From: Jaapia argillacea MUCL 33604
Lineage: Eukaryota > Basidiomycota > Agaricomycetes > Jaapiales > Jaapiaceae
Assembly: GCA_000697665.1 (NCBI GenBank)
Contig: KL197711.1
Span: 1,827,209-1,891,208, forward strand
Direction: 5' to 3'
Length of the DNA: 64,000 nt
Shown here: positions 1-64,000 of the stretch, piece after piece
Position numbering within the stretch: position 1 is the first letter of the stretch
Layout: each line of letters opens with the position of its first letter
Program-made: the position numbers and the translations under genes
Notes under the pieces: generated by a model
Told to the model about the DNA's origin: nothing
Database searches by the model: none
What the model saw: only the letters and a program-made list of their open reading frames with translations

Positions 1-640
1 ACCGGAGTCCGATCAGGCAATTTTTGAGGACCCGATCATGGAAGAAGCGCATGAAGAGATCCTAGCGTTGGAGGGTAAAGAGGAGAAACACCTCCTTACG
101 GCTTGGCAGCTCGAGGCTGCGGGAGTTGATAGGAGCGTTAGAATTTTGCCGGGTGTTAAAAGGATGATTGAGTCCCTTCCTGATGGGCGATACGCAGTCG
201 CTACTTCAGGTGCAAAGACTTACGGTACGTCTTTCTGTCCCTATGATTCGTTTGACGGCGATGTCAATTGACTGACTTTGCGACGATTTCTAGCATATGG
301 GTGCATGACTCGCGTCGGCATTACCCCACCTCCCGTCACCATCACAGCCGATGACAAACGTCTCAAAGCAGGCAAACCCGCCCCAGATCCCTTCCTCCTC
401 GCCGCCAAATGTCTTGGTTTCGACGCCAAAAAGTGTGTCGTGTTCGAAGACTCTCCTTCAGGCATTCGCGCTGGTGTGGCTTCTGGTGCTACTGTCATCG
501 CGGTTTGTACGAGCCACGAGAGGGCTAAGATTGAGGGTTGTGGTGCGCATTACTTGGTGGAGGATATGCAGCAGGTGAAGTGCGATGTCGTAGGGGAGGA
601 TGCCGAAGCGAAGTTGAAGTTTACGGTTATCACTGCGTGA
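1..640 (+). CDS. HAD-superfamily phosphatase, 3' part (glycerol-3-phosphatase-like)
   Basis: The reading frame is open from base 2, so the gene begins upstream of the window and only its C-terminal part is present. Exons are <2..224 and 294..640, with a canonical GT-AG intron (225-293) splitting an Ala codon. The protein carries HAD motif II (VATSGA), motif III around the conserved Lys of KAGKPAPDPF, and motif IV in VFEDSPSGIRAG with its acidic pair. This order and the wording of motifs III and IV match the small sugar-phosphate or glycerol-3-phosphate phosphatases (GPP/DOG type, PF00702/PF13419), soluble Mg-dependent enzymes. The nucleophilic DxDxT motif I would lie upstream and cannot be checked. 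The substrate is not determined by what is visible. Confidence 0.85.
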
Positions 641-893
641 TCATCCTAGGCGCCCTCATTGACTCATTTTGTAGCATTAGATTAGAAGTAGAGCCATTGT
701 TCATTTTGTATTGATAGAATGTTGTTACCAGTAGACGAAACACACCAAATTTATCGTACATACATTATTCAACATCTGCCATCCGCACGAGAGAGCAATA
801 TGGAGTGGTGGAACTTGCAACGGTTTACAACCTATTCCTCACACAACGCACACATGCAAGCATTCGGCAGTTTCGGCAACACTATTGAGCTCG

Positions 894-2324
894 TTAGCAA
901 GCTTGCGTCCGACCCGATCTGAGACTCACAAGCAAGTATCGATCCAAAAACGTCCAACATTCTTGACACATGTTCGCCCCTGACCTGACACGCCAGTCTC
1001 CGTGTTGACAGTCGTGATTGTCACGCAAGTCAGCAGCAGCACGACGGACACGTTGTTGATGTACTTGGACCTGCGCGGGAGGGGCCCGGGGCTCTGGAAC
1101 ACCATATTGCAGTTGAACTTGTTCCTCAGCTCGATCGAAAAGTAGGTTCTCATCCCATTGGAGGCATTTACATTTCTTCCAAGTCACTCCGCACTTGTAG
1201 CAGAACTCGGCCTGACATGCGCACTTGCTGAAACATGCATGCACGCGATCAAGGTCGAATTCAATATCACAATGAGTCGAGGGCACATACATATGATTAC
1301 AGCCATGGGCTAGCTCTGTGAATCTCCGACATTTAGGGCAGCGCCGATAGCCTTTCCGCGTGGCAAGGTCGAGGAAGACGGCATCCCCAGAATCGGGATG
1401 ACATCCTCCCAGCGGATGTTCGAAGGATTTACACTCGGCGCATACGCGGGTATTACACTCAGTGCATGAGACGACACCTCGAGAGGCCTCTGCAGGGCCA
1501 AGGAAGGCTGAGCACGTCGACTTGGGACAGTAAAGTCGATTGGGGGTTGCGTGCTCGCGTTCCTTGGCGCTGTAGTCAATTGCCTGCTTTTCGGTGAGGT
1601 GGGGGCGAACGAGGTCGAGGGGGATGTGTTTCTGGCAGCAGCGAGCGGGGAGTAAACTCTCGTCTTTGGTTGCGTAAATGAAAAGCGCCGACAGGCAGTC
1701 AAAATCGTAGTGGCTAAGAAGGTGGTTCAATCACTTTGTCGATGTTTGAGTTTTGAAGTGGTGACTCACTGTCCGCATGGAACTCGTACGGCCTCTGAAG
1801 AGGAGACTGTGCTCCGACATATTGTGCATATAACTTGTACTGCTTTGCTAAGAAAAAATGAGTCTCTAGTCCTAGATAAGGGACGAGTTGGAATAGAATA
1901 AACCCTACCTGTCTTGAGGCCGAGAGGATCCTTCAAGGTGAGCCTTACTGGAATGTTCCGCGCGGATAGACACCGTCGTCTTGGCATCCTTTACCACCTC
2001 TTCAGGTGGGAAAGGTCGACCATCTCGTAACGCGATCGCTATCATATGATCACGACGAGCAATGGCTTCCTCCCTCATCACAGACTCCAAAATAGGGGCA
2101 TCTGCCCGCATCGCAGAGTCGATGCTGAAGGCGAATGTATGGTCAAGTAGACTGAGCTGAAGACTTTTTAGATCGTCTGCATAGATCCTCTGGGCGAGTA
2201 AGGAGTCATCTATTGCGTCTTCTCTTCCTTTTCCTTTGGAATTTTGGTCCAACTCGGCCAAATCGTCGAGGTGGAATTTGGCGAGGAGGTTCAAAAAGTC
2301 GGCGTCGAGGGGTTCGTTGTCCAT
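894..2324 (-). CDS. RBR-type (RING-IBR-RING) E3 ubiquitin ligase
   Basis: Exons on the minus strand are 2324..1909, 1847..1770, 1713..1291 and 1227..894, giving 416 aa. The N-terminal ~140 residues are acidic and helical. RING1 begins with CTIC and continues through CGHHYDFDC and a CC pair; the IBR contains YCPKSTC and the CTEC/CAEC pairs; RING2 contains CPKC, then GCNHIKC followed by CACQAEFCYKC. The Cys after HIK sits where RBR ligases carry the thioester-forming catalytic Cys, so the enzyme should be active. The C-terminus keeps a further C-x2-C after a DNHDC motif and ends in QAC. It is divergently arranged with a paralogue at 2976. Substrates are unknown. The choice of introns follows the same positions in the paralogue, which supports the model. 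Confidence 0.88.
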
Positions 2325-2975
2325 TTCTCTGGGGTTTCCTAGAGGGGGGAGAGGTCCAGCAGCGTGGGGAGGTGGTTAACGATAATCCTTATCAAGGAAA
2401 TCCATGGAGTGCAACTCACCAGTGATCGATCGAGGCTAGTAAAGGACCTCATCGGGGTCACCTCCTGACTGGTAAAAATAAAAATAATGCGGTGAACGGT
2501 TTTCGTATAGCAGTGAAAGGACTTCCGCTCTCCGTTCTCGGATCGAAGCTCGTGAAGACAGAGCAGCGTACTGGAATATACCTACCTACCTACCGACCGA
2601 CCAACCGACCAACTAGTAGTATCGTCACGCCGTCACACCGTCATGGTGTACAAGTCACAGAACTACAGTCACACCTCGACTCGGCATCGTCGAAATCATC
2701 GTTCAGCCATCTGACAATCCGGAACTTGCGTTATCGTAGTGCGTCGGCTATCTCACATTACCTCTGTCTCCCAAGTTTTTGGAGAGTTGAAGGATCAATA
2801 TTCATATCTGGAGCTGATTTCCTTGAAGGCAGTGACACGTTACGGTTGGAGTCATTCCCGATGGTCGCCAAATTAGATGATTATCCATTGTCCAATGGAT
2901 TCACGAGGTAAACAACTACTGAATAGGGTTCCGTGAGTATGGTGACCTCGAGGCAATCCCCTCTCTCGATTCACC
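2325..2975. promoter_or_regulatory. divergent promoter region between two RBR ligase genes
   Basis: These 651 bases separate the two start codons. They hold a short CTAC/CGAC/CAAC tetranucleotide-type microsatellite near 2580-2612 and no ORF that looks coding. A shared regulatory region for the two paralogues is inferred from the layout only. Confidence 0.4.
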
Positions 2976-4473
2976 ATGATGGTCGCTGCCTCTGTCCATG
3001 TTTCCGCCCTCCCTTCTCCAAACACCCCGCAACCCATCCCTTCCAACGCTGATGCATCGAGCGCACTCAGGGGTAACAATGAGGACGACCTCTTTGCCTA
3101 TCTCGCTGCCCAATTAAATCAGGGCGATGCAGGAGACTTGGGCGGAGGGGAGGGTTCGGAACTGAATGATTTGGAAGCTGCGTTGGAGTTGTATGCCGAG
3201 CAGCTGCGACTTGCCCAGCAGTTGTGGGATGATAGGCAGATCGCGCTCCGGCTTTCTGGAGGGGAGGACATACCGGTAGCGGACCCAGGACCCAGTAACC
3301 AGATTCTCAATGGTGCTCGTGGATCTCGTGGACATCCTGGACCACAATCTGTGAACACTCATGATGTTGGACCCAGCACTTCTGGCCCCGCCCCTGTTGT
3401 GCCCGTGCCATTGCCTGTGCCTGTGCCTGTGGCCGAGCCTGCGCCTGCGCCTGTGGCCGAGCCTGCGCCTGCGCCTGCGCCTGTGCCCGCGCCTGTCGAC
3501 CCCATCATTGTCGAGCCCATCTCTGTTGTTCCTATCCCTGTGTCTCCCATCCCTACCCCGGTGTCGTCGATCCCACCCGACAGTCGTGGAGGACCTCCGG
3601 ACAGTTCGACGGCAGCAACGTCGTCCCGTCCCGACCGTGGCAAGTCCAAGGCCGCTGAGTATGTCCTTCCCCTTTCTGTACTACGAGTCTCATTGTTTTC
3701 TCATTTACGCTCGCTTAGATATGAATGTGTTATATGTTCTACTGGGTTGCCATATTTGAACGAAATTGCGACCCTTCCATGCGGGCAGTGAGTCCTTAAC
3801 CTCACTTTTCGGCCTCAGATCTGAACGAGATGCGTCCTAACCAGCCACTGTGACTTCGAGTGCCTTGTTCAGCTCTTCCTACAAGCCACCAAAGACCAGA
3901 GCCTAATGCCTGCACATTGCTGCCACCAACCCATCCCTCTATATCTCGCCCGTCTCCACCTAACCGACGCCCAAGTTATCGAATACACCGCCCGAGAAGC
4001 CGAACATTTCGCTCCAAAATCAAACATTCTTTATTGTCCCAATGCTAAATGCTCCTCCATCATCTTCAATCGCAAAACTGAAGGTCAGGGTGGATCATCT
4101 GGCGGGAGTGGTGGTGGTCGGATCATCACCTGCCGCAAATGCAGTTCAAAAATATGCGCGGACTGCAAGAGTTTGGAGCATCCGTATGGTGAATGCCATC
4201 CCGATTCGACGGATGGTCCGTTTTTAGACCTTGCGAAGAAGGAGAAGTATCAACGGTGCCCTTCTTGCCGTCGCTATACTGAGCTGACGGAGGGATGCTA
4301 TCATATGTGAGTTGCGTCCAGCTATTCTTGAAGGATTTTGATTCTCACGGCTTCCCCTCGTGCATAGGGTTTGCGCATGTAAATCTCAGTTCTGCTACTT
4401 ATGCGGGAAGACCTGGAAGACCTGTAGCTGCCCTCAATTTGAGGAGGATAGATTACTGCGGGCTGCGCGATGA
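2976..4473 (+). CDS. RBR-type E3 ubiquitin ligase paralogue, C-terminally shortened
   Basis: Exons 2976..3658, 3719..3787, 3845..4306 and 4368..4473 give 439 aa. Intron positions and phases match the neighbouring minus-strand RBR gene exactly, so the two are paralogues. RING1 starts with CVIC and CGHHCDFEC; the IBR has YCPNAKC, CRKC and CADC; RING2 has CPSC, GCYHMVC (catalytic Cys retained) and CACKSQFCYLC. Between the N-terminal helical part and RING1 lies a Pro/Ala/Val-rich linker coded by a CCTGTG/CCTGCG minisatellite (about 3400-3500). The reading frame ends at TGA 4471-4473, soon after RING2. About 30 bases later another frame reads VCEACTDMW, resembling the C-terminal C-x2-C of the paralogue, which suggests a frameshift or an undetected intron. 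Whether the shortened protein is functional is unclear. Confidence 0.82.
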
Positions 4474-5537
4474 TTCAGATGATCCTTTTTTACCAGTTTG
4501 TGAAGCATGTACGGATATGTGGGACATTATCGCCGGTTTCAATATTTCACGATGTTGTATTCTCATCCTAGTGTGGAAATTATTCCAACCTGGTCGCATT
4601 TTGGGAGTATTTGGGATCCTTGGGATCCTCGAAGGAGGAGGAAGGCTGAGGAAGAAACTGATGAGAATATTCGGATTTGACAGCTTCGCCAAGCTCACGG
4701 TAAGGCTGAACTGATCCGGCGGTTGAGATATCAACGTCATGGGATATTTGGCAAGGACAAATGAAAACGTTGCTCTTGCTTTTACCCGTCACTTCGTCAT
4801 CCCGTTATCCTGCGTCTTTAGTTGCCGGGTGTTTTCCTCGGACTGATTTCGGTCGTCGACCCAACGGTTCTATCAAGCTGGTGAACGACCAGCTGGCAAC
4901 TATCATCAGGCCTTGATTGTGGCGCATGGTCTTTTCAGCCCTTTCGGGTTAGCTACGGAGAGCCAAGCTGAAATGTGCCTCCACACCCACAAGCCCTGAT
5001 GACCACAGCGAACCTGACGACAAGGGGACGGCGCCGCGCCATAGAAACGGTTGCGAAGGCGGTGTCTTGAGCGCTGAGACCTCTGTACGTTCCATATCTC
5101 AACCATCCAGCTTCCCTGTCATGGCATTTGACCTGATGGGCAAAAATTAGATTCCATGCAAGCAGTGACACTGGCTATTTGCTGGCGATAGAACTGCTTA
5201 ACCGTTATGCGTTACGGATAAAGTCGCGTAGTCGAAGCGACCGCGCCGTAAAAAAAGGCAGGGATTCGAAGAAGTTTCACATGAGGATGATTCCTAGCGT
5301 GCGACATCCATCCCACAATTCATTAACTACCGCCGTTCCTGCTCTATGATCCCTTACCCCGTTCTTGTCCCCCACGACTACGGCTAACTTGTTGGCTGTT
5401 TGCTTGTCTTTCTTGTCTGGTATATGGGCTTTCGTGGACTTTAGGCGTTGTCCTGCTCATTTTCTTGAAATCTTACGCTCGTTAGCGTACCCTACACTCA
5501 TTTGCTCCGTCCGTTCTTTTGTCTCAGTTCTGCAAGT
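4474..5537. other. intergenic stretch with a possible relic of an RBR C-terminus
   Basis: The first ~100 bases continue, in another frame, a Cys-pair sequence resembling the end of the upstream RBR gene. The rest (about 4600-5537) shows no coding pattern I can support; it is probably 3' flank plus the promoter and leader of the gene at 5538. Confidence 0.4.
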
Positions 5538-7433
5538 ATGCACAAATCTCATGGACGACGCGGGTTCGAAACACGAAGGCTGTCTCCTGGGGACACACCT
5601 CTGGCTGTTGGTCGACGTGAACTCGATGTTCGCGACCCGTCTTTGTTAGGCCTACCTATTCCCATCCCATCAATACCCATCGTTGGACCGCTAATCTCTC
5701 CTATTGTCGGTGGGAGCAATCAGAATCAGAACCAGAATACTCCTCCGCCTCAGCCTGCTCCCACTCCCACCTCGAATCCTGGCGGGAGCGGTGGTAGTGG
5801 AGGAAGTTCATCTGGAGGAGGTTCATCGGGAGGAGGTTCTTCAGGTGGAGGAAGTTCTTCGGGCGGAGGGAGTTCTTCAGGCGGTGGAGGTTCTTCTGGT
5901 GGGGGAGGTTCTTCCGGTGGAGGGAGTTCTTCAGGCGGCGGAGGTTCTTCGGGTGGTGGAGGCTCTTCGAGTGGCGGAGGAGGTTCTTCAGGTGGGGGGA
6001 GCTCTTCGGGAGGGAGTTCTTCTGGTGGTGGATCGACCGGAGGAGGGACAACCAGCGGTGGTGGTACCGAAAGTGGAGGCGGTGGTTCTAATACAGGAAA
6101 TACTGGTAATGCTGGCGGCACATCTGGCGAACCATCCTCGGCGGCCGCGAACCAGCCCAATGGAACCTCAGTTGGCAGTTCTCCTTCGGCATCCGTTTCT
6201 AGTGGGAGTACTGGAACCGATGGTTCCCCCGTAGTCAATGCCGCTGGATTGCCAACCTCGAGCTCTGGATCTGGTGGTCAAGGAGAAGCAGAGACGGTCA
6301 CAGGCACAGGAACCGCACGCGGTGCTGCCTCTACGGGTTCGTCATCCGGGGGTGGCTCGAGTGGGAAAGGAGGAAGCAGTGGGACCGGTAGTATCGGTGG
6401 CGGTGGGAGCAGTAGTGGAGGAGGCGGGAGTGGAACTGACGGGCAAAATGGAGGTTCTAGCGGTGGGACTTCCTCCGCTTCGAGCCACTCTTCCATCTCT
6501 GGAGGTGCGATTGCAGCAATTGTCATCGTAATTCTCTTCCTCCTCGGGGGTGCCGTGTTCGTCATGCGAAGACGCCTTAAGAAGAAGCGGGAGGAACGTG
6601 AGGCTGGATGGGAGAAGGACATGCCCGGATATGGAAGCATGGCTGGTGGCCGCGCTGGAACTGCAAGCGCAAGGAGCAGTTTTGTGGATAGGGGATTGAT
6701 TTTCAGTCCCATTCCAGATGAAGGAGGGCTGTTGGGAAGCGCTACAACCTTGGCGAGCCCGAATCCCTTTGACGACCCTGAGCCTACGATGAGACAAGTC
6801 CGTGTTAGCAGCATGTTGGTCTCTGCAGTCCCACATGCCGAAGGCAGCAATCCATTTGCGAACTCAAACCGAGTGTCCACTTCATCTACCTCGACCACAA
6901 CCTCGAAGGACATCCTGCTACCTCCTCGAGATGCCGTTGACAACATGTCGGTTAGACCGTTCTCTCCCTCCGAAGCCTTCGGATTCCCCCTCCCCCCTGG
7001 CTCGGATTGGGGAAGTGCGAAACCTCCCCCTCGAAGCGGACGAGCCAGCGTACAAAGTATGTGGACCGCAGAAAACGAGACATACGAAACTGCGCCCAGC
7101 AGTACACCCGAAAATCCGTTCGAAGATCCGGAATCCGACCGAGGGTCCAACAAGACTTCTATCAAAGGATTCGAGGAACTCGAGATCATTTCACGTCCTT
7201 TCGCCCCCACCCTCACGGATGAGCTACCTGTGGCCAAGGGGGAGCACGTCCACGTTCTCAAAGTCTATGATGATGGGTGGGCGATGGTTGAGAAAATAGA
7301 TCAGGAGCCTCCCTCCGAGAAACCCCTCCCGCGAGGCTTGATACCCGTAGATTGTTTTAGAGCGCTTGGGGAGGAGCTGCCGGCATTTTTGGCGACGAAG
7401 CGAGTGAGCAGCTATGGTGCATTTAGATTGTGA
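5538..7433 (+). CDS. single-pass membrane protein with Gly/Ser-rich ectodomain and cytoplasmic SH3 domain (Fus1-like architecture)
   Basis: One exon encodes 631 aa, starting from the first in-frame ATG at 5538. Residues ~1-70 are basic then Pro/Ile-rich without a clear cleavable signal peptide. Residues ~75-315 are almost entirely Gly and Ser with Thr, suited to dense O-mannosylation. A hydrophobic segment (about 322-343) is followed by RRRLKKKREER, a strong stop-transfer signal placing the C-terminus in the cytosol. The tail has repeated NPF/DPE-type motifs. Near the C-terminus (about 549-612) an SH3 fold is visible: ELPVAKGEHVHVLKVYDDGW followed by the GLIPVDC strand. Yeast Fus1 has the same order (O-glycosylated ectodomain, one TM, SH3), so a role in cell fusion or polarity signalling is an inference from architecture, not from sequence identity. 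Confidence 0.8.
   Translation: MHKSHGRRGFETRRLSPGDTPLAVGRRELDVRDPSLLGLPIPIPSIPIVGPLISPIVGGSNQNQNQNTPPPQPAPTPTSNPGGSGGSGGSSSGGGSSGGGSSGGGSSSGGGSSSGGGGSSGGGGSSGGGSSSGGGGSSGGGGSSSGGGGSSGGGSSSGGSSSGGGSTGGGTTSGGGTESGGGGSNTGNTGNAGGTSGEPSSAAANQPNGTSVGSSPSASVSSGSTGTDGSPVVNAAGLPTSSSGSGGQGEAETVTGTGTARGAASTGSSSGGGSSGKGGSSGTGSIGGGGSSSGGGGSGTDGQNGGSSGGTSSASSHSSISGGAIAAIVIVILFLLGGAVFVMRRRLKKKREEREAGWEKDMPGYGSMAGGRAGTASARSSFVDRGLIFSPIPDEGGLLGSATTLASPNPFDDPEPTMRQVRVSSMLVSAVPHAEGSNPFANSNRVSTSSTSTTTSKDILLPPRDAVDNMSVRPFSPSEAFGFPLPPGSDWGSAKPPPRSGRASVQSMWTAENETYETAPSSTPENPFEDPESDRGSNKTSIKGFEELEIISRPFAPTLTDELPVAKGEHVHVLKVYDDGWAMVEKIDQEPPSEKPLPRGLIPVDCFRALGEELPAFLATKRVSSYGAFRL
5779..6075 (+). repeat. Gly/Ser-coding minisatellite inside the SH3 membrane protein gene
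   Basis: Imperfect tandem units of the kind GGAGGxxGTTCTTC encode runs of SSGGG. Because the unit length stays a multiple of three and lacks stops, this part is also open in another plus-strand frame and on the minus strand (a Pro/Glu-rich frame). Copy number could vary between strains. Confidence 0.8.
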
Positions 7434-8640
7434 AGAAAATTATGTACAACGCGTCTGGTATGTCTGTCTACAGCTTCTTACCATCTCCTTTGCTTACCTG
7501 CCGTCAACAGGCTATCATGGATGACCAGTATCCTGTTTGCCGATATTGATGCCCTCGTCACGACGTCCAATGTACTCACTTCGCTGCCGCTTTAATGCTC
7601 ACCCTTTTGACTGGTTAATTCTTTTGGTTCTTCAATCTCATATTTCCTCTTCAAGTTCTCGTCACTCCTTCAAGTCTTTCTTCACCGTGCCAATCCTTGG
7701 ACAACTTCGACACACACCAGAATGATTTCCATGGCTTCTCCTACCGTCTCCGACACCCTTTGCGCCACCTTATTTATGTGATGATATATCGCTGTTATCA
7801 TTGTTTTTATCTTGTAATGCTCGCTCCAAGTTGTACTTCTTTAAGGTCATCCCTTGACCTGCCCTTTCTAGACCCGAGGTGTCTTGTTGAGCTCGAGCAG
7901 CGTGAAGAGTGACACCCAATGACCAGCGCCTTCAAGCTTTGGAGGCTCCACAAATCCTATTTTAACGTCGTGTCGTGGCTTGGGTTTTCTCGACGACACC
8001 ACACTGGAAGATAAGTCGCAAGGCCGCATGCACGGCACAACCCGCTACACTTTGTGCCACCGTAGTTGACGAGAAACTTGGAGCAGGTGACATTTGGAGC
8101 TTGCGTCGCTGATGAGAATGCATAGATTTATATTGTACAAAGATTGGTACAGGTTGGTACATTGCTTTAGCCCTTGACGACACTATCACAATGTCTCTCA
8201 TCAACCTGGAAGTCTTCCTCGTCCCCATCTATAGTACTGAGAATGAATCCCACAACTTGATCTCTGAGTCGACCGAGATTGATGGCTGTCGAGCAAAATG
8301 TCGACGGCGTGAGTCAGGTAGTATCCTCGGAAGTGTTGAGGAGATGAGCCGATAATGTCATCGAGAATTTGGAACTCAGATGGAAAGAGCCGAATTTTTT
8401 GTATAGAAGCTCAAAATGGCGGGGAACATGCGGACTAGGGGCATGCAAGACCCACTACTAAAGTAGCGGGAATGATAGTACAACTTGGGTTAAGAAAGCT
8501 GCAGCAGAGTCCAAATCGTAGTATAACTCGATGCCGACTCAGGATGAACGAAAAGCCTTACTAGACCAATAGTAGTCAATGACATCGAACAACCAAGAAA
8601 AGATGATGTACAGTGCAGGAAAGGATCCGGATGTCCCCCG
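7434..8640. other. intergenic stretch between convergent genes
   Basis: Tail-to-tail 3' flanks of the SH3 membrane protein and the surface protein gene. It has pyrimidine-rich tracts and only short, unconvincing ORFs. No gene supported. Confidence 0.4.
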
Positions 8641-10335
8641 TTAATCCTGGATCTCAGGATAACCACGCCAAGGCGATCCATACCCCTCCGGAGGTGAAGG
8701 CGAAGACGTATATGCCTGCGAGTATCTTTGCGAGCCTGAGTGCGCGGGCGAAATGGCGGGGGCGAATGGAGGTCCCGTGGAAGGATAACCATAAGGAGCG
8801 CCAACACCATGTCCTCCCTGATATTGGGTTTGAGAGGTGAATGGACCAACTCCCACTGCGTTGGAACCAAAAGGGCTATGGGGTGCACTGGAAGGGAGTG
8901 GCAGGGTAGGGTGAACGGGAGGCCCTTCGTACGGTGAAGGTGGGGGAAAACCCATAGCTGGACTACTAGAAGCATTGGACGCCGTCCGCATTGTTGTGTT
9001 TGATGTCAATGATGCCGGATGTACTAAGGTCTGGTACTTGTAAGATGGCGTGGACATTCCAGAGGCAGATGCTGGCAGCTGCTGTACATTCTCCTGTTTA
9101 CTGGGCGAACCAACTGGGTCGTCCTTGGGGTCTCTCCTCCTGCGAAGGCAAATCCATAAAATCGCGGCGATCCCAATGACAGCTGCAGCAGCTACACAAA
9201 TACCGATGATAATGGGGGTCTTCAGAGAGCTGCTCTTTGCAGAAGTCGGCGTTGCCATGGAAGATGGTGACTGTGAAGTCTGGATCGACGCTGATGAAGC
9301 AGGGAATGGCGCAGCTGAGGTATAACTTGTAACCAGTCCGGAGCAGGTGGTGTCGTTTGAGCCAGTTGTATTCACGAGCGAAGTCCCGATGCCCCATCGA
9401 CCCGTACTAACCATGTGATGGGGACGTTGAGAATATTCACCATGTTCAATACAATATACACGTACGAGTCATGAACAGCAGCTATAAGATGGACGATATC
9501 CATCAGCACTTCCACTCAGTGTGTGAAAGTAAAGAGAACCCACCGAGTATCACACCAAGAGGCTCAGCTGTGTTGATATATGTCACGATATCGTCGCCCA
9601 ATGGAACCGTCATATTAGTGACAACCGAAGTATTGAGTCGGGCCACAGTCACCCCATAAGGTGGCGTACCGCCCTGTATAGAAAGTCCCCATGGCTGGCA
9701 GGTTTGAAGGGTACCAGTGGCATTGGCCGTCATCACAAACGAAGGGTCGGGGGTGGGCATTTGGCATGTAGACGAGCTACCCGCTACAACGCTCGATGAG
9801 GATGATATGACTCGGAGAGGATAGATAATAGCTCACGCGCAACAGTCCGGATATAACGATCAACTCCACCTGCATTCCCATTTGCATCGGCCATTGTTAA
9901 CATCAATTGGGCGCCTATTGCAATCCTGGAGATCAACGATGAAAGAAATCGATTCGGGGAAAACGCACCAGGTCGATGGGTAACCTGCCAGCTTAACGAC
10001 GTGGATCCAACAGGAGTGACGGTCGTGACACCGCCCAACTCATACGCAATAAGATAGTACGGAGGGGTGCTCGACCCAGAAATGTTATTCGCGTCCGGCT
10101 CGATTCCAAGGCTATATGTCACACAAGTTTGCAAGTTAGGATTGGAATCCTGGGCTCAGCGATGAGTGAAGTCCATCACAACGGGTGAGCTGAGATGGGA
10201 ATGTACTTCAGTAAAACCCCAGAAAAAGGTGTTTGTCTGCGCTGCGCACAGCGACGACGTGGAGAGAACGTAGGCGATGAGAAAGGCATATCTCGTGACG
10301 TCCTCCAGGCCCAGCCGATACATCCCTATAGGCAT
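8641..10335 (-). CDS. Ser/Thr-rich single-pass surface protein, basidiomycete type
   Basis: Exons on the minus strand are 10335..10207, 10149..9969, 9914..9837, 9783..9544, 9481..9466 and 9406..8641, giving 469 aa. A signal peptide (residues 1 to ~32, cut after CAA) precedes an ectodomain with paired sequence blocks (THRPGAQLMLTMADANG; a TPPYGVTV block; VHDSTGRWGIGT) and several N-glycosylation sites (NTS, NMT, NTT). A Ser/Thr stalk leads to a TM helix (about 278-300, IIIGICVAAAAVIGIAAILW) followed by RRRR, then a ~165-residue disordered Pro/Ser/Tyr-rich cytoplasmic tail. Repeats of this ectodomain block around one TM are common in mushroom genomes but without known function. The fifth exon is only 16 nt; including it restores a continuous domain motif and the frame. 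Confidence 0.82.
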
Positions 10336-11485
10336 GGCGTGGATTGGGTGTGGAGAGCTCACAGCGGCCACGATGGAGTTGAATGGCGAAAGTCAGGACG
10401 ACATAAAGATGGTTGGCCTTAATAAAGCCTCTGCCAGTGACTCGTGAGCCCGCTAACTCCTGATGGCCAAGCCACGTTACAATCATATTGATAGCTGACC
10501 TTGCTCCTGGAGGGCGCCTAAGTACCTGGCGTGATATATATATGCCTTATCGGCTTGGGTAGCATGGCAAACTCCTCCGCAAGGGCGTGTGGTCCGAGGC
10601 TCGTAAACAAAGCTTCCTGTGGATGGGAGTTATATCGAAGTGCCAGTTGGCGCCCGTCGTAACAATTTACTGAAGCGAATGTGCGGATATAGGCGGATAT
10701 GGGCTGGTTTTGGGTTGAACTTTGATCGACAGATCCGACAGCCATCATGTAGCTGCTCTCAGGTTATTCATATAGCTTTGTCTGTAGGTTGTGCACATGG
10801 GTGTGTCTATCCCAGTCATTCAGAGGAATCGACGAATGACCAGATATCGGACACAGGGCGATCAGTTGTAGGGCCTGTGGTGACTGAGTATAACGAGGGC
10901 ATACCTAGTACTTCCTGTAGATTCTCAGATCACACCAGTACGAGTTATCACCTGTCTTATTCGATAGAAGCAGGCACAGAAAGACTGAGGGACAAACGAA
11001 AACAGAGTAACGAGGATGATGGATACAAAGACTGAGGGCGAAGTTCGCACGAAAACCAAACACCTACAAACTTCAATGCGTTACATTCTAGACAGCTGTA
11101 TTACTAGTACTGGCAAGCGCCCATGTAGTTGGCAGCTGACTGATGATCATTGCGTGCTATCCTTCGAAGTTCTCCGTCGCACTGGATCGCTCTCGGGGAA
11201 TAGGTCTTCTCGACCAATGGCTGTTCGTCCCCCCTTGGCTCGGTTCAAGGTGGCCGTCTCTCTACTGCTTTCACTCGTATCTGGCATAGGCACCCCGGCA
11301 AGAATGCTGTGCATCTTTCCGTCAGCTGCGACGAAGTCAGTCTCTGAGAATGCGTGGGCATTTGGCCGAAGTTCCATCCCCGATGTGCTCGGGGATGGGG
11401 TTGGTCTGGAGAGGTATAAATCGCAGTAGCGGTTCTACCAATCTCTCACTGTTTTCAACACACAACCTCAGCAGTCATCAGAAAC
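10336..11485. other. divergent intergenic region
   Basis: Region between the start of the surface protein and the NTF2-like gene. Apart from the TATA-like element at 11415 I see no supported feature; the small ORFs here look random. Confidence 0.4.
11415..11420 (+). promoter_or_regulatory. TATA box of the NTF2-like gene
   Basis: TATAAA lies 66 bases before the ATG at 11486, a usual distance for a short fungal 5' leader. Confidence 0.6.
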
Positions 11486-12139
11486 ATGACCAGTGCTATC
11501 GTTCTCCCTAACCTCACGCAGTGGACCGAATCACGTATCACTGCGATCCTCAAGGCGACATCTACAACGGACTTTGATCAGGCATTTGATGCCTTCATTG
11601 CTCCGGATGCCCAGATCACGGTGAATGGAGCACCACTGACAAGAGATCAGTATAAGCAGCAGCTGGCGGGTGAGGGTTTGCTTGAAGCATTGGCGTCTGT
11701 CACCTTCAATGGAGCTGTGGAGGTTCCGACTGATGGTCAATTGGTGAGTTTTTGTACATAGAAACGTTGACTTCCTTCACTAAAGGCTTTGTCGCGATAG
11801 GCTGGCACCGTTGGAGTATTCTACGTTGCTACCATTGTCAGCAAATTGCTTATCGATGGTGCCCCTGCTGAAAGCACCATTACCTCGTCGCTAAATGTCG
11901 TGTGAGTCTTTTTCCTACTCAAAACTTCCATACCATACTCTCGCCCAGCCTTACTTTCGATTCGTTCTTGATTGATCCATTCCCTTGTTAGTATCAAACA
12001 GTACCCCACTGGCAACACCGGTCCTCCCCCTCCTATCCGCGGCTACCACGACTACAGAAAAGTTGCGACATTGGATCAGGTCTTCGTCGGTCAGCCTGTT
12101 CCCGTCCATTTCGCTGGCATTCCCTCTAGTGCTACTTAG
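11486..12139 (+). CDS. NTF2/SnoaL-like small protein
   Basis: Exons 11486..11743, 11801..11901 and 11992..12139 give 168 aa. There is no signal peptide, so it is likely cytosolic. The N-terminal helix pair (WTESRITAILKATSTTDFDQ), the F-x5-D segment FIAPDAQITVNG and the alternating strands after residue 75 follow the pattern of the NTF2-like fold (SnoaL-like, PF12680/PF13577 type). Members of that fold are isomerases, hydratases or ligand binders; no catalytic signature lets me choose. The C-terminus is Pro/Gly-rich. It sits at one edge of the hydrophobin group. A larger NTF2-like domain forms the N-terminus of the monooxygenase at the other edge; any functional link is speculative. Confidence 0.7.
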
Positions 12140-12349
12140 CCCCCTCTCATGAGAACGATTTTGGACTAGTCGTTGCAATATTGACGGAGTGTCTTGCTGG
12201 ATAAATATTGTCTGTACATCACGCGATGAATCTGGGTGCTTCACTGTATCGTAGACATCTCGCATTGTGATCGCATTTCAACAACGTTAAACAACTTCGC
12301 TACGGGCGAGATCATAACCTCGAAGCATTCCGTCCCTTCGTCATCATGC

Positions 12350-12785
12350 CTAGGCGGTAACGGGAACGCAACCGATCGAGATGAGGGAACCTGGTGAAAG
12401 AAGTCAGGTCATGCCAACAAGCAAATTAATGTCATGTTAGAATGTCATACCCCAGGAGTTATCAGTGCAGCACACGGGGTGAGCAGAGCTAAGAGGGGGG
12501 GGATGGTAAGGATTAATGACGAATCCAAGAAAACATGCCAGCAACCCAAACCCACCAAGTAGATCCACTACCAACACCAACGGCGGTGATGGGAGAGCAA
12601 GTCAACCCAACCAGGGCATTAACGTCCTGAACGACGACGCCGATGGTCTTGAGGATGGCAGCAGCAGATGGGCTGCTAGCAGACTCGACCGTGTCGCAGC
12701 ACTGAATAGGGCCGGTGTTGCATTGGGCTGTGGCGACAGCAAGGATAGAGAAGAGGGTGGCTGCGGAGAAAGCTTTGGTGAACAT
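12350..12785 (-). CDS. class I hydrophobin 1 (short form)
   Basis: Exons on the minus strand are 12785..12556, 12488..12451 and 12390..12350, giving 102 aa. A signal peptide ends at AVATAQ, directly before Cys1. The eight cysteines are spaced C-x6-CC-x32-C-x13-C-x5-CC-x12-C, the class I pattern; Cys5 is encoded across the first intron. Hydrophobins are secreted, self-assemble at air-water interfaces and coat aerial hyphae, spores and fruiting tissue. The two short 3' exons (38 and 41 nt) are identical in length in all six hydrophobins of this window. Its closest relatives here are those at 17668 and 63009. Confidence 0.95.
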
Positions 12786-14259
12786 CTTTGTTGAGAGCTG
12801 AGTACGGTTGTGAACTCGGATGGGGAATGTTTGAAGGGACAAGGCTAGTTTTATAGGCTTTGGGGATTCAGGGATATTGGAGAGGACTAGCCTTAGATGG
12901 GACTCGACGACCCATGAGCGATGGAGTGAAATCTGACCCTAGGAGAAGCCTTCATTGAAAGGTGGAGCTTTGTGAAATCGGATCCGCGACGAGTCGTAAA
13001 GTCGACTTCGGGTATAATCAATGAGGCTGAGAATACCAGAAGATTGGAGTATGTCATGAAAGAGGGCACTGAAAACCTGTGTCTTCGAGTACGAGAGAGG
13101 AGTCGGATTTCGAGTGAGTAAGTTGCCGGTCGAGCAGATAGTGCAGCATATGGAGGTGGAAGTTCTGTACGACGCAAATCAAAGTTCCCAAGGAGGAAAA
13201 TCTCAAGGTGTGTTTACCCTAAGCCACGAGAAATCGTCATAGCCCGAGCATTTGAATAAAGAAGCCATGGAACGAGGCCATGCCGTTTGAGCATAGAACG
13301 AAGAGCGGGGCACTAATCGGCTGCAGGTGAGGAAGGTGATGCTCTAACGTCAGATGTTATCACCGGTCCCATGATTAAAAAAGGCATACGACAGCAGCTC
13401 CCCGACGCCGTAACTGACGTTGGGTAAAACATACCCGCGATTGTTCGTGAGAGATGAACTCAGAACAATGCAGCAGGGTCATCACGATCTTCTAGATCCA
13501 TTCTAGATAAATGACTCATAGATTTCAGCAACGCGGTCTGAATGGATGACAGCAGAACAGCTCGACTCGACATCATAGATGATCGGAGACATTGGTGTCG
13601 GCTACAAGGCGGCCTTGTGTACGACATCACGATTCAGTACAACATCTGGGAGTGTAAATCGAGGGGACATACGTGATGCAAGCATGGACGCTGTGCAACG
13701 TAGCGAAAAGTAACCAGGGACTTAGCCATGTACTGCAATCACGACGACTCGGACGCGATGTGAATGGGGTTTGAGAGACATGAAAACCGTTCAGCGCAAT
13801 CTCAGAGTGTCTGAAGACCCGCTGAGAATGTGTACAAGGGCGAGGTGCGGAGCGTTCCCTAGTGGATTTTACAATCGGAAATTCGGCCAGCTCGGGGCTT
13901 GGCAGCGGTTTCAAACCCGTCCGTCCATAAAGGTGGTGTCACTAACGAAGGACAAGGCGAGCCAGCGCTTATCACCCCGATGAAGTAGAAATTTTATTTT
14001 GAAGGACGCCAGATTTCCCACTGGAGTGGCCTTCGACGAACAGAAATCGGCAGTTGGAAGAGAGGAAGAGATTTATTTTCCATTTGGGCGTGTCCGCAAA
14101 TGGCAGGTCTTAGCCTTAATTAGGAACCCTAACCTCAGTTCAGAAATTCGGTCATCGATGTCAAAATAGCTTCAACAAAGTACACAGCTACGGTTGCACG
14201 AGGCAAAATTCTCATCGAGACTACCCTTATTCATACTACTAGTACAGCAAGTATATCGC
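12786..14259. other. intergenic stretch between hydrophobins 1 and 2
   Basis: Upstream region of hydrophobin 1 and 3' flank of hydrophobin 2. Small ORFs are scattered and show no family or splice support. No gene called. Confidence 0.4.
12849..12855 (-). promoter_or_regulatory. TATA box of hydrophobin 1
   Basis: TATAAAA on the minus strand, about 65 bases upstream of the ATG at 12785. Confidence 0.6.
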
Positions 14260-14711
14260 TCAGAGAGTGACGGGAACACAGCCGATGGAGACGAGTCCGC
14301 CTGGGTAGCAGACGATGAGTCAGCGGGAGTTCAGGAGAAAATGTCGGCAAAATTCCATTGATCGTACCATGGGAGTTGTCAGTGCAGCACACCGGGGAGG
14401 CCGAGCTAGAAAGGATCAGTCAGCGAGGGGAATGTTGACTTCACAGTTGAAGCTTACCAGCTGCCGCCACTCCCAACGCCGATGACAGTGATTGGGGAGC
14501 AAGTCAAGCCGACGAGGGCAGTGACATCTTGGACGATAATGCCGAGGCTGGAAAGAACACCAGCGGCAGCAGGGCTGTTAGCAGCCTCGACCGAGTTGCA
14601 GCACTGGATGGGGCCGGTAGTGCAGGAGCTGGCGGGCTCGGTGGGCACCGGCGTGGCGACAGCAAGGATGGCCAAAGCGGCGGGGACAGTGATGGAAAGC
14701 TTGGAGAACAT
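14260..14711 (-). CDS. class I hydrophobin 2 (proline form)
   Basis: Exons on the minus strand are 14711..14458, 14405..14368 and 14300..14260, giving 110 aa. The signal peptide is followed by a short Pro/Thr/Glu propeptide-like spacer (TPVPTEPASS) before Cys1, absent from the short-form members. Cysteine spacing is the same class I pattern, ending GCVPVTL. The secreted product should assemble into rodlet-type amphipathic layers. It pairs in sequence type with hydrophobin 3, to which it is divergently oriented. Confidence 0.95.
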
Positions 14712-14778
14712 GATTTGATATGAGAGTGGATGAGAACTGGCGTTTTCGATGACCTTTGAAGTGGACAGGCTAGCCAGC

Positions 14779-14785
14779 TTTTATA
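14779..14785 (-). promoter_or_regulatory. TATA box of hydrophobin 2
   Basis: TATAAAA on the minus strand, about 70 bases upstream of the ATG at 14711. Confidence 0.6.
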
Positions 14786-16001
14786 CCATTTTCTCCCTAC
14801 GTGATACGAGGCAAAGCGATACAAGTGACGTTGCGTCTCTCCTCATATCAGACGATCAACTCCCAAGTGGGCCACGAGGAGGGGACTGAATGGTGGTGGA
14901 GCTCAAATTTGACGAGGAGTTTCGCTCCGGGTGGAGGCCAGACAGTGGGAAAAAGAACCAGTAGTTCCAGCATGGCAAGGGTCGAACATGGGCGAAAGTT
15001 CGAAGTATCACAGGAATCAGCTCCTCTTGAGGCCATGTGTGTTGGCGCAGAAGAAAAATAAGGATAATATAACACCTGAAGCCAACATGGCAATGGCAAA
15101 GTAAGATCATCCGAGGGGTGGTCTGATGTCCGATGCCATGCGCGAGAAGGGGACCAAGACGAAACCTCAAGTTGGAGTGGGGCCAGAGCAAGACCGGAGT
15201 CCAGATTTCGATGCAGTTCAACTCCAAGCACTTCAAGTGATTGTGGTTTCGACTTTGCCACGTGCACGTGGAGTCCATGTGGCCGTGGATTGCTGAAAGT
15301 TGAACGTGGTCTTCGCACTAATCACGAAAAACGTTACGCTGAGAAGAAATATCTCTCCGATCATGTTGCGGCATAAACTCACACCCCTGGGAGCTGTGGA
15401 CGGGTCCCGACCCTGCCAGTGCTTTGACATGACGACTCCTGCGGTTCTGCTTGTTCATTTCCGCATCCGCTACGAATAACCACCTCATTCACTCTGTGAG
15501 CAAACTGAGAGAATCTCTCCAAGCTAGAATCTAATCTGAGACACCTATCAGCAAGTCCGTGGAACACTATCTTGCTCCTTTCTTCGTTGAGGGAACTGCT
15601 GGACGAAACTGAAGTCCCAGAAGACGAGCGGAAGCGTGAGTCGTTCCATCATCGACTGATTGAACCCCGTTATTGACAGCTCATCCGATGACCAGCACGT
15701 TTAAGGTAGCCCTGATGCACTGGAGCGTGTTTCATACTCTTGCTAGTACTTTGATGTTCTTTGGTTGATTGAGGGTCGACCTTCTGGCTCCGTCCGAAAA
15801 CTGCGCAGAGGTGGGGTAAGTTTTTTCAATCTCTCCACAAGGTGAAACTAAACTGAAAGAGCCTGAAGGGGGTCGTAAGTCGTTCCCTCGCCAGGATTCA
15901 GCTCCACTTGAGTACTTGGTCATTGATCACCTGGTTAGGACGCCGTGTTACGCAAGTTCAGTGATTCCAAGTCAGACTTTGCCAATCGGACGTCAAATCG
16001 G

Positions 16002-16008
16002 TATAAAA
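16002..16008 (+). promoter_or_regulatory. TATA box of hydrophobin 3, with upstream CCAAT
   Basis: TATAAAA 86 bases before the ATG at 16094; a CCAAT pentamer lies at 15982-15986. Confidence 0.6.
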
Positions 16009-16093
16009 GCATCGCATCTCTTTGTCCAAAGCTCATCCGCACTTCAGAACACACCCAGTAGTTCACCAGCCTCATTCTCTCTCATAACCAACC

Positions 16094-16552
16094 ATGTTCT
16101 CCAAGCTTGCCATCGCTGTCGCCGCCGCTTTCGCCATCCTTGCTGTCGCCACTCCCACCCCCAACGAGCCCGCCAGCTCCTGCACCACCGGTCCCATCCA
16201 GTGCTGCAACACAGTCGAGAGTGCTAGCAGCCCAGCTGCTGCTGGCATCCTCAAGAGCATTGGCGTCGTCGTTCAGGACGTTAACGCTCTTGTGGGCTTG
16301 ACTTGCTCTCCCATCACTGCCGTCGGTGTTGGAAGCGGCTCCAGCTGGTAAGCAATCAAATTCCTTCTCGAACTGGAAAGCAAAGCCTGACGAGAATTCA
16401 ACCTAGCTCTGCTTCCCCAGTGTGCTGCACTGACAACTCTCACGGTGCGACTGATTGACCGCATCTCTTACTTCAGTAAGAAGCAGTTCTGACTCGATCC
16501 TTTCTCCTCAGGTGGTCTCATCTCCATTGGATGCGTTCCCGTCACTCTTTGA
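16094..16552 (+). CDS. class I hydrophobin 3 (proline form)
   Basis: Exons 16094..16347, 16407..16444 and 16512..16552 give 110 aa. Signal peptide, then the spacer TPTPNEPASS, then C-x6-CC-x32-C-x13-C-x5-CC-x12-C and the ending GCVPVTL. Exon lengths (254, 38, 41) are identical to hydrophobin 2. Secreted and surface-assembling by family knowledge. Strong TATA element and short leader suggest high expression, as usual for this family. Confidence 0.95.
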
Positions 16553-17667
16553 ACACTCTCAAGTCGATATGTAAGATAGGATGCCGTGAAAAGGGTGGTA
16601 TGGGTTGCGTCGGAACTCTCGATTGATACATAGTTCATACATTGTATCAAAACATCCTTGCATGAATTGTTAGTTTTGCCTTCCAGTTTCGAATTGCAAG
16701 CCAATATGTTTCCCGACATACCATTTATGGAAATTTGTCCTTGCACCAACTTCCCCATCGTGGGTTTGGGATCGACTTCAATCTTCCGTGACATACTATC
16801 TTCTGTCCCTCAGGCATGTCGAATAACATGGACTGGACGGCTTTGGCGGTGACACCATATTTTGAGTCGTCGAGCGGTTCTGGTCACAGTTCCTCTTGCT
16901 TTTCCTCGTATAGTCTACATTCAGATTTGCGTCTTCGATGGGTCTTATCAATGAGTCTCGTCAGCGCAGACCTGAGCTTGTGCAGACTCCCACCGTTTTA
17001 TGACATGACAAGGCTTCTCGTTGAACTTATTCAAGCGCGGTTACGACGATCTTAACCAAGGCCATCGGGACATGACGTCGTGAGTGAGAGATGTTGATAT
17101 TCTGCGAAGGTGATACTGAATGTTCCACGCAGAACCACCAAAGGCGGTAACGATCTCAGTGTAGATGTACTACCTCGCGTTGACCCCGTTCGTCATCTTC
17201 CGTGTATTCTTGGGTCGAACATGTAACGACAACTCGTGGTGATCCCAAAACTTCGGTTGTCTATCATGCAAGTGTGCCTGTCATGACGACTCTTGTACCT
17301 GCATGGCTTCTTTTGCCGTGCACTCAGTTTTCTGCGAAGACTCTCGGAGGGAACGATACATTCCCAGGTCTTCATACTTAATCCACTTTTCCCGTAGTAC
17401 TGATCTTCTGAACAAGTGTTGCCTCCCTTGGTGACGTCGGAGGTCGTCTGGTCGTCTGTCGACCCTGTCCATGTTCACAGGGCTCCAGCTTTCTTTCAAA
17501 ATTTCCGAGCGTCGTATCGCCAACCGACATCATATCCGTATCACGAGTCGACAACAGAAGGTCATCATCACCAGGATCTGTCATTCAAAAACGGCATAAA
17601 ACCAGGTGGTATTCATCTTCAAGTCCCCATCCGAGTTCACCAGTCGTACTCAGTTCTCTCAACAAAC
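16553..17667. other. intergenic stretch between hydrophobins 3 and 4
   Basis: 3' flank of hydrophobin 3 and promoter of hydrophobin 4, with a weak CATAAAA element near 17596-17602. No gene supported. Confidence 0.4.
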
Positions 17668-18089
17668 ATGTTCGCCAAAGCTTTCTCCGCAGCCGCCCTC
17701 TTCTCTATCCTTGCCGTCGCCACAGCCCAGTGCACCACTGGCGCCCTTCAGTGCTGTGACACTGTCGAGCCTGCGAGCAGCCCTGCTGCTGCGGGTATCC
17801 TCAAAAGCATTGGGGTCGTTGTTCAAGACGTCAACGCCCTTGTTGGGTTGACTTGCTCTCCCATCACTGCCGTCGGTGTTGGTAGCGGATCTGCCTGGTA
17901 AGCGATCGCCACCTTAAGGATTGTCGAGTAGGGTCTGACGATGTGTATTACAGCACCGCTAACCCAGTCTGCTGCACCGATAACTCTTGGGGTATGGATG
18001 CTCGATATTTCCTGTTTCTTTTGGGACGAGTACTGACGTGAACTGTAGGTTCCCTCATCTCCATTGGATGCGTTCCAGTCACTGCCTAG
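17668..18089 (+). CDS. class I hydrophobin 4 (short form)
   Basis: Exons 17668..17897, 17954..17991 and 18049..18089 give 102 aa. The signal peptide ends ...TAQ just before Cys1 and the protein ends GCVPVTA. Exon lengths (230, 38, 41) match hydrophobins 1 and 6. The core ([20 protein letters not shown]) is identical to hydrophobin 6 at 63 kb, pointing to recent duplication or conversion. It is the outer plus-strand member of the mirrored array. Confidence 0.95.
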
Positions 18090-18301
18090 ATTAACTGGGA
18101 TGGAGGGGGGCATGAACGCAGGGGCGTCGGAGAGCAAAGGTGGGGCTTAGGGCCAAGATCAGGATGTAGCGCTTGTTATCCAGCCATTTTCAATTTCATG
18201 AGTCACACCTTTCCACATTGACGAGTCTCCTTTCTCGAAAATGCAGTTTATAAGCGACAGCGACCACAGATGTGTCGTCAGACAATCAACAGAGGGTACT
18301 G

Positions 18302-20420
18302 TTAGAGCGGCAACAAGCCGAGCTCCATAGCTTTGATGAGCAGACCCTATGGCCCGGGTTAGACAACGGTGGATAAGAGAAGATCTCTACATACGAGTTG
18401 CTTGGATCCCCACCGGGAATGATAGAAATCGCCGGCAGCGTACCATAACTAAACGGATGGGTGTTAGGAGACTTTCGGAGATTAAGGTGCTGAGCGTACC
18501 CCTGAGTGGCCAGTCGGTCGATAGCTTCCATTAATCTCGCCCTCATGGTCTAATCCCCACACCTCTTTTGTCTGCGAGATTATTGAATCGCCAAAAAGTT
18601 CCTTCGTATACTCACGAACGCTCTGGTACCCAGTTCTACAGCCAGGATAAGGATAGCAAGGTGCAAGAAGGGGAATAACATACGCAAAGATTACAACATC
18701 AGCCTTGAGGGAGGATCCGTCGGAAAATACCACGGTGTCTTCTGTGAAGGCTTTGACTTCCACCCCATGCTTGAGTTTGACTTTGCCAGATGCAACTAGC
18801 TCTGCACAACCAACGTCCACCCCTGCAGAATTTCTCGTCGAGATCATTCAAGAGGAACCATGGGTATGAACACTCACAATGCCCTACGGGAATGTTAGGT
18901 CTCAATCAATCGGCAGGGGACAAGAAATACCTGCGAATCTCTCGACAACCAACAACGACCGACCGGCACCGTCAGGTCCGTTATTCAACTTGAATCCAGC
19001 GGATTCCAGCATCTCGTGAATATCTCGGTCCCGATCCGGTTCAGTTGACATTCGTGTAATGCCAATTTTCTTGTACAAGCCCATCGGCATTGACGCGAAC
19101 TTGAAATCACCAACCTCGACCGGGACACCCTCGGGCCAAAGACTGGCATGACCTTCGGCTAAATTTTTTCCAGAAACAACGCACGTCGAGGAGCGCTGAA
19201 TCATAGTAACGGACTTCGCTCCACGAAAACAGAGATCCTGGCACATGTCGGCAGCTGTGTTGGCGGCGCCAACGACGACCACTCGTTTTCCGGAATAGAG
19301 ATGCCCACCCTGATAGGAAGCTGCGTGGAGGACCTCACCTCTGAATTTGGGATCAGGGTCAAGGGGAAGGAGGGGAGCACCCAACGTCCCTGTAGCGAGA
19401 ACGATATGAGTAGGATGGAGTTCGACTGTCGTCCCATTACGGTTGAGACCGAGATTCCACTTCTTCTTCGCAGAGTCGTAGGTTGGTTGTGGAATAATGC
19501 TGGTATTCGTCCAAACGACAAGGTCTTGGCTGACGGGATATTGCTCAAGCCAGTCTGCGAGTTTGTCGCGTGGAGTGAAAATAGGCCAATTGTGGGGATA
19601 TGGTTGATAGAGAACTGTTCGTAATCAGGGTCTGGAACACAATGTCATGATCGAAAACAACGCACGACTGGAGTGCATGCGTGGGGTATGAAGTGATAGA
19701 GTTGGGTATCGTTCACGCCATGTATCGCCGACTCTTGCCTTGCGTTCAATCACCAGGGTCGGGATGTTGAGCGACTTGAACCTCGCAGCGATCTGAAGAC
19801 CCGTCTGGCCCGCACCCACTGCAAAAACGCATTAATTCCACACTTTGGGGAAAGAAGTATATCCACAAACCGATGACCACCAAAGGATCATTTTCAATTC
19901 TTCTTTGCCTTTCAGCCTTAACTTCACTCCACGAAAGCGTGTGGCCACCGTAAACCCCAAGTTCTGGCCCACTCTCTTCGTACCCCTTCAACTCATCCAT
20001 CATCATAGAAACCGATATCGCCTTCCATTGTCCGATATTTTCTCCGGCTTCGTTGAATAGTAGACGAGCCAGTCCTCTCCCACGAGAAATGGTCGTCTCG
20101 AATTTGAATGCCAACTCGATACCAGATACCGAAGCGGTCAGAGTAAAGGAGGTGGGTGCGAGATGAGGACTCTCATCAAGTTTCACCTTCGATATTTGAA
20201 CCTTCTGCAAGACACCACGGAGATAGTTAGCGATATTTTGCGGCCCTTCCAGTGAACGGGTGTCCCAAGAGAAAGTCAAGACATCTCGTAACCATCCATC
20301 AGGCATGAAAGTCGTCACCAGAGCGTCGACATCACCGGCAATGAGATGTGTTGAAAAGAGATGGAGCCAGTCCTTGGCGACAAGCCGGTAGCCGGGCGGG
20401 TCAAAGGGAGGGAGGACCAT
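18302..20420 (-). CDS. flavin-containing monooxygenase with N-terminal NTF2-like domain
   Basis: Exons on the minus strand are 20420..19871, 19818..19666, 19614..18931, 18883..18878, 18822..18684, 18635..18500, 18448..18395 and 18346..18302, giving 588 aa. Residues ~10-165 form an NTF2-like region. The FAD site VGAGQTG is at ~184, an FMO-type F-x-G-x3-H-x3-Y motif (FRGEVLHAASY) lies just before the NADPH site VVVGAANTAAD (~348), and the FATGY motif is at ~510. The end (LWYAAGDF, SKQLGLLIKA) is typical of the fungal class B monooxygenase group (COG2072/CzcO-like). Such enzymes oxygenate N, S or ketone substrates with NADPH and O2; the substrate is unknown. The 6-nt exon is optional: leaving it out keeps the frame and gives 586 aa. 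Two introns of 47 and 55 nt fit this genome better than one of 108 nt. Confidence 0.85.
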
Positions 20421-20978
20421 GTTGACTTGTTCAGCATGAGGATTTCTCTTCGGCCATGGGCTATCATAGTACGATACGTGCTGGGAAGCTCACGAGGATG
20501 ACGATAAAATAACTATCGATGCTACCCAGGGGGACGAACCAATGTGAGACGTGGAATTACGCAATTTGACATCCAGATGGCGGTAAGAAATCACCCTGGG
20601 ATGAAGGCTTTCACGGTCGGCAGGAAAAGGCACGAGATTTCTGAAGGCTGTGGGATATTTGGCTTTACATCCAGGATTAGGCCTGGCATGCCAATATATG
20701 AGTGTAGCTTCAGAGGCAATCGGCTCGGGTTCGAGCACACATATATAAATGTGTTCGTAGTTTTTTGCGATAATTGCTCCACGACTTGGTGGAACTGACT
20801 TCGCAAACTTAAGACGGATTGGGAACGATCGATGATCGCTTTCTTGTTCGCCATTTGGTCGCCATGTGGCCTCCACAACTACTGGCCGGAGGCCCCGGGC
20901 GTCAATGTCCCGTTGATAATTCGAGCCTCAACATACAACTTGACATTAATATTCTGTCTCTCTACTTCCTATTGTTTC
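20421..20978. promoter_or_regulatory. divergent promoter region, monooxygenase / AT-hook protein
   Basis: These 558 bases lie between two divergent start codons. No convincing ORF; no clear TATA box seen. Confidence 0.35.
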
Positions 20979-23907
20979 ATGGAAACACAGAACAGAAGGC
21001 GTGGTCGACCCAAGGGGTCCCGAAACAAACCCGATGCTGGCCCTGTGGGGAGGCCTCGCAAGGATGGTCAACCTCCGCGGAAGCGTCACAGAGATCCTGA
21101 CGCAGAACCATTCCATGTCCACGAAGGTGACATACAAGCTGTATCGAACGGATAAACTATCGGGTGCTTACCCCCAACGGATTGTCCACGATCTATACAG
21201 GGCACGGACAAGCCATCTTGGAAAGTCAACAGGTCGTTGATCAAGATACCGGACACGTTCTCCACACCATTGTCTGCTCAAATCAGCTTTCCCTGGCTGA
21301 TGATCCTGTTGTTGTGGCTTCTGGACAACCCAGGCAAAAGAAACCTCTTGGTCGACCCAAAGGGTCGAAGAACAGACCTGATTGCGGACCCGTTGGTCGG
21401 CCAAGGAAGGACGGTCTACCACCACAACGCCGAACCCAAGCAGCAGAGGGTGAGATCTTTTTCCAGCTCTTTACATTGTATTTAATGCACAACGACCACA
21501 CGCCCATCTTGACACAGCCAGCCCTCAGATTTCGGTTCCTGAAGCACAAACTACAAATGTAGGACAAGGTGAGATTTAGGGGTATCGTTGAGAAACACTC
21601 GCTTACTCTTTGTCCACTCCTGACAGCTTGGCAATCCGGGCCCCAACAGAGGGAGCTTCATGGTCAGACATACTCAACCATGTCGGAATCAAACCCCACC
21701 GGGTTTGCTTCTGCTTCAACCAGTCTGGCGGTCGTGCCGATCGAAGCCTCTCAAGTAGCGCCTAGTGACGTCCAAGAGGCAGCGCGTGTTGTATCCCCGG
21801 GTCCACACACCAAAAGACCTCGGGGTCGTCCCAAGGGCACAAAGAACGGACCCAACGCTGGAAATGTCGGACGTCCCAGGAAAGATGGAAATCCCCCGCA
21901 AAGGAGGTTATCGAAGGAGAACCCCGCTATCCCCCAACAAAGTACTCTATATACCCCACCCCTGTCATATTTGCTTCTAATATCTCTCGTTTCAGGTTCA
22001 CAAGGTTACATTCACCGTGAGTCCTACATGCATTCCACGTCAAGGCGGCTTTGGATTTGACCCCAAATCAGTTGCCCACGGAGTGTTCATGAGACCATCC
22101 GAATCTCCTCCTATCCCTCGCATCGAAACCGCATCTGAATCCCTTTCTCGTGATCAAGTCCCGCCTATGGGCAGCTTGACGCCACCTCAATGGTCACCTT
22201 CTCTACATGACTCTGTTCTGGATCCTCGATTGCGCTCGATTTCACATCGTTCCAACCACATCCCAATGCAACAGCCCTCTCCAGAATTAACCTCTTCCGA
22301 ACTCGATAACGATCAGGGTAGGTTCGAATTACCCAAGTTCATCAGCCAAGAAATTGATTTGCTCACATAGATATCTCGTCTCAACCACCTTCTCAATCAA
22401 ACTCAACAAGCTCATCGGATGCAGTGCACTCATGGACGCATCCTTCACCCTCCAATTCTTCGCCGCAATCTCAAGCTGTTCCCTCTTCTTCAGAAGTCTA
22501 CCATCCGATGTCACCACGCCCATCGATATCGACATTAACACCATCAGCCGAATCGTGGTTCTGTCTTTTTCCTGCCTCTGTTTTGCCAGAGTTACCGACA
22601 ATGCTGTCTCAATTGTCCGCTTCAATCCAATCTGCCCTAAGGCCTTCACAAAGTGGACGTACCCCGCCAACATCTGGGCAGCAAGACTCTCGCACACCAA
22701 ACTCTGCTGATCGCGATCAGGAAACCATTTCGGCAGGGCACAAGCGGCGTAACCGTCATGACATTGTTAACCCATCGTCGGAGAAGCGACCCCGAGTATC
22801 GAGTGATGTAACTCCCCTTCTAGTGAGTACACAGGTCGATACCCAAGAATGTCACACGACGGCTTCAAACGTTATCACTAACACTTGTCCCCAGTCTTTC
22901 TCGCCGCATTTTCCTGGAAACCAAGCGTCGTCGTCCACCCAATCTTCCTCCTCATCTCAACCATTATTTTACATCCTGCCACTGTCCTCTCTCCCTCACC
23001 TCCCAACATCCGCCTCGCAATCAGTGGCTCCTTCAAATCCGACTCCGTCTCTCAATCCACCTGACATATTGGCCCCAACTTCCATGGTTCACCACCCCGA
23101 ACCTCCAGCACCGGCCGATCTAAGCACCTCAGACTCGATTTCCAATCCAGATCATGACACAGATCCGACCAATGACAATACCACTCCCGCCGTAGAAGGC
23201 CCAGAGCCTCCCCATCAAGTACCTCTTGACCCTCCCCAACCCGCTGACGACCTTTCACCTACCGTCCAGAAGACAAGGAAGGCTCGGACTTGCACGAAAT
23301 GCAGGGGCACAGACTGCGACGGACGTTGGGGTGTTCGGCGATGTCCAGTGCTTCTCAGGGCTGCGGGAGTGAGAAAACTTTCTTTGGTATGACCGCTGTA
23401 TGGTTGATCTTCGGACTGCAGATCATTGTCCAATCGTCCATCCCAGAACCAGACCTCCCGCCGGAGAGTGCTGGACATGATGCAACGGCAACGACCCAGT
23501 CTAGACCAGCGACCAACTCCCTCCTGGCTAGCCACATTCCGGTATCAACACAGCATGCATTTTCCATATCAGGTTCTTCTCCAGGTCCCTCAAGGACGCT
23601 GGTCGGCGTCTCGGAAATTTCTTCCCTTGACCAAGGAACCCCACCCGATGCACCAAGTGCAGGCAAGCGGAAACGATCCTGTGTCCATTGCCGGAGCCCT
23701 GAATGCAAGGGAAAGTGGGGGGTTGTGAATTGCCCGTTTTATCAACAGGTACGGATGCATCTCGAGATGGGGAGTTGTACTGAAAACAAAACATTGGCTT
23801 GTGCTCCGCAGCGACAAATTGGCGCCCAGTCGAATCAGGGTAACGGGAACGATGCTAGTCGTGAGATATTGGAGTGGCATCGAGGGATGGTTTCTTGGAA
23901 GTCTTGA
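20979..23907 (+). CDS. AT-hook nuclear protein with two C-terminal Cys-knuckles
   Basis: Exons 20979..21126, 21201..21449, 21518..21568, 21627..21941, 21996..22004, 22045..22317, 22371..23368 and 23422..23907 give 842 aa. Three copies of a unit of the form RGRPKGSxNxPxxGxVGRPRKDGxPP sit on exons 1, 2 and 4, so there are six AT-hook cores (GRP) for minor-groove binding. A long Ser/Pro-rich disordered part contains a basic patch (GHKRRNRHD, EKRPR). Near the end are two similar motifs of form C-x2-C-x5-C-x(G/D)-x-WGV-x2-CP (CTKCRGTDC and CVHCRSPEC), likely small zinc knuckles. A role in chromatin or transcription is inferred. The 9-nt exon is optional; a 63-nt in-frame stretch at 23749-23811 could be a further intron. 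The exact family is not recognised. Confidence 0.72.
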
Positions 23908-24072
23908 GACCACTGAGGAGACCACTTGGTGAACCTAACACTGCCTCAGCTGGTAATACTCCAACGTTATAGCATAAGCAGCGGCAGTCTATAAGTACAT
24001 CGAACACGGAGCACTGGCAGATCTGAAACGAATGTCCTGGACGTAAATATCATCAACAAGATATCGAACGTG

Positions 24073-25329
24073 CTACTCAACCGGCGCAGTGAGATCGACG
24101 AAATGGTCCGCAAGACGCTCCTCAATATCCTCCATCAAGACAACCAACGCTTTTAACGCCGCAGCTCTGCACTGAGGCGTTAACAACGACCCCAAGTCAG
24201 AGTTCGCCAGCAAGATGTCCTGCATACATCTCAGTCGACCAAGGACATCTGACGATCTGTACTTCAGGGTCTTCTCGTGCTTCCCCGCAGCTAACCACTG
24301 GGAATTCCAAACGGACAAACAGCCATGCTGGTGATAAGTGCACCCGTCTGGCCGGTCGAAGGTGGGGGGAGTGGTACGAAGGACGTCCCAAAGATTGACA
24401 AGGGACCAAGAGCCTGAGAGGAGTCGAACGCGTTGATCTCGACTTAGGGTGTCGTCGAGATGGCATTCACCGGGAGTGGTACGGCTTTCCATGAGTTGGA
24501 CATAGTAAGCGACACCTTGAAGTGAGCGAAGGTTGTATTTGTCGGAGAAGGTGAGAGCGGGACCAGGCCAGAGTGTGCGAGAGAGGATTCGGTTCGTCCA
24601 CTGAGCGATAACGTTATCGCGAAGACGGTGATGGTTGCATAAAATGGCGATCTCGAGAACACGGGCTATACGGTCTGAAGAGCAGGAAGCTAGCTCGTTC
24701 GAAGGAGTTCCGTACGCCCCGGAAAGGACATTGTAGAGAGCATCAACAGCCCAAGTCTCGATCGTCGCAAAGTGGTATTTGTTGGTGATCTCTGCGATTG
24801 TGAGCAAGTGACTTATATCTGCCTTCGGCGTGTTATAAACTTGAAGCTCTGGGGGACTGTGGGCAGTCCGCACGTAGGTGAGTTTGCCAGCTCTCTACGG
24901 CGGAAGGCTGGAACACGTACAGAGCATACATTACCCACAACAACGCACGGAACTGATCAGGCGTGTCTCCAGGAAGAAAGACCGGGTTATCGTCCTTTGA
25001 CCCCTCCGTGACACCCTTCTTGTCAGAAGGGAGTGAAAACATATTCTGAAACGCAGAGGAATCTCTGGCCAGCAGAAATCGGTGAACCTGATCGAGACAA
25101 TCAGCCGTCCGTCATTAGCGAGGTAAATCTATCGCACCTTGAACAATATATTATCCACCAGGATGACACAGTCACCATCGTCCAGGTAGTATTGGGTATC
25201 ACGAGTAGGTTTGGTGCAAACCGCTTCCGTGGGCTCATCTATCGAAATCTCCTCAGTCTTCTGCCGCTTCCGCGCGGGTTCGACTGACTCCCAGTCATCA
25301 GCAGAGCTCGATGTGTGTTCCGATTCCAT
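24073..25329 (-). CDS. BTB/POZ domain protein
   Basis: Exons on the minus strand are 25329..25138, 25087..24921 and 24856..24073, giving 380 aa. After an acidic/basic N-terminus (EPARKRQK, a possible nuclear signal) comes a BTB fold: DGDCVILVDNILFKVHRFLL, SAFQNMF, then the DTPDQFRALLWVMYAL segment and a helical region. The rest is helical with conserved Trp/Leu positions, typical of the large basidiomycete BTB family, whose members are thought to act in protein interaction or as Cul3 adaptors. No Kelch or other partner domain is present. The start codon lies 168 bases from that of eIF3i on the other strand. Confidence 0.85.
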
Positions 25330-25497
25330 CTGGTTCAACGTGTGGCGCGCCGTAGAGGGCGAAACAAGGTTATGGAACCCATCGACAACGGAGGACAAGC
25401 AGTGCGCTACCGAAAAGTCTCACGCTATTTGAAGCACTGACTGTGAAGGAACTTTGTGGACAAGTTCCCCAACAAAAAATCTTGCTCTCATACAACC
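25330..25497. promoter_or_regulatory. compact bidirectional promoter, BTB gene / TIF34
   Basis: Only 168 bases separate the two divergent ATGs, so the genes must share regulatory DNA and short leaders. No TATA box was seen, as expected for a housekeeping gene. Confidence 0.55.
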
Positions 25498-26907
25498 ATG
25501 GTACAGCCCTTGAATCTTGTTCAATATTCGTGTAATTGACATTGAGTTTCCCAGAGGCCAATCCTATTGCAAGGTTGGTCAGATTGGGTCCTCCACCGTT
25601 TTGAACTAACGACCCGAATTCAGGACATGAGCGATCTCTGACACAGATTAAATTCAACAGGGAGGGAGACCTCCTATTCTCCTGCTCAAAAGATCACATT
25701 ATCAATGTGTGGTTCACACATAACGGAGAGAGACTTGGAACGTATGATGGGCACAATGGAACTGTGTGGACAGTCGATGTAGATTGTGAGTTTCGTCAAT
25801 TTTCATGGCCAGGTGGTCAAGTCTGATAGATGCGATCTGCTGTTCAGCGAACTCGGAATTTATGGTATCAGGCTCAGCCGATAATACCCTCCGATTATGG
25901 AACGTTGCGACAGGCAAATGCTTGTTCAAGTGGGAATTCCCGACGGCAGTGAAGAGGGTTGCTTTCAACGAGGATGATGATCAAGTGGTCTGTATCACAG
26001 AGCAGCGGATGGGTCATCAGGGTGCTATCCGAGTGTTCAATATCAACCGGGAAGGCGATGGAACAAAACGTATGTTGTGTCGCCCCCACTCGTAATCGGT
26101 TCTTCATCACCCATGACTTCACCTATCACAGAATCGAAGGAGCCTCTCTACATGTTCCATCCCATCGGATCAAAAGCGACCGTCTGCGCTTTCTCTTTCC
26201 AGCCTGGCATCATCATCACAGGCCACGAATCCGGCAAAATTGCGTTATTCGATGTCAAGACCGGCGACGAGGTCAACAACAATGAGCGAGCGCATAACGA
26301 TGTTGTCACTGATTTACAGCTGAGTCCCGACCGAACGTATTTCATCACCAGTAGCAAGGACAAGTCAGCACGCGTGCGTTGCTTTTCCTTCTTCACGTTC
26401 TCACGAGCCGAAATTCTGAGACAAAGATGCCTACTGTAGCTACACGACACCAAATCTCTGATGGTGCTGAAGACATATCCAACTGAAACCCCTCTGAATA
26501 GTGCTGCTCTTGCGCCCAAGCGACCCTACGTGAGCCACTCTCCGTCGTCTCAACCACTGAAGAATGTATTTGATGATGAAACTAGGTTTTGCTTGGAGGC
26601 GGTCAAGAGGCAATGAGCGTTACCACCACCTCGTTGCGTCAAGGCAAGTTCGAGACACGCTTCTGGCACAAGATCTTTGAGGAAGAAGTTGGCCGGGTAA
26701 AAGGCCATTTTGGTCCTGTCAACACGTGAGTCCTCTCATGACCCCCTTCATACTTCTCCCTAATTGACGACCTTTTCCAGAATTGCCGTTCACCCTGCCG
26801 GAACAACCTACGCGTCGGGAGGTGAGGACGGTTTCGTTCGTGTGCACCATTTCGACGACAGTTATTGGAGAGCGAAGCCATATGGTGACTTGGAGATTCT
26901 GGAGTAA
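25498..26907 (+). CDS. TIF34: eukaryotic translation initiation factor 3 subunit I (eIF3i)
   Basis: Exons 25498..25500, 25555..25573, 25624..25785, 25848..26069, 26132..26373, 26440..26529, 26586..26725 and 26781..26907 give 334 aa, close to the yeast protein of 347. The start [19 protein letters not shown], the repeats around DNTLRLW and [18 protein letters not shown], and the ending DGFVRVHHF are diagnostic for this seven-bladed WD40 subunit of the eIF3 complex, which promotes 40S recruitment in the cytosol. The only coding bases of the first exon are ATG: the start codon is directly followed by GTACAG, and the next exon has 19 nt. Without these two exons the conserved N-terminus cannot be built. 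Shares a promoter with the BTB gene. Confidence 0.93.
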
Positions 26908-27229
26908 CGTGGCATGCCACTGCCATCTCCATGTAGCTGTCAGATGTATTTTTGGAGATATATCTTACTGTATCCTCCTTGTTGCTTATCAAACCTATGT
27001 TGACGCGATCCGAGCGAATATATATACCCACCAAACGGTGAAAGCAGCACTTGGCAAGCAAGGTTTGTTTGTACATACGTGAAAAAGCGTGAGGATTGTG
27101 GAGAGGTATTGGGGTAAGGTGAATCCATAGTGAACGTCATAAGGAATAAAAAGCAACAGGCTCCCGAAGTCCGTCCAATTCGATTCCGATGCCTATCTAA
27201 GAGACACCGGCAGCTCCTGCGTTTAGTCA
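26908..27229. other. intergenic stretch between convergent genes
   Basis: 3' flanks of TIF34 and of the GPI-type protein gene. Nothing else seen. Confidence 0.4.
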
Positions 27230-28694
27230 TCATAATAGACACAGCAGAGGAAAAGTGAGTAACGCCGCCAGGGCCAGAACGGGAGGTAGATGGCGGAATA
27301 ATCGGGGTGGTAATGATGAATGGTTCGCTGAGCTGTGGGAAGTATTAAAGATGCGTTCAGCATGTTCCCGTGAGAGTAGGACGAACCTCTTCGTCGTAGT
27401 CGCCGGTTTCGCAGTGATCTTGACTTGAATCAGAGCGACCAAGCCATCAATCGCATTCTTTCCATCAACACCAACGGACAAGTAATGGTTGATCCCATTA
27501 CTTGTATTCTGCAACAAGCCCGAGACGTACTGAACGTCTGTTTGGTATGTGTATCCTTGACTTGATACCGAACCGGAGAATGTTGATGTATTCGATACTG
27601 TAGATGTGTTGACAAACTGACCGCCCGTCGCATTGCCGACAAACCAATCACTAGAGGGCAATTAGAAGGGACGAAGCATGTAGTCAACATGAAACATACC
27701 GCGCAAGGTTGTAGCTAGTATCACGGAGTGGTCAATTCCACTCCTGTTACAAGGACAATAGCTACTCACCCATTCGGTATGATATCGTGTTGCAGAGCTA
27801 TTGGTAATTCGTACGATAAGCCCATGAATATTGCACCGCTATACTCGATCAAGTTAGCTGGCGAGGAATCGTGGAAAGTTTGACCTGCCCAACCTGTTTG
27901 CCTGGTTCCCGTTTTGCACCCAGTATCGAAAATGATTCCCTCCTTGAATGGTTTCTGTGCATGTACCAAAGGCAGGATCCCCATAGTCCCAGCGAATCAC
28001 AGCTGTTTCGTTCTCTACAAACGGGGTCAGCTCCGTAGGATCAACCTCAATCAAAAACTCGACCAAGTACTGCGGATGGAGTGGATTGCATTGCTTTCGA
28101 GACAACGAGAGAGAGAGAAATGGCCAACTCCACCGCTTTCGTGGGAGAGCAAGCAAGATATATGCGCACAAGACCCTCCATTTGAAAAGGAATGATGGAC
28201 TGCACTCACTCACGCCGTTTCCATCTCCCAAATTAGCACCCTGGTCAGAACCTGAATGCTGGCCTAAACACTCCGAACTGAACCCGACAGCCCTGCTTGC
28301 CGTTAGTCGCTTCCAAACGATGCGGACACGAACTCGACTCACTGAAAGTAATTTCTCAAACCCCCATTAATCTCCTGGTCCACGAGAACGTCCGAGTCGG
28401 AGTTTGCAGTTATAATGCCATTAAGTGGTTCCCCGAGACCAGCGGGGTAAGTGTCGGGTACGATCTGCAGCAGCGTTGCATGCATGAGCACATGCGACAT
28501 GTGAGTGACTCTGTTGTACTTACGGTCAGCATAGCCCCGCCATTGGAAGTCGGAAGGTAAAATCCTTGTGGTGGTACGCCTCTGGGTAACAAATGGCGAT
28601 GTGGTGATGGGGGGTGTCCTCGTGGGTCGTAAGATGAAGCGACAGAGAGATTTGGGACGCATAACAGAAGGAAAAACAGAGATATCGAGGCCAT
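27230..28694 (-). CDS. secreted, probably GPI-anchored conserved fungal protein
   Basis: Exons on the minus strand are 28694..28524, 28464..28343, 28292..28214, 28069..27894, 27838..27770, 27714..27700, 27650..27387 and 27332..27230, giving 332 aa. A signal peptide (1-~19, SLFFLLLCVPNLSVA) and a C-terminal Ser-containing spacer followed by a hydrophobic tail (VLALAALLTFPLLCLL) mark a GPI-anchor precursor. The mature part has blocks such as NSDSDVLVDQEINGG, ECLGQHSGSDQGANLGDG, GNHFRYWVQNG and SGAIFMGLSYELP, and many N-glycosylation sites. I recognise these blocks as recurring in agaric genomes but know no function. One exon has only 15 nt; it supplies the YNLA residues that bridge PNG and RDW. 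Likely a cell-wall or surface protein. Confidence 0.8.
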
Positions 28695-31600
28695 TTTCGT
28701 GGTCGGCCGAATTGTAGGATATACAGATAGAGACTGAGAGTTAGTGAGACGTCTAAGGATAAGTCTAAGAAACAGAAGAGAGAGTGGTAAATATGGTGCT
28801 AGCCACAGCGGCGTGAATGGTCCAACGCCTGCATTCGGCTGATGTCAGCTACCGTATCCAGGCAAGAACAATAGATAGGGGCTTTATTTGCCTGCTGGGC
28901 GCTTGTTTGGCTCATTTCGTTGCCCTGATCACTCTTTATGCATCTCTGGTACAACTGGAATTCTTGTGCACCTCCACGAAAGCATTGGAACTCTAGAAAG
29001 TGGAAAATGCGATGGCCATCAAGTGCCACAGCCTATTTGACGCTCATACACATAGCTGCCGGGCTACTCGGTACATGTCCCAGAATATCTCCAAACACGG
29101 AGAATAGTCAAATGCAAGGGGTCAAGAGAGGTGGTTTTGGTCGCGGAGGGACTGGAGGAGCGCGTCAGGTGTCGTGACACCCCTTTCCCTAGTTCAGGGG
29201 ATACCGAGCGTTTACCAGGTACATACCACCACCCATTCGTCCCCCTTCCTCGCAGTACCAGCCAACGATTGGTCCCCGTGCCTCCTAATAGCGAGATTTT
29301 GCAATTGGAGAACCTATTTTCTCCATGAGGTCGGAAGGACCCCACACGTGTCCCCTGGTTTACTTCGGCCTCAAACTTTGGGCGGCATCTGACGGACATG
29401 CGAGGTATGTCCGTCAAGCGCTAATAGCAGGCTTTCGTACTGGCGATGGGAAGAATAGCCTCGTGGACATGGCGTCGTTCCGTAGGATGATAATTCCGCA
29501 GAGAGGGACTCCAATAATGTCCTTGAGTCAGGTCCAAGTCGAAGGAGCGAAGTATGATGATGATCGTCGGTTCTTGGTGTGCTTCACAGGATAAAACTAC
29601 GACCGAATGATTGCCCCAGGCTCTTTTCTTCGACGGATAAGAAGCTTCAAAATTGTGAGTGAGATCCCCTGCTCGACACAACGCAGCCAACTGACCGAAT
29701 TGAACCACAGTCCCATCAAGGCCTTCGTTCGGTGTCCACTGTGTTCGCGGAAAGAAATTCCCCGCTACACCGTCATCCCAACGCCACACTTGTGATGTTG
29801 TAAATCGTATGCAGGTGGCTTCTACTCGCCCTGTTCAGGGTGACCTCGTCGCTGACCAGGATGATCCACGCCGCGCTTCTTGGCTCGATGGCCAACGAAA
29901 ATGAATTGTAAGTCCCGTAACAACCATCTCGGGGTCTGTGAGTCGCAATCACCGATTCATTCGCTTGGCTCAGTTCGATCCCGGGCGCATGAATTTAGCT
30001 TTTTTCTTCGTCCTTGTGATGATATAATGCCAAGGTTTACCCCAACGTCTCGGTGAAGAACTTCGCAACAAGCTTGATGGTCAGTGCGACCCTCGCGTAG
30101 AATTCTCCAGCTAATGCGTGGATATTATCGGACAGGTGACGACGTGGGCGGCAATCCATACTGTGGTTGGAGGCGACGCGAACGATGATCACGTCGTTTG
30201 CGTCGTAGTCAGCCTCACCTAGTGCGGACCACAACGGCAAAGCCGTGGATGATATGGTCAAGTCCCTGGGGTGTTGGTGTTCGCCACCGTCGAGAGTTGG
30301 CAACAAGTAGCTTCCGGTACGTCCTTCCATCGCCGTGCCCATGACCCATATGGCCCGCCTGGTCCGGACTTGACGTTGGTCATCAGCGTCATATCCCCCA
30401 CTTCTCTGCCATGGCAACATTTCCATATATGCTCGACGATAGCATGGGCAGCAGGACCTTGCGTCGGACTGACTGTGGCTCACATGACAGAAGACGTTTC
30501 CGTCACGGTGGCGGTGATTTGCGGACGCCACTCTTCGAAAGTGACATCCTAGAAGGGATTGTGGTGTGTTCATCGAGATGGGTTGGTCGGTGGTTCGCAG
30601 CGGGTGGATATGTCGCGATGCCCGACGTCTATCCGCTAGTGTGTGACGGCGTGGCATGGCGAGCGTGGTTCCGTCCTTGTCCGTGGAGGTGTCTGACCTA
30701 GTAATGAATCGATTGAGGCAGGCCAACTCCGAAGGGTCGCTGATCCTCGCCGCGCCAATGGTTTGTCGGCGTAGCAGTCGGGGTGAAAACCTGGAGAGGA
30801 TTCATCCGCATCTCCTCGTATGGCGTTCTTGCCTTGTGTTGTCCGTCGCCCTCCAGTAATTTCGCCTCACCGAGGTACCGTGTGTCATTTCGGAAGTAGA
30901 GGTGACGGGGAACGCGTCGATGTTACGGGGAAGCGGAAGGGAAAATCTTGTCAGGACGAGGCGAGAATTGCCTGGCGGTGAAGGATTACCGTAAGCGGAA
31001 ACCCTATTATCCTCCACCCAAGCACCAAACAAATATTTATCCATACCTTTCAAGGCCGATCGCTCGTTTCTGACTGCAACGGGGACGATTGTGTATTTGT
31101 CGGAGGGCATGAGGGGGAGTCATGGTAGAGTGTGAGGAGGAAGGGAAGAAAGTCATCAGCCACGGCGCAAGTTTCCCTTGATGCACGGTATGATTTGTTA
31201 TCGACGCCTTGCTCAACATGGTCCGGATTCATAATCACGTCCTTCCTTCAATTTTCTGACCCAGCTGACCGGTCCCCTTTATGTTTTTGACCAGACCCCT
31301 GCATCCCGCTGTCGTTCCATTCCAGCATGCCGGTTATATCAATCCATCGCAACCGTGTGTTGAAGTTCCGCTTTACCCGATCTATCTTCTCCATCCCATG
31401 CAAAATTCCCTTTGCGGTACGATAATTCCTTTCGAATTAGTATTGCAGGCCCGTAACTTAAGCTGAATCCTCTTAGACCATGGCCTCACCCCGATCTAGA
31501 TTCCAGGGTCAAGGATATTAGAATGGGCAAAGGCTAATAAATGATTCATGGGGGGCCTCGAGCCCGATACGGTCGACGTGCTTTATTCCCCCCCTCGTCC

Positions 31601-33094
31601 ACTTCGTCACCTTTATCTATTCAACCGCCGGCGTCTTCACGCAGTCAAGGCCTCTCTTTGCGCAGCGCGTCGCCCTCATGGGGGAGAAATTACCGGTGGG
31701 GTATTCGTTTGTCTTACGGTCCCCCCACCTCCCCCTCACGTCAAGGTACCAAGGATCAACTGAGTCCCTTCAATTGTTTCCGGAGAAAATTTTCGCGCGA
31801 GAGACACGTATGCTACTCATCTACGGCTTGATTACGCGAACGGCTCCTCTTACAAGGCGGAGGGAGCCCTCGTATGGATACCGGTTTTCTTGTCGACGGG
31901 GGCTATCACGACTCTCACCATTTTCGCCTCAATCGTATCATAAGAATTCCGCGAATCCATTGGAATGTGAGTCATGAAACCATACATGTCAAGCTTGTCT
32001 AGCCTCCCTTCCCGCAGCACTGACTTGACCTGCCGTTCTACACAGCTTGGAGTCCTTTAGCGTTCTTCTCACCTTCGGATCTCCCCAGGGTTACGCGGCG
32101 TCCCAACAGATTCTCCCTTCTACTCGGTGGATAGTTGGTGCCGGGATAGTTGTGACCCTTAGGCTCCCTTAAAGCTTCCCGTGTATGAAGCTTCCCAAAT
32201 TCGGGAGGCGGTTGGCGACTTTAAGTAGCGAAGGCGATGATGAGCCCAGCTGGCACTCAGTGGAGTTAACGGCTCATCTTCATTGGACTTGACGAATCTA
32301 TGTTCGCAAAATACTGATGCAAGCGAACATCGCCTGCGCCACTCATCCGTCCTAGGCCCCACCATATTTGTCCTCGACAAATGGGTACGTGTCTTGTGTG
32401 GAGCTGGAAAGGTGCGCGGTGCTTACATTCATGATCGCGCGGGGCCTATCTTTTCTCACTCAAATCGCACCGCTGAAGACCTAGAATTTGTGGACAATCA
32501 TTGGAATCGACAATTCGCTCAGATGTCCCAACAATCGCAATTCTTATCACATCGACCTGGTCGTTTGCCGGAATGTTGTAGAGTATTCGGCTCTGTTCCT
32601 GGTTGGTCGCTGAGTTCAAAAAGTAGATATAAAAGGGAATTTCGCGTGGGGGGAAGCTTGTGAACCTGAGACGTCACCTTTTCCACGCCTGCTTAAACGT
32701 CGCTCCTTTTCCTCACCCCCTTAAAACTCTCGGATCGTCTGGCTTTCCAATGTTATCGCTATTGCGAACCATCCTCTGTGTTGCTGTAAGCTCTAGCTTC
32801 CGTTCCAGAACTTCTCGAGACAGCAACTCTACACTTCGCCTCTGCACCTGACATATCGGGCGGCAGCCGCCATTGGAGCCAAGTTACCGTCGCAGAACGG
32901 GAAGAATTTCGTTCAAAACAATTCCCATTTAAAGGTCTTGACAATCTCGCCGAATCGTGTCGTCATTCCAGGTCAGTTTGGCCCTGGTTGTAGCCTTGCA
33001 GTTGATGTGGATATCTCACCTAAAATTTTCACCGTTTGGTTGACTAGTCCAATTTATTCCTTGAATTATCGAGATCCGTTGAGTCTATCCCACA
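28695..33094. other. gene-poor stretch of 4.4 kb
   Basis: No gene can be supported with confidence. Coding-like fragments occur on the minus strand at 29421-29789 and 30037-31110; the latter is listed separately. No terminal repeats, transposase motifs or reverse-transcriptase motifs were recognised. The last part (about 32.7-33.1 kb) is probably the promoter of the YTH gene. Confidence 0.35.
30037..31110 (-). CDS. uncertain multi-exon gene or gene relic, function unknown
   Basis: An ATG-started frame of 102 codons (31110-30802) and two further open blocks on the same strand (with segments VTFEEWRPQITATV and GDMTLMTNVKSGPGGPYGSW, and a terminal GEFYARVALTIKLVAKFF ending at 30037) look more like protein than noise. 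Plausible GT-AG pairs could join them, but I could not establish one exon chain, and no domain is recognised. It may be a lineage-specific gene, a decayed gene or chance. Confidence 0.25.
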
Positions 33095-36000
33095 ATGTCG
33101 GTACTTGCGATACCGCAGCGCGAAGATACTCCTACACCTACTCCACGACTTGAAACCGAGGTGATGGGCCAGAAGTCGTGGAAGAAAGGGGCTGTGGACG
33201 GTGAGTGGCTTTAGGAAACTCGGTGATCACCGACTGCGTTAGGCTAGCCCGGATTAATCACGTGACCGTGCAACAAGCTGGATCTTTTTTCTCGTGTGTA
33301 TCACGACAGCCCGAGCCTAACTCTGTCCTTAATATTCATCTCAAGTCCTTTCCTTAAGTTCTCCTTCTGATTATGCTTATCCCCCTCCTTTGCTGCTAGG
33401 GCCCAGTCTTCGTTCTATCCAACACGACCCAAGTGCGTACAACCGATCTCCATTGTTTCCTTTCTCGTATACATAACCAGACGCCAGACTTACATATTTC
33501 AACACCAGGTTTATATGATCTAATTCCATCTCGACCGTCCTATCCCTCCGTCGGTGTTGGCATTCCCGCTTTCCATCAGCCAACTGGTTTAGCCCACGGG
33601 AACGGCCAGCTAGATCTCATGCCAGTCGAGTCGGGCAAAGGGGATGACCAGGATTTAAGTTCAGCCGCGCAATCCTCATCCTCAGATGCAGGCAGGCCGT
33701 CTGGCTCCTCGAGACAGCGTCCAAATTCCCAGGCAACAAGCGCACGTCGTCCACCTCCACGTCAACCGTACCTTGCTCCGCCAGGACCTCCCTTTCTTCG
33801 TCCCTCGCCGTCGGAAACTCTTCAAAGCCCGCCCACGGGTCCTTCACGCTTTCACCCACCACCGACGCAATTCCAGCAACCCCGACCTTCATCATTCACC
33901 CCTCAGGGCGGCTATGGTGGACCGTACGCTCTCTCTCCGCCAGCTCCTGGTGCTCTGGCGCATTCGCCTCCCTATGCGTATAACCATGGCTACCCACATC
34001 CGGGCTCGTACGTACACGACACGACCATGATTTCCCCAAACCACCACATTTCATATCCTTCCGGTTCTCTGCCCTCGATCATCCCGCACCATAGTAGTCC
34101 TGGGCCATCCGGAGTATACGGTCACCATATCACCCCATCCCCTCCTTCTCGCTCACCTCTATCCTCCCCTAGCGCTCCCAGTGGTCCGTATCCCAATCAA
34201 TCGCAGTATTACTCTCCGATGTCAACGCCGCCATTCTCTTACGCCCAACAATCCTTCACGGCGTCTGCTCAGATGTATCAGGCTCCATATACGCCCAGCC
34301 CATTCCATCAATCGTATGTTCACTCTCCCGAGCAAGAAACCCCAGGTTGGTGGTACATGCATCCGAGTGGAGCAATGACGCCGAGTCAGTTCGAGCACGT
34401 TCAATCCCCTTATATTGGACAATACGGTTTGGGATATCCGTCGTTCACTCGTCCCGACGTGGATTCATTCGGTCGACCAACGCCTACTGGACCTTCTCCG
34501 ATCTACCCCTCATTAGGTCGCAGACCCCAACTTCCCAGTGCACAGCCTGTCGTCGCTCCGCCGGCGCCGGCGTCTGCGCCCCCGTCATATGTCCCTCCCG
34601 ACTCCCCCCATCCTACCACGATTTCGGAACCCAGTGGCCATTCAGGTCCATCGAATAGATCATCTGCTGAGCGAGCCGTCGCCCGTCGTCCACATCATCC
34701 CAACCCTCCGGTTCAACGTTCTGAATGGGTGATGTGGGTTGGCAACGTGCCTTCCGATGCTACATACGAAGAGTTGTGGCGCGTATTCAACGAACGGCGA
34801 GCGATCCCTTCCGGTAACGATCCACCTTTTCCGGAAGGTATTCATCCTCAAGAACATCTATTTGGCGGTGTTTCATCAATGTACCTGATTGGTAGATCAA
34901 ATTGTGCCTTCGTCAACTTTGACTCCGAGGACCATCTCCATAGCGCCATCGCCCGATTCAACGGACAACCACTTCGGATACATGATCCGAAGTGCCCTCG
35001 TCTCGTCTGCCGTGTCCGTGGCAAGGAGGATGATTTGAAAGCTGGAGTTGGAGCACAGCGTGGCACTGGGTTGCATGTCAAGTGGATCAAGGATAGCAAA
35101 GGGAAGATGAAGGAAGCCGCTGTGGGCTTGGGATCGTCTAAGCCGGGAGCTGATGAACCTGCCACGTCGGAGTCGGACAACGCTCCTACATCCTCGAGCG
35201 CCTCCAGCTCACTCGACACCCATGCTCGCCGTTTTGCTTCTATGTCCCTATCCAGTGATGAAGAAGGACCCAACCGCAAACCTCAACCTAAGAACTCCAG
35301 CTCTGGCTCGTATGCCTCCACCAACTCGAGCATCCTTTCTCGTCACTTCCCGAAACGCTACTTCATCCTCAAGTCATTGACACAGGTATGTTGTCTACGA
35401 CAGGGCAATCTCCGAGAGCCACATTCTCATCATCTTAAATTAGTTCGACTTGGATCTTAGTGTCGAGAAGGGGTTATGGGCGACACAAAAACACAACGAG
35501 GCGATACTGGACCAAGCTTTCCGAACGAGTCAGGATGTGTATCTAATCTTCGGGGTGAACAAAAGCGGCGAGTTCTATGGGTATGCCAGGTAAGTCTTGT
35601 CGTTCTTTATCCACCAATGTACATGGAACCCACCATCCTTGTCCTGGATGGAACAGGATGGCTGGTCCGATTTTACGTGGCGAACAACGTGTCCCTTGGG
35701 CTTCTCGTACAGATTCTTCACCTTCGTCACAACGCGGTTCCCGTCGCTCAGACCCTGTCCAGGAGGACCCCGATGGTATATCTCAGACGCAACGTCCGCC
35801 GTCCTATATCACCGGACACGTTGTCGACCAATCTCCTCTTCCTGTGTCTCCCTCTGGGAAGCAGATCCGACAACAACCTCAACCACCACGTTCATCATCT
35901 CCCAATCGTGACATCTTGTCAGCACCGGCGGAGATGGATCATCGTCATCGTGGAATGTCGACCAAGACTCCTCCGCCGAAGATGAGTCTTGACTATCAAA

Positions 36001-36623
36001 AGCTACGACCTGTTGCTGCGATTTTGTCGGCTCAAGGCCCTCCTGATGATTTCGAGTTGGATCACGATGCTCCTATTGCGGCTATGAGGGATCATCATCG
36101 TAGTGGGCAAGGTTCGTCTTCGTCTAGTCGGGATGTTCCTACTGATAGCGACGGTGTCAAACGTGTGGACATGATCTCCAAAGAAGAACGTGGAGCGTCG
36201 GCTCCTCTTCAGACCGTTGCTGAGGAGGAAGAGCAGATATTTGGAGCTGGCGCGGCCGTGACTCCGGCCGCCGATGGGACTCCAAATCCTGTAGGTGGTC
36301 GTGATGGAACTGGTACAAATGCTCCACCAGAAGGATGGGGAGAGTCATTTCGCGTGGATTGGATACGATCCACCCGACTTCCCTTTTGGCGCACGAGACA
36401 TTTACGAAATCCCTGGAATCACGATCGGGAAGTCAAAGTGTCTAGGGATGGGACGGAGTTGGAACCTGGAGTTGGGCAGATGTTGTTGGAGGAATGGGAT
36501 AGACCTGATCCACCGCAATCGCCTGTGGGTTTCAAGTATCCCGGGAGGAGGGCTGGAGGGGAGCCGAAGGCTGCGTCTACTGGGACGTCGTCTGTTTTTG
36601 GGAAGAAGCAGACGGGTTCGTAG
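33095..36623 (+). CDS. RRM and YTH domain protein (putative m6A reader)
   Basis: Exons 33095..33200, 33509..35385, 35444..35589 and 35657..36623 give 1031 aa. The N-terminal ~430 residues are Pro/Ser/Tyr/Gln-rich and disordered. An RRM-like domain follows (about 440-540: EWVMWVGNVPSDATYEELW, then NCAFVNFDSEDHLHSAIARF). The YTH domain starts at ~646 (RYFILKSLTQFDLDLSVEKG, LWATQ, YLIFGVNKSGEFYGYARM) and resumes at ~940 (FRVDWIRSTRLPF, LRNPWN, VKVSRDGTELEP). The Trp of LWATQ and the Trp of DWI match the aromatic cage that holds N6-methyladenosine in YTHDC1-type domains. About 230 disordered residues separate the two halves. Role: binding methylated or DSR-like RNA to control splicing or decay, by family knowledge. 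Intron 1 is 308 nt, long for this window, so the first exon is the least certain part. Confidence 0.85.
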
Positions 36624-39600
36624 GAGTTGTGGAAAGGAAGGAGGAGGAGGGTATAGAAGGATCATCCTCAAAATCACTATCACTATCATCATCATTTGTC
36701 ACGACTCGACACCAAAATCCGCAAGACTTGGTTCACGTACGCACACGCATAGACATGCACCACACACATTACCTTGCACTCGTTTATTCCTTCACCATCA
36801 CTCATCGACTGAATCACACACACACTTCACGACGACAGTCTCCAAACTTGTCATTCACGATACAAGGACTGTCACGAGATTTCACATTCCTATCATTTCT
36901 TTTTTTTTTATCCATCGGGAGGGGCTGTTTGGTTGGCTTTCATTGCAGGTTGAACTCATCGTCGCATTGATTTCTGAAGCTTTGTTTTCTGCTTGTCGAA
37001 CTTTCCATTGCTCTATTGTGTAGCTATAGGTAGAACGTGTCTCACCCACCTCATCATTGTAATTCCTCGCATACTTTGGCAGCATATACACGTCTCGCGC
37101 CATAGTGCGCTTGGTATTTTCCGCAATAAAATATACCACTCTATTGTATCGTCTGAGTTTGACATACCGTTCTATGTACTACTGTGCAAATGAGTAAGTA
37201 GCAAGATGGTGGACGCAGTGCAAGAGAAACTACGCGGGTCTCATTTGCAGTCCGTGCGCAGACCTTCTAGATATCTCGTACCTCAACAAATCGGTAGCGG
37301 CGCTCGAGCACCAGTGTCCCCGACTCCCAAATAAATACACACGCAAACAATATGATACAGGCAGGTAATAAACAGGTCAGAAGCTGGGAGACTTGGTTAT
37401 ACCCATGAGGCACGACATGTACAAAGGGGTGACAGCCACGCGGAATCTGTTCCAAGACACCACAGAGGCCCTTCCCCATCAATCAACAAAACTACTCCAC
37501 GGTCCAATGGAGGAACATCTTCATCGTCGTCAGGGGAGATGGCTCCGAGCAGCGGGACACAAAGCCAGGTGGACCCCCTGTCATCGGTCGACCGGATTGT
37601 GGATGGGCAGTTTGTGTGCCGTGTGCAGATGTATTTGTCTTCCATCTCGTGAAGTTCGTTGAAATTGCGATCGACCTCGTATTTTCTCAGGCGGTCCTGC
37701 CTGCCTTCCTGCCTGGAGTATGTAGTACCACTGAACCAACCAAAGGTGAACAGACGCGGACGTGTCCCAAATGTAAGGAAAAAACGAAGTATAATAAAAT
37801 GGATCATAAACAGAGGAAACTCATTGGTGTTGTGCCACTCATTATGAACAGGAGCATATTCGCGTCCATAGCCCCAGAAGCTAAGACTGTTTGGTGGTGA
37901 AAGATATGGCCATTTGAACTGAGTGAACAATATTCTGAAAGATTTGGTGCAGATTTCTCGTATATTATCCATGTTGCCTGCTTTCGTTTGTGTGTGTTTG
38001 TCGCTCTTTCTGCCTGGCTGTTGTGGCGGGGGCCCGCTCGCCTGACCTCTGTGTTTATACTTCTCCATCGGTCCCATGATGGCGACTCAAGTACTCATCT
38101 GAGACCCTTCCATTGTCTGCACTATCGTCAGCTGCATCCCCTGTCTATTGGCTCTTTGTTGTCTGTGGTGGTTATTGTCTTCATGTCTCGGATCCGGATC
38201 ATTCAGTGCTACGGCCTTCGAGACACAAGTACTATAAAACACCCTGTGACCTCCAGTATGTGCCCATGTGCAATGCCCCAATGATAAACTCCCATACGTA
38301 TGCTGGGCTCATGTAATTCTTAGATACCCGACATGTACATGATTGAGCAGTGGAGGGAAGCCTTACGCCTTCGAAGCTCGAATCTTCAGTCCCACTGACA
38401 CGTTCTGTGTGCTACAGGACACCCTCCACAAGCTTCAATGACCGGGACAACACCAACACCTCGATTTACTACACCAGAGCTACCCTGACGTGGTTCTACC
38501 TAAGCTCGAGCAGATGTCGCCTCAATATCTCCGCAGTATGGCGCTACCCAAATGCTCCCTCATCCGACCTGGTACTTGCTGTCAAGACTCAATATGTGGT
38601 CTCTTCTTGGATCTCCCTCTACCCATCGAGGGCCATCGTCACGAGGACTGCTGCTTCCAAATGCCCAATCATCTGAATCCACATATCGAGACACCTTTAG
38701 AACATCACTTTCGGTTGCCATGCGGTTGGCACGATGTGCTATCCCGTCACAACTAAAGTCCATATCTCCCCATCACGGACACCACTGTTACCGCGAACAA
38801 GCCACGGTAGATCTCGACGGAGCACAGTCCTGAACTTCTTGGATGTCTCAGGTGAGCCCTTGCTGTCCATCTCGGGAGACCGATCCACCCGACTCACTTA
38901 TATGCCTCATGAGCTCCTCCCGCAGATTATTTTCGCCCTCAATTTTTTCCGTGTCATCTTCCCTCCAAGGAATCCGAATTCTCCCCGCCATCGCACCATC
39001 AATGAGATGTGAGGGAGTCTATTGTTTGAATTTGAACACTTCATGAACTGCCGTGAACCTTCCCTCTTCATGCTAACATATCCCCGATCAAAATTATCTT
39101 CGACTCTTCCGTTATGCCATTTACTTCGAATTCTCGTTCACCCGTTCACGACTTCGACCCATGCTCGCCTAGCTGGGGAGGAGTATCAGCTATAATTACG
39201 ACACCCCAATTTAGGTACTACTGTGCATATACACCATACTAAGTACGCTTACCGCGACGTGCCTCCCGCTGAGTTTGTGTTGTCCCCTCCATCCTCAGCC
39301 TGTACTGTATGTCGGTCGGAATAACTTAATGTTGGAGGGTACCCTATGAAATCCGCACATATTCTTGCCCAAACAAACATTCGAACTCATCGCTGAAGCG
39401 AAGCGAGGCATGTCTTGTGCGGCATACGATGATGAGACACCGTGATGAAGGGTCGAAAGCCCATACGCGGTCGAGAACACTCTAAATGACGTAGATTTTA
39501 GGCTAAATTCTCACGGGATATCGTCTGGTACCGTGTCGTTTGCGGGATACAGAGACCCTTTCCTCACTTTGTGAGGAGTCGGGGATCCTTGTTCAGCGAC

Positions 39601-39790
39601 TGTTGCGAACGCCTGAGATTCGAGATGTACGCTGTAAGGAACGTAGGAAGAAGCAGGCAAAAGTCATATCTTCGAGGCAGGGTAGATAATACAAGAAGTG
39701 ACTCCATATCGTCTGTCCGGGATCAAGAAATGAAAAAGGGACGAGACGTATATAATGAAGGTAGTCGTGTCTTCGTCGTCATACAGTCGT
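36624..39790. other. gene-poor stretch of 3.2 kb
   Basis: 3' flank of the YTH gene followed by sequence without a supported gene. A 226-codon ATG-started minus-strand ORF (37397-38077) has no domain, odd composition and no splice signals linking it to neighbours, so it is not called. A Cys/His-rich plus-strand ORF near 38490-38756 was also seen without family support. Confidence 0.35.
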
Positions 39791-40384
39791 TCAGCAGCAC
39801 ATCTCGCAAGGGCAGCCTAAGTTTACGAACAAACCAATCAGTCGCAACACACATGTAACGGAACAAGGAGGACTTACAGATAATGTCTGCGAAGCATTCG
39901 CAGCAACCCTGGAGAAAGCACGGAAGATGAGTTTAGCATGTCCCAAAGGGAACATAGGAGAAGCCTCGGTGCGAACCTTGCAGCATTCTGGGAAAGAACA
40001 AAAAGGTTAATTTAGTTGAAATGGCCAGTGGGAAAGGGTGAAAGGCATACCGAAGCAGAAGAAACACTCGAGAGCTCCGAGGAAGCAGTCCTACAACAAC
40101 GACAACCCAAAGTCAACATCCCTCCCTTTGACTATATCGGTAAAAATGGCAGGAAAAAGTCCTCACCTTGCCGACACCTCCACCACGGAGACGCGAAGCC
40201 TTCTGACGCTGGCATTCCTGATTGTTGGAGTTCTCAGCGGGGTTCACCACCGCTATTCAAATCGCAATCAAAACCCTTATCAGCAAGTGTCCGCAGCGCC
40301 TGCATTCGCTAGCGAGCACATACACATCTGCATAGCGCCCTGGGGCTGGGCAGTGGTAGCGGTCTTGTTGGTAGGGACGTTCAT
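39791..40384 (-). CDS. small cysteine-rich membrane-associated protein (CYSTM-like)
   Basis: Six exons on the minus strand, 40384..40324, 40252..40167, 40090..40051, 39987..39977, 39908..39878 and 39816..39791, give only 84 aa. The N-terminal half is Gln/Asn/Thr-rich and ends RGGGVGKDCF. The C-terminal half holds nearly all of the 14 cysteines: ECFFCFECCKGCCECF, then ADIICCPCEMCC at the very end. Cys-rich tails of this kind occur in fungal small proteins and in plant CYSTM proteins, where they associate with membranes through palmitoylation and are linked to stress tolerance or metal handling. The model is supported because all five introns have GT-AG ends, phases agree, and the joined exons give one uninterrupted Cys pattern. 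Exon 4 has 11 nt. Confidence 0.8.
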
Positions 40385-41858
40385 GATGAAAGAAATGGGT
40401 AGAAGATGCGGATGGTGGAGTGGAGGAGAGGTGGTGGAACGTTGTTTGGGACCTTTATAGGAATTGGATCTAGGGCTGTCGTTTCGCCTATGTTGGGTCG
40501 GGTTTCGGTTGGATGACGTTTTGAGACACGCCCCTCCAGCCAGGAAATTGCCGTCCTGATTGGTCACTATTTATGGTTTTTATGACATCGTCGAGGGCTG
40601 TGTTCGGCTCAGCACCACGAGGCGGAGTCGGTGTTTCCAATGTCCGACCTTGAGCGAGCTCGAGGCCTGCGTGGTTTGCGCGACGAGAGCGGTGATGGTG
40701 TTCAATATTGGAGGGACCACCAGTGACTAGCATAGCCAGGAGAGGCAGACCACAGGAAGGCCAGAATTTACAGAGCAGAGAAAAGGAAGTGTCGCGTCAT
40801 AGCAACGCCTATCTCGAACTCCACTTCTCCAAATAGTTGTGGTCAATCAAGGAAGCAATTTGGCACCAGAACAATCGGCCTCCGTGTTGTGCAGCAGACG
40901 GGATCCCGCAATTTGGACAATAACCTCGCTATTTATCCGTCCGCGCTCCTGGAGGCCGAAAGGGGCAGCACAGAAGGAGGAGACTGGTAGGTGACGTCGA
41001 TCCTCGTCCACAAAAACCCACGTACTTACCTCCATCCGGTCGTGCCGAAGAGCCAGGTGGAAGTATAGGCGAACCGAGGTGGGGGTTGAGATAGTGGGAC
41101 GGAAAGAGCGCAATCGCAAACGAATAGCATTCCTTTTATCTGGAGGCATTGATCATCAAAAACTAAGCTCAAGATCGCAATCAAAAAACATCGACATCCC
41201 TCGTCGTCGTTGCGCCATTTTTTGCAAAGAGGTTCAGCTCATGGTCATTTGGTCTTCAGCCACAGTTGCCACATTGGGAAACTGATTCAACACTTTGTGT
41301 CAACGTTGAAGGCATACTTGCTTACTTGGGGCCCTTCGAAATCCAAGTCTCTAGTCTCCAAGCTCCGTCGTTCTCTGCATCGTCCAGGCTGCATCGGCAT
41401 TCATGTAACAGGCGCTGTAGACCTCACCCGTCATATTATTGCGCCTGCACAATGACCCATGATCACCCTTGCATTGAAGCAAGACGTGCTCCACTACGCC
41501 GACAGGAACATATCTTCGGCCAGCTGTCCAAGTATCTTAACTCTGCAACTTGCACTGGTGACATACTCAGCTGCTCCGGTTATCCCACTCAAATCCCACT
41601 CTTGAATTCGTCCTCTTGGAATGTCTGCGTCATCGACGACTTCTTGCTCCTACCTAGTGCTAGCTTGTGCTGGGCGCTTTTCGGATCTTTGAGACAAGGA
41701 TGTGGACTTTTGGGTTTCTGCTCGTCAGAACCCCCTTCTCTGTGATCTGGTTATGCTTATTAGGCCGATGGTTCAAGAGAGGTTGTGCAACACCAAGTCA
41801 CCCACCAATACCACTTTACCAAGGTCATTTTTTGACCCCCGACTTGATTATCCCTTCA
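40385..41858. other. sparse intergenic stretch
   Basis: Promoter side of the Cys-rich gene and of the first CsbD-like gene. It contains one small low-confidence gene (40847-41149, listed separately); nothing else is supported. Confidence 0.35.
40847..41149 (-). CDS. possible small two-exon gene, unknown function
   Basis: Exons 41149..41030 and 40948..40847 on the minus strand would give 73 aa. The intron has a strong GTAAGT donor and a pyrimidine-rich CTCCAG acceptor, both in phase 0, which is the main support. The peptide is basic (RLRLRSFRP near the start) with no recognised domain or signal peptide. It could be a non-coding transcript. Confidence 0.3.
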   Translation of the reverse strand: MPPDKRNAIRLRLRSFRPTISTPTSVRLYFHLALRHDRMEVSTWVFVDEDRRHLPVSSFCAAPFGLQERGRINSEVIVQIAGSRLLHNTEADCSGAKLLP

Positions 41859-42687
41859 ATGTCTTTATCCGATAATAACCCAGACGACAAGTACGGTCGT
41901 CGTGATCAATGGGATCCTTCAGACGGTACGTCATACCCTCTCGTCCCTTCCTCTCCACTCCCGTATTTCTCTTCCCGCTCACCGTATCGACCCCCTTACA
42001 GTGGTCTCAAACGCCGACCCTACCTCTCTCCAAACAACCTACCCCCAACCCGAAGGCACCCAAGACTTCTCCACTCCTTCCGACCAAATTCTAGGGCACC
42101 CTCAACCCCTAACCGCCGCCGCTCGACCTACCTCCCCACCCCAAACAATCAGACCAAGTGAAATCCAAGCCCACCAATCTGGGCGTGGTGCCGTCGGCGT
42201 AGGGCCTACTAAGACTACCGCCACTCCCCCAGGCGGGTATCACGCGATGAAGGCTGGTGCAGGTGCACAAGGAGATCCTAGGTATTGGAGTGATGCTGAG
42301 GAAGGAGACGTCGTTAAGAATCGGGAGCAGTACCAGCAGGGGAAGGGACATGAGAAGAATGAGTTTGATGATGATGATGATGAGAGTACTGGTAGGATGC
42401 GTGCGGGCGGCGGTGCTACTGGTGCTCACGCGGGGGCGAAACCGAAATTTACTGATAAGGTGTTTGGTGGGTTTTTTTGAGTGTTTTGTTTTGTCGTTCG
42501 TTGATGCTGATTGGAGTTCTTTTTCGGATGCTGTTTAGGTACTATGGAGGAAGTTGCTGGGAAGATGACTAGGAATGCTGGGATGCAGGAGAGAGGAGAA
42601 GAACGCAAGGTTTGGTTTTTGGGTTCGTTTTTATGGTTGTGGCGAGCTGATTTGGGTTGTTTTTCAATGTAGACTGGTGGGTTCTGA
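41859..42687 (+). CDS. CsbD-like protein, family member A
   Basis: Exons 41859..41925, 42002..42466, 42539..42609 and 42673..42687 give 205 aa. The N-terminus carries the family signature YGRRDQWDP; the middle is disordered with an acidic run (DDDDD) and WSDAEEGDVVK; the C-terminus reads KFTDKVFGTMEEVAGKMT and NAGMQERGEERKTGGF. The last segment resembles the CsbD-like stress-response domain (PF05532), a short repeat-like helical motif around G-x-x-E-x-x-A-G-K. Function is unknown; homologues are often stress or stationary-phase induced. Exon lengths of 67, 71 and 15 nt recur in member C. Confidence 0.75.
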
Positions 42688-43201
42688 CCAGGATATGGAA
42701 TGGAACGTCAAAGCAAGTGAGATTACTGTACGGCTGTCGACTTGAAGAATTGTGACGTGTGTTTGGGCGCCTTGCGTAGTCTCCGACTAGTATGTGCTGT
42801 TCCTTTATCAGTCTCGATTCCAAGGCCGATGGCTGTCTACAAGTTCGTCGTGGATGGTGGTCCTGAAATATCTTTGTTGTCTATTCGCAAGCAGATCCGA
42901 TTCTAAGACAAGAAATCATCGTGATGTCAAGGTCGACCCAGCCAATGCTATTCCGGTGTCAGGGTACGAATTTCAAAGTCCCTTCTTCTCAGCAATCTTG
43001 CCATCTTGTTCTTTCGACCTAGTGGTGATGGGGACGAACGACGCCGACGATTTGGACTATTGAGTTCATTGGGTTGTTTTGTCGTGTGGCCTTTGGGGCT
43101 CCGGTTTTCTGCTGATAAGACGGGGTGCTCGATGGTTGAACGTTGACCTTATCGTGTTACACAACTTTGTTAAGAGTTGGACTTGGGGATTTTGTGACCA
43201 T
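42688..43201. other. intergenic stretch between CsbD-like members A and B
   Basis: 514 bases with no supported feature. Confidence 0.35.
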
Positions 43202-43670
43202 ATGGATGACACCAGCTCCGAGGGTTACAATCAGTTTGGTCGTCGTGATCAATGGGATCGTAACGATGGTATGTTGTACCGATTCTATTCGTTTCCCTGA
43301 CATTTGTTCGAACATACCTTGGGCCTCCTCTGTATTTCTCGCTAATTCGTACACGGCAGCATATCCTAACGCTCCACCAGCTCCCGCACAATCCAACCCG
43401 CCGACAACGACTCACGTAAATGTCAAAGACGAACTTCCCATTCCATCCATTTCAATCTCCTTCGACCCAACCTTCGTCGAACCCACCTCCACCGACAAGC
43501 CAGAGGGTGGGTCGACGAGTACGGTAGAACCTTTGGCAAAGAAGGAGATGAATGCTGGTGATGGTATTGGGTCGGATGGGAGTAGGACCGGTGGGTGGAG
43601 TGATGCGGAGGAGGGTGAGGTTGTTAAGAGTGCGTATCAGTATCAGCACCAGGGTCGGGGGAAGGTGTAG
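43202..43670 (+). CDS. CsbD-like family member B, lacking the C-terminal domain
   Basis: Exons 43202..43268 and 43360..43670 give 125 aa. The first exon (67 nt, FGRRDQWDR) and the segment WSDAEEGEVVK match member A, but the frame ends at TAG 43668-43670 before the KFTDK and CsbD-like part, and no copy of the 71-nt exon was found downstream. It is either a truncated duplicate or a specialised short form. No signal peptide; disordered throughout. Confidence 0.6.
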
Positions 43671-44469
43671 GGAACTTTGGTGCGTTTCATATTTTTCTTG
43701 GTCCTTTGATAGCTCGGGATTGATGGACGGGTTGGTTGCATTAGACTGGTTGGAAGGGCTGAGGGGTATGAGTTGCTGGGGTTGTATGAACGTTGGGAGG
43801 GTTGCCGGGATTAGAAAAAGCAATACTTACTACATAGCGCTATGGTTTCTACTGTACATTACTTAGCCTCTGCATTCCAATTCCACTTGCCCCCTGGTGA
43901 GATCGACTTCGTCCCCTCCGGGCCGCGTGCCGTCACCCAGGCTTCAAGGGGCGTTGTCAATCCTCAGTACTCACCCTCCAATTCCCGGTCTCAACTCAAC
44001 CTCCTCGAACCTCTCGGTGACGAAGGCAAACTCCTCAAAGAACTATTTGTCTAAGAGATAAAAGCCGTCGTACCCGTTTTCGTGGATACAGTCGAGGGGA
44101 AAGAGAGTAGGGATCTGAAAGAGAGTGACTGGGATGGCTGTTGATTTGGGGGTTTAGGAGTTGTGAGGAAGGGGACCAGGGTGATGCGATTTTGGAGAGG
44201 TTGGGGGTTATTGGGAAGCGATGTTGATGGTTGGACATAGAAGTGAGAGTATGAGAGTTTAGTTACTCCGTCGTTATCTATCCGTGTTTACGATGGGATA
44301 AACGCACATATTCAATGTACGAAACGTAGTTACACTTACAAGCCAGAATAGTGAAACATCGTCGTAGGGTTAGTATTCGTGTACACGGTATGGAAACGAA
44401 GCTCGAGGAAGACAATCAGTACGGAGACACATACAGAATTGGAGAGGGATAAGTAAGTGTCCTTTGTTA
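43671..44469. other. intergenic stretch with an orphan exon-like ORF
   Basis: At 43867-44054 (+) an acceptor-like CTTAG precedes 62 codons with C-rich third positions (FQFHLPPGEIDFVPSG, NSRSQLNLLEPLGDEGKLL) that end in a stop. No partner exon or family was recognised, so it is not called as a gene. Confidence 0.35.
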
Positions 44470-46126
44470 CTAATGGAAATCGAGGCGAAGGCCCGCTACG
44501 ACACACCCCTCCAATCGAGGCGCCAGCGTAGTGAAGAGTTCTTTATTAAAGGAAGCAAAGACAAGCCTCGTCCTCGGTGGTGTAACATCCGCGAACGAGT
44601 CTGAGGACTCAGAGGGCAAGCCACATCGAAACCGAACCATGGAGACGAGTGATTCGACTACACGGGGAGAATCCCCCAGGTCGCTGATCGTGATGCTCTC
44701 CAACATCGGGAGGTTTTGAGATCCGGATGTCTGATCCGACGCAATGAAATCTGGACTTGAGAGATATTGGATGATTGCATGCTTATCAAATACTGACTCA
44801 AGGTGGAGTCGGACATTCCGAATCGACGGTAGGCTATCAAGGAATCGAAAGACATGGGGTGTGGCACCATCAGGGGTGAATTCGAGTGTCGTGATGGTAC
44901 AGCGAGATTGTTGAAGGCAAGATTGGAAGCCCACCATTGCGGACGCAGGTGAACTTTGGCGAAGGCCGTCGACATGGGGTACATATATGAATTCGTTCAA
45001 ATTTGGGACTATGAGGTGCCGTAAGAGATACCCGTCTCCAAGAGTGAATGGAAGATGTAGGGATTGGAGTTTGGGTAAGATGATGAGACCCCGGTCTCGA
45101 GGCAGGGGAACTGGTCCTTGCGCCACATTGTGATAGGGCGCGCTAAATTTGAAGTGTGTCAATTGACTGCACTGCGGTAAGATGTCGAATAGGTCGGAGA
45201 TGGAGTTGGTATGAAAGTAACCGCTCTCGACTTTGAGGCAGGTCAGTTGGCTCCAGGGTAGCGCAAAAACAGTTGGACGCCAGGAGCGTCTGAGAGTGAC
45301 GCTGGTGAGGTTCGGAGCTGTTTGGAATGCTTTAATCTCTCGTAGGAATGGGGCATGGGGCTGCATGTTACTGTCGTGGAAGAAGCAGACTTCCTTGAGT
45401 TGAGTCAACGCACCATCCCCGATTTGAAGGAGGGGCTGGAGGGGGGCCCAGTTTGCATTCAAGAGGATAGTAAGGGAACTCCATCGAGGAGCGTGCCGTA
45501 CAATACTATCCAGCAGATCTCCGCCACCAAGAAGGTTTCGAAAGTCGACAAAGGTCGAGAGAGGGGCAGTCCCGGAACGTGTGAGGAAGGACTCCAAGAT
45601 CGGCCTCATCCGCACTATTTCTTCGTCGTCATATGGAGATACGACTAATGACGCCCAGAGGGCCGACGTGGACAATGCAATCTGCCTCCAGTAGGAACAT
45701 ACGTGGGTCAGGAGGACTGGGAGGCAATTTCTTAAGGGATGCACAAAACCTGGGCCCAGTTTGTGCGTGAAAACATCTCTAAAGGACTGCACAAAACCTG
45801 GGTGAAGTGCGTGCGCGAAGATCTTGGAGAGAATCTCGGGAGGTAGACGCCGTATGGGGGCCAAGAGCGATAGAATTTTGGTGCATCGTGATTGTGTAAG
45901 GTCTCTCTTCTCCTCGAAAGCACTGATCTGCCTACGCAACTTCCGAATCTCAACTTCGACCTCGTCAATCTCCTCCCAAGCCTTGTAGAGCTCTGCGCGC
46001 AAGTTCACGTTGGAGATGGACGGTCGATTCGAGCGTAGAGCCTCCCATAGGTCGGAGTCTTTCGCAGAAAGTCAAGAAAAAATCGAGTGACGGGGGATCA
46101 TGGTGAATATACTCACCGACATCCAT
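44470..46126 (-). CDS. F-box protein with N-terminal coiled coil
   Basis: Exons on the minus strand are 46126..46117 (10 nt) and 46058..44470, giving 532 aa. Residues ~20-55 are a heptad-like coiled coil (EEIDEVEVEIRKLRRQISAF). The F-box follows (~63-120): RRLPPEILSKIFAHAL, then the CSYWRQIALSTSALWASL helix. The remainder has irregular Leu-rich strands and helices, typical of the expanded basidiomycete F-box families. F-box proteins recruit substrates to SCF (Skp1-cullin) ubiquitin ligases; the target is unknown. A 48-nt tandem duplication inserts a second HPGFV/GPGFV segment into the F-box region (about 45740-45835). Confidence 0.85.
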
Positions 46127-46757
46127 CTCGACTCTCAATCAATAGGTGGATCGCTATAAGGAGAACAATAATGTCTCAGCACGTTGGCGAAGTTTGAAGC
46201 TCCGGCGATCCCACAATTCTTCCCTCTAATATGACTCTCCGCTTCAAGTTCTGAATCTCAGCGTCATGCATATGTCTCCATTGCACAAGCTTCAAGTTTC
46301 AAGGGGCCCGTCATATTTCGCACCTATACCAGTTCTGCTAGGCGACCGTCATCGTCATCCATAAATACTCACCATCAAGACAAAAATACTCTTGGATCTA
46401 TATGATGTCGTTGCTCAGCTCTTTGCTCCCATGAACCAAGGGTATCTGCGCTCGAGCTCCACTACGCCAACTAGCGCCAGCGATGTTCCACGCCAGTGTG
46501 GCATCGATGGTGCCTTTTGTGTCTTCTCTAACTTTGGAGGATACATCCTGGGAAGGCACTGCGTCATCTTGGAGTTCACTTGGTACAACGTCATTCACCA
46601 ACGAGTCCTCTCGGAAATGTTCCAGAGATGTGGACTTCGTGTTGCCCGGCTTATGGATTTTGCTTATAAGGCGGATCTTTTCGCTCCAAGTTCCTCACTA
46701 TTACTCTCAACATCAGCATTTGAATCACTTTTCAATCGCAATACTTGATACTTCGAC
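46127..46757. promoter_or_regulatory. divergent intergenic region, F-box gene / CsbD-like member C
   Basis: These 631 bases hold a TTATAAG element near 46665-46671, about 90 bases before the ATG of member C, and no supported ORF. Confidence 0.35.
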
Positions 46758-47540
46758 ATGTCTTTCAATAGCAACCAGGATACCAACGAGTTTGGTCGTC
46801 GTGACCAATGGGATCCTACGACTGGTACGTTCATCACCTATTCCCCTACCTCCCTTCCCCTCAAGGCCGTTTTGTTAACACTCGTGCCTATACGAACAGT
46901 AGCGTCCAACGCTGACCCAACGTCGTTCCAAACCACAACATACCCCGGAGCGAGAGGCGAAGACTTTTCCTCGACTTCTTCAGACCCAACATCGATCAAC
47001 CCGACACAACCCCTATCCTCGTCTGCCATCAGACCAGGCGATATTCAGCCTCAACCTTCAGGGCGTGCAGCTGTACCATCAGCTGCGCCTGGTGTCGCCA
47101 CCAGGTACCAGGAGGATGAAGGGTATGGAACTGGTGATAGGGAAGTGATGGGAGGACAGGGGGAGTGGAATAGTAGTGCTGAGGGGTTGAGGGCTCAACA
47201 AAAACAACAGCAGGCGACGAATTTGGATGAGGAGAATGATGGGACTTCAGGACCTGGGGCTGGAGCTTATACCAGTTCGGGTAGTCCTACTCCTGGTGGA
47301 AAGCCAAAGTTTACTGATAAGATGATTGGTAAGTCTTCTCTCGCTCGTTTGTGGATTGAGTAGTGGCTTATGTTGTTGGAACTTGTAGGTACGATGGAGA
47401 AGGCTGCTGGGAAGGTTACTGGGAATACTGTCATGCAAGAGAGGGGACAAGATCGCAAGGTTTGTCTCCTGTTGAACTATCTTTTGGGTGTAGTGATTTC
47501 TGATTATGTATTCTCTCTTTCGTAGACTGGCGGACTTTGA
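46758..47540 (+). CDS. CsbD-like protein, family member C
   Basis: Exons 46758..46824, 46900..47328, 47389..47459 and 47526..47540 give 193 aa. N-terminal FGRRDQWDP, a Gln/Ser/Thr-rich disordered middle, then KFTDKMIGTMEKAAGKVTG and MQERGQDRKTGGL. Exon lengths 67, 71 and 15 nt and all intron phases equal those of member A, and the sequence SNADPTS opens exon 2 in both, so A and C are direct duplicates. Probable cytosolic stress-associated protein, by family only. Confidence 0.75.
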
Positions 47541-47966
47541 GGGTGTCAGACACGATGCAGAGCTGGACGATTAATCTAATGGACCGTTTGGCTTTCTTAT
47601 AGCAATATTGAATGATTGTATATGTAATTCCTGAACCACAAAACGCGGTGGTTGAGTGTAACAATTTTGCAGCCATTCGCCGAGCCATTCGCTTGCGAGA
47701 AGTTCGAAATCCTTTCCAAGTTGAACGTGTGAAAATCGATCTAATTTGGCAGCATCAGAGTGAAGCGGCTGAACCTGCCGGGGAATGGCAACTACTGCAT
47801 TCCAGTCAGCTGTCGGCTTTCAAACCGAACAGCTACCAAATCGCGTCAATCTCGCCTGTGGATTGCTCATCCTATCCACCGCGCTCTCGCTGATTACTTA
47901 CTTTTCCGGAGTCTGTAACGGCCATATTCAATCGACTTACCGATAAAGGCGGTGTGCGATGTTAAG
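47541..47966. other. intergenic stretch between CsbD-like member C and the MFS gene
   Basis: 426 bases with no supported gene. Confidence 0.35.
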
Positions 47967-50900
47967 ATGGCGTCGCTAAACCCTCGTACTTCCATTCTTT
48001 GGACCGATTCCACGACCACGACACGAACTACTCATAGCGAGAGTAGGAGGATGAGTTTGTTGAATAATGGTGGGTATTTTTCTGGGTGGGAGGAGAGGGA
48101 GGGTCGAGGGGATGTTGAGAGACAGGGGGAAGAGGCCGAAGACGACGGGGAAGGCGAGTATGGGGAAGGGGAGGAAGAAGAGGAGGAAGACGAAGAGGAG
48201 GAGGAGGAGGATCGTAGGACTCCGTTGGATAGGACTATTGATCGTATTGGAATGGGCGAGTCTCGACATCTCCATGTTATACACGTGTTGCGGATGCTAA
48301 CTCTTCCACTTGCCACTAGGGAGTTATCAATGGATACTATTATCCTTGTGTGGCTTCGGTATGTACATCTCCCTCTGACCTCTCTTTCAGATTGATGGAC
48401 TGAACTTGCACAGGATGGATGGCAGATAACGTACGTTGACCAAGTTTGTATCTGTGAATCTTGACAAGGACGGTAATTGCTCAGATGTGGATTCAAGCAG
48501 TTGCTATTATCTTGCCGAGGGTGCAGAGACACTTTGATGGTACGTCTTACGATGTATCGTCCCTTACCCGTCATCTTGATTTCATATGTGTGATACAGTT
48601 CCTGACTCGTATATCGGCGTGTTATCGTCGTCCATGTTCGGCGGGATGATGTTTGGTGCTATCGGTTGGGGAACTTGTAAGGCATTCGTTTCCTCCTTCA
48701 TCTCGATCGCATATTCGCCGCGACAATCCCAAAGTAACTCATACCTCATACTCTCGTTATATAGGTTCTGACTTGATAGGCCGCTCAGCCGCCTTCAACC
48801 TCACGCTGTGCTTCACCGCACTTTTTGGCTTGTTAGCTTCCTACGTTAATACGTTTACTGGTTTGTGTGTGGTTTTGTTTTTGTTAGGGAGTGCGGTTGG
48901 GGTGAGTTTCCGATCCATTTCCCCCATCCTTTCACTCCCGTACGACCTTGTTCATAGCATCCATATTTCTCCCCTTATCATTCTGAGCGCGAGCTAATAT
49001 CTCCTCTTCCCCATTTGCAGGGCTCCATGCCAACAGATGGCACCCTTATCCTCGAATACATCCCAAAAGGAAAACATTACCTCGTTACAGCCCTTAGTGT
49101 GTTTTTCAGCTTTGGAGCTGTGGTATCAGCGGTTGTAGGATTGGTCATTATTCCGGGCAATAGTTGTCCGCGGGCAGGGGAAGAAGGAGGTGGGGAAGGA
49201 GTGTGTGATGTGAATACGCAGAATCTGGGATGGAAGTATATGCTGATGACTCTGGGTTTGATCGTGAGTCACTGATCTCCCCTTTCTCCCGTTCTCTAAT
49301 GACGTGTGGCGCGGCTAGACTCTTTCGATGTTCATCGCCCGCCTCCTCTTCTTCCGCCTCTACGAATCTCCTCGATATCTCGTCCATGCTGGCAGGAAGG
49401 AGGAGGCGTTGGCGAGTTTGAAAATGATTGTGAAGTTTAATGGGAGCGGGGAAGGAGAGTGGGTCATTGGTTTGGGGGATGTCGAGGATGTTAGAGTGAA
49501 TGCAAAGGCTGATGGATGTGCGAGTGCCAATGGGTTGGGGACCGAGTTGGAAGGGGACCGGAGAGGAAGTGGTGGGTACGTGGAAGGAGGGGACGGTGGA
49601 GGAGACGTGAATACGCCTTTCCTGGCATATCACGAAGACCAACCGGCCTACCCCCCACCGTCAACAACACTCTTCGACGAAGACACCGGGGGTGTCCATC
49701 CTACTCCGTCAAATCCTGATGGTGAAGCTGGTTTGCCGTTACCTTCACACCACGAACGCCAGACATCCAGTACGGTTCTCCGCACGGGAAGTGACGAGAG
49801 CAAAGGGTATAGTTCAACGGGTGAGTCGGATGTCGTGTTGGAGGGGCATACGTTCACGCCTTTGACACCTGGGCTTCCACCTCCTACGCTGAACGCCCTA
49901 ATGCAACTTGCCACCCCTGCTACCACGCAATCACTACCTGACGGGGTTGGAATGGCACGAAAACAAATCCCCGTTTCGGGTCTCACGGATATATTCCCCG
50001 CTGACCCCTCGAAATTTGATTCGGGCGTCTCACCCCAAAAAGAACTTCCTCTTTCACCAAATTCGCTCTCCCGTTTCCCCTCTACAACTTCCCTCCCCTC
50101 TCCCACCCCTCGTCCTCGACGTGCAACCTCGCACTCTCGCCACCGCGCATCCACCCACTTTCATCACCTTCGGAGACGCTCCCTCTCTTCAGTCAGCATG
50201 AGGTCTCTTCAAAAACGGGTTAGTTGGTTGCCCAGATGGATCAGGAAACCGTTCTTGGCTTGGTTGGATAGGATTTCGATAGTGCTGCAACCGGAGTGGA
50301 TTAGGATTACGGTGCTTGTTTGGGCGGTTTGGTGTTGCATGTCGCTTGGTATGTTTTTGAATTCAATTTGGGAAAGAAAGCATGCTGATTTCGGTGGGGA
50401 ATGGTGGGATAGCGTATACGATGTTCAATGTGTTTTTGCCCAAGTTGTTGGAGACGAGATCGGGTGGTGAGGGTGTTTTGAATAAGGGGTTGGAGGGTAA
50501 CCTTTGGGATGTTGTGATATTTACGTTGGGAGGGTGTCCTGGAGCTTTGGTGAGTCTCCCTAGATTGCTTTATATGCTCTCCTCGGTTCTTCTTTTGCGT
50601 TCCTTTTGACGTCGCGGCATCTTGGCCTGTTCGACGAACTATGTTGCGCGCATATACCCACTCGTTCAACCTCGCCGCATCGCCGCGCATATACCCACCC
50701 CTTCGTTGTATATACACGCATATACTGACTTCTTTCCCCCCCACAGCTTGGCGCATATCTGATAGAATCCCCGCTGGGTCGTAGACGCTCATTGGCCCTC
50801 AGCACTTTCGTCACCGCGTTCTTCTGTTTTGTCTTCGCACAAGTCACAAGTGGGTGGGCTGTTAGAGCTAGTACGGTTGGGATTAGTTTGAGTGCTACCG

Positions 50901-51423
50901 TGAGTTTTGATTTTGTCTTTGTTTTGTTGATATGGTGAAGCTGATGAGAGCTGTTGGCGTGTAGACGATGTGGGCTGTTTTGTATGGGTGAGTCGCGTTT
51001 CTAGTTACACTGATGATTGATGATAAGAATTTGCATGGCGTAGGTGGACACCGGAGATCTTTGATACAAAGAGTAGGCACCATAAACCTCCCAATACTAT
51101 GTCGAAATTATCCACTGACGAACTTTGTAGTACGCGGATCGGCTTGTGGGATCGCTTCTGCCCTATCGCGAATGTATGTCTCTCCTCATCTTCCAAGCCC
51201 TTGTCCCCTTCCCTCAGTTTCAACGTCCTGAAGTCCACGATATCTGATCATGTTTTGTTACAGAGGTGGGATGATAGCACCCATCCTTGGAGGCTCCCTC
51301 TTGATGGTCAACAATTCACTGCCCGTTTACACTAGTGTTGGTGTGTTCCTAATGGCAGGTGTTTGCGTCTTAATGTTACGGGGCGGAGAAGGAGAGGCTG
51401 GTATGCGTGGTTTGATGCATTGA
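47967..51423 (+). CDS. SV2-type major facilitator superfamily transporter
   Basis: Fourteen exons (47967..48255, 48320..48358, 48414..48430, 48485..48539, 48599..48676, 48765..48901, 49021..49263, 49319..50348, 50413..50549, 50747..50899, 50965..50987, 51044..51072, 51131..51173, 51264..51423) give 810 aa. The cytosolic N-terminus has a long Glu run. Core motifs of the SV2/sugar-porter-like MFS group are present: GMGSYQW, GFGWMADNMW, GWGTCSDLIGRSAAF, GSMPTDGTLILEY, ESPRYLVHAGR, ESPLGRRRSLALS, WTPEIFDTK and GSACGIASALSR. About 290 disordered residues form the loop between TM6 and TM7. Substrate unknown; plasma or vacuolar membrane likely. The first intron uses a GC donor (needed to keep GMGSYQW) and exon 3 has 17 nt. 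Confidence 0.88.
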
Positions 51424-52901
51424 CCATGATTGGAGAGTTGATGCTTAGATACTCTTGGATTTCGATCGACTATACAGAGTTGTATTCCTAGAGATGGGAT
51501 CTAGTTTGACATGTAGCATACTTACAGTATCCCCGTCGATATTTATCATGACGCTGCCGCCGTCGACTCGTTGAGTCATATTTTTCTCCGACTCCTCCAC
51601 CATCTTCGAATTCATCCTCAACGCGGTTGTCTGTTCTCCTCACGGCGCCAACCCGATTATTCTTCTCTGCGTACAACCCTCATCACCACTATTTCTCTAC
51701 ACCCAACATTCACATGCAAAACCACGCCTCCGTCAGTGTTCGCTACCCGTTGGAAGCCTCCTACTGAATCTCTCGAGGGCACTGATGACACCTTCAATAG
51801 TACCCAATCCTTTCACCATACCTATCTAAGTACCCTCGTGTAGCAGGCGCGATCTTCCAAACATACAATGATCTCCTACTAGGTTCTTTTCATTTCGTAT
51901 CTCTTCCTCATCGTTTTATTGAGTGATTGGACCTTGGGTAGCACAGCAGTGGACGGACTTGGATGTCGTTGACCTCCCATCGTGCTCTCGGTGTGGATTT
52001 CGTGGAAGGAGACCTCAAACTGTGAGTTTTGGGCACGACGTCTTTCCTTATTGTTCGATGACCCGAGCGATTGCGTAGGAAGCGACATTGTCTGTCGTAC
52101 CGTGTTCGCTCGCTGAGTCCATATCGATCTCGTGGTCTGTTGGCTCTCTTGGCACTCGACAAGTTTGCGCACTGACGATTGAAATAGGTTGACTTCAGCG
52201 TTGAAATCCTTCCACGACACAGAGCACATATACCTCGCGATCACAGCTGAGGATTCTTCCATCGTGTACTACAAGATCAGTCCGGGGATCGTCAAACCGC
52301 CAATCTAGGGTGGGGCCTTCTCGGAGCCACATGACATGGTGCACCAAATGCACATGCAACCTATCCTGGACTAAAAGTGATCCACCCACCCCGCGCATTT
52401 GAGTCTGCTAACTCGTTGAACGAACAGGCTGATGCTTGTGTTGGGAATTGGGGTCTGACAGGGGATCTTTCTTCTCTGTCTCGAACTCGAGCGTAGATTA
52501 CTTCCTTTGCCAACGTGGTACTCTAGTAATGATAACCCGGCCAATCCAAGCCCCAAACCCAAACGCTTGCTCAGGCTCAATCTTACCTACACTTCTCAGC
52601 ATCTGGATATGCTCCGTTTCCGGTCTTGTATTCACCGTCGTTATTCGCTGTGGCTCCTGTTCCAATCCATTTCCGTCCCTTATGACGAGCCCCCTCCGCA
52701 CCTGACATTTTATACTCTATGGCCGCCATGTCGTTTCGTCAAGTGGGTATGAGCGCATCGACGTGAGGGGTCAACGTCATTTGGTGATGTAGCCCGGTTC
52801 AGTTCCGTATATAAAGTCGAGGGTTCATGTTGGTTTCTACTCACTTTCTCCACACATCTTTCTTTCATCCAACACTCGACATTTAACTACTCGTATACAT
52901 C
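51424..52901. other. intergenic stretch of 1.5 kb
   Basis: 3' flank of the MFS gene and promoter of CsbD-like member D. Several 60-130 codon ORFs on both strands lack family, signal or splice support. Confidence 0.35.
52808..52815 (+). promoter_or_regulatory. TATA box of CsbD-like member D
   Basis: TATATAAA 94 bases before the ATG at 52902. Confidence 0.6.
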
Positions 52902-53864
52902 ATGTCCAACTGGGATAACCAAAACACTTCTGGAGGCCGCCGTGGCGACCAGTTCGATGATACCACTGGCAGTGGAGATCGTAAGTTCCTTTCACGGGTA
53001 CAACCTTCATCTTGGTGCTGACTGTCTGTATGCGTTCTAGAATTTGGCCAGAACCAAGACCCCTCCGACGACACTTTCTCTCAAGGAGGTCAACAAGGTG
53101 GTCGTCAACAGCGTTTCGGCGGACAAGGCCAAGGTGGTCAGTTCGGCCAGGGTCAACAACAAGGTCAATTCGGCCAAAGCGGTGGCCAAGACCAATTTGA
53201 CGACCTTGCGTCTGGTGGTGGTCAGGGAGGTAACATCGGAGGGCAATCGCAAGGCCAGTATGGTGGCGATTCCAGCTACCCTGGTAACACTACCACTTCT
53301 GCTGCGATGGGCGCTGGGAGGATGGGGGGTCAAGGAGGTCAAGGAGGTTATGGACAGGGATCTAGTGGAGGTGGAGACTGGAGGGACGATGATCAGTTAT
53401 CTGGTCAGGGTGGTCAGGGTGTTTCAGGAGGATTTGGAGGTAGTGGAGGATATGGTGGTGGTCAAGCTCAAGGAGCATATAGTGGACAGGGCGGACAGGG
53501 TGGTTTGGGCGAGCAAGGTGGATTGGGTGGTAGGACTGGTGCTGGTGCTGGCGGCCAGGATTACGATGATGATAACGATGACTTGAGCGGAACTGGTGCC
53601 GGTATGGGTGCTGGAAGGTCTGCCAAGAAGCCCGGCATGGGGGACAAGCTAAGGGGTGAGTTTGCATTCTCGCCTTGTTGTGTGTTGTTGCTCATGTTGT
53701 GCAGGTGGCATGGAGAAGATGGCCGGCAAGGTGACTGGTAACACCGGTATGGTCGAGAAGGGCCAGGAGCGTACTGTGCGTTGATTATGTTCTTGCGCTT
53801 CACCTCATTCACTGATCTATACCTGTTTGTTCAGTCTGGTGGCACCGCCGGAACCGATTACTAA
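52902..53864 (+). CDS. CsbD-like protein, Gly/Gln-rich family member D
   Basis: Exons 52902..52980, 53041..53655, 53705..53775 and 53835..53864 give 264 aa. The N-terminus GGRRGDQFDD is a variant of the family start. The middle is a Gly/Gln low-complexity domain (repeats like GGQGGQ and FGQ). The C-terminus GMGDKLRGGMEKMAGKVTG and GMVEKGQERTSGG is the best CsbD-like match of the four. The third exon is again 71 nt. The Gly/Gln-rich part could drive phase separation or hydration-dependent behaviour as in other stress proteins, which is inference. A strong TATA box suggests inducible expression. Confidence 0.78.
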
Positions 53865-54050
53865 GTTCACATTGTCGGAAGGAATTGTCGAAGTGGCAGT
53901 CATTGAATTGTATTTTACTCGACTCTTTTGATATGTATCGTTGTATCGTACTTTTTTGTACTTGTAAACAAAGAAGAATCCATACGGCTTTTGCCCCGTA
54001 ACGTCAAGTGAAAGCATGTGAGCCAGGAGATTACGTGAAACAGGGTTTGC

Positions 54051-54517
54051 AAGCTTTCGTGTCCAGGACTGGATCCACAATCTCTTCGTTATGTAGCGGT
54101 CTTTCAAAGTTGTATACCACACTTGTGACTCACTTGGTCCCAAGGCCGTTGGATTTTTCCCCATGTCGTTCAAAATCCGTACAGTCTGTCAATAAATTAC
54201 CGTGAATTGTAAGCTTTCGTACGCAGGACTGGGGGACTGGGCTGTCCACAATCTTTTCGATAGGTAGCGATCTTCGTATACCACACTTGGTCCCAACGCC
54301 ATTGGATGTTTCCCCATGTTGTTCAAAATCCGTAGTCTGTCCATGAATTACCGTGAATTGTAAGCTTTCGTACGTAGGACTGGTCTTTCCAAAATCTCTT
54401 CGATATGTAGTGGTCTTAGTATACCACACTTGTGACTCACTTGGTCCCAAGGCCGTTGAATTTTTCCCCATGGGGTTCAACATCCGTACAGTCTTTGATT
54501 TGATGTCAATAAATTAC
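54051..54517. repeat. three-copy diverged tandem repeat (~150-160 bp unit)
   Basis: Units start with AAGCTTTCGT at 54051, 54211 and 54362 and share the order: AGGACTGG, ATCTCTTCG, TAGCGGTCTT-like, GTATACCACACTTG, TTGGTCCCAA, TTTCCCCATG, TTCAAAATCCGTA, AATTAC. Copies 1 and 3 keep GTGACTCAC, which copy 2 lacks. It is located just downstream of CsbD-like member D; no coding role is evident. Confidence 0.85.
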
Positions 54518-54612
54518 ATGCAACCCTCGTCGACATCCTGAAATTGTCTTCTACTAGGAGAAAAAAGTCGTCCGGAATTTTGTAGCGGTTCTATTCAACA
54601 GGGGCGCTACCC

Positions 54613-55100
54613 TCAGAGCTCTACTGGCACGCATCCGATGGAAACTAGGCCTCCTATAACATCCCATAGTCAGTTCGATCCGAATATCACCGAGAAGATA
54701 TACTGCGTAAACGGGCTGTTGAATCTCACCATATGAATTATCTGTACAGCATACAGGATGTGCGATACTATAGAGGAATTAAAATCAGCAAAGGTAACCA
54801 GCCGTCCGATTTCAGAGTAACTCACCAGCTTGAACCATCGCCAACGCCGACAACTGTGATGGGCGAGCAAGTGACTCCGACGAGGACGTTCAAATCTTGA
54901 ACGACGACGTCGAGCAGACCCAAAAGGGCTGCTGCTGGTTCAGCGCCTGCTGTGGAGACGCTTTGACAGCATTGAATAGGACCCGTAGTGCATTGACTAG
55001 CGGGTTCACTAGTCCGTGGACTAGATTGGGTGGGGTAGGCGGCCGCAAGGAAGATATAGGCGAACAACGTCGCGAAGAATGTTGCTATGTGAGGAATCAT
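54613..55100 (-). CDS. class I hydrophobin 5 (divergent)
   Basis: Exons on the minus strand are 55100..54826, 54767..54730 and 54653..54613, giving 117 aa. A signal peptide is followed by a longer spacer ([15 protein letters not shown]) before Cys1. The cysteine spacing C-x6-CC-x32-C-x13-C-x5-CC-x12-C and the 38- and 41-nt exons are the same as in the other five, but the loop residues ([19 protein letters not shown]) and the end GCVPVEL differ. Secreted and surface-assembling by family knowledge. It stands 36 kb from the main array. Confidence 0.93.
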
Positions 55101-58100
55101 CGTGGGGAAGAGAATTGGGTGTTCTCCTCTTCGCCGGTGGTTGTGGGGTGGGTGGAGTTGTTGGATCTCTGAGGGAGCGACGATATGGCTTTTATGTTCG
55201 TAGATGGACTTGGCTTACGGAAAAAATCCGAGGGACATGGTGTCCGCCAGACAGTGTATGATCTCACCATGTCTGTCTTTCGTGGAGGTGAGAGAAACAA
55301 GGTAGTCTGCAGCGAATAGTACGTGTCAGAGTGGAGCAAGGCCTTAGAGACGTACACATCCCTGCCATGCTTGACTGTACGAAATGCATCGCGGAGAAGC
55401 ATAGAAGCTGCTAGAAATCGTCGGAGAATGGCTGTAAGGTGGAAGGGACGCATGTCAGCATAAGATTTGATTTTGCAAAATGAAAGCATGTGCTCGGAGC
55501 TCCATGACTTGAGGCATCCGTCGTATCTGATAATAAACCGGCGGCACATGGCTGTCAGGGTGAGGCTGTCGCACGAAATGCATTAATTGAGTTATGACAT
55601 TCGCCAGAAAATCGATGGTTGCTTACGACCTCTGATAGAGTTCTTTGATGTGCGACACTCGGCGCCTACATCATTATTCCCACAGTTACTGGGGAACCAA
55701 CGTGCAAAAGGTGGCCGATCAGAAACAAAGACAAGGAGACAAGAGGACAAGAGAACGAATCCGGGGCTGAGAGGCCGGTTTTGCGGGCGATGACGGCACA
55801 ACGTCAACTTGAAACGATTTCGCAAACATCCGGTGGGCAGCTAAGTAAGAGAGGGAAAGAATAGGTTGATGTGCCTTGGCCACCTACCACTAACGATGGA
55901 AGGACGTGACGTATGGTGTCCGCACCGGAAGAAATAACGAGGCCGCTGAGCTGGAAAACGATCAGTGACGAGGATCATATGGGACCATATGAGAGAGATG
56001 AGCAGACTTCATAAGCCCGCCGTCATCCTCACCATGGGTTTGAACTGTGAATAGACGGGATCTGACAACGTGTTATCTATGCATCTCGACGAACCCTGCG
56101 AAGATGCTCACCGGTGACCTCCCGCGTAACTTCATCAACTCGGCAAATCAAGTTCACCGTCAACGAACATCCAATGCTTCCGAAGTTCGACTGACTAAGC
56201 ACCTAACCTCGGTCATATGGATGGCCTCAACACATAGAAGACAAGTCGAAAATTTGCCGAAGATACAGTATGTAGTAGGGTGACTTCTCAGACCCTGTGG
56301 GAGAACGTGTGAGGAATGGGTTTGGACGTGGGACGAGGCAGAACAAGAGAAATGGGCATTGCAGACAAGTGCCTGATCGGTACGCAGTGTAGAAGAGGGA
56401 ATATCGGAGACTGCCCTGCAAGATCGTGAGTCACGGCCGATGGTAGCGCCAGTTCTCCGTGTGATTTGGGAGCCGTTCCAGAGCATCTTGAGAACAAAGA
56501 AGTTTGGCGAGCGGCGAGGTCCCTAGAGCCTTAGAGTGTCGAGAAGGTTGATTCCCACCACGACGCCGCAACGATGAGGGTTCTGGCTTCTGTAGGGCCC
56601 CAGCGTGATGAGGTGACTGAAACTGACCGGTGGGAGACGGTGAAATTAGCGCGAAACTTCTGGGGTGACCCGCAAGTCTTCGGCACCGTATATGGGCAGG
56701 GATACACGATTAGCCACCAAGCAAGCCGCGGAATCAGAAATCGAGAACCAGGTTGGGTAATCATGGGTGGTAGCCTGAGTTGGCGAATATTAGATGCACG
56801 TCCGGTTGGTGGTGAACCGTTTGAAAAATACAAGCCCGATAGAAAGGGGAAATTGCAGGCAGGTCACGACTACTGATAGGGACTTACTGATGAGAAAATG
56901 CGCACCCTGGATTTGACCAAAACGAGACTGTCAAGTCACCGATCAGTGTCGTGTTTCTGTCTCGTGGCAGAGGCGGCCGATTTAATGTGTGAGCCATGGG
57001 TTCAGCAGGACTGACGAGCATGGGCCTTCGGTGGCTGTCATGTACGGCTGGGACAGACGGTGAGCGGGTATGAGGCACTGTTGAAGGAGACATGAGAGCC
57101 ATGTACTGCATGAGCAAAGAACGTAAGCCAAAAAGGGAAGTATTATATTTCGCTCACTCGTTACTTATGCAACTGTCAATATCACTTGGGTTCTATAGTT
57201 GTGAAGTGTTTTGACCGCTGTATCTTGACAATTTGTTGGGCCTCCACAAACGATCCCGACCTCGCTGACGGCACTGAACAGTGGCGTTTCCCAGTATTTC
57301 ATCTCAACGTCCAAGTGCTCCACCCCTCACTTGAAGCATGGTGATGGAGCAACCTGGTAGACGCAGGTGTAATGAGTGGTATGAGACAAATTGTCCCGTT
57401 ATGCACTGACAATGCACATCCTAACGCCCTCCCTAAGTGCGAGGTCTTGAAAAATCCCCCTCAGCAGAAACGCCTTCACACCTTTGCAAATAAGCCAGTG
57501 GCTGAGGCCGCCCCTTTCGACCCTGAAACTCCGCCACATCGGGCTTGAGAATGATTAACGATACGTTAGGAGTTTTTCTTCTGCCCATAAATCGGTGGAC
57601 TCCTTGATCCCCTTGCCCACAGTCTGGTCGACCTACTGCGAGGAGTTGAGGAACGGTTCTCCGTCGGTCAGTCTCTGCGTTCCGATTATCCTCCGACATA
57701 TGACGAGATGTGCAAGCAAGGAGCCAGCAGCCAAGAGTCCCGCGAAGCGTGGGGTCAAGATACGAGAATCACGAGAATGAAGAAGAGACGAAACCTCCGG
57801 GATGTGGTAGTTGACTCTTGCCAGTCAGGCTCGGGGGCGGAAAGAGCCAGATCCCAACGACAACGCGGTACGTAGTAACAACTTGGATTTGATAGCAGCC
57901 TGAGGCCCTCAGCAAATCAAACATTCGACAAGATATTATTAAGGAGCTATAAGTACTGACACAATACAGTTGTAGTACTCGGAACGTGTGGTGGGGTCCC
58001 GGTATTCTAGCCCAGAAGAAATTCATGCAAATCGTCATTGTCATGCATGAGCCCATAATAAACATACGTGCGGCGTAAAACTTGCAAGGAAAATGAAAGG

Positions 58101-58452
58101 AACGAGTGACAATGGGGTACAGAGAGGAGATAGGGAAAATAGAGAACGAGACATGGAGAATCTGAGAGTTGAGATATATACAGAGCTCTGCTTCTTGATG
58201 GGAGATAAGAATCGAAGAGAGGCTGAAAAGGATGAGAGACGCCAAGGAGGGACACGAATGAGAACAGTTCAAGAGGAATAGTTAAACAGTCGGCGCTGTC
58301 TCCGGCGAAAGCCAACGCGACCGCAATAAAGACAAGTGAGATATCAGAAGAAAGGTTTCTGCATGACTTGTTAACTCAACACCGAGGTCCTCATTCATTC
58401 GGAGGACTCACCAAAAGGACATGTGATCGAAGGTTCAAGTGCATGCGTGGCA
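55101..58452. other. gene-poor stretch of 3.4 kb
   Basis: Both strands were read for domains, signal peptides and chains of splice sites and nothing supportable was found. ORFs such as 56574-56876 (+) and 57769-58272 (-) have no recognisable features. No transposon hallmarks seen. Confidence 0.35.
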
Positions 58453-61400
58453 CTATCCATGACCAAAGATCTCAGTGATGGTTCTTCGTCGCTCCTTTCT
58501 CGAGCCGGGTAGAATACCCGCCGTACCCTGCGCATCTCTTGAAGCCGACTGCCCTGACCCATCGGAATCTCTGGCACTATCAAGCGACACTCGAGCTCGA
58601 CCAAGGGTGCGTCGTCGACTGTCTCTCTCTGTCTCGGGTCCTGATGTCGGAGTTCTGATAGTATCCGCGGTGACAGTGGTCATGGCGGGTTGTCGAGGAT
58701 CATCATTATCAGACGTCGCAGAAATGGTGCGCTTCCTGGCATCGTTTTGCTGTAGTCCACTCAACGTGGATACCGATACAGTGGAGGGACGAGAGAATGT
58801 CACGTTGGTGCGAGAGGAACCAGAACCATTGGAATCGCCTCGAGAAAGAGGGATAGCGCTATTGTTCGGGGAGTTGGAGACGGTATAGGGTGTCAGTGAA
58901 GTTGTGGTCCCGGGAGTTTTGAGAGCGGATATCAAGGGGCTCGCCCGAACAGTTGCATTCGAATTGTTGGAGATTTTGCGACGATCGGCGACCAGGGAAG
59001 GTTTTCGGGTAAGAAGTGACTCCGACGGTACAGTGGATAGAGTTGGGGGTATTGATAAAGGAGGTAGCGTTCTGTATCTGTCAGGGGGTAGCGCTGATTG
59101 GTGTCGCGATGCTGGTGTAGGTGATGGTTCATGATCACCATCGAGGGAGTCCATGATCATCTGCTGCTCGCGTTGTTCCCGAGGTGTGAAGAGGCGGCGA
59201 ACAGAAGATGCAGGGAGGAGGGCTCTTTGGGGTATTGGTGCCAAGGGCTCCGGCTTCTCACGTTCACCTCCCGTACTCCCATCGGACTCCCTGCTATTCT
59301 TCAAAGACGATGGTGGACGCCCGCCGTTACCGTCCAATCGACTGGAGGGAGCTCTCATGGTCTCACTTCTATCACGAGGGGCGGGCTCCCAACTGTGACG
59401 AGAACTAGCACTCCGCCTCCCATCCGAGCCTATTCGTCCACCTGATGGGACCTCAGGAGTCATCCTCCTCGTCACAACCTCCTCGTCTAAACTCCCCGTC
59501 CTGAGATGTTGTGTCCCATTCATTGCAGCCGCGGAATCCTTCATGACCTTGCCCACGCCCAACATGAACCCTGTCATCGTGCGCACAAGCTCATCACTGA
59601 TCCTCATCCCTTCCCGAAACTCGGCTCCAACCGTCTTCCAAAGTTCTGGAATCCTAGCGCTGGCGTCGATGCCTTCGTCGTAGACATCAGATTCGATTTG
59701 TCTCTCCAGAGCGTCATTGGTCGCAGTTCTCAGAAGGTGGTTCAGCCTCTCAGTGGCATGAACGATGGTCTGCGCAGATCGAAGGAGTTCGGGGATGGTA
59801 ACGGTTGTCGTCGTGCCCATGGGAGGAAGGCGTGTGAGATTGGACTCGAACATGGACAACGATTCGAGCATCAGTCGACCATGTTCTGAGGTTGGCTGTG
59901 GTACTTGGTTCGACATTGAGCTGGAAGGTAACGGAGTCTGCCGATTGGCGTTGAAAGGGGATGAATAAGCTCGGTCTTGGGGTGGAGGATGCGCATGCGG
60001 TTGCGGTTGCGTCAATGCTCTCGAACTAGCACTTAGCACGAGTGCAGTCCTATCTCGTTCGGGTAGCGGATAAGCAGACCGATATGTTCGTAACGTCGGG
60101 GGAGCTGTTTTTGGCGGATTCAGATCCTCTGCATACCCAGCCATAGAGGTGGCTGGACGAGATGTACCTCCAGCATAACTGGATCTGTGGGCGCTCCGAT
60201 TTTGGGTGGTGTTGGCCGGCGTTCGTGGATCAGAACCTGCCGTTACGCGAACCAGCGCAGATGAAGCAGGTGGACCGGCGCCTTCGTTGATACGAGTTGT
60301 CGTGCTAGAACCTCCTGCTCGACTCAAACCACGTTCTTCACGACGGTCTCCATGCAACGCCAAAGATCCAGCCCCGTTCGAGACAGCCCTCCGAATAGAG
60401 CCCGCACCCACTTGCCCTCTCTCATCCTTGAAAACGTCATCCCCGCCTTCTCTTCTTCTAGTGTTGATACCAGCTGCCTTCAACCCCTCTCCCACCAAAC
60501 TCCGATGAGCGCCGAGAGCACTTTCTGCGCTACCACCTCGTAACGTCTGCCGACGGCCATAAACCTTCCCGCTGGGGCTAATTTGAGCGTTGAGATCGCT
60601 CTCTGTATCCTCTCTGTCCATCGCATTTGTAAGGTCTTCAGACATCCATCGTGACTGATGTCGTCTTGGGGGTTCTCGAGTCGATCTAAGGGTGGCTGAA
60701 CGAAAAGAAGGTGAACCTCGAGTATCTAGAGTACGATTCCGATGGGGCGTGGTCGGCTCGGCAATAGGAGCCTATGGACCATGTTAAAACAAACGATGCG
60801 ATGCAACGGTGTAGCTCGACACGCACCTTGCCATCCAAACTCTTCCTATTGTCCCTGAATTCTCTGGGAAGCGGCTGTCTCGTTCTCTTGCTATTGAAGC
60901 CCAGCGTTGGACTTCGTCGAACGGCTGCGGCTGCGGCGAGCGCAGCACTGGCTACGTCGTCATCGTCCTCCTCTTCATTCTGGAGGTCCTTCGCAGACAA
61001 TGCCATAGAGACTCGTTTACGTGGTGGACGTGATGGACCAGGAGACGCATTTCTGGTCTCCTGTCTGACACTCTGCCTCGTACTCGGGCGAGAGCTTTCG
61101 AGAGGAACGACAAGACCCAGCTTGTCTGGTGATGCAGGCTCAGACAATCGACGGCGACGAGTAGTGGCGGGTGGCGGATGTGAAGAAATGTCAATTGTGG
61201 ATGGGGGAGTAGTAGCAAGGTCTTCGGAAGATGTGTACGAAACTCGAGATCCTCGTTTCTGGCTTTCTCGCTCAGTTTCGGACCCTGAAGCGTGGTCGGG
61301 CGGTCGAATTTGCGTTATTGACTGAGTTTTGGAGAGAGTCGAATTGCGGGCGGAAGAAGAAGCAGACGAGGAAGATGCTGCGGAAGATGCAGAATATGGC

Positions 61401-62165
61401 GGGAGGGGAGAGCGTCGTGATGTGGAGGAGCTTCGGCCGGCATTTGACGGCGATGGTGTACTTAAACGTGATATGGATGAAAGCTTGTCGATGGTCTAGA
61501 GACGAGGATGTTAGTGGCAAGAAATTAAACCAAAAGCCGTGTATATGGGCGAATCGGAACAGTTGCATGGCATCTGAACGGCTGCAAAGTGTGGAATCAC
61601 TCAACAGCTCTAATCGACCAGGGGGACAATGCAATGCGGACAGATAACAAAAAACATGCAGAAAGGGGAGGGAAGGGGGCGGCAAGAGCAAAATAGATAA
61701 GTGGATGAATGTGCTGACCATACGGTTCCTCTGCGTGAGACTCTTAACACGTTGCAATGCGAGAGAATTCTCGCTGGGTCTATGGGCGGAAGAGCGTTGC
61801 CCATTCGATAACCTGGCAGTATGGTCCTCTTCATTCTCATTATCGTCGTCGTCTTCCTCGCTGGACGCTCTATTTCCACCGCTAGTTTTGTCGTGATTGC
61901 CATTAAGCATGGTCGGATTAGGATAAGAAACAGATCTCAACCGAACGCTGCCTGCGTTTGTACTGTTGTCGCCAGTGCTTCCGCTACCTGTAGAGTTTGT
62001 AGCTGGTGGAGATGGGAGACCCGAAGCGTTTGAAGAGCCTCCTGGACTTGGAGGTTCAGGTAAATCGGGAATTTGGGGAATTGATGAGGACGAGGAAGGT
62101 GACGACCCAAGGAATATGGCAGACAAAGGGCGGCGCTTTGATTTGAAAGAAGGGCGAGAGGTCAT
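58453..62165 (-). CDS. large disordered Ser/Arg-rich protein with one conserved-looking helical block
   Basis: Exons on the minus strand are 62165..61719, 61495..60827 and 60771..58453, giving 1144 aa. The start MTSRPSFKSKRRPLSAIF is basic. Most of the protein is low-complexity Ser/Pro/Thr/Arg with many potential SP/TP and RxxS sites, an acidic run (EEDDDDNENEED) and an Ala run. Residues ~667-790 differ: a helical block with ESLSMFESNLTRLP, LLRSAQTIVHATERLNHLL, EFREGMRISDELVRTMTGF and a final KVMKDSAAAM, likely coiled-coil. The C-terminus ends RRRTITEIFGHG. I do not recognise the family; a phosphorylated scaffold or cytoskeletal/septum-associated factor is conceivable. Intron 1 (223 nt) has a GTCAGC donor and is the least certain splice. 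Confidence 0.7.
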
Positions 62166-63008
62166 CGGAATATGCAACCCGTGCAAGTCATCAAGCAGAA
62201 AAGTGTCGTTAAAAAAGCAGAAAAGGGCGCTCGCCGTCGAGCACGGCGAGCAGCAGTGAACCAAGGGCGTGGGCAAAAGGCAAGTGACGACCGTCCCAAA
62301 ACGTGGCGGCTTGTCTTTTTTCCTGCTCCGAACAAAATATAGGCCTTCCTCCTCGCTGCTGGACTCTTTGGGCCTCTGAAAGTTCTCCAGCCGACAACCG
62401 TCTTTCGTTTCTCAAATTCGGGAATGCTAGCTGTCTATCACTTCCATCGCAATTGTAGAATCACCGAAGGACAGGACAATTATCGCCCCACCCATTTGTG
62501 CTGCTCTGGGAATTATGCAACCGAGACCTTTCTGAGCATACTGAGCTGGCCGTCATCCTGACTCTTATCGATTTCCCCCGATGATGGGTATCGTCTTTTT
62601 TGCAGCCTCATGGAGGTCATGGGAGTTACATGGGCAGTTGGACGCCATGCAAGCGCTCGGACATGAGGCATGACGAGAGTTCAATCTGCTATGCACACCC
62701 TTCTAGCCTCGCTTACGGTATGGTATTTGAGCTTTCGCACTACGCTGTATTGTCCTCAAGATTACCCTCGACAATCGTTGAGATACTCTTTGGAACTGGC
62801 CTTTGCCCCTTTTCCGAATTCGACGAAAGTACAAAACTCTCATCGCCCTTCAAAAGGTTCAACTGGAGGATCATTTACGCTTGATAACGGTAGAGTGTGG
62901 AGTGAAACCAGCTGTCGCTAATATTTCCTGAACGTAGTACATGGGAAGCAAAGATCACGAGCCCGCTGATTTCTCCCTCCGTTCGCTCCCACTTCATTCT
63001 GGTTCGAA
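62166..63008. other. intergenic stretch
   Basis: 5' flank of the disordered protein gene and 3' flank of hydrophobin 6. An in-frame extension upstream of 62165 exists but lacks an ATG near the start. Nothing else supported. Confidence 0.35.
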
Positions 63009-63429
63009 TTAGGCGGTGACGGGAACACATCCAATGGAGATGAGAGATCCTAAAGACTAAATCAGCACTTATCCCAAAAGCAAAAGGAAACGATCGAGTA
63101 TCCATACCCCAAGAGTTGTCAGTGCAGCAGACTGGGTTGGCGGTGCTATAACACATCATCAGATCCTACTCGTCAAACCCAAAGGTGATCATCGCTTGCC
63201 AAGAAGATCCGCTACCAACACCAACGGCAGTGATGGGGGAACAAGTCAACCCAACAAGGGCATTAACATCTTGAACAACAACGCCAATGCTCTTGAGGAT
63301 ACCCGCGGCAGTGGGGCTGCTAGCAGACTCGACAGTGTCACAGCACTGAAGGGCTCCAGTGGTGCACTGGGCTGTGGCGACAGCAAGGATAGAGAAGAGG
63401 GTGGCTGCGGAGAAAGCTTTGGCGAACAT
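63009..63429 (-). CDS. class I hydrophobin 6 (short form), with a GC-AG intron
   Basis: Exons on the minus strand are 63429..63200, 63145..63108 and 63049..63009, giving 102 aa. Signal peptide ending TAQ, class I cysteine pattern, ending GCVPVTA. Exon lengths equal those of hydrophobins 1 and 4. The first intron begins GCAAGC where hydrophobin 4 has GTAAGC; using it restores Cys5 and the frame, whereas reading through ends at a stop after ten codons. The protein is nearly identical to hydrophobin 4. Confidence 0.92.
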
Positions 63430-64000
63430 GTGGGGGGGATTTGAGTGAGGAAGCACGGATGAGTCGGTAGAAAAAACAAGGTCTCTAGGTGGTTAACCTC
63501 GAGATGCTTTCGTCTTGTGAAGACTCATCAGGTTTTGTTTCTACCTTTATACATTTCTGAGTGCCGAGATCGGCAACTCGGAACATGGCAGCGTGTGATG
63601 CCGATGTCATTCATGAGAGTTTTTAATCATGTGGCCTATTCAGTTGTGTTTGACGTGTGAATAAGTATGTGGTGTTTCCACCGACATTCCCGTGGTGTGT
63701 CTTCTTTTGACGTTCTGTGGGTAAGAACCTCTAAAAAAGCATCGTCAGTATATTTTCATATACAATTGCGTCCACTCTAAGGACAGGAACAGGGATCCGA
63801 ATGAAGTATTCAGTCGCCAGGATGACAACAGACCGTCTTCGTCACACAGCTGAGGGTATGAGGGTTTGTGCAGGGGCCGTAGGAAACTAAAGGTCCTCGT
63901 GATATTACCCAGTAGAATCTTCATCCGGCCGTACCCCATGTTATAAGGATTGTGCAAGTAGAAACAGTCCAAAGTCACCACGAAGGCAACGTCGCAACCT
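63430..64000. other. upstream region of hydrophobin 6 and window end
   Basis: Contains the TATA box at 63546 and no supported gene up to the window edge. A 78-codon minus-strand ORF (63745-63981) is unconvincing. Confidence 0.35.
63546..63551 (-). promoter_or_regulatory. TATA box of hydrophobin 6
   Basis: TATAAA on the minus strand, about 117 bases upstream of the ATG at 63429. Confidence 0.5.

Follow-up and report, generated by a model that had tools for sequence, protein, structure and literature searches.

A six-exon gene of Jaapia argillacea predicted to encode a small protein with a cysteine-rich, possibly membrane-anchoring tail

The six-exon gene and its surroundings

The window that we analyzed is a stretch of 64,000 nucleotides from contig KL197711.1 of Jaapia argillacea MUCL 33604. 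On its minus strand, at 40384-39791, lies a gene of six exons and five GT-AG introns, which is very probably real on the evidence of the sequence. The exons measure, from 5' to 3', 61, 86, 40, 11, 31 and 26 nt, and the introns 71, 76, 63, 68 and 61 nt. The joined coding sequence of 255 nt, stop included, specifies 84 residues, 14 of them cysteines, with CCPCEMCC at the C-terminus. The original prediction had described such a protein, assembled from six exons, with its cysteines mostly in the last 35 residues and with one exon of 11 nt. We found the exons in place and joined as claimed, with 13 of the 14 cysteines within the 34 residues 51-84 and the 11-nt exon at 39987-39977.

Exon 1 (40324..40384) carries the ATG and the N-terminal polar head and ends in phase 1. 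Intron 1 (40253..40323, GTATGT...AATAG) leads to a stop if retained, as do intron 2 (40091..40166, GTGAGG...TGTAG) and intron 3 (39988..40050, GTATGC...CCCAG). Exon 2 (40167..40252) continues the polar head to the residues RLRGGGVGK, and the cysteine-rich tail begins in exon 3 (40051..40090), which encodes DCFLGALECFFCF. The microexon, exon 4 (39977..39987), supplies the remainder of a Glu codon and CCK, and the frame shifts if it is skipped. Intron 4 (39909..39976, GTTCGC...TCCAG) has the weakest donor of the five and is free of in-frame stops, as is intron 5 (39817..39877, GTAAGT...CTTAG); exon 5 (39878..39908) between them encodes GCCECFADII. Exon 6 (39791..39816) encodes CCPCEMCC and the stop TGA. 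Upstream of the ATG on the same strand are a TATAAA (40454..40459, 75 nt away), a CCAAT (40463..40467, 83 nt) and a second CCAAT (40563-40559, 179 nt), all three being motif matches alone. A scan of the window for bacterial promoters and terminators gave nothing useful for a fungus.

The genes of the window are intron-rich, and one encodes an F-box-like protein. Three plus-strand frames, at 41848-42480, 43143-43670 (among the frames near 43079) and 46749-47363, begin with a sequence like (F/Y)GRRDQWDP, and two of the three also end like KPKFTDK; they likely form a tandem family that encodes small hydrophilic proteins. Of these frames, those at 41848 and 46749 matched nothing in Pfam. A Gly/Gln-rich plus-strand frame at 53022-53738, also with no Pfam match, has an end, KKPGMGDKLRGE, that resembles the ends of this family. 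Near the left end of the window, a minus-strand ORF at 897-1730 contains an IBR domain (E 1.5e-9), and a cysteine-rich plus-strand gene from about 3906 onward resembles it; the two are probably related RBR-type genes.

Chance controls, composition and the search for relatives

Because splicing gives freedom in composing a frame, we counted how many cysteines any ATG could gather by free splicing. With generic splice weights that were not fitted to this genome, the search for the most cysteine-rich product from the gene's own ATG returned exactly the protein of 84 residues, 14 cysteines and five introns. At least 12 cysteines were gathered from none of the 7134 ATGs in three dinucleotide-shuffled windows, compared to 5 of 2387 ATGs in the real window, with some ATGs counted twice at chunk overlaps. 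Three of these five are in-frame ATGs of the six-exon gene; of the other two, one lies in the ORF with the IBR match and one in a neighboring gene that looks RING/IBR-like by eye. Under a laxer splice rule (GTNNG...YAG, products of 40-100 residues), at least 11 cysteines were reached from 0 of 23733 shuffled ATGs and from 4 of the 2245 distinct ATGs of the real window, three of them in the six-exon gene and the fourth in the IBR ORF. These counts confine such cysteine-rich spliced frames in the window to the six-exon gene and the IBR region.

The base composition and the codon choice of the six-exon gene fit a gene. The GC content is 0.57 in the exons versus 0.46 in the introns. Measured against five long ORFs of the window that were presumed to be coding (one with a Pfam domain above cut-off, two with matches below it, one with none and one unscanned), the codon choice was matched or beaten by only 9 of 5000 random synonymous versions, and by none of 5000 when the cysteine codons were left out.

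We searched for relatives of the protein in its own genome (43.7 Mb, 95 contigs) and in viral and prokaryote contigs, and found no credible one there. The protein search of the genome gave three matches, two of them pieces of the gene itself. The third, on contig C57 (E 0.062, 36% over residues 3-49), was taken as chance because its surroundings are low in complexity and broken by stops. A pattern for exon 6 found the gene and two places with one mismatch, on contigs C46 and C5, the former a stop-broken frame in a repetitive stretch. A pattern for exon 5 found the gene and three places with one mismatch, and its reversed control gave two. Judged by these searches, the gene is single-copy in its own genome. 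The 15 pattern matches in viral contigs included no relative. Of 23 in prokaryote contigs, one had been called a relative (L014, from a Sumerlaeota MAG; 45% over residues 45-70, with an E value of 3e-5 that refers to the candidates only); the matched stretch includes the 8-residue word used for the search, and we took it as chance. Searches of NCBIfam and of PDB sequences, run to an E value of 10, gave no hit for the protein. Words from the tail peptide matched the text of one paper, falsely, a cardiology survey, and the papers surveyed on fungal small cysteine-rich proteins describe no such protein, judged by their titles and opening abstract lines.

Competing readings of the cysteine-rich tail

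The tail, residues 51-84, holds 13 cysteines and five phenylalanines in 34 residues, and part of it has the periodicity of an amphipathic helix. Its helical hydrophobic moment at 100 degrees is 0.551 over residues 61-78, with the peak at 100-110 degrees; when the tail was shuffled, 87 of 10000 versions attained this value, the window of residues being the best of several and the shuffles being handled alike. Residues 50-66 show no moment at that angle (0.06). Cysteine, phenylalanine and isoleucine fall on one face of the helix, and E63, E70 and D74 on the opposite one. The tail thus has a cluster of cysteines that share one face of the helix with hydrophobic neighbors, a feature of S-acylated peripheral membrane proteins, and its moment fits a helix lying at the membrane surface that would be held by several acyl chains. 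The head begins MNVPTNKTATTAQPQ and, by eye, has no hydrophobic stretch. The sequence RLRGGG, which precedes the tail from residue 41, is basic; it resembles the end of ubiquitin, presumably by coincidence.

The same cysteines could instead make the protein a metallothionein-like peptide, in which the 13 tail cysteines would bind copper, zinc or cadmium as a thiolate cluster and buffer the metal. The tail places its cysteines as CC four times, as CxC twice and as CxxC several times within 34 residues, spacings that would suit metal binding equally well. Metallothioneins are almost free of aromatics, whereas this tail holds five phenylalanines along with two isoleucines, two leucines and one methionine; the amphipathic helix with its cysteine face also speaks against a metallothionein, and the protein matched no metallothionein model in Pfam. 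We consider metal binding possible though unlikely.

The protein had been proposed to belong to the CYSTM family (PF12734), and this is the part of the original prediction that did not hold. The gene of six exons, the 11-nt microexon and the cysteine-rich tail did hold, and none of our results bears on the stress- or metal-related role that the prediction also raised. Pfam profiles gave no hit, at E values as high as 10, for the six-exon protein or for three pieces of its tail. The same genome encodes a canonical CYSTM protein (L005, at G000:C4 around 661 kb; four exons, 102 residues as joined, one donor being GTTTGT). This CYSTM protein, once joined, matched PF12734 with 43.6 bits (E 3.2e-11), and a single exon of its gene with 27.6 bits; the Pfam test therefore works here. 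A divergent version of the family, in which the tail would be an outlying cysteine-rich transmembrane module, would account for the common layout of a polar head and a cysteine-rich C-terminus in about 80 residues, and 5 of 23 tail residues are identical when the two proteins are aligned on a common phase-1 intron in a Glu codon. That identity was, however, reached by 4581 of 20000 shuffles, and BLASTP between the two proteins gave 10.8 bits (E 5.4). CYSTM proteins are described as having 3-4 consecutive cysteines in a C-terminal transmembrane helix (PMC10217909). No such run occurs in the six-exon tail, where the longest run of cysteines is two. The tail also departs from a CYSTM-type transmembrane helix of 5-6 cysteines followed by an acidic residue, with its 13 cysteines and its seven charged residues (50, 57, 63, 66, 70, 74 and 81). 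The best hydropathy over 19 residues is 1.39, compared to 1.61 for the CYSTM control, a modest gap. With the profile, BLASTP, the cysteine runs and the tail charges all against it, we rejected membership of the family, and a divergent CYSTM protein is a doubtful explanation.

A further alternative is that the cysteine-rich tail is not made, intron 4 being normally kept or exon 4 skipped, so that the product would end in a cysteine-poor frame. Intron 4 is the least certain junction of the gene, given its GTTCGC donor and the lack of an in-frame stop within it. When 13 models from the gene's ATG were ranked by the score from these generic splice weights, the six-exon model came third (3.07), and two models that retain intron 4 (149 and 125 residues, eight cysteines each) scored 4.33 and 4.07. 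Candidate GT-AG introns were no commoner in the window (238) than those with control dinucleotides (224-317) and were therefore useless for training a splice model. Sixteen neighboring match pairs in chaperonin (TCP-1) genes yielded six clean introns of 53-70 nt; the filter let in GTA and GTG donors only, and these introns therefore say nothing on GTT donors. On the other side, removal of introns 4 and 5 gives a frame with eight more cysteines over 18 residues, which agrees with the cysteine-rich exon 3. With exons 1-4 fixed and the generic splice weights, none of 5000 shuffles gave a tail of at least seven cysteines; this null is beaten somewhat too readily, since shuffling often weakened the first donor. 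Among 1731 donor-like sites in the real window, one gave such a tail, with a score of eight that equals the gene's. A GTT donor is also used elsewhere in this genome, as GTTTGT was the sole one of the GT sites tried that preserves the frame of the CYSTM gene. We regard loss of the tail as improbable, and the six-exon form as the probable splicing of the tail.

By computation, skipping of exon 4 yields a product of 103 residues with five cysteines and a Leu/Arg-rich end (GLLRMLRRHYLLPLRDVLL...). The 11-nt exon might then serve as a switch between the 84-residue, cysteine-rich membrane anchor and this 103-residue form, a suggestion that we hold to be quite unlikely. If it were correct, splicing would set whether a common head is membrane-bound or free, and would do so in a family covered by no Pfam model. 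An exon of 11 nt is unusual, yet it has precedents: exons as short as 6 bp in Phanerochaete P450 genes (PMC1184071) and as short as 1 bp in Cryptococcus (PMC3990503) have been reported. Very small exons are described as easily missed in Cryptococcus (PMC3990503), as are plant exons of at most 15 nt (PMC8831610), and by analogy it is plausible that genes with such tiny exons escape annotation. PMC11121469 states that no earlier work had described functional microexons in filamentous fungi.

Finally, it is very improbable that the plus strand is the coding one, with the ORF at 40038-40460 (ATG at 40146) specifying a small hydrophobic protein: this frame of 140 open codons, antisense to the first exons, has two hydrophobic stretches and a weak match to DUF7719 (E 0.02, 15 bits, under the cut-off of 25), yet its codon choice is ordinary, with 1649 of 5000 synonymous versions as good from the ATG and 3364 of 5000 over the whole frame, against the 9 of 5000 for the minus-strand gene.

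A predicted lipid-held anchor and its counterparts

The reading that we favor is that the six-exon gene encodes a multiply S-acylated membrane anchor facing the cytosol, in keeping with the palmitoylated, membrane-bound protein that the original prediction had suggested. As a whole, this explanation, a real and single-copy gene whose product joins a polar head to an acylated, amphipathic, cysteine-rich tail, has in our estimate a probability of roughly 55%. The gene would be expressed and its protein made in the cytosol, where a polar head (residues 1-48), probably without fixed structure, would precede the cysteine-rich tail (residues about 50-84). An amphipathic helix at about residues 58-78 would lay its Cys/Phe/Ile face against the membrane and turn its acidic face (E63, E70 and D74) toward the cytosol. 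DHHC palmitoyltransferases would acylate several of the clustered tail cysteines, and the protein would then be retained at the plasma membrane or an endomembrane by lipid, with no membrane-spanning helix. The head would be left free for binding a partner, and the protein may have a role in membrane stress or in trafficking. A DHHC acyltransferase with many substrates, Pfa4, has been reported in the basidiomycete Cryptococcus (PMC4430228).

Were this reading correct, the gene would represent a small protein that is invisible to ORF-based annotation, with a membrane anchor divided among four tiny exons. The fungus would then also have cysteine-rich anchors that do not belong to CYSTM, and the gene would offer a compact test case for microexon splicing. 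If the protein proved widespread among related fungi and was annotated there already, it would be ordinary.

Several known systems bear a likeness to the predicted protein. Cysteine-string proteins, such as DNAJC5/CSP, and other multiply S-acylated clusters have, as the six-exon tail does, dense cysteines with hydrophobic neighbors that could take several palmitates; unlike DNAJC5/CSP, the present protein is without a J domain, and no relation in sequence was shown. In prenylated proteins of the Rab type, a Rab GTPase domain is combined with -CC at the C-terminus. The six-exon protein likewise terminates in -CC; it matched no domain of Pfam, however, and we do not assign it to this group. Fungal metallothioneins are likewise short and dense in cysteines with CC, CxC and CxxC spacings, and differ from the six-exon protein in its phenylalanines and amphipathic pattern. 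The basidiomycete microexon genes cited above, from Phanerochaete and Cryptococcus, similarly place very short exons between short introns, whereas the six-exon gene packs five introns into a coding sequence of 255 nt. The CYSTM family, with yeast YDL012C, YBR016W and MNC1 and Arabidopsis PCC1/PCM (PMC10217909), is comparable in that its members are small, likely membrane-bound and encoded in several short exons; unlike theirs, the six-exon head is not rich in Gln, Tyr and Pro. CYSTM proteins also have a cytoplasmic N-terminal element, predicted to be a beta-strand, to which a variable linker is attached; by eye, the six-exon head is without the YVQQ-like stretch of the CYSTM protein of the same genome. 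In Arabidopsis PCC1, a small protein, the cysteine-rich C-terminus is reported to provide both anchoring at the plasma membrane and dimerization (PMC3903633); by this analogy, a cysteine-rich C-terminus can tether a small protein to a membrane, as we propose for the tail of the six-exon protein.
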